This document shows positions 1 through 20,648 of a stretch of DNA of 20,648 bases, in pieces (position 1 is the first letter of the stretch; every line of letters begins with the position of its first letter). The notes beneath the pieces are model-generated. The model ran no database searches. It had not been told where the DNA came from and was given only the letters and a program-made list of their open reading frames with translations. The position numbers and the translations under genes are program-made. The stretch covers positions 1-20,648 of the IMG/VR virus record IMGVR_UViG_3300005528_000251. One strand, 5' to 3'. The DNA is from a virus.

Positions 1-128
1 TGATACTTATCTCCTCTTTTATTAAAGCCTACATCAGCACCTAGCGCAATTAGATCTGTGTCAGGATCATTAGCTTTTGTTCTGATTAACTCTTCCTTTC
101 TAAGGAATATCCAATTTAAAATATCCAT
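1..128 (-). CDS. Partial phage structural protein, N-terminal 42 residues
   Basis: Only the start of this leftward gene is in the window; it runs off the left edge. It begins at the ATG whose complement is at 126-128, 5 bases after the stop of the small gene at 134-256, so it belongs to the tail-fibre transcription unit. The N-terminus starts MDILNWIF and later has LGADVGFNKRGDKY. This parallels the N-terminus of the large fibre (MDILNFINW, then LGIPDGKRDDDY), and the 17 bases around the start codon (AATTTAAAATATCCATG on the plus strand) are identical in both genes. I infer a second fibre-like or baseplate-attached protein sharing a docking segment. The function of the missing part cannot be known from here. 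Confidence 0.75.
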   Translation of the reverse strand, partial: MDILNWIFLRKEELIRTKANDPDTDLIALGADVGFNKRGDKY

Positions 129-133
129 GGTCT

Positions 134-256
134 TTATTTTTTAAGTTCTTCTAAGGCAGTAAGTATAGCCTGCACATCTTGCAGACTATACACTCCCTTT
201 AATGTTGCGGCATCTAGTGCCTGCATGATGATACTCAGTGCTTCTTCTTTATTCAT
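134..256 (-). CDS. Small 40-residue protein between fibre genes
   Basis: This short leftward frame encodes 40 residues starting MNKEEALSIIMQALDAA and ending ILTALEELKK. The predicted fold is one or two amphipathic helices. It starts 2 bases after the fibre stop codon and ends 5 bases before the next start, so it is co-transcribed and probably co-expressed with the fibre. Its size and position would suit a fibre chaperone or a small structural accessory, but nothing in the sequence shows this. I do not recognise a named family. Confidence 0.65.
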   Translation of the reverse strand: MNKEEALSIIMQALDAATLKGVYSLQDVQAILTALEELKK

Positions 257-258
257 AA

Positions 259-2310
259 TTAAGGAACATATTCCATTGGGATAAGATAATTCTTCTCATT
301 GATTCTTACTAACCATTGATTATCAGGTGTAGGGACTGATGCAGTAACAGTACCAACAGGATCTGAATTTGTACCTATAACAAACTGGTTATTTGCAGTA
401 GCTTGTGCACCAGTACCAATAATAACAGAGCCGTTAAAATCTTGAGTTGTTGTATTGGCACCAATTATAATATTACTAGCACCTGTTGTATTATCAGCTG
501 CAGCATTTACTCCAATAGCAATGTTACCAGAACCATCACTTATTTGTAATGCGTTATCTCCAATTCCAATATTACTATTAGCTGTAAGATTAGATGCTAA
601 AGCAGCAACACCAATTGCAATATTATTAGAACCATTTTGGTTATTAGGTAATGAGTTATAACCAACAGCTGTATTTTGCAATCCAGATGTATTATTTTGT
701 AAAGCATAAGTACCTACAGCGGTATTGCCATCCCCAATATTTAAAAATAAAGCTCCTGAACCTACAGCAGTATTAGAGTTACCTAATACATTTGAACCTA
801 AAGCTTTATATCCAAGAGCAGTATTACCTAATCCTGTAGTGTTTAATTTAAGTGCATTAAATCCTACACCAGTATTTAATGTACCTGTAGTGTTAGCTCT
901 TAATGCAGATTCACCAACTGCTACTGTTTCAATAGCAAGGTTGGACATCAATGCTTCAAAACCTACAGCAACAGAGTTAGAAGTTGCAGAGTACAAAGCT
1001 TTATATCCTACAGCTACAGACTTAGTAGATGAGTTAGTTCCTATTGCCATAGTTTGAGAACCAATAGCTGCATTCCACTTACCTATAGTAACGACTGCTC
1101 CTGCAGCATAACCTACTGCTGTATTATCAACTGCATTACTATTTGATAATGCAAAATAACCTACTGCTGTATTATTATTAGAGTTATTAACATTTAATGA
1201 ATAACTACCTACTGCTGTATTGTTTCCTCCAGAGCTATTATTCTGCAATGCCCCTAAACCAAATGCTGATAAGAACTGACCAGTTGTACTAGATTGTAAA
1301 GCATTTGAACCAAAAGCTGAGTTAGTTGCAGTATTTGCTAAACCTGTACTATTTAGATTTCCATTAGCAGGATTGTAAGTATATCTTGCATCTTCAGAAA
1401 CTTTACCAGCAACACTTTGGAATAATACTCTTCTAGAACCACCATTAAGAATATCAGTAGTATCTATAGTGATTTGGTTAGGGCCAGGTATACCTTGAGG
1501 TCCCGCTACTCCTTGTGCACCTGCAGCACCAGTTAAACCTTGAGGCCCTTGTGCTCCTTCAGCTGCAAGTAAAGCCCAGTTAGTAGGGTCTAGATCTGGT
1601 GCTAGAATAGAAGGTCCCACAGGATTAATACAAAACCAAGATGCACCATTATATCCTACAGCATCATCTACTACATATGTTCCTAAGTTTGACCAAACTC
1701 CTTGCCAGTTAAGACCAGCAGGTCCAACAGGTCCTGGTACACCTTGTATACCTTGGATACCCTGAATACCTTGAGCTCCTTGAGGACCAGCAGGTCCAGT
1801 TGCACCAGCAGCTCCCGCAGGACCAGCAACACCTGGGATACCTTGAGGACCAGTAGCACCTATGTTAGCTAACAAAGCCCAGTTAACTGTATCTACAGTA
1901 GGATCAGAAACAGATGGTCCTACAGCATTTACACAAAAATATGAAGCACCTCCAAAGCCTACTGCATCATCAGCAGCATACACTCCTAATGCAGACCATG
2001 AACCTTGCCAGTTTAATCCAGCTGGACCTATTGCACCTGCAGGACCTTGTAAACCTTGCTGTCCTTGAATACCTTGAACACCTTGTGAACCTACAGAACC
2101 AACTGGACCTTGTGGTCCTGGAGGGCCTTGAGGACCTTGTGGGCCAGCAGTACTTACAGAAGCAGCAAAGTCAGCAGCACTAATATTAACAGCTAAATAG
2201 TCATCATCTCTTTTCCCATCAGGAATGCCTAGAGGTATGAATGAATTTGGTGGAGCAGAAGTAACTTGTCTTTTGCTTCTTTTCCAGTTTATAAAATTTA
2301 AAATATCCAT
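259..2310 (-). CDS. Tail fibre/adhesin with collagen-like and YadA-head-like repeats
   Basis: 683 residues, taking the ATG at 2308-2310; an upstream ATG at 2364 would add an implausible 18-residue extension, and the promoter-like box at 2316-2323 lies inside that extension. Order of domains: N-terminal segment (about 1-55, MDILNFINW); collagen-like Gly-X-Y tract (about 56-98); a 50-residue module with WQGSWSALGVYAADDAVGF (about 100-150); a second Gly-X-Y tract (151-200); a second copy of the module (201-250, WQGVWSNLGTY); a third short Gly-X-Y tract; then about 300 residues of 14-residue-type repeats such as NTAVGYNSL and NIAIGVAAL, typical of the trimeric YadA-like head; and a C-terminal cap. 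The W-G-W-Y-D-V modules resemble small carbohydrate-binding modules of the CBM5/12 kind. Together this indicates a trimeric host-recognition fibre. Gly-X-Y tracts form triple helices in known phage fibres. Confidence 0.9.
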   Translation of the reverse strand: MDILNFINWKRSKRQVTSAPPNSFIPLGIPDGKRDDDYLAVNISAADFAASVSTAGPQGPQGPPGPQGPVGSVGSQGVQGIQGQQGLQGPAGAIGPAGLNWQGSWSALGVYAADDAVGFGGASYFCVNAVGPSVSDPTVDTVNWALLANIGATGPQGIPGVAGPAGAAGATGPAGPQGAQGIQGIQGIQGVPGPVGPAGLNWQGVWSNLGTYVVDDAVGYNGASWFCINPVGPSILAPDLDPTNWALLAAEGAQGPQGLTGAAGAQGVAGPQGIPGPNQITIDTTDILNGGSRRVLFQSVAGKVSEDARYTYNPANGNLNSTGLANTATNSAFGSNALQSSTTGQFLSAFGLGALQNNSSGGNNTAVGSYSLNVNNSNNNTAVGYFALSNSNAVDNTAVGYAAGAVVTIGKWNAAIGSQTMAIGTNSSTKSVAVGYKALYSATSNSVAVGFEALMSNLAIETVAVGESALRANTTGTLNTGVGFNALKLNTTGLGNTALGYKALGSNVLGNSNTAVGSGALFLNIGDGNTAVGTYALQNNTSGLQNTAVGYNSLPNNQNGSNNIAIGVAALASNLTANSNIGIGDNALQISDGSGNIAIGVNAAADNTTGASNIIIGANTTTQDFNGSVIIGTGAQATANNQFVIGTNSDPVGTVTASVPTPDNQWLVRINEKNYLIPMEYVP

Positions 2311-2315
2311 GATTA

Positions 2316-2323
2316 CAAATATA
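2316..2323 (-). promoter_or_regulatory. Promoter -7 box (TATATTTG) of the fibre operon
   Basis: On the minus strand this reads TATATTTG, matching the Bacteroidota -7 consensus TAnnTTTG. Only 5 bases separate it from the fibre ATG, so the mRNA would start at or almost at the start codon. The upstream terminator at 2364-2392 isolates this unit from the genes before it. Confidence 0.55.
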
Positions 2324-2363
2324 TAGTACACATATAATATAGTAAAAACTTTTCTACAAAACA

Positions 2364-2402
2364 AATCCCCACAGATTAATTTTGTGGGGATTCCTTACCT
2401 AA
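2364..2402 (-). terminator. Rho-independent terminator with preceding TTAGGTAAG
   Basis: A perfect 10-base-pair stem, AATCCCCACA (2364-2373) with TGTGGGGATT (2383-2392), is followed on the minus strand by a T-rich run. It ends the leftward unit 3481-2441. The nonamer TTAGGTAAG (minus strand, complement at 2394-2402) sits immediately before the hairpin, as it does at 3798-3806 and, on the plus strand, at 10331-10339. Confidence 0.8.
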
Positions 2403-2426
2403 CGGCTATTATATCGAGAAAGTTTT

Positions 2427-2434
2427 CAAATATA
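2427..2434 (-). promoter_or_regulatory. TATATTTG box just after the GroES-like stop codon
   Basis: The minus strand reads TTATATTTG six bases beyond the stop codon of the GroES-like gene and about 35 bases before the terminator hairpin. It matches the -7 box of promoters in this genome. The same arrangement occurs after the stops at 3609 and 3843. It could start a short RNA of about 55 bases that ends at the hairpin. Confidence 0.4.
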
Positions 2435-2440
2435 ATTATT

Positions 2441-2719
2441 CTACCAGATAATTGCTATATCTTGTTCATGAATCATAAACTTCATTTCACCATCTACCTC
2501 AATCTTCTCAGATAGCTCTAATGCAGTTGCTCTTACATAAACTTTGTCACCAGCAGAGATATCCTTTACAGATTCCCCTACAGCATATACATCTAGTGAT
2601 GACCAGCTCTTTCTTAGTTCTGCTTCAATTAATGCTTTGTCTTTATCAGATAGTTCTAAAAAAGATTCTTTAACTGCAGGCTTACTTATCAGTATCCTGT
2701 TCCCTCTCAATGTTTTCAT
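2441..2719 (-). CDS. GroES-like co-chaperonin
   Basis: 92 residues. The N-terminal RGNRILISKP corresponds to the DRVLVKP strand of GroES; VYAVGESVKDISAGDKVYVR matches the GroES pattern VxAVG...VKxGDxV; and IEVDGEMKFMIHEQDIAIIW matches VxVDGEEYLIMxExDILAII. Co-chaperonins cap the chaperonin barrel; phage versions such as T4 gp31 adapt host GroEL to fold capsid protein. Between the first strand and the VYAVG strand, the usual glycine-rich mobile loop (GGI followed by hydrophobics) is not visible and a charged helix-like stretch (ELSDKDKALIEAELRKSW) takes its place. This could be a changed GroEL contact or a GroES fold put to another use. The start overlaps the preceding gene by 38 bases; it is the last gene of its unit. 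Confidence 0.75.
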   Translation of the reverse strand: MKTLRGNRILISKPAVKESFLELSDKDKALIEAELRKSWSSLDVYAVGESVKDISAGDKVYVRATALELSEKIEVDGEMKFMIHEQDIAIIW

Positions 2720-2978
2720 TTTCTGTGTAATGTTTAAGTGTTAATACTTTTACTATTGCCATTTGTGCAGATACTATCTCTCCTACTGCATGATCAAATA
2801 ACAAACTCTTTAGTGGATGTCTGTTGTTAGACTGATAATCATTCTTTAGTATCTCAGCTAACTCTGCAAACATATGCTTTACCTTCTCTACAGTATCACT
2901 TGGAGGAGTATCAATTGATATACCTATGAGCTGCTCTCCAAAGGATGGTACTTTAGTTTCTTTGACTCCCATGTTCAT
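2682..2978 (-). CDS. Small helical protein, possibly Acb2-like
   Basis: 98 residues, mostly helical. After a short N-terminal tail there is a helix (VEKVKHMFAELAEILKNDY), a short polar turn with HP, and a second long helix (SLLFDHAVGEIVSAQMAIVKVLTLKH), then a charged tail. This two-helix pattern, with a small-residue-rich second helix that includes A-x-M-A-x-x-K, resembles the phage Acb2 family of cyclic-nucleotide sponges that block CBASS defence. The similarity is one of pattern only and could be coincidental. It overlaps the start of the GroES-like gene by 38 bases, and its ATG shares bases with the stop of the gene upstream. Confidence 0.7.
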   Translation of the reverse strand: MNMGVKETKVPSFGEQLIGISIDTPPSDTVEKVKHMFAELAEILKNDYQSNNRHPLKSLLFDHAVGEIVSAQMAIVKVLTLKHYTENENIEREQDTDK

Positions 2979-3151
2979 GCGTCATATTTTTTTGTTGGTT
3001 CCATTTCTACTTTAACTTGATTGCTCAGAATGTTAAACTTTACTTGTTCTAACATTCCTATTACAAAAGTGTCTGGTAAATCTTGTAGGTTTAAACTTAC
3101 TTCTACTTTACCATCTTCTTCTGTAACTACTAGAAGGGTGTTCTTAGTCAT
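2975..3151 (-). CDS. Hypothetical 58-residue protein
   Basis: This leftward frame of 58 residues begins MTKNTLLVVTEEDGKVEVSL. The N-terminal half looks like a beta hairpin and the rest a helix followed by a charged tail ending in KKYDA. Its stop codon overlaps the next start in an ATGA arrangement, and its start overlaps the tail of the 27-residue gene upstream by 8 bases. The unbroken chain of overlaps supports it as a translated gene. No family recognised. Confidence 0.65.
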   Translation of the reverse strand: MTKNTLLVVTEEDGKVEVSLNLQDLPDTFVIGMLEQVKFNILSNQVKVEMEPTKKYDA

Positions 3152-3227
3152 AATTATATTTGGTATTAAATGTTGCTGTGGATGTCCATGTAGGTTTTAC
3201 TCCTGATACTGTAGCTACGTATGTCAT
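3144..3227 (-). CDS. Tiny 27-residue protein
   Basis: Start codon ATG overlaps the TGA of the gene upstream (ATGA), and its stop lies 8 bases inside the next gene. It encodes 27 residues beginning MTYVATVSGVKPTWTST and rich in Thr, Tyr and Asn. The start/stop coupling on both sides is the main evidence that it is translated. It fills what would otherwise be the only gap in the gene chain. No function can be proposed. Confidence 0.5.
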   Translation of the reverse strand: MTYVATVSGVKPTWTSTATFNTKYNYD

Positions 3228-3481
3228 GCTTTATCATACTTTTCTAGAAACTTAGCAGGAGTGTATACACTATGTATATCATACTTATCCTTTACTACAT
3301 AATCTCCTACGTTAGCTTCTACTACTTCAGTACCAGTCTGTACCATAAGTTTTAGATCTCCACTATCTAAGTCTGTATTAAAATAACATAGGGTACAGAC
3401 TTGCCAGATCTCATTTCGGTTATCACCTGTCCAGATAACTGCATCTACAGTCACAGGTTTAGTTACATACTTTAAGGACAT
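3224..3481 (-). CDS. Small conserved phage protein with GDYVVKD motif
   Basis: 85 residues. The layout matches a small protein family common in tailed phages: an N-terminal YVTKPVTVDAVIWTGDN (family pattern: KKPVxVEAxQWTG), a middle beta segment, then VGDYVVKD (family PGDYIIKG) and a C-terminal PAKFLEKY (family PDxFEKTY). Its role is unknown; such genes are scattered in phage genomes, often among accessory genes. It is the first gene of a leftward unit, with a -7 box at 3503-3510 giving a leader of about 20 bases. Confidence 0.8.
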   Translation of the reverse strand: MSLKYVTKPVTVDAVIWTGDNRNEIWQVCTLCYFNTDLDSGDLKLMVQTGTEVVEANVGDYVVKDKYDIHSVYTPAKFLEKYDKA

Positions 3482-3502
3482 TGTATTACTTGTTGGTTTC
3501 TA

Positions 3503-3510
3503 CAAATATA
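3503..3510 (-). promoter_or_regulatory. Promoter -7 box (TATATTTG) for the unit 3481-2441
   Basis: The minus strand reads TATATTTG directly after the U-tract of the terminator at 3519-3546 and 21 bases before the ATG at 3481. Terminator followed by promoter defines a unit boundary. Confidence 0.55.
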
Positions 3511-3518
3511 TAAAAAAA

Positions 3519-3546
3519 TAAACTCCTGATGTTTACCAGGAGTTTA
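3519..3546 (-). terminator. Rho-independent terminator
   Basis: Perfect 10-base-pair stem TAAACTCCTG (3519-3528) with CAGGAGTTTA (3537-3546), loop of 8, followed on the minus strand by a run of seven T. It ends the single-gene unit at 3609-3746. Confidence 0.85.
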
Positions 3547-3587
3547 CTTCATCATTTAATCACTAACCAAAGTTTCAAAAAGCAAAA

Positions 3588-3595
3588 CAAATATA
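3588..3595 (-). promoter_or_regulatory. TATATTTG box after the stop of the basic protein gene
   Basis: The minus strand reads CTTATATTTG 13 bases beyond the stop at 3609 and about 41 bases before the terminator stem. It is the third example of a -7-like box placed between a stop codon and a terminator. Confidence 0.35.
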
Positions 3596-3608
3596 AGATA
3601 AATTTTAA

Positions 3609-3746
3609 TTACCTACCTTGACCACGGTAACTTTTTTTATAATGCTTGCTAGACTTAAGTTTAGAAGTTTTTGTTTTAGCATGTATTCCTGGTCTGGATA
3701 CAGTGCTGCTTGTAAGTTTGAGAATGTTCTCCTTAATCTTTGCCAT
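3609..3746 (-). CDS. Small, very basic 45-residue protein
   Basis: 45 residues, starting MAKIKENILKLTSSTVSRPG and ending in a stretch rich in Lys, Ser and Tyr (KSSKHYKKSYRGQGR). The strong positive charge and low-complexity C-terminus suggest nucleic-acid or virion-internal binding; I have an impression that very similar peptides are common in phages of this host group, but cannot check. It is a single-gene unit with its own terminator at 3519-3546 and a terminator in front of it at 3768-3793. Confidence 0.75.
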   Translation of the reverse strand: MAKIKENILKLTSSTVSRPGIHAKTKTSKLKSSKHYKKSYRGQGR

Positions 3747-3767
3747 AGTATCTTTATTATAATATAC

Positions 3768-3806
3768 AAAAAGTCCTGAGAAAACCCAGGACTATTTCTT
3801 ACCTAA
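3768..3806 (-). terminator. Rho-independent terminator with preceding TTAGGTAAG
   Basis: Stem AGTCCTG (3772-3778) with CAGGACT (3787-3793), followed on the minus strand by TTTTT. The nonamer TTAGGTAAG (minus strand, complement 3798-3806) lies 4 bases before the stem. It ends the unit 4894-3843. Confidence 0.8.
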
Positions 3807-3833
3807 TTCTACTACTATAACCAAAATAGGTTA

Positions 3834-3841
3834 CAAATATA
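3834..3841 (-). promoter_or_regulatory. TATATTTG box directly after a stop codon
   Basis: The minus strand reads TTATATTTGTAACC one base past the TGA of the 210-residue gene. It precedes TTAGGTAAG and the terminator by about 27 and 40 bases, as in the other two examples. Confidence 0.4.
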
Positions 3842-3842
3842 A

Positions 3843-4475
3843 TCATTCATTATCATAAAACATTCTATCAGAGTCTTCAGTTTTCCACTTATCTTGATCT
3901 TCTACATTATAGAATTCACTACATACTAAATAATCTGGCTTAGCTGGGAATGGCTTAGTAACAAAGCTAGGCTCTGACCACTTAATCCTATTATTAGGTT
4001 GTAGTGCTATCTGTCCATTATCTAATACTATAATATGATGTGACTTATGTTCAGATGGATCTTCTGCAAGTGTGATATCTGTATTAATATCATTTGACCC
4101 CCAGTTGATTGTAGCAAAGTACTTACCCGGGTACCACTTTCTATCCTTCATATAAACTTCTACAGGAGCTTCTGCTACATAATTTAACTCAAGTAAAGTA
4201 AAGTTATATGAGAAGCAGTTCCACAGTTGTAGATAGTGAAAGGGTAGATCTGGATTTGGGAGAATAGGTTTAGTAAGTAAAGCATGAGAAGGAAGCTTAT
4301 CCCGGAGTACACCATTCTCTAGTAGCACTTGAAACAAAGCAGCCTGCCCAGGCATACACCTAACTGATACTATAATCCCAGGAGTAAACTGACCCTTACC
4401 CTTAATATGCTGGTACATATATTCATCTCTAACAAATACTTTTAACGGGAAGAAGTTATGTTCTATATAAGCCAT
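3843..4475 (-). CDS. Conserved phage protein of unknown function, 210 residues
   Basis: 210 residues, rich in aromatic residues and Pro, mostly beta in character. Recognisable stretches are a basic N-terminal start (MAYIEHNFFPLKVFVRDEY), FTPGIIVSVRCMPGQAALFQVLLENGVLRDKLP, LQLWNCFSYNFT, YPGKYFATINWG and LQPNNRIKWSEPS. This pattern resembles an uncharacterised protein I associate with marine and other tailed phages; I know of no assigned role. It starts 5 bases after the peptidase stop, so the two are co-transcribed. A virion-associated role is an inference from neighbours only. It ends with a terminator about 50 bases downstream. Confidence 0.8.
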   Translation of the reverse strand: MAYIEHNFFPLKVFVRDEYMYQHIKGKGQFTPGIIVSVRCMPGQAALFQVLLENGVLRDKLPSHALLTKPILPNPDLPFHYLQLWNCFSYNFTLLELNYVAEAPVEVYMKDRKWYPGKYFATINWGSNDINTDITLAEDPSEHKSHHIIVLDNGQIALQPNNRIKWSEPSFVTKPFPAKPDYLVCSEFYNVEDQDKWKTEDSDRMFYDNE

Positions 4476-4480
4476 AGTAA

Positions 4481-4894
4481 TTAAGAAACAAATTTATCTA
4501 ACTTGAGCAACGGCACAATCTTATTAGTTATCTCCTCCGCTAAAGAGATAACTTCTTCTTCCCTATCCTTAATATCCCAGTTATTCAAAAGTATAGCCAT
4601 GTGCATAGCCTCATGATTAACCAAAGTAATATCCTTAAAATTCCCCTTAAAGTGTTTCTTATTCAAAAACAGAAAAGGCTTATAGGGAGTCTTAGCTGTC
4701 AACTTCTTATCCTTAGGATCATAATTAGTCCACCCATAAATATAAACCCCGTTGCCCTTACTCTTATCTACTTCCTCAGCCTGAGCATCTTTACGGTTTA
4801 ACCCATGCATCTTATCTACAGAGTAGTAATCAAATATCTCGGTAGCATCCTTCCCAATAAGAAGCATAAACTTACCCATGTCAACCTTCTTCAT
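4481..4894 (-). CDS. Putative HExxH zinc metallopeptidase
   Basis: 137 residues. The motif LVNHEAMHMAI (His94, Glu95, His98) is a classic zincin active site: two His bind Zn and Glu activates water. A possible third ligand is one of the acidic residues in DREEEVISLAEE about 15 residues later. N-terminal residues fit the short edge-strand domain of minigluzincin-type proteins. It has no signal peptide, so it acts in the cytoplasm or in the virion. It heads the leftward unit that also contains the 210-residue gene, with a -7 box 4 bases before its ATG. A role in virion protein maturation or host-protein cleavage is possible but not shown. Confidence 0.7.
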   Translation of the reverse strand: MKKVDMGKFMLLIGKDATEIFDYYSVDKMHGLNRKDAQAEEVDKSKGNGVYIYGWTNYDPKDKKLTAKTPYKPFLFLNKKHFKGNFKDITLVNHEAMHMAILLNNWDIKDREEEVISLAEEITNKIVPLLKLDKFVS

Positions 4895-4898
4895 TTTA

Positions 4899-4906
4899 CA
4901 AACTTA
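4899..4906 (-). promoter_or_regulatory. Promoter -7 box (TAAGTTTG) of the metallopeptidase gene
   Basis: The minus strand reads TAAGTTTG, a match to TAnnTTTG, followed by 4 bases and the ATG. This predicts a leaderless or nearly leaderless message, as for the fibre gene and the gene at 14266. Confidence 0.55.
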
Positions 4907-4938
4907 AAAAATTTCCAGTAATGGTACCATACTAAACT

Positions 4939-4990
4939 AGGGAGTGTGATGGGTATTTGGGATTGTAGTATAGTAGGAAGTGTGATGGGT
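4939..4990. repeat. Two 16-base direct repeats in the divergent region
   Basis: AGGGAGTGTGATGGGT (4939-4954) and AGGAAGTGTGATGGGT (4975-4990) differ at one base and are spaced 36 bases apart. They lie between the leftward late module and the rightward cassettes, beside the palindrome ATGGTACCAT (4921-4930) and the GC-rich stretch 5002-5036. This is where an operator or replication-initiator site would be expected. Confidence 0.6.
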
Positions 4991-5052
4991 CCTAATACAA
5001 CAGCCCCCACCCACCGCGCAGAGCTGGGGCACCCCCTATGTTTCTACAGAGC

Positions 5053-5060
5053 AACAGCTC
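5053..5060 (+). promoter_or_regulatory. AACAGCTC motif, copy 1
   Basis: AACAGCTCATAAC begins 40 bases before the ATG at 5093. It is the first of eight copies of AACAGCTC(A/T) in 5053-7207, placed before small genes and after terminators. Probably a phage-specific promoter element or a conserved 5' leader. Confidence 0.6.
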
Positions 5061-5092
5061 ATAACATAGCTTAAATTCATAAAATAATTTCT

Positions 5093-5233
5093 ATGGAAGA
5101 TGTTTCAAATAGTGCTTGTGATTGTGGAGAAGTAGCAGATGTGTACTACTGTGATGATTATCAATATGTAGCCATCTGCTGGGAGTGTTACAACAACACA
5201 CCAACAACTATATATGAACCCACAGATGATTAA
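5093..5233 (+). CDS. Small Cys-rich, zinc-knuckle-like protein
   Basis: 46 residues beginning MEDVSNSACDCGEVADVYYC. Cysteines form C-x-C near residue 10, a lone C at about 20, and C-x2-C (ICWEC) at about 33; with the acidic context this looks like a small zinc knuckle or ribbon. It is the first rightward gene of the window and forms its own cassette, with AACAGCTC 40 bases upstream and a terminator starting at the base after the stop. No named family is recognised. An unusual excess of Asp, Glu and Tyr suggests an inhibitor-type early protein, which is speculation. Confidence 0.65.
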   Translation: MEDVSNSACDCGEVADVYYCDDYQYVAICWECYNNTPTTIYEPTDD

Positions 5234-5270
5234 GAATATGAGCTCCCTTTTTAGGGGGTTCATTCTCTTT
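5234..5270 (+). terminator. Rho-independent terminator
   Basis: Long hairpin with GAGCTCCCT (5240-5248) pairing AGGGGGTTC (5253-5261), extended by GAAT/ATTC, starting at the base after the stop codon. A short pyrimidine-rich run follows. Confidence 0.7.
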
Positions 5271-5286
5271 ATTCCCGCTATATGTA

Positions 5287-5294
5287 AACAGCTC
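5287..5294 (+). promoter_or_regulatory. AACAGCTC motif, copy 2
   Basis: Lies 37 bases before the ATG at 5324. The downstream stretch AAACTTTGTATTATG has a TTTG 4 bases before the start codon, resembling a -7 box. Confidence 0.6.
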
Positions 5295-5323
5295 AAGACT
5301 AGACTTAACTAAAACTTTGTATT

Positions 5324-5527
5324 ATGGCATCTTTTAAATTCAAAAATGTTATTGTAGACGTAACCATGTCTGCACCCATCAAGGAATCACAGTACTACAC
5401 CAATGTGCAGTTCCAAGTGTTATTAAACCAATTAATAACCAATGGCACGTACATTAAGCACCGTACTACTGCTGTAGGTAATTTCCTATACCATGAAATA
5501 CTTGTTAAACCAGAGGCTACTCAATAG
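5324..5527 (+). CDS. Hypothetical 67-residue protein
   Basis: 67 residues starting MASFKFKNVIVDVTMSAP, with a beta-rich N-terminus, a helix (VQFQVLLNQLITNG) and a C-terminal beta segment. This is a soluble, compact small domain with no recognised family. It forms a single-gene cassette: AACAGCTC upstream, and a terminator stem that begins inside its last codons and contains the stop codon, so termination and translation stop are physically linked. Confidence 0.7.
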   Translation: MASFKFKNVIVDVTMSAPIKESQYYTNVQFQVLLNQLITNGTYIKHRTTAVGNFLYHEILVKPEATQ

Positions 5528-5540
5528 CTTCTGGTTTTTT
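5508..5540 (+). terminator. Rho-independent terminator overlapping the stop codon
   Basis: A 12-base-pair stem, AACCAGAGGCTA (5508-5519) with TAGCTTCTGGTT (5525-5536), one G-T wobble, followed by TTTTTT. The TAG stop is part of the 3' arm. Confidence 0.9.
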
Positions 5541-5550
5541 CTTTCATATC

Positions 5551-5558
5551 AACAGCTC
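5551..5558 (+). promoter_or_regulatory. AACAGCTC motif, copy 3
   Basis: Lies 33 bases before the ATG at 5584 and 10 bases after a terminator U-tract. Reads AACAGCTCATATACTA. Confidence 0.6.
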
Positions 5559-5583
5559 ATATACTATATTTAAACTATTAGCT

Positions 5584-5673
5584 ATGAAGTATTTAGATGG
5601 AGGTTACAAGATGGCAATCATTCTCTGGTTCTTATTAGAGGTATATTGTTTCACAATGGGGATTGGATATTAA
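5584..5673 (+). CDS. 29-residue membrane micro-protein, copy A
   Basis: 29 residues. The sequence contains LDGGYKMAIILWFLLEVYC followed by FTMGIGY, one predicted transmembrane helix. A paralogue of the same length lies at 11399-11488 (LDYGYKLSIILWFLLELYC then FTVGDR). The two share 19 of 29 residues or similar. Codons for shared residues differ at several third positions (for example CTC/TTA for Leu, TTC/TTT for Phe, GGG/GGA for Gly), which shows selection on the peptide and makes it a real gene in spite of its size. It sits alone in an AACAGCTC cassette and its stop lies in the terminator loop. Possible roles are membrane-active early peptide, holin-like or antitoxin-like factor; none is shown. 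Confidence 0.8.
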   Translation: MKYLDGGYKMAIILWFLLEVYCFTMGIGY

Positions 5674-5683
5674 TCCCCATTTT
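5656..5683 (+). terminator. Rho-independent terminator overlapping the 3' end of a gene
   Basis: Perfect 9-base-pair stem ATGGGGATT (5656-5664) with AATCCCCAT (5672-5680), then TTTT. The stop codon of the micro-protein lies at the loop edge. Confidence 0.85.
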
Positions 5684-5689
5684 ATTTAT

Positions 5690-5697
5690 AACAGCTC
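5690..5697 (+). promoter_or_regulatory. AACAGCTC motif, copy 4
   Basis: Reads AACAGCTCTAAACTA, 42 bases before the ATG at 5732. ATATTGTATTATG at the start codon resembles copies 2 and 5. Confidence 0.6.
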
Positions 5698-5731
5698 TAA
5701 ACTATTAGTAAACCTTATAAAATATTGTATT

Positions 5732-5911
5732 ATGAAAATGTTAGCATTTCTATTGTGGTTCTATGTGTATTATTTTGCTATTGCTGGATTTGTATGGCTT
5801 ATTGCACCTCACTATGAGTTTGGTGAAATAACATCCAATAGCGCAACAGTAATCTTTGGAGGCATGTTAAGCCTGCTGTTTACTACATACACTGTACTTG
5901 ATTCTGAGTAG
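5732..5911 (+). CDS. Small membrane protein, two transmembrane helices
   Basis: 59 residues from the ATG at 5732. The frame is open further upstream to 5663, but that part contains the terminator and AACAGCTC motif and reads as nonsense. Two hydrophobic stretches, MLAFLLWFYVYYFAIAGF (about 3-20) and TVIFGGMLSLLFTTYTVL (about 39-56), are separated by a short polar segment (PHYEFGEITSNSA). It should be an inner-membrane protein with a small loop. It forms its own cassette with a terminator directly after the stop. Holin-like topology is compatible but not specific. Confidence 0.75.
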   Translation: MKMLAFLLWFYVYYFAIAGFVWLIAPHYEFGEITSNSATVIFGGMLSLLFTTYTVLDSE

Positions 5912-5940
5912 AAGGGGAAGCTTTAAGCTTCTCTTTCTTT
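5911..5940 (+). terminator. Rho-independent terminator
   Basis: An 11-base-pair stem with two G-T wobbles, arms 5911-5921 and 5927-5937 (core GAAGC TTTAA GCTTC), followed by T-rich sequence. It starts at the last base of the stop codon. Confidence 0.8.
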
Positions 5941-5951
5941 TCATTAGTATA

Positions 5952-5959
5952 AACAGCTC
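5952..5959 (+). promoter_or_regulatory. AACAGCTC motif, copy 5
   Basis: Reads AACAGCTCATAACTAGTA, 41 bases before the ATG at 5993. The start region TTATTGTATTATG matches copy 4. Confidence 0.6.
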
Positions 5960-5992
5960 ATAACTAGTATTAAACCTTAAAATTATTGTATT

Positions 5993-6217
5993 ATGTTTGG
6001 AATTATCAGAACCAAAAACAAAAAAACAAAGCAAGAATTAATTAATGATTTAGAAAAGTTATTAGAACTAAATCGTAACAAAGACAGGGACTATGAGCTC
6101 ATAGTTAACATGCATTTGTTATCCAAAAGATTCTTGTCTGAGTATAGGAGTTCTCTGATCTTAGACAGAGAAATTGCTAAACTCCGTCCTTGTACTAACA
6201 TAGAGGATGAAATCTAA
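5993..6217 (+). CDS. Small charged helical protein, 74 residues
   Basis: 74 residues, highly charged. After a short hydrophobic start (MFGIIR) and a Lys-rich stretch, there is a helix with leucine spacing (ELINDLEKLLELNR) and a second helix (YELIVNMHLLSKRFLSEYRSSLILDREIAKL). This suggests a small helical hairpin or coiled coil that dimerises or binds a partner. Its cassette has AACAGCTC upstream and a terminator starting 8 bases after the stop. No family recognised. Confidence 0.7.
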   Translation: MFGIIRTKNKKTKQELINDLEKLLELNRNKDRDYELIVNMHLLSKRFLSEYRSSLILDREIAKLRPCTNIEDEI

Positions 6218-6224
6218 TTAAGGT

Positions 6225-6250
6225 GGAGGGGCTTAAGCTCCTCTTCCTTT
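6225..6250 (+). terminator. Rho-independent terminator
   Basis: Stem GGAGGGGC (6225-6232) with GCTCCTCT-type arm (6237-6244), TTAA loop, one or two wobbles, then TCCTTTT. The loop and pyrimidine tail resemble the terminator at 5911-5940. Confidence 0.75.
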
Positions 6251-6258
6251 TATAGGTA

Positions 6259-6266
6259 AACAGCTC
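6259..6266 (+). promoter_or_regulatory. AACAGCTC motif, copy 6
   Basis: Reads AACAGCTCATAACTAATATTAAA, sharing 22 of 24 bases with copy 5 over this stretch, and lies 32 bases before the ATG at 6291. Confidence 0.6.
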
Positions 6267-6290
6267 ATAACTAATATTAAATTAAATACT

Positions 6291-6473
6291 ATGGAATCAA
6301 AAGAACTATTTGAATTGGCTAAAAGACTAGACAAAGAGATTGCTTTATTGGAAAAGAATGTTAACAGCTATAAGCAGAGATGTGAGCTGTCTGACTTGAA
6401 GGCTTATAGAGCACATGTTCAAGAAGGTATTGAAAGCTTAGTAAGCCAAGCAGAAAACCAATTGGGGGAGTAA
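6291..6473 (+). CDS. Small coiled-coil protein, 60 residues
   Basis: 60 residues, almost entirely helical: LFELAKRLDKEIALLEKNVNSY, then CELSDLKAYRAHVQEGIESL and a short Gln-rich tail. Heptad-like spacing of Leu and Ile suggests a coiled-coil hairpin. One Cys. It is the last of the very short cassettes before the first untranslated stretch, and the terminator stem begins in its final codons. No family recognised. Confidence 0.7.
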   Translation: MESKELFELAKRLDKEIALLEKNVNSYKQRCELSDLKAYRAHVQEGIESLVSQAENQLGE

Positions 6474-6490
6474 CATCCCCTTTTTCTTTT
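6464..6490 (+). terminator. Rho-independent terminator overlapping the stop codon
   Basis: GGGG(G) at 6464-6468 pairs with (T)CCCC at 6476-6480; the stop lies in the loop; followed by TTTTTCTTTT. Confidence 0.75.
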
Positions 6491-6492
6491 TA

Positions 6493-6669
6493 CTCTATTC
6501 TTGGATTCCTAACATAGGTGAAAGTGTTAATACTCTCTATAGGGATAATACACACTTACAAAATACTAAGTGCTTGTTTATCAGTAGGTTAATCTTTGTA
6601 CCAAGAATATGTCATTCTTGGATTCCTAAGCAGGAGTATTAGCATGCTACGCATGCGGCTTGTGAAATA
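6493..6669 (+). ncRNA. Untranslated, repeat-bearing stretch, possible structured leader
   Basis: No open frame fits here. A 16-base direct repeat, ATTCTTGGATTCCTAA, occurs at 6497-6512 and 6614-6629. The segment CCAAGAAT at 6601-6608 is complementary to the first 8 bases of both copies; with the second copy it makes a perfect 8-base-pair hairpin with a 5-base loop. AAGTGT (about 6521-6526) and ACACTT (about 6553-6558) can also pair. The stretch ends with a 22-base hairpin at 6640-6661 shared with 7172-7193. It could be a short regulatory RNA or an alternative-folding leader of the gene at 6724, lying upstream of motif copy 7. Confidence 0.4.
6640..6661 (+). repeat. Hairpin element followed by GGCTT, copy 1
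   Basis: GCATGC TAC GCATGC stem-loop followed by GGCTT, 8 bases before AACAGCTC copy 7. The second copy is at 7172-7193, with two compensatory base-pair changes in the stem. Confidence 0.65.
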
Positions 6670-6677
6670 AACAGCTC
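6670..6677 (+). promoter_or_regulatory. AACAGCTC motif, copy 7
   Basis: Reads AACAGCTCATAACTAAGG, 54 bases before the ATG at 6724, the longest spacing in the set. Confidence 0.55.
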
Positions 6678-6723
6678 ATAACTAAGGGGGATAACTGATT
6701 GTTTAATTTTAATTTTTCTGATT

Positions 6724-7113
6724 ATGAAAATGAAAAAAGTAGAATTAGCTAATGGAAGATTTAGCTATGAGGCGCGTAAAAGTGCAAAGTTGGTAAGCCC
6801 ACTAAGTGAGCAAACATTTAGCAACAGTAATGGTACTGAGTACAAGCTTGCTACCATTAACGTAGAAGGTAATACTTGTACTGCACAAGTGTATGCAGGT
6901 ACTTACAACCATGCTGATGCAGAGTTTGCTGTAGGTACTAGTTACAGTGCTAAAGCTAGTACTGTATGGGATGCTAAGAACGAGACCATTACGCGTGATG
7001 AAAATGGAGCTCCCATCCTAATGTGGACCCTAAGCCACCTTGCTAGCGGTGCAATTACTACTGCAGCTATGTTTGGCTTCGAGATTGAGGAGGAGGCTGA
7101 GGCTGAGATTTAA
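6724..7113 (+). CDS. Hypothetical beta-rich protein with acidic tail, 129 residues
   Basis: 129 residues. The body is beta-rich and Ala/Thr-rich (YKLATINVEGNTCTAQVYAGTY, FAVGTSYSAKASTVWDAKN), without Cys pairs or a membrane segment. It ends with a strongly acidic tail (EIEEEAEAEI). An OB-fold nucleic-acid binder with an acidic tail would fit this appearance, but no family signature is visible. Codon choice is noticeably less AT-biased than in the neighbours (for example GCGCGT, CTTGCTAGCGGT), which may indicate high expression. It is the largest gene of the cassette array and is closed by a very strong terminator. Confidence 0.8.
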   Translation: MKMKKVELANGRFSYEARKSAKLVSPLSEQTFSNSNGTEYKLATINVEGNTCTAQVYAGTYNHADAEFAVGTSYSAKASTVWDAKNETITRDENGAPILMWTLSHLASGAITTAAMFGFEIEEEAEAEI

Positions 7114-7123
7114 CCTCAATAGA

Positions 7124-7165
7124 CAATACACCCTATACTGATTACAGTGTAGGGTTATTGTTTTT
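7124..7165 (+). terminator. Strong rho-independent terminator
   Basis: CAATA plus ACCCTATACTG (7124-7128, 7130-7140) pair with CAGTGTAGGGT plus TATTG (7145-7160), giving 16 base pairs with one bulge, a tetraloop ATTA, and then TTTTT. Confidence 0.9.
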
Positions 7166-7171
7166 ACTTTT

Positions 7172-7193
7172 AAGCAGACTTCGTCTGCGGCTT
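7172..7193 (+). repeat. Hairpin element followed by GGCTT, copy 2
   Basis: GCAGAC TTC GTCTGC stem-loop followed by GGCTT, 6 bases before AACAGCTC copy 8. Against copy 1 the stem has changed T-A to G-C and G-C to A-T, with pairing kept. Confidence 0.65.
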
Positions 7194-7199
7194 ATAGTT

Positions 7200-7207
7200 A
7201 ACAGCTC
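7200..7207 (+). promoter_or_regulatory. AACAGCTC motif, copy 8, with no gene directly behind it
   Basis: Reads AACAGCTCTAAAC, like copy 4. No start codon with a useful frame follows for about 300 bases, so if this is a promoter its product is mainly RNA. Confidence 0.5.
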
Positions 7208-7500
7208 TAAACAGGGTGGGTATGTAGGGCTTGGTCAATACATGGTCAGCATATACTATTGTATTCTATAGTATTCTATTGAAGGTATACAAACTTCAAT
7301 AAGATTTAGAGAGAGCTAACTAATTGATAATCAACCATCCCTAATCCAAAATAGTCTTGGTCAATAGCATCAATTGTTATACCATCTCAGACTATAATTT
7401 AAGAATATGGCTATTAATACTATATATACTCTCTTATATTACTCTATATAGAAACATAGCCTCATTCACCGCAGAATTGTATTTTCTAACCCTTATAATA
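7208..7500 (+). ncRNA. Untranslated stretch, possible second structured RNA
   Basis: This stretch has no gene on either strand that I can support. The direct repeat CTTGGTCAATA occurs at 7230-7240 and 7356-7366. Candidate helices are GGGTGG (7214-7219) with CCATCC (7335-7340), ATTGAAG (7278-7284) with CTTCAAT (7294-7300), AATTGAT (7322-7328) with ATCAATT (7369-7375), and GGCTAT (7409-7414) with ATAGCC (7456-7461). Some of these exclude one another. No terminator is obvious before the gene at 7512, so it may be a long leader rather than a separate RNA. Confidence 0.35.
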
Positions 7501-7511
7501 AACTTATAGAT

Positions 7512-7685
7512 ATGTTCCATTACATTGTAATTAACTCACTTACTCAAGAGATTGTTTTAGATTCATCTCTTAGAGAGGACTTTACTGGATATTCAACTTC
7601 AGATAAAGCCTATATGCATGGATTATCAGCTAAGATTGAGAATAGATTATCTGATCTTCATGTTATTCATGTAAAGAGCCTGTAA
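7512..7685 (+). CDS. Hypothetical 57-residue protein
   Basis: 57 residues starting MFHYIVINSLTQEIVLDSS, with a beta hairpin look at the N-terminus, then helical (SDKAYMHGLSAKIENRLSDL) and a beta-type end (HVIHVKSL). The start is chosen because it is the first ATG after the element AACCCTTATAATA, which also precedes the next gene at 7737. The terminator stem uses its last codons and the stop lies in the loop, as in the cassettes upstream. No family recognised. Confidence 0.65.
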   Translation: MFHYIVINSLTQEIVLDSSLREDFTGYSTSDKAYMHGLSAKIENRLSDLHVIHVKSL

Positions 7686-7699
7686 ACACGGGCTCTTTT
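7673..7699 (+). terminator. Rho-independent terminator overlapping the stop codon
   Basis: AAAGAGCC (7673-7680) pairs perfectly with GGCTCTTT (7691-7698); the stop codon is in the loop; the tail is short (TTTTG). Confidence 0.75.
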
Positions 7700-7736
7700 G
7701 TACGTTCTTATTAACCCTTATAATATATACTCAATT

Positions 7737-7982
7737 ATGATTAAGCAAAGAATCCTCACCGCATTAGTACTTGCTATAGGTACTTATGCCCTTGTTATTA
7801 CAGCAGTATTAGCAAATCAGTATTATGGTCATGAGCCTATTAATATGGATCCACCATCTATTAAGACAGAATACTTCTTAGAAGTTTCTGAAGATAGTAT
7901 TAGAATTGAATCACTTTATGGTAAGGTGTACACAGGTAAGTACTCCGATTTAGATTCTCTGATTTCAGTAGATAATTTGTAA
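7737..7982 (+). CDS. Small membrane-anchored or secreted protein
   Basis: 81 residues from the ATG at 7737 (MIKQRILTALVLAIGTYALV). The frame opens upstream at 7698, but that would place the start inside the terminator. Residues 6-25 form one hydrophobic segment, a signal anchor or signal peptide, followed by a polar, Ser- and Asp-rich domain of about 50 residues (YFLEVSEDSIRIESLYGKVYTGKYSDLDSLI). The C-terminal domain would face the periplasm. The same upstream element as the previous gene (AACCCTTATAATA) lies about 20 bases before the start. Family unknown. Confidence 0.75.
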   Translation: MIKQRILTALVLAIGTYALVITAVLANQYYGHEPINMDPPSIKTEYFLEVSEDSIRIESLYGKVYTGKYSDLDSLISVDNL

Positions 7983-7989
7983 TACTATT

Positions 7990-8498
7990 TCCGTTATCCT
8001 AAGCATGATACAAAAATGCTTACTCTCATCCAAGCAGGATAACATATTACCAATGGGCTTATGATGCTCAAAATGTTGGATGTATGTTATGCATAGTCAA
8101 GGGTTGCAACCTTGTGAGAGTACTAATCAAACGTAACGTGGAACAACTCATGAAAGCATAATGAGCCATATCTACAGGAGTTAGGCATTTGGAATCTACG
8201 GTATTTATACCTGGGGATTTTATGACTTTATACTGTAGTAGTAATGCACCATTCCTGATTCCCAAGGTCAGGCAGTTGTAGCGCAGATGATAGATGTATG
8301 TATATGACACATACTACCTTGAAGGGTTACAACTGAGTGCAGAGGGGTTATCCTTCTTATTTATTTTAACCAGGCACAATCATGACTCTTAGTGCCAACC
8401 TACCTAGGGAGTTGAGTTACCCGACTTATTATGAGAACTAAAAAGATTGTCCGTTTATAGTGCGGGGCTGTGAAGATCTGGAAGCCAACACTATTTTT
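7990..8498 (+). ncRNA. Candidate large structured RNA of about 500 bases
   Basis: Between two rightward genes lies more than 550 bases with no supportable frame and more G and C than its surroundings. Helices read by eye: 7993-8000/8036-8043 (GTTATCCT/AGGATAAC); 8001-8005/8017-8021; 8022-8033 with 8076-8082 plus 8117-8121; 8098-8102/8110-8114; 8147-8151/8161-8165; 8185-8189/8243-8247; 8196-8204/8230-8238 (9 pairs); 8263-8267/8317-8321; 8273-8280/8328-8335 (CAGTTGTA/TACAACTG); 8296-8301/8309-8314; 8346-8350/8367-8371; 8373-8377/8392-8396. Some cross, implying pseudoknots. It ends in a U-tract hairpin. Size and ornate folding recall phage RNA classes such as ROOL and GOLLD, but I cannot assign it to either. 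Confidence 0.65.
8457..8498 (+). terminator. Terminator hairpin of the candidate RNA
   Basis: ATAGTG (8457-8462) pairs with CACTAT (8489-8494) and GGCT (8466-8469) with AGCC (8483-8486), followed by TTTTTCTT. It separates the RNA from the gene at 8539. Confidence 0.7.
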
Positions 8499-8538
8499 CT
8501 TACTGTAACTTAATTAATAACTTATAAATCAACTCAAA

Positions 8539-9324
8539 ATGAAAATTCATTTACACTCAAGACAAGGTCTTTATGAAGTAGAAGGCTACAATAATAAAAT
8601 TATTACAGTATCTACTAAGCGTTTTACATTCCAAGTACCAGTTGATGATTTTAAATCATTTGGAGGTGGTAATTGGAACTTCAATGTATCTAAAGAAGAG
8701 ATGGATATATTTCTATCTATAGTTCAACCTGAAAAATACAAGAAACAGGTTGAAATGGAAAATGAAATCTTATCTCTTGCTAAAAGAATAGATATGATTG
8801 ATACACCTGTAACTACACCTGTAGTAGAAGAAGATGTAGATGATGATATCTATGATCCTATGGAGCCTACCAAAGAAGAATATGAAAAATGGTGGAGACA
8901 AGAAGCTGATAAGAATACTCAATTGAACAATAAGATCAGATCTATTGCTCATCAAGTATATTCTCAGAATCTTGACTTTAGCAACTTTCAGAATCACAAG
9001 GGTATTAAATTCATCATACAATTAAACCATGATGAAACAGAATATAGATTCTGTTGGGATCCATATGGATTTGTATCTAATGGTCACAGTGATATTAGTA
9101 GCATCTTTAGAGCAGATGATTTTTACACTGTTAATGGTGGTTGGATTAAAATCATTGGTAATGATGTAATCTTATATGCCAAATCAGGTGATTATGGTGT
9201 CTATGATGATGCTATTGCTACTGAATGTGCAAAGAAAGTATTTCCTACAAAGAAAATATATTCATTTGCAGGCAGACAATGGGATGAAGAACTTGAGAGT
9301 AAATTCTTTGAGATCCCATTTTAA
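8539..9324 (+). CDS. Hypothetical 261-residue protein with EIPF tail
   Basis: 261 residues. The N-terminal 75 residues are beta-rich (MKIHLHSRQGLYEVEGYNN, then ITVSTKRFTFQVP). A very acidic linker follows (EEDVDDDIYDPMEPTKEEYEKWW, about 93-115), then a C-terminal domain with many aromatics (about 150-255). The last residues are SKFFEIPF, similar to the SSB-type C-terminal peptide (acidic residues, then I/L-P-F) that docks replication and repair proteins; the gene at 11831 ends the same way. It is transcribed from AT-rich sequence downstream of the RNA terminator. No known family recognised. Confidence 0.8.
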   Translation: MKIHLHSRQGLYEVEGYNNKIITVSTKRFTFQVPVDDFKSFGGGNWNFNVSKEEMDIFLSIVQPEKYKKQVEMENEILSLAKRIDMIDTPVTTPVVEEDVDDDIYDPMEPTKEEYEKWWRQEADKNTQLNNKIRSIAHQVYSQNLDFSNFQNHKGIKFIIQLNHDETEYRFCWDPYGFVSNGHSDISSIFRADDFYTVNGGWIKIIGNDVILYAKSGDYGVYDDAIATECAKKVFPTKKIYSFAGRQWDEELESKFFEIPF

Positions 9325-9410
9325 CTCTATGTCCTGAGCATGACAATAAACTGCTCACTTAACTTATAGAAACTTAATTAATTATTTATTCATCTCTAAA
9401 ACTAGAACTT

Positions 9411-10322
9411 ATGAGAAACTTAGCGAGCAAAGGTTTGAGCATGTCTCAAGCACAATCTATTTCTAACCTATGCAACCAGAATGCACAGGAGATTCAAAGA
9501 GAGTTAGACTCTTACAACAACTGTAGTAAGTCCATTACTGTTAATGGACAAGTTTATGACCTACAGGAAGGTACTCCTATACCAGGAGATATCCTTGATA
9601 AACTTAAAATCAAGGGTGATTTACATGCCTGTCAGGCATTTCTTATGGAAGCTATCAAGTCTAAAGAGACTGAGATAGAAAGATTAAGAAATACTCAGCC
9701 TGATTTGTCTCATCTGGTTCAACCAGTAAGACCTGTACCAGAAGATTATGATATTCTTCATGATGTATCAGAGTCTTGGGGTTGGTCACAACTATCAGAC
9801 AGTGAGTATTCTGAATACTTACAAGTTGAGGCTATGGCAGCTCATTTGGGTCAGTTCATTCATAAGAATGGTAAACTATCTCAATTGAGAAAAGAACTAC
9901 CTAATACTCCAGGTATTGAGTGGTTTGAAGTGGAAGATGGTAAAAAGACTCCTGTCAAAGTTACCAAACACCATGTTTCTGCTGCTTTAATGGGTATCCA
10001 TGAGGATATTGCTGAAGAGCATAGGAAGTATGAGCAAAGAGTTAATTATTACAAAGCAAAGGTTAAGAACCTTGTTAGTGATGAGAATGCTCGCATCCAG
10101 AAAGTTAATGCTGATAAAGCAGCTGAGTTCTTGAAACTTGAAAGAGAGTTGCTAGAAGGCTACAAGACTGCTATGGATGCATATAATGGTGAGGTGCTCA
10201 GGCTTACTATGGAGTTTAATAGCAATAAGGAATTGCTCATTAAAAATGCTGCAGCATTGAGAATCAATGTTGATCCTAGGTTCCAACATGTAATAGATTT
10301 ATTTATTACTCCTGAACAATAG
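9411..10322 (+). CDS. Hypothetical 303-residue coiled-coil protein
   Basis: 303 residues. Helical N-terminus (SMSQAQSISNLCNQNAQEIQREL), a small beta part with SITVNGQVYDLQEGTPIPGDIL, a helix with KSKETEIERLR, a middle domain rich in Trp, Tyr and acid, then a long coiled coil (about 190-275, EEHRKYEQRVNYYKAKVKNL, later KLERELLEGYKTAMDAYN) and a short C-terminal domain. No signal peptide or membrane segment. The architecture suggests a scaffold or DNA-metabolism partner, but I do not recognise it. A terminator begins about 10 bases after the stop, so it is the last gene of its unit. Confidence 0.8.
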   Translation: MRNLASKGLSMSQAQSISNLCNQNAQEIQRELDSYNNCSKSITVNGQVYDLQEGTPIPGDILDKLKIKGDLHACQAFLMEAIKSKETEIERLRNTQPDLSHLVQPVRPVPEDYDILHDVSESWGWSQLSDSEYSEYLQVEAMAAHLGQFIHKNGKLSQLRKELPNTPGIEWFEVEDGKKTPVKVTKHHVSAALMGIHEDIAEEHRKYEQRVNYYKAKVKNLVSDENARIQKVNADKAAEFLKLERELLEGYKTAMDAYNGEVLRLTMEFNSNKELLIKNAAALRINVDPRFQHVIDLFITPEQ

Positions 10323-10330
10323 GATAATCA

Positions 10331-10374
10331 TTAGGTAAGTAGGGGATAGGCACAAGCTGATTCCCCTGCTTTTT
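10331..10374 (+). terminator. Rho-independent terminator with TTAGGTAAG
   Basis: A 10-base-pair stem, AAGTAGGGGA (10337-10346) with TCCCCTGCTT (10362-10371), followed by TTTT. TTAGGTAAG (10331-10339) overlaps the start of the stem. The same nonamer precedes two terminators on the other strand. Confidence 0.85.
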
Positions 10375-10661
10375 ATGCTTGATAACAGAAGTTTTCTTTA
10401 ATCAGGGTTAAGTCCCTTATTTAAAAATGTTATAAGAAATATTAACTAAAACCGCTTCTCTTCAAACTTTATAAAACTGAGATAGAACTCATCATCAGAC
10501 AGGTTACTCCAAAGTAAGATAACTGGCTGGTACTTGAGACTTAGTATTTGTATTTGCCTTTGAATGAAGAGAAGGTCTTTGACTTAGTATTTGTATTTAA
10601 CATTAACTATATACTTCTGTTATCAAGTAACTAATTATTAAGAACTTAAATTAAAAACAAT
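10375..10661 (+). promoter_or_regulatory. Untranslated region with long-range helix and 18-base repeats
   Basis: No gene fits in this stretch. CTTCTCTTCA (10455-10464) and TGAAGAGAAG (10565-10574) are perfectly complementary over 10 bases, enclosing about 100 bases that include TTACT CCAA AGTAA. The sequence GACTTAGTATTTGTATTT occurs twice, at 10538-10555 and 10581-10598; a similar TTATTTGTATTT lies before the gene at 12410. The repeats look promoter-like, and the helix may be part of a leader or small RNA. The region precedes a run of small genes starting at 10662. Confidence 0.4.
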
Positions 10662-10829
10662 ATGAAACAACTAGCAGTATTTTTAACTTTGATTTGCACC
10701 ATCATCATGGGTGGTGCTTTAGTAAGCATGTTCACTTATGCTTCTTGGATTAACATTAGTACTCTGATATTTGTACTCTCCGCAATACTTGGATGTGCAG
10801 GATTATTAGTGGTCAATGGAGAAAAATAA
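10662..10829 (+). CDS. Small membrane protein, 55 residues
   Basis: 55 residues starting MKQLAVFLTLICTIIMGGAL. Two hydrophobic stretches (about 4-24 and 33-52) are joined by a short polar link (YASWINIS). It is first in a group of five overlapping small genes. Its end overlaps the start of the next gene by 14 bases in a different frame, which suggests translational coupling. No family recognised. Confidence 0.7.
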   Translation: MKQLAVFLTLICTIIMGGALVSMFTYASWINISTLIFVLSAILGCAGLLVVNGEK

Positions 10830-11019
10830 AACATATCAAGCTTTCCAAAACTATTTTGAGCTAACTCACTATGGTATATTGATAGATGATAGTTATGCTA
10901 AAAAAAGATTTGTATCATCTTATCTAGCAGTAACAGCTATAGAAGCTTATATACAAGCATTAAATGAATTGGAAAGTGGTCAAGAAATAGTGTCTATAAA
11001 TCCTAAACCTCATGACTAA
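10816..11019 (+). CDS. Hypothetical 67-residue protein
   Basis: 67 residues, helical and soluble (KTYQAFQNYFELTHYGILI, then FVSSYLAVTAIEAYIQALNELE). It overlaps the membrane gene before it by 14 bases and the next gene by one base (TAATG), so it is likely translated by coupling. No family recognised. Confidence 0.65.
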   Translation: MEKNKTYQAFQNYFELTHYGILIDDSYAKKRFVSSYLAVTAIEAYIQALNELESGQEIVSINPKPHD

Positions 11020-11231
11020 TGCAAGATCCAATTTATAATAATTACTTTGATAACTATATGGAAGAGCTGATGTCTCTTATGGATGATCTTAAACAATTTT
11101 ATGTGTATACAGCAATAAATAGATATAAAATATGGGCTGAATCAGATATATCCGCAGGTATCATAGTACTTAATAAAGGTGAAATGCCTTTAACAATTGA
11201 AGAATATTTTTGTAACCAAATAAATAAATAA
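11019..11231 (+). CDS. Hypothetical 70-residue protein
   Basis: 70 residues, Tyr-rich and acidic, starting MQDPIYNNYFDNYMEELMSL, with a helical first half and a GEMPLTIEEYF segment near the end. It is joined to the gene before it by a TAATG overlap, and the next gene starts 3 bases after its stop. No family recognised. Confidence 0.65.
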   Translation: MQDPIYNNYFDNYMEELMSLMDDLKQFYVYTAINRYKIWAESDISAGIIVLNKGEMPLTIEEYFCNQINK

Positions 11232-11234
11232 CAT

Positions 11235-11414
11235 ATGATTAAACACATGATTATTGCATTGCTGATTGCATTGCCGGTAGTAGCATCTGCCAACACAAGG
11301 GATAAATATCCTAAAGCAAAAGGTTTTAACTACAAGAAACATCACAACAAAGTGAAAAGGCAATTACACCACAGTAGACACAGTCAATCTTGCAGACAAT
11401 GGCAAAGGCACTAG
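11235..11414 (+). CDS. Small secreted basic protein, 59 residues
   Basis: 59 residues. An N-terminal signal peptide (MIKHMIIALLIALPVVASA, cleavage after ASA expected) is followed by about 40 residues rich in Lys, His, Arg and Gln (KKHHNKVKRQLHHSRHSQS). The mature form would be a small, strongly basic periplasmic or surface peptide, perhaps binding the envelope or DNA outside the membrane. Its last 16 bases overlap the start of the 29-residue micro-protein gene. Confidence 0.65.
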   Translation: MIKHMIIALLIALPVVASANTRDKYPKAKGFNYKKHHNKVKRQLHHSRHSQSCRQWQRH

Positions 11415-11488
11415 ACTATGGTTATAAGCTCTCAATCATTTTATGGTTTCTATTAGAGCTTTATTGTTTTACAGTGGGAGATAGATGA
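11399..11488 (+). CDS. 29-residue membrane micro-protein, copy B
   Basis: 29 residues, paralogue of the peptide at 5584-5673. Shared core: LD-x-GYK, then IILWFLLE, then YCFT and G near the C-terminus. Many shared residues use different synonymous codons, so selection has acted on the amino acids. It starts inside the end of the secreted basic gene, in another frame. As with copy A, its last codons form the 5' arm of a terminator. Unlike copy A it is not preceded by AACAGCTC. Confidence 0.8.
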   Translation: MAKALDYGYKLSIILWFLLELYCFTVGDR

Positions 11489-11498
11489 TTCTCCCACT
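11473..11498 (+). terminator. Hairpin terminator overlapping the stop codon
   Basis: Perfect 8-base-pair stem AGTGGGAG (11473-11480) with CTCCCACT (11491-11498); the stop codon lies in the loop. The T-run after it is weak (TAGCTAT). Confidence 0.65.
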
Positions 11499-11528
11499 TA
11501 GCTATATATTCACTCAAAAATCAAACTT

Positions 11529-11834
11529 ATGTTCAACTTATTTAAGAAAAAGAAAAAAGAAAACACTTACGTACCTAGTGACAAACTTAAACTAAGAATC
11601 ATCAATGATAATGCAGATGATCTTGCTGAAGCATTAGGTATTAATGTAGAGAGATTAATAGATATTATTGACATTGGATTAGACTGTCTTCAATCAGAAA
11701 GTCATTTTGAACTTGCATTGGAGAAAGGTATATCTAAAGTAAATCATATCAATGAAGTAGTCTATCTTACATTAATCATGGGTAGAGCCCATCAGAGAAA
11801 TGAAGTAATGAGATCACTAAAAGGATTAGTATGA
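11529..11834 (+). CDS. Hypothetical 101-residue helical protein
   Basis: 101 residues. A basic N-terminus (MFNLFKKKKKENTY) is followed by four short helices (LRIINDNADDLAEALGINVERLIDII and so on). The phrase ADDLAEALGINVERLIDI reads like a helix-turn-helix or small sensor fold, but no sure match is visible. It shares an ATGA overlap with the gene at 11831, so the pair is translationally coupled. It is first after the hairpin at 11473-11498. Confidence 0.7.
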   Translation: MFNLFKKKKKENTYVPSDKLKLRIINDNADDLAEALGINVERLIDIIDIGLDCLQSESHFELALEKGISKVNHINEVVYLTLIMGRAHQRNEVMRSLKGLV

Positions 11835-12253
11835 TAAGTGTCAGCATAACCAACAATGACATAAAGAATAGTTTAAAAAAGCTCTTGAAAGAAAATAATC
11901 AAGATATGGTAACTTTGTTATCTGAATTGATTGAGCAAAGTCATCCAGCTTCAAACTATTTTATTACTCTTGTGCTTGGTGGTAAATTACCAAAACCACC
12001 AAAAGAGAACTTCATGGGTTTTGTAGATATTGAGAAGTTTAAATATAATGGAATCTATGATAATCTGAAGAGCTCTCCTTATAATCAAAATGGATATGTA
12101 GAAGTTAGAGTAACTGGATTTAGTGGTTATACAGCTTATTCTCCATTAAAGATTATGCTACCAGGTGATTTTGGTGCAGCTCAAGTAGATATCAAAGATT
12201 TCTATTTGGATAGTTCTGGTGACCCATATGATTATGATGAGATACCATTTTAA
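11831..12253 (+). CDS. Hypothetical 140-residue protein with SSB-type tail
   Basis: 140 residues. The N-terminal 45 residues are helical (NDIKNSLKKLLKENNQDMVTLLSELIEQ). A beta-rich domain follows (MGFVDIEKFKYNG, EVRVTGFSGYTAYSPLKIML). The C-terminus DPYDYDEIPF has the form of the single-stranded DNA-binding protein tail (acidic residues then I-P-F, as in E. coli DFDDDIPF). It may therefore bind host or phage proteins that recognise the SSB tail, or be an SSB-like protein itself; an OB-fold is not certain. A terminator follows about 40 bases after the stop. Confidence 0.75.
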   Translation: MISVSITNNDIKNSLKKLLKENNQDMVTLLSELIEQSHPASNYFITLVLGGKLPKPPKENFMGFVDIEKFKYNGIYDNLKSSPYNQNGYVEVRVTGFSGYTAYSPLKIMLPGDFGAAQVDIKDFYLDSSGDPYDYDEIPF

Positions 12254-12287
12254 GATAGTATATCTGCTGTATACTTTCATAGACCAA

Positions 12288-12325
12288 TGATAAAAAAAGG
12301 GAGTTGAAATATACTCCCTTTATCA
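12288..12325 (+). terminator. Hairpin terminator
   Basis: TGATA plus AAAGGGAGT (12288-12292, 12296-12304) pair with ACTCCCTTT plus TATCA (12313-12325). No strong T-run follows, so it could also be an RNA-end protecting structure. Confidence 0.65.
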
Positions 12326-12409
12326 TGTAGCTATATAATGCATTTAAATAATGATACTTAACTTACTGAGTATTAAAATGTAATATATTTACGCTTATTT
12401 GTATTTAAA

Positions 12410-12682
12410 TTGTTGTTTCAGCTACCTACTGGTAAAACGGTATACCTCACCATAGAGGAGTATCTTGATCTCACTGAACAGGATATACAATACCTCATCT
12501 CACTTGATTATGGTGAATCTATACTTAATCCATTTTCTGGCTCAGCAGTAGATAAACAAGTCCAAGACAAACACTATGACTTTGATTATCTACCACTAGA
12601 AGATGATGAAATAAACAACATTCCATCAGATGATGCACCATTTGATGATATAATAGATCTTTCTGATTCCTTGGATACATAG
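12410..12682 (+). CDS. Small acidic phage protein with TTG start
   Basis: 90 residues, very acidic (pattern LPTGKTVYLTIEEYLDLTEQ, then IQYLISLDYGE, NPF and DDDEIN-type stretches). There is no upstream ATG in frame, so it begins at TTG 12410 or the next TTG at 12413. The order 'L-x-x-G-K-T-x-x-L-T-x-E-E-Y-L' followed by 'Y-L-I-S-x-x-Y-G' and 'NPF' is one I associate with small acidic proteins of flavobacterial phages, role unknown. The promoter-like stretch TTATTTGTATTTAAA lies immediately upstream, and a terminator stem begins inside its last codons. Confidence 0.7.
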   Translation: MLFQLPTGKTVYLTIEEYLDLTEQDIQYLISLDYGESILNPFSGSAVDKQVQDKHYDFDYLPLEDDEINNIPSDDAPFDDIIDLSDSLDT

Positions 12683-12707
12683 TGCTGAATTGCGCAATAA
12701 GCACTAT
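12679..12707 (+). terminator. Hairpin after the acidic gene
   Basis: ATAGTGCT (12679-12686) pairs perfectly with AGCACTAT (12700-12707), the TAG stop lying in the 5' arm. Loop contains TTGCGCAA. No T-run follows. Confidence 0.6.
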
Positions 12708-12790
12708 TACTTACACAATGCATGAGTTAGCATGTGTATAGTATTTTAACTCACATCTATTTTTATTGTTTAACCAAAATATCTTAAAAG

Positions 12791-13249
12791 ATGAACTCTA
12801 AAGTAACAGTACTAGGAGATTCTGTAACAGGATCTGTAGTAAACCAATCAAGTAATCCTTCTTATGGATACATTACTTTATCACAAAATCGTAACTTAAT
12901 TAATGCTAATGGTTTCTTGGAAAGAAAGCGTGTGACATTCTTACTAAAAGGTGAGATTGAGCAATTGCAAGAACTCAACTATAGTGTAGGACAGGAGCTT
13001 CCTGGTGCAATATGGGTAGAAGAGTCTACAACTCCATTCCGTAAACCAGAGCTAGACTTAAAAGTAGCAGGTGATACAGGAATTGTTTGTACACTTGATG
13101 GTAATCCTATTTACCGTAGAACCAGGTATTCTATGAATCCTGAAACTGCTGATATCACAATTCAACATGACAACATTGAAGAGTTGCGTGCAGCATACAA
13201 AACTAAACAATCAGGTATCAAAGCAAATGATAACTTTGATATAGTTTAA
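12791..13249 (+). CDS. Hypothetical 152-residue beta-rich protein
   Basis: 152 residues, mainly beta with one helical element. The N-terminal part (KVTVLGDSVTGSVVNQSSN, then GYITLSQNRNL) followed by KRVTFLLKGEIEQLQELNY and GIVCTLDGNPIYRRTRY gives the impression of an OB-fold or similar small barrel; a single-stranded DNA-binding role is possible but unproven. The C-terminus (TKQSGIKANDNFDIV) is flexible. It stands alone, with a clear terminator behind it and about 100 untranslated bases in front. Confidence 0.75.
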   Translation: MNSKVTVLGDSVTGSVVNQSSNPSYGYITLSQNRNLINANGFLERKRVTFLLKGEIEQLQELNYSVGQELPGAIWVEESTTPFRKPELDLKVAGDTGIVCTLDGNPIYRRTRYSMNPETADITIQHDNIEELRAAYKTKQSGIKANDNFDIV

Positions 13250-13255
13250 ATTTAT

Positions 13256-13298
13256 TAGGGAGTGGTGATTACATATTACTGCTCCCTATTTTTTTTGT
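13256..13298 (+). terminator. Rho-independent terminator
   Basis: TAGGGAG (13256-13262) pairs with CTCCCTA (13282-13288), inner pairing GGT/ACT, followed by an unbroken run of T. Confidence 0.85.
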
Positions 13299-13309
13299 TT
13301 AATTAATAA

Positions 13310-13816
13310 ATGTATATGACTATGAAAAAAGACAGCAGATTTGAGTATGTTGGTAAGTTAGAAAACTATCAACTGTATGGTAACAAAAAGTACATGCAGT
13401 ATGAACAGGATAGCTATTCTCCTTATCAAAATTATCTTTACAAAAGAGCATTATACGGTCTTAATGCTATTAGTAAAGAAGAGCTTGCTACTATGTGTAG
13501 TAAGAAAAAACAGAGAGTCAACAAAGTGTATCAGCGTGCACAAGTAGTAATTAATCTATACAAGCAGAAGCTTACTAATGGATATACTAACTTTGTATTT
13601 AAAACACTATTCCCAGATTCTCCAATCACAGATTTCTTGTTAAACAATGATGAGACAGATCCAAACTTTAGAAATGTACTAACATTCAAAGACCTTAATA
13701 TATCTAAGGATCAGATAATTAGTATCTTTATAGAGGAGGGTGTTCTGCCTAAAAACTTTATGAGTTTATCAACAAATCCAGATCAATTACCTAGACTAAA
13801 AACTAATAAACTATGA
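13310..13816 (+). CDS. Hypothetical 168-residue protein
   Basis: 168 residues; ATG codons at 13310, 13316 and 13322 all are possible starts. Basic N-terminal half with many Tyr and Lys (YQLYGNKKYMQYEQDSY, EELATMCSKKKQRVNKVYQR), which would suit nucleic-acid binding, then a helical region (FVFKTLFPDSPITDFLLNN, LNISKDQIISIFIEEGVLP). No family recognised. The stop overlaps the start of the SANT-like gene (ATGA), so the two form a coupled pair behind the terminator at 13256-13298. Confidence 0.75.
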   Translation: MYMTMKKDSRFEYVGKLENYQLYGNKKYMQYEQDSYSPYQNYLYKRALYGLNAISKEELATMCSKKKQRVNKVYQRAQVVINLYKQKLTNGYTNFVFKTLFPDSPITDFLLNNDETDPNFRNVLTFKDLNISKDQIISIFIEEGVLPKNFMSLSTNPDQLPRLKTNKL

Positions 13817-14220
13817 GTAAGAGAAAGTATTTTTCATGGACAGATGAAAAAAGAACTGAGTTAAAAGCCAGAGTAAATGAACTTCTAAAAGTAAATTACA
13901 CTAAAGATAAAGCTTTAAGAAAAGTAGCTAAAGAATTTGGGGTATCTGCAAGTTCTTGTTTAGGTGCATATAATTATGTACCTAAAAGAATAATACTTAA
14001 TGAAGTAAATCCAGAAGATTTAGTACCAAGAAAAGACAGGTTAATGCAAGGTAAACTTAAAACTCTTACAGAACTTAAAGAGATTGCTTCTAAGACAAAC
14101 AATCTAAGCATTGGTATTCACAATGATCTTAACAATGAGTGCTTATTACTTAAGGTAAATGATTCTGTTACTATTATCAAGGTAGGCGAGATTCTTATTA
14201 CACTAGAATCTAGTAAGTAA
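13813..14220 (+). CDS. Myb/SANT-like DNA-binding protein A
   Basis: 135 residues. Residues about 6-55 (FSWTDEKRTELKARVNELL, then KALRKVAKEFGVSASSCLGAYNY) form a three-helix Myb/SANT-type domain: the W-T-x-E/D start, a helix, 'A-x-x-x-A', and a third helix containing 'S-x-S-C'. The C-terminal half is a short beta domain (ECLLLKVNDSVTIIKVGEIL). A paralogue with the same order lies at 18671-18997. The likely role is a phage transcription regulator or DNA-binding factor. It is translated by ATGA coupling with the gene at 13310 and has a terminator directly after it. Confidence 0.65.
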   Translation: MSKRKYFSWTDEKRTELKARVNELLKVNYTKDKALRKVAKEFGVSASSCLGAYNYVPKRIILNEVNPEDLVPRKDRLMQGKLKTLTELKEIASKTNNLSIGIHNDLNNECLLLKVNDSVTIIKVGEILITLESSK

Positions 14221-14226
14221 TAATAT

Positions 14227-14254
14227 GGGAGTAGGAGCAATCTTACTCCCTTTT
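14227..14254 (+). terminator. Rho-independent terminator
   Basis: GGGAGTA (14227-14233) pairs with TACTCCC (14244-14250), followed by TTTT, which merges into the next promoter box. Confidence 0.8.
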
Positions 14255-14261
14255 ATATTTG
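14254..14261 (+). promoter_or_regulatory. Promoter -7 box (TATATTTG) of the ThyX/helicase operon
   Basis: TATATTTG ends 4 bases before the ATG at 14266, so transcription should start at or next to the start codon. The box overlaps the end of the terminator U-tract, and its upstream promoter part would lie in the hairpin. Confidence 0.6.
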
Positions 14262-14265
14262 AATT

Positions 14266-14460
14266 ATGACAAGAGATAAAATAGTACAACAAGTAATGGA
14301 AAAGTTTAATACCAGGTCAGAAACTGGTATTAAAAAGTATGGTACTACACTTGAAGAAAATAATACAGATGATTTCCTAACTCATCTACAAGAAGAGCTA
14401 ATGGATGCTATACTGTATATTGAGAAACTAAAACAATTAAAATTTAATGGTCATGAGTAA
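14266..14460 (+). CDS. Small MazG-like phage protein
   Basis: 64 residues. MTRDKIVQQVMEKFNTRSET is followed by GIKKYGTTLEENNTDDFLTH and LQEELMDAILYIEKL. The EELMD motif plus the preceding 'GxKYGxxL' is a well-known pattern in short phage proteins related to all-alpha NTP pyrophosphatases (MazG fold), where Glu and Asp bind Mg and the substrate is a nucleotide. At 64 residues it is a minimal or partial domain. It starts the operon that also holds ThyX, which fits nucleotide-pool control. Its stop overlaps the start of the next gene. Confidence 0.75.
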   Translation: MTRDKIVQQVMEKFNTRSETGIKKYGTTLEENNTDDFLTHLQEELMDAILYIEKLKQLKFNGHE

Positions 14461-14701
14461 ACAGACAGCAGTAGAATGGTTGGTTGATTATTTAAAAAAT
14501 ACAAAAGAATTATATTTTATTAGACAAGATTTGAATATAAATGAACAAAATATATTAAACGATATTATCGAACAAGCCAAAGAAATGGAGAAGGAGCAGA
14601 TAATTGATGCTCATATTGAAGGGTTTTATTCACCACCATTTGGTAAAAGTAGAAAAGGAGAAGCAGAACAATACTACAACGAAACCTTTAAATCAGAATA
14701 A
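14453..14701 (+). CDS. Small conserved protein of flavobacterial phages
   Basis: 82 residues from ATG 14453 (MSKQTAVEWLVDYLKN); another ATG at 14447 is in frame but would place two extra residues. It contains the phrases KQTAVEWLV, IEQAKEMEKEQIIDAHIEGF and KGEAEQYYNETF, which I associate with an unannotated protein frequent in phages and prophages of flavobacteria. It is a soluble helical protein of unknown role. It overlaps the MazG-like gene by 8 bases and is 1 base from ThyX. Confidence 0.75.
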   Translation: MSKQTAVEWLVDYLKNTKELYFIRQDLNINEQNILNDIIEQAKEMEKEQIIDAHIEGFYSPPFGKSRKGEAEQYYNETFKSE

Positions 14702-14702
14702 G

Positions 14703-15350
14703 ATGGATAATAAAGTAGAGTTATTAGGATACTATGGTGATGATAGCACTCATGCAATATCTGCATGGACATCCACCAGTAGAGATCTTACTGAAGATAA
14801 GGTAGCTAGAATACCAGCATTACTAAACATGCTAGCATCAGAAGGACATCACACTCCTTTTGAGAAGAGTAGTCTACATTTCTTAGTTACAGTAGATCAA
14901 GCTACACATATTCATTTGTTAAAACACCGAATTGGTGTTAGTATAAATGGTGAGTCAGCTAGGTATAAAGAGTTGAAAGAAGATAAGTTTTATATTCCTC
15001 AAGATTGGAGTAATGCTGGAGATGGTGGATTAGTAGGTCAGGATTGGCAATTACTTTTAGAAGAGTATACACAACAAGGTAATAAACTTTATCATCAATG
15101 TTTAGAAGAACTTACACCTGTACTTGGTAGAAAAAGAGCTAAAGAGAGTGCTAGGTTCTTCAAGACTATGAATTCTCAGATTACTATGGATGTTATGTTT
15201 AACTGGAGAAGCTTTTACCACTTTCAACAGCTTAGAAACTCAGAACATGCTCAGGTAGAAGTAAAAGATATTGCTCAAGAAATGCTTAACTTAGTTAAGA
15301 ATATAGAGGGTAATCCATTTGAACACACAATTAAAGCATTTAACTTATGA
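14703..15350 (+). CDS. thyX: Flavin-dependent thymidylate synthase ThyX
   Basis: 215 residues from ATG 14703, one base after the previous stop; an open frame upstream to 14604 is shadow sequence. ThyX makes dTMP from dUMP with FAD, NADPH and methylene-tetrahydrofolate. Seen: HHTPFEKSSLHFLV near residue 49; the signature KHRIGVSINGESARY at 74-88 (KHR in place of the usual RHR, then Ser85 and Arg87, with one residue more in between than the classic spacing); and a C-terminal WRSFYHFQQLRNSEHAQVEV like the ThyX substrate-binding end. It forms a tetramer in known members. Phage ThyX supports rapid DNA synthesis. Operon with the MazG-like gene, HNH gene and helicase. Confidence 0.95.
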   Translation: MDNKVELLGYYGDDSTHAISAWTSTSRDLTEDKVARIPALLNMLASEGHHTPFEKSSLHFLVTVDQATHIHLLKHRIGVSINGESARYKELKEDKFYIPQDWSNAGDGGLVGQDWQLLLEEYTQQGNKLYHQCLEELTPVLGRKRAKESARFFKTMNSQITMDVMFNWRSFYHFQQLRNSEHAQVEVKDIAQEMLNLVKNIEGNPFEHTIKAFNL

Positions 15351-15718
15351 AAAGAATATTATTAATCTTATGTCTACTAGTAACCCTAGTAACTCAAGCT
15401 CAGAGAACACTTGTCCACACAAACAAAGTAACTACTGGTCATTGGGATGGAATACAGGAAGATTGGATATGGGAAAGGTCTAAGTATGCAATCATAAACT
15501 TTCTAATGCAAGGTAATACAGTTATGGCAGATGATATAGCAGAGAGTACATACACAACATTTGATTTAATAGTAGATGATGGTAAAATAACTATGTGGGA
15601 TGCAGTAGATGAAAAGAGCAGATCATGTAATGTTATCATAAATAATGTTGCACCTCCTACATTATCTGTAATGTATTCAGATGTCATCTATGTATATGAA
15701 ATAGATTACATAGAATGA
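15347..15718 (+). CDS. Secreted protein, 123 residues
   Basis: 123 residues. Signal peptide MKRILLILCLLVTLVTQAQ, cleaved after AQ as is typical for Bacteroidota proteins. The mature part is beta-rich and Asp- and Trp-containing (TTGHWDGIQEDWIWERSKY; TTFDLIVDDGKITMWDAVDEK; YVYEIDYIE). It starts inside the end of thyX (ATGA) and ends inside the start of the HNH gene, so it belongs to the operon. A secreted protein made with nucleotide enzymes is unusual. The gene at 18062 is of the same kind. Confidence 0.85.
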   Translation: MKRILLILCLLVTLVTQAQRTLVHTNKVTTGHWDGIQEDWIWERSKYAIINFLMQGNTVMADDIAESTYTTFDLIVDDGKITMWDAVDEKSRSCNVIINNVAPPTLSVMYSDVIYVYEIDYIE

Positions 15719-16110
15719 AACTGAAGATATGTAGTATCTGTGAGAAAGAATCACCTATCTGGAAGAATCATGAAGGTAGCAGATACTGTAAGTCTTGCTG
15801 GAGTTGCCACAAAAGTAAATCACAGAAACCAAAATCTGCTCCTTCTTCCAGAATTAATCAGAAGTCTGAGAAACAAAAAGCTTTAGATAAAGCTTATACT
15901 TTAATGAGGAAAGAATATCTCACAAAACATCCTATGTGTGAGATTAGTCTACCAGGAACATGTAAAGGTCAAGCATGTGATATACATCATACTGCTTACA
16001 GGGGTATAAATACATTAGCACAAGCTACTTGGCTTGCTGCATGTAGAGAATGCCATGAGTGGTGCCATGCTCATCCAAAAGAGGCACGTGAGTTAGGATA
16101 TTTAAAATAA
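15715..16110 (+). CDS. HNH-type zinc protein, probable endonuclease
   Basis: 131 residues. An N-terminal zinc ribbon has Cys6-x2-Cys9 and Cys25-x2-Cys28. Then comes a basic, Ser-rich linker (about 33-55). The C-terminal HNH-like part has Cys75, Cys83, ACDIHHTAYRG (His91-His92), a spacer, and WLAACRECHEWCHAHPKEA with Cys110, Cys113, His114 and His118. The order D-I-H-H ... C-x-x-C-H ... H fits the HNH/EVE-type nuclease fold that cuts DNA with one metal. It could be a homing, recombination or packaging nuclease. It overlaps the secreted gene by 4 bases and precedes the helicase by 5. Confidence 0.75.
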   Translation: MKLKICSICEKESPIWKNHEGSRYCKSCWSCHKSKSQKPKSAPSSRINQKSEKQKALDKAYTLMRKEYLTKHPMCEISLPGTCKGQACDIHHTAYRGINTLAQATWLAACRECHEWCHAHPKEARELGYLK

Positions 16111-16115
16111 ATAAT

Positions 16116-17210
16116 ATGACAAGAGATGAAATTCAGAAGCAAGCATTAAAAGCTACTGAAGGTAGATTAGCATCAACTTTGGGTCTTGCCACAGGTGTTG
16201 GTAAGACTCTTGTTGGTCTAATGTATCTTGAACAACATGTTACTCCTCTCAAGAATGTACTTATTGTAGCTCCTAAGACTTCTATTATATCAGAATGGAG
16301 ATCTCAAGCACATAAGTTCAAGAAAGAGAGGGTATTAGATAATGCTACTTTTAGTACTTATTTAAGTCTAAGTAAGCATGACCCAAGAGAGTATGATATA
16401 GTTATACTGGATGAAGTTCATTCATTACTACACTCTCACCGTAAGTTCTTAGATGATTTTAGTGGAAGAATATTAGGTTTGACAGGTACTCCACCAAAGC
16501 ATGATAACTCTGAGAAAGGAGAAATGGTAAATGATTACTGCCCTGTAGTATTCACATATCTAACTGATGATGCAATTGATGACAATATCTTAAATGATTA
16601 TAAGATCATTGTACATGAGATGAAACTAGATAGTAAGAACAAAACAGTTTCAGCTAAGTCAGGTGCATTCTTCACTACAGAGCAAGCAAGCTATAACTAT
16701 TGGTGCAGTAGAGTAGATAATGCTACTACTAAGAAGTCAGTACAGATAGCTAGAGTAATGCGTATGAAAGCCATGATGGAATATCCATCTAAGGAAAGAT
16801 ATGCAAAGCTCCTTGCTGAAAGTATCAAGTCTAAGTGTATCATATTCGCTAATACACAAGAGCAAGCAGATAAAATTTGCAAGGATAGCTATCATAGTAC
16901 AAATCCAGAATCTCATGATAATCTGATTAGGTTTAAGAAAGGTGAAATCACCAAGCTATCATGTGTACTACAACTTAGTGAGGGTGTAAATATACCAGAA
17001 TTAAAACAAGGTATAATACTACATGCTTATGGTAATGAGAGAAAAGCTGCTCAGAGGATAGGTAGATTACTTAGGTTAAATCCAGATGAAACTGCTACTA
17101 TTCACATACTATGTTACATGAATACTATGGATGAAACATGGGTGAAAAGTGCATTAGAAGGGTATGATCCAAACAAGGTCACCTGGAATAACTTTAACAT
17201 TAAACTTTGA
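16116..17210 (+). CDS. SF2 DEVH-box DNA helicase
   Basis: 364 residues, short for the family, so little beyond the two RecA lobes is present. Motif I (Walker A) ATGVGKT at 25-31, motif Ia APKTS at 52-56, motif II DEVH at 99-102 (family DEAD/DEAH), motif III TGTP at 123-126, and motif VI QRIGRLLR at 313-320. These are ATP-binding and hydrolysis residues of a superfamily 2 helicase or translocase, likely DNA repair or replication-type (ERCC3/RecQ-like core). A middle stretch (about 165-235) is Lys/Arg-rich. It lies 5 bases after the HNH gene. Confidence 0.9.
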   Translation: MTRDEIQKQALKATEGRLASTLGLATGVGKTLVGLMYLEQHVTPLKNVLIVAPKTSIISEWRSQAHKFKKERVLDNATFSTYLSLSKHDPREYDIVILDEVHSLLHSHRKFLDDFSGRILGLTGTPPKHDNSEKGEMVNDYCPVVFTYLTDDAIDDNILNDYKIIVHEMKLDSKNKTVSAKSGAFFTTEQASYNYWCSRVDNATTKKSVQIARVMRMKAMMEYPSKERYAKLLAESIKSKCIIFANTQEQADKICKDSYHSTNPESHDNLIRFKKGEITKLSCVLQLSEGVNIPELKQGIILHAYGNERKAAQRIGRLLRLNPDETATIHILCYMNTMDETWVKSALEGYDPNKVTWNNFNIKL

Positions 17211-17246
17211 GCTATGTAAAATTTTTTGTAACTTAAACTAAAGCAA

Positions 17247-17498
17247 ATGGTTTTGGAAAAAACACATTCACTTATTTTGATTAATGATTCAGACAATACT
17301 TATCAGCATGTTATTAGATGCTTGATAATACATTGTGATCATTCAAAGGAGCAAGCAGAACAATGTGCAGTGATTACACACAATGTAGGTAAGTGTGAAA
17401 TTAAAACAGGTAACTACATTGATTTGTATGAACTGCAGAATGAGCTATCAGATAAAGGACTCCTTGTAGAGATAGAAAATCTAAGTTTAGAATTCTAA
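17247..17498 (+). CDS. clpS: ClpS-like N-degron adaptor
   Basis: 83 residues, the size of a ClpS core. It aligns end to end with bacterial ClpS: SLILINDSDNTYQHVIRCLI corresponds to VILLNDDyTxMEFVVeVL; HCDHSKEQAEQCAVITHNVGKC corresponds to the alpha2 helix and VHxxG loop; EIKTGNYIDLYELQNEL and GLLVEIENL match the last helix and strand. Residues contacting the N-degron amino group are kept: Asn13, Asp14, Thr18 and His45, with Gly48 in the loop. ClpS carries N-end-rule substrates to ClpA/ClpAP protease. A phage copy could redirect or compete with host proteolysis. No AAA+ partner gene is nearby. A short intergenic run follows the helicase. Confidence 0.85.
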   Translation: MVLEKTHSLILINDSDNTYQHVIRCLIIHCDHSKEQAEQCAVITHNVGKCEIKTGNYIDLYELQNELSDKGLLVEIENLSLEF

Positions 17499-17517
17499 GT
17501 TTAAACATTATTAGTTT

Positions 17518-17865
17518 ATGTATAGTCATGAGCAAATTCTTAATGCTCTGAGGTACCTTACACGCAATAAGAAACCCCTAGCAGCTATCAGGAAATTCAT
17601 AAAGAGTGGCATAAGTTATAATGAATTTATTGAGGTATATCAATATCCTGAAGAAGTTGCTAGGGTTCTTTATGCAATGTATTCACACAATGAGTCTGAT
17701 AGACCTGTGTACTTTGGACATAAAAGAGAGCCCTATTATGAAGGTGAATATCCTTCTGAAATGCCTGATTACAAGGTTGAAGACTTGTCTGAAGAAGAAT
17801 TATTAATTTTAAAAAGCCTAGAGAATGGGAAGAATGAAGGAGATTTATATAGATCTAATGAATAA
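17518..17865 (+). CDS. Hypothetical 115-residue protein
   Basis: 115 residues. Helical N-terminal half (QILNALRYLTRNKKPLAAIRKF, ISYNEFIEVYQYPEEVARVLYAMY), which could bind nucleic acid or a protein partner, then an acidic tail with SEEELLILKSLENGK. No family recognised. It starts 19 bases after the ClpS-like stop and overlaps the next frames at its end, so it is likely co-transcribed with the ClpS-like gene. Confidence 0.7.
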   Translation: MYSHEQILNALRYLTRNKKPLAAIRKFIKSGISYNEFIEVYQYPEEVARVLYAMYSHNESDRPVYFGHKREPYYEGEYPSEMPDYKVEDLSEEELLILKSLENGKNEGDLYRSNE

Positions 17866-18019
17866 ATATGGAGAGATACCTGAGAATTTCAGCTGGGAAG
17901 CATGGAGAAAAGAGAATGAGCTTAAACAAACTGAGAGAGAAGAAATTAGCTCAAATAGGGAGGAAGTGGATAATAGAAGGCAATCTGATCAAGAGAAGTC
18001 TGCTGAACATGTATCCTGA
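17834..18019 (+). CDS. Possible 61-residue protein, overlapping frame A
   Basis: 61 residues from ATG 17834, beginning MKEIYIDLMNKYGEIPENFS and becoming very charged (QTEREEISSNREEVDNRRQS). The first 30 residues look like a normal folded segment (YIDLMNKYGEIPENFSWEAW). The charged C-terminal half overlaps frame B at 17916-18059, in which the protein looks better formed. So either there are two overlapping genes or one protein made by a +1 frameshift. It overlaps the end of the previous gene by 32 bases. Confidence 0.45.
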   Translation: MKEIYIDLMNKYGEIPENFSWEAWRKENELKQTEREEISSNREEVDNRRQSDQEKSAEHVS

Positions 18020-18059
18020 TTTTAATAGTAAACCAATAAATCCTGAAGAAGGTGATTAA
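17916..18059 (+). CDS. Possible 47-residue protein, overlapping frame B
   Basis: 47 residues from ATG 17916 (MSLNKLREKKLAQIGRKWII) with a basic helix and a short ending MYPDFNSKPINPEEGD. The stop lies 2 bases before the next gene, which supports it as the genuine final frame here. It is offset +1 from frame A, and the two overlap by 104 bases. Confidence 0.45.
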   Translation: MSLNKLREKKLAQIGRKWIIEGNLIKRSLLNMYPDFNSKPINPEEGD

Positions 18060-18061
18060 TT

Positions 18062-18478
18062 ATGAAGACAATTTTATTAGTATTAGCATTAGCATTTGGT
18101 ACAAGTACATTTGCACAAATTGAAGTAACAGAAACCGTTAAACCAGAAAGCATCTATTTACATGCAATGGGATTTCATGGTTTGTATAAGACTAAGTTGA
18201 ATGATTCTACTTACATCTATAGTATGACATTCAGAGACTCTCAGTATCAACAGATTAGTGTATTTGAAACTATATACTTTGAGACAAAGGATGATATGAA
18301 GCAGTTCTTTAATATCATACTTGGAGTAATAGAAACTAAAGAAGATAAGACACTTAAGTTTCTAGATCAAACAGTAGATGTAAGATTTGTTACAAATGTA
18401 ATTAGAGTATATGAAGGTGATGCCTATTGTTATTTCAATAAGAAATGGGCTCAGAAATGCTTGGATGCCTTACAATGA
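18062..18478 (+). CDS. Secreted protein, 138 residues
   Basis: 138 residues. Signal peptide MKTILLVLALAFGTSTFAQ ending in FAQ, as in many Bacteroidota secreted proteins. The mature domain is a beta-rich small domain (SIYLHAMGFHGLYKTKLND, YIYSMTFRDSQYQQISVFET) followed by a helical part (MKQFFNIILGVIETK) and a Cys-x-x-x-Lys-Lys-Trp-Ala-x-x-Cys end. No named family. It could act in the envelope or outside. The stop overlaps the start of the next gene (ATGA). Confidence 0.8.
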   Translation: MKTILLVLALAFGTSTFAQIEVTETVKPESIYLHAMGFHGLYKTKLNDSTYIYSMTFRDSQYQQISVFETIYFETKDDMKQFFNIILGVIETKEDKTLKFLDQTVDVRFVTNVIRVYEGDAYCYFNKKWAQKCLDALQ

Positions 18479-18750
18479 TTAGATTCCTAAAATACCTAGT
18501 GGTGTGGGTAAGTCAAAACTTATCCATACCCTTCTGGGTAGTAGGTCATGTACATCTTACTACAAATGTATATGAGGATATATATGAGATTATAACATCA
18601 TTTGGTCTTAACATAATTGTAGCCACTGGATTTATAATTGAGTATTTTGATAATCGTAAAAAGAAGAAACATGAGGTGGACAGAGCAAGAAACAGCAAGG
18701 TTAGCATATCTAGTGGACAAGTTCTTAAAAGAAGGATCCCACGTAAGTGA
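18475..18750 (+). CDS. Small membrane protein, 91 residues
   Basis: 91 residues from ATG 18475 (MIRFLKYLVVWVSQNLSIPF), chosen because it overlaps the previous stop as ATGA; a further ATG at 18445 lies inside the previous gene. Two hydrophobic stretches are visible (about 5-26 and 42-61, ending GFIIEYF), then a very basic tail (DNRKKKKHEVDRARN). The last 80 bases overlap the SANT-like gene B, which starts at 18671, a long overlap for this genome. The tail may be partly artefactual, or the overlap is real and both are translated. Confidence 0.65.
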   Translation: MIRFLKYLVVWVSQNLSIPFWVVGHVHLTTNVYEDIYEIITSFGLNIIVATGFIIEYFDNRKKKKHEVDRARNSKVSISSGQVLKRRIPRK

Positions 18751-18997
18751 TGCCTGTGAGAAAGCTGCTCCATTAATGCAAAGAAGTTATAACTCCTGTC
18801 ACAGTAGATATGCTTACAAAGTAAAGTACAAAGAGGAATACTACATTGAACTCTACAAGAGTTACTCTAAAGAACACAAGAATAAAAATTATACTATTTT
18901 TGTGAATGACAAAGAGGTTGAGATAGTAGTATCAGAACCTACTTTCATAGTAGCAAAAGATGGTGATAATACAATCACTATAAGAATTAGAGAATAA
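18671..18997 (+). CDS. Myb/SANT-like DNA-binding protein B
   Basis: 108 residues from ATG 18671. The first 50 residues (MRWTEQETARLAYLVDKFLK, then SDACEKAAPLMQRSYNSCHS) follow the Myb/SANT pattern of the protein at 13813: W-T-x-E start, A-x-x-A-A-x, and a third helix containing 'S-x-N-S-C'. The C-terminal part has short beta strands (NYTIFVNDKEVEIVVSEPTF, NTITIRIRE), as in protein A. A paralogue of protein A in layout, though sequence identity is low. Likely binds DNA. It overlaps the membrane gene by 80 bases and lies just before the tRNA. Confidence 0.65.
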   Translation: MRWTEQETARLAYLVDKFLKEGSHVSDACEKAAPLMQRSYNSCHSRYAYKVKYKEEYYIELYKSYSKEHKNKNYTIFVNDKEVEIVVSEPTFIVAKDGDNTITIRIRE

Positions 18998-19010
18998 TTC
19001 TACCCAATAT

Positions 19011-19085
19011 GGGTCTGTAGCATAACTGGATAATGCAACACTCTTCTAAAGTGTAGATTGATGGGTTCGAATCCCTCCAGACCCT
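19011..19085 (+). tRNA. tRNA-Arg (anticodon UCU)
   Basis: Acceptor GGGTCTG/CAGACCC (7 pairs); D arm GCAT/ATGC; anticodon stem ACACT/AGTGT with loop CTTCTAA, hence anticodon TCT; T loop TTCGAAT; discriminator T; no encoded CCA. It reads AGA and AGG, the main Arg codons in this window. The T stem is weak: ATGGG against CCCTC has only three pairs, with T-T and A-C mismatches. It is a complete, probably functional gene, the only tRNA in the window. Confidence 0.93.
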
Positions 19086-19107
19086 CTTTAATCCCTAAAT
19101 AAATAAT

Positions 19108-19629
19108 ATGAATAAACAAGTGATTAGTTTTAAATCAAGTGTAGTTATTGTAGGTTGTATGATTGCAGCATTTACAATTTTAAGTATGACAAAGCCACCA
19201 GTGGTTATTGAAAAAGTAAAAACAGTTACTGTGTACAAGGATAAGATCATACATCCTGAGATACCAGAGTTAACTAAAGAAAATGTGATGAGTTATCTTA
19301 AGGAATTAAATGTTAAGTTTCCTCACATTGTTCTTGCACAAGCCATTATAGAGTCTGGTACATTCACATCAAAGATCTGTAAAAAGAATAACAATCTCTT
19401 TGGTATGAGAGAGGCTAGATTGCGTATCAGTAATAATCTAGGTACTCAATTTGGTCATGCAGTATATAGCAATTGGATGGAGTCTGTAGTTGATTATGCA
19501 TTATATCAGGCTACTTATTTATCTGATTGTAAGACAGAAAGTCAATATTATTCATATCTTGCAGATAGTTATGCGGCAGGTCCAAGGTATTCAGTTGCAG
19601 TTAAAAAGATTGCTGACAAACTTAAGTGA
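19108..19629 (+). CDS. Membrane-anchored glucosaminidase-type cell-wall hydrolase
   Basis: 173 residues. A short N-terminal cytoplasmic tail and a hydrophobic segment (SVVIVGCMIAAFTILSM, about 11-27) act as signal or anchor. The catalytic part begins at about 70: HIVLAQAIIESGTFTSKICK, with Glu82 in I-E-S-G as the likely catalytic acid; NNNLFGM (94-100), a family motif; then GHAVYSNWMESVVDYALYQA and YYSYLADSYAAGPRYSVAVK. This matches the glucosaminidase/GH73 fold (FlgJ C-domain-like), which cuts the peptidoglycan sugar chain. The role is lysis or cell-wall entry. It follows the tRNA by 23 bases, and a hairpin follows its stop. Confidence 0.9.
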   Translation: MNKQVISFKSSVVIVGCMIAAFTILSMTKPPVVIEKVKTVTVYKDKIIHPEIPELTKENVMSYLKELNVKFPHIVLAQAIIESGTFTSKICKKNNNLFGMREARLRISNNLGTQFGHAVYSNWMESVVDYALYQATYLSDCKTESQYYSYLADSYAAGPRYSVAVKKIADKLK

Positions 19630-19654
19630 GATAGTCTTCTTGATAATTATCTCA
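19627..19654 (+). terminator. Hairpin overlapping the glucosaminidase stop codon
   Basis: TGAGATA (19627-19633, containing the stop) pairs with TATCTCA (19648-19654), followed by TGTCTTT. Modest strength. Confidence 0.55.
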
Positions 19655-19688
19655 TGTCTTTACAATGATAATCACTAAATTATAACCT

Positions 19689-19916
19689 ATGAAAGTAGAT
19701 GTGATTTTAAATGGTACAACAAGGATTGTACTTATTCCTGAAAATGATGTAGAAAGTGCTATACTAAGTACTATAGCTAAGATGAATTTAGAAGCTACTA
19801 GTATTTCTCAACACACTCAAATCTTAGATAAGGTTGTACAGGAAGCATTAGTTATTGGTCCTAAAAAGATTAGGGATGGTGAAACCTCACAACAGCCTGC
19901 TAGCCAGGATAACTAA
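19689..19916 (+). CDS. Hypothetical 75-residue protein
   Basis: 75 residues. Two beta strands (MKVDVILNGTTRIVLIP) are followed by helices (DVESAILSTIAKMNLEATSI, TQILDKVVQEALV) and a Gln-rich tail (SQQPASQDN). No family recognised. Its end overlaps the start of the next gene by 41 bases. Confidence 0.7.
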   Translation: MKVDVILNGTTRIVLIPENDVESAILSTIAKMNLEATSISQHTQILDKVVQEALVIGPKKIRDGETSQQPASQDN

Positions 19917-20319
19917 TGTAGAGATACTCAAAAAACTTCGTAAACTTACAGGGAAGATAGTAAAAGAGCATTTTGAAATGACTCTTGCATCTGACAAACA
20001 AACAAATTATTTATGGTGGAGTTACATGAATGGTACTAAAGCAGGTACTGTAAGTGACTTTATATTTATCTGTGAAATAAACTTATTATTATCTTTGGGA
20101 CTTGTTACAGAAGAACAAAGGGATACACTAGGATCTATGTTCTCATCTGAGGATCAAGATAACATTTACATGGCACTACTTTCTATTGAGCAACTTAGAG
20201 AATCTAGGATTAAAACTCATGGTGAGTATGACAGTAAAGAACCTAATGTTTCTCCTGAGTTATTGTCTGTAGTATTAGATTACCCAGTACAAATAATTAG
20301 AAGGTTTTTAGTAAAATGA
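19876..20319 (+). CDS. Hypothetical 147-residue protein
   Basis: 147 residues from the ATG at 19876 (the frame opens at 19855, which would add 7 residues). Helical throughout (EILKKLRKLTGKIVKEHFEM, SDFIFICEINLLLSLGLVTE, YMALLSIEQLRESRIK). The start lies inside the previous gene, and in-frame choice is not certain; the region before ITNVEIL may not be translated. The stop overlaps the next start (ATGA). No family recognised. Confidence 0.65.
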   Translation: MVKPHNSLLARITNVEILKKLRKLTGKIVKEHFEMTLASDKQTNYLWWSYMNGTKAGTVSDFIFICEINLLLSLGLVTEEQRDTLGSMFSSEDQDNIYMALLSIEQLRESRIKTHGEYDSKEPNVSPELLSVVLDYPVQIIRRFLVK

Positions 20320-20546
20320 CAGATGAAGAAGACAGAGCTGATGAGCTCTACCACTTTGCATACAAATTATTCTATACCATAGACCCAAAGACAGCACATG
20401 AGAATTCAAAATCATGTGCTGTTGGTATAGCTGAGTTCTTAAAAGAAGAGCACATCTATACCAATGATCAAACAAATTATGGTAGAAGAAGTATTAGAAT
20501 GAGACAGTTCTATGATGATGTCATTGAAAAAATAAATGAGCTATGA
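20316..20546 (+). CDS. Hypothetical 76-residue protein
   Basis: 76 residues, acidic start (MTDEEDRADELYHFAYKLF), helical, ending RMRQFYDDVIEKINEL, with a middle segment AVGIAEFLKEEHIY. It is joined to both neighbours by ATGA overlaps. No family recognised. Confidence 0.7.
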   Translation: MTDEEDRADELYHFAYKLFYTIDPKTAHENSKSCAVGIAEFLKEEHIYTNDQTNYGRRSIRMRQFYDDVIEKINEL

Positions 20547-20648
20547 AAGAAATAGAAATTATAGAAGAAGAGTTTGATAGAATTGATGTGCCTATTGAAG
20601 AAAGTGGTGACAAAACAGATTACTATTACTATAAGTTTGATCTTAATG
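20543..20648 (+). CDS. Start of a further gene, cut by the window edge
   Basis: Begins MKEIEIIEEEFDRIDVPIEE, is very acidic and Tyr-rich, and continues past the end of the window. Its start shares bases with the previous stop (ATGA), so it is the next gene of the same operon. Too little is present to name it. Confidence 0.6.
   Translation, partial: MKEIEIIEEEFDRIDVPIEESGDKTDYYYYKFDLN

Follow-up and report, generated by a model that had tools for sequence, protein, structure and literature searches.

The DNA analysed here, referred to below as the window, is a stretch of 20,648 nucleotides making up positions 1 to 20,648 of an IMG/VR virus record (IMGVR_UViG_3300005528_000251). Between the rightward ORFs at 7698-7982 and 8539-9324 lies a stretch, 7983-8538, that contains a single ORF of at least 50 amino acids, on the minus strand and unsupported, in agreement with the gene-free gap that a preliminary description had recognized between two rightward genes. 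That description had further interpreted the gap as one large ornate RNA of the GOLLD or ROOL kind, based on numerous complementary segments, some of them long-range, a pseudoknot and a U-tract hairpin at the end. The segments that it named do exist (GTTATCCT at 7993-8000 with AGGATAAC at 8036-8043, CTACGGTAT at 8196-8204 with ATACTGTAG at 8230-8238, and CAGTTGTA at 8273-8280 with TACAACTG at 8328-8335), as does the crossing pair of CAAGG 8263-8267 with CCTTG 8317-8321, but as a count they carry no weight: complementary 5-, 7-, 8- and 9-mers in the gap show no excess over dinucleotide shuffles (for 8-mers, 5 observed against a shuffle mean of 4.0). The minimum free energy of the whole gap is ordinary (z -0.84, with 21 of 100 shuffles equally stable), and an Rfam cmscan of the window at gathering scores, covering 4227 families, placed no family in the gap. 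Owing to these chance-level complementary words, the ordinary folding energy and the lack of an Rfam family, the claim of a structured RNA in the gap would fail on the sequence of the window alone.

The picture changed with the inclusion of relatives, which were reached via the proteins downstream of the gap and comprised dozens of IMG/VR contigs. Aligned to these, the gap resolves into conserved blocks that occur in varying combinations. Pattern scans recovered 38 stretches for one block and at least 120 stretches for each of two patterns of another, and from the relatives we extracted at least 81 distinct copies of a unit termed A and at least 155 of a unit termed B; the broad searches started from patterns specific to A or B, and all copies apparently come from one group of related uncultured phages. 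As judged from these comparisons, what the gap holds is a series of small, exchangeable RNA units, A, C, B and E, with an end hairpin, and not one large RNA; the units are about 50-110 nt in size and evolve separately (Table 1). The alignments show A, B and E as compact, pseudoknotted frames formed on the + strand. The row is preceded by a small hairpin directly after the upstream gene, and relatives have a TGAGCATGA..AAAACTGCTCA hairpin in the same place. At the other end the previously noted U-tract hairpin is indeed present (8457-8494, followed by the T run) and is a probable terminator or the last unit, while the AT-rich leader sequence beyond it recurs ahead of genes in related phages.

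Table 1. Positions of the RNA units and associated features in and around the gap (window coordinates)
Feature	Position	Strand	Remarks
Small hairpin AAGCAT/ATGCTT	8001-8020	+	after upstream gene; sequence and relatives
Unit A	8021-8122	+	at least 81 copies; closing stem 8021-8028/8115-8122
A variable inner domain	8039-8097	+	families; own covariation
A hairpin	8098-8114	+	CAAGG-GTTGCAA-CCTTG
A pseudoknot	G8034, C8035, A8036 with C8107, G8106, U8105	+	loop with GCA near 5' end
Unit C	8126-8238	+	hairpin 8196-8204/8230-8238; putative fold
Unit B	8242-8347	+	at least 155 copies; model match 8244-8346 (window copy included in model)
B P1	8245-8249/8337-8341	+	seen in relatives
B P2	8254-8258/8268-8272	+	near-invariant loop 8259-8267
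B P3	8273-8282/8326-8335	+	carries variable insert
B pseudoknot	C8261-C8263 with G8344-G8346	+	loop CCC with tail GGG outside P1
Unit E	8373-8422	+	8 aligned copies
E hairpins	8373-8377/8392-8396 and 8407-8409/8420-8422	+	sequence alignment
E loop-loop pseudoknot	8383-8388/8414-8419	+	double changes
End hairpin ATAGTG..CACTAT, then T run	8457-8498	+	sequence; conserved in relatives
AT-rich leader ahead of next gene	8504-8538	+	repeated blocks in relatives

The best sampled of these units, B, has a core of 61 nt consisting of a closing stem (P1), a hairpin (P2), an insert-bearing stem (P3) and a pseudoknot between the hairpin loop and the 3' tail. A comparison of the copies showed that: 1) the P2 loop reads UUCCCAAGG in 150 of 155 copies. 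2) P1 changes from UGCAC/GUGCA to UGUAC/GUACA in 13 copies, with the U.G intermediate present in 5. 3) One position of P2 is occupied by four different types of pair, and the four inner pairs of this helix are each formed in at least 154 of the 155 copies. 4) P3 starts with CAGUUGUA/UACAACUG, beyond which comes the insert; this stem is the CAGTTGTA/TACAACTG helix of the preliminary description, which is conserved in relatives. 5) The conserved pseudoknot joins C8261-C8263 to G8344-G8346 and differs from the crossing CAAGG/CCTTG helix described before; the latter is present in the window and in L041, but its CCTTG half is missing in L035 and most other copies of B. The conserved pseudoknot underwent two separate double changes in L178, to CAC/GUG in one copy and to CCA/UGG in another, and in L072 a C-to-A change lacks a compensating change in the partner. 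In 24 diverse frames 96.6% of the cells pair, 12 of 23 pairs show changes on both sides, and the number of double-changed cells was reached by no shuffle; sliding the partners by one to three columns lowers pairing to 30-48%. In a tree-aware test, in which substitutions were randomly re-placed on a FastTree tree of 120 distinct frames, five column pairs were significant, all five of them in P2. Since P1, P2 and the eight pairs with which P3 starts together hold about 30 G.U as against 1 A.C, the + strand is the strand that folds.

The third stem of B accepts unrelated inserts of 25 to approximately 235 nt, which fall into 113 families among 136. The stability of these inserts is hardly higher than that of control sequence (z -0.9 versus -0.6), and for this reason they may be tolerated rather than selected. 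At the other extreme, the copy at L178:2540 spans 61 nt and has its P3 wholly replaced (CAAGAU/AUCUUG) with P1, P2, P3 and the pseudoknot all kept, and is the minimal core of B. L011 and L086 contain a B-like unit that is closed by a longer stem, AATACACCA/TGGTGTATT, and whose P2 loop is the short TTA in place of TTCCCAAGG. In L009 a gene for a GIY-YIG homing endonuclease with a NUMOD1 domain lies inside the P2 loop of a B (3889-4461), with partial B sequence flanking the gene on both sides, and the block pattern of L010 is alike.

Unit A is likewise built as a frame around a variable part. The frame comprises a stem of 7-8 pairs that closes the unit, the two strings CCAA and GCAGG, and the hairpin CAAGG-GUUGCAA-CCUUG, whose loop enters the pseudoknot. 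Changes on both sides are seen in 7 of 17 pairs, a number found in 0 of 500 shuffles; every helix has at least one double change (e.g. ACUCUUG/CAAGAGU in L054 and L175), and the pseudoknot changed jointly to GUA/UAC in L060 and L177. The tree-aware test has no power on this frame, which is too conserved. The inner domain falls into families, 37 among 77 inserts, and the family of the window shows covariation of its own. Directly after A, L004, L070 and L074 have a unit, AATAAGTAG...AAAGGATCGCAACCTTTTTACAGAGTACTACTACTTATT, with the core string of A and a different closing stem. In unit E both the first hairpin and the pseudoknot helix show double changes among the 8 copies, the latter being UGACUC/GAGUUA in the window and UAGUUC/GAACUA in others. 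For unit C just 3 distinct copies were found, and these are near-identical.

Several observations bear on whether these units belong to one molecule. Among 20 records chosen for their B, 16 lack A, and among 17 chosen for their A, 4 lack B; in L021 A is absent, with clean joints, between the small hairpin and the unit C that flank it in L016. More generally, the content and order of units differ among relatives, with units being gained, lost and exchanged one at a time, and no conserved long-range helix joins them in the relatives compared. The long-range pairing of GTTATCCT with AGGATAAC, real as a match of letters, connects what are two distinct units, and none of the relatives inspected has an equivalent. 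GOLLD and ROOL are each a single RNA, ~600-800 nt long or longer, and assemble into cages (PMC12286853). The units of the gap resemble them in being phage-encoded, pseudoknotted, of undetermined function and devoid of a protein reading frame, but are mostly ~50-250 nt long and vary in order and number, and in the relatives compared they do not make up a contiguous RNA of several hundred nucleotides with a fixed order of helices. Neither the cmscan of the window nor a further one of 7900-8600 at E<=5 matched GOLLD or ROOL, the latter scan returning only a chance-level snoRNA match (E 2.4). Hence, one large RNA of that kind spanning the gap is highly improbable despite the total length of ~500 nt, the probable terminator at its end and the phage origin: its supposed parts vary independently, A and B are found singly, no Rfam family matches and no conserved helix ties the units together.

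What stands of the earlier proposal is an undescribed structured phage RNA: alignment of the homologous gaps yields clear covariation for the frames of A, B and E, and these have no match in Rfam. The suggestion of a possible new class holds as regards undescribed folds, though as several small units and not one RNA. Structured phage RNAs as such are already known. Named phages contain no match to the gap or to the composite frame of B, and contigs of cellular genomes none to the pattern of A. A loose B pattern hit 40 stretches of cellular contigs, estimated to be about the number expected by chance, only one of which, on a 4.6-kb MAG contig (L328), shows both the P1 and the P2 portion of the unit. 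Model R1 had no hit among 198 genomes from the phylum to which Flavobacterium belongs, an empty result that is weak evidence. We found no description of these RNAs in the literature searched; large motif catalogues compiled from viral contigs may include them with no function assigned. A, B and E thus represent structured RNA families that are new relative to Rfam, named phages, plausible cellular genomes and the literature reached.

About 2 kb downstream of the gap a larger structured RNA of ~250 nt (10376-10629), which has no Rfam match in the cmscan of the window and contains the direct repeat GACTTAGTATTTGTATTT, occupies a fixed position right after a 303-aa gene and has 31 distinct homologs. 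Of its 50 predicted pairs 22 are changed on both sides, and 99.4% are paired, the structure having been predicted from the very alignment in which these were counted; the same holds for its 88 G.U as against 3 A.C. According to this prediction it would be a better candidate than the gap for the single larger RNA of the preliminary description. Upstream, another gap of ~400 nt (7114-7511) shows 78% conservation along 300 nt with a single related record, which appears as L064, L106 and L120.

We also surveyed the genomic neighborhoods of these units. At distances of more than 4 kb upstream of B, ORFs on the opposite strand cover ~80% of the bases, and downstream ORFs are on the same strand as B; 65% of the 2 kb ahead of B is without an ORF of at least 80 aa, and the last opposite-strand ORF lies at a median of 2.4 kb from B, usually with 1-6 short ORFs between. 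This ORF coverage and distance from the strand switch locate B in a zone rich in non-coding sequence near the start of the rightward genes; in the window the strand switches near 5 kb and the GC skew changes sign near 5-6 kb. From their content and position we infer that the rightward genes near B are early. B is in sense with the genes downstream, its flanking ORFs being co-directional in most loci, A and/or B are usually present in one copy per genome in the records surveyed, and we found no case of A and B on opposite strands of one locus. The proteins downstream of B have 110 different N-termini, which argues that B controls no single gene.

This sense orientation near the strand switch, the usual single copy and the indifference to any particular gene would also fit units that act in cis, on the transcript as it emerges from the first part of the rightward block, for example by binding RNA polymerase and so suppressing termination, as putRNA does, or by shaping mRNA ends. 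The precedent is the putRNA of HK022, a structured RNA of ~70 nt downstream of the early promoters, which acts on the RNA polymerase of E. coli (PMC9378689). A and B share with it small size, the sense strand and a place near the early region, but putRNA is made of two stem-loops directly in the early leader, with no pseudoknot of the kind seen in A and B and no insert domain, traits that A and B do not reproduce. With 1-6 short ORFs usually separating B from the switch, units recurring between genes and ahead of terminator-like hairpins, and several unrelated kinds of unit with hypervariable inserts, which a cis element would not be expected to have, we regard this as improbable. Still less probable, indeed barely credible, is that the folds act as DNA, as hairpin recombination sites or part of an origin near the skew switch. 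The movement of units as cassettes, the nearby sign change of GC skew and the homing endonuclease gene in one P2 loop could be read in this way, but the sense strand tolerates G.U and not A.C, implying that both strands need not fold, the orientation is fixed with respect to transcription, and the loop-tail and loop-loop pseudoknots are RNA-like. The inverted ends also brought to mind integron-like attC sites and retron-like RNA, and we rejected both; neither a reverse transcriptase nor an integrase is among the few window proteins searched, and orientation and G.U bias favour RNA.

ARAGORN and Rfam detect no tRNA or tmRNA in the gap, the only one in the window being a tRNA-Arg at 19011-19086, ~10.5 kb away. 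As regards tRNA islands, near which GOLLD and ROOL are encoded, some related loci have single tRNAs. Across ~255 kb of related loci the only Rfam families found are tRNAs and Hatchet ribozymes (RF02678). Of 28 records searched, 5 carry a Hatchet, and each of these has it upstream of B, at a distance of up to ~1.5 kb and on the same strand; RF02678 has no match in the gap of the window, and in relatives its matches adjoin the units and do not lie inside them. In L296 the Hatchet starts just past the stop codon of a homolog of the 94-aa gene of the window, in the slot that the small hairpin and unit A occupy here. The Hatchets, at L039 3352-3488 and in L295-L299, belong to five uncultured phage records and have a variable inner arm like those of A and B. 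These associations make self-cleavage the main rival to free-standing RNAs: B, and perhaps A, would be a new class of small self-cleaving ribozyme with a replaceable insert, which a large group of uncultured phages would carry, together with Hatchet, in a zone of RNA cassettes. The architecture of B, a pseudoknotted core of 61 nt with variable arms and many bases that are invariant though unpaired, is one that small self-cleaving ribozymes typically have. Hatchet itself is similar in core size, variable inner arm, intergenic zone and strand, but differs in sequence and in the order of helices, and A and B do not match its model. Another precedent is provided by the HDV-like theta ribozymes, which occur beside phage tRNAs and are likewise small structured phage RNAs near other non-coding RNAs (PMC10879173); these adopt an HDV-like double-pseudoknot fold, whereas A and B are predicted closing-stem junction folds that generally do not adjoin tRNAs. 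We nevertheless consider a ribozyme unlikely, if less so than an action in cis: the argument is one of linkage, the Hatchet-bearing records are related and do not represent independent events, no site of cleavage can be recognized, A and B match none of the ribozyme families in Rfam, and a dispensable loop would not call for inserts as elaborate as these, with lengths of 25-235 nt and 113 families.

We therefore place about even confidence in the remaining interpretation, that the units are free-standing structured RNAs released from a shared transcript. Under this proposal they would share a transcript with the short genes that lie between them, would be freed from it by processing, and would act as stable free-standing RNAs. 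The invariant frame would be the recognition or active core, formed in B by the UUCCCAAGG loop and the GAGGG tail and in A by CCAA-GCAGG and the GUUGCAA loop, with the insert as a replaceable arm. Our leading guess for the partner is a frame-binding protein of the host or the phage, serving takeover or the blunting of a defence. This free-standing reading draws on the covarying frames of A, B and E, their sense-strand folding and usual single copy per genome; on the lack of a single downstream gene, the mutual independence of A and B and the clean joints with and without A; and on the position past the strand switch, the diversity of insert families and the minimal version of B. Against it weigh the inserts, hardly more stable than control sequence, and the several units that directly precede gene leaders, which fits action in cis too.

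If this is right, there would be at least three RNA folds (A, B and E) with pseudoknots supported by covariation and absent from Rfam 15, and B would offer more than 150 examples for testing, its 61-nt minimal version included. The design of a frame plus an insert, together with the cassette-like exchange, would set these units apart from the single ornate RNAs of phages. In addition, the linkage to Hatchet may provide a concrete route to asking what role such ribozymes and their neighbors have in phages.
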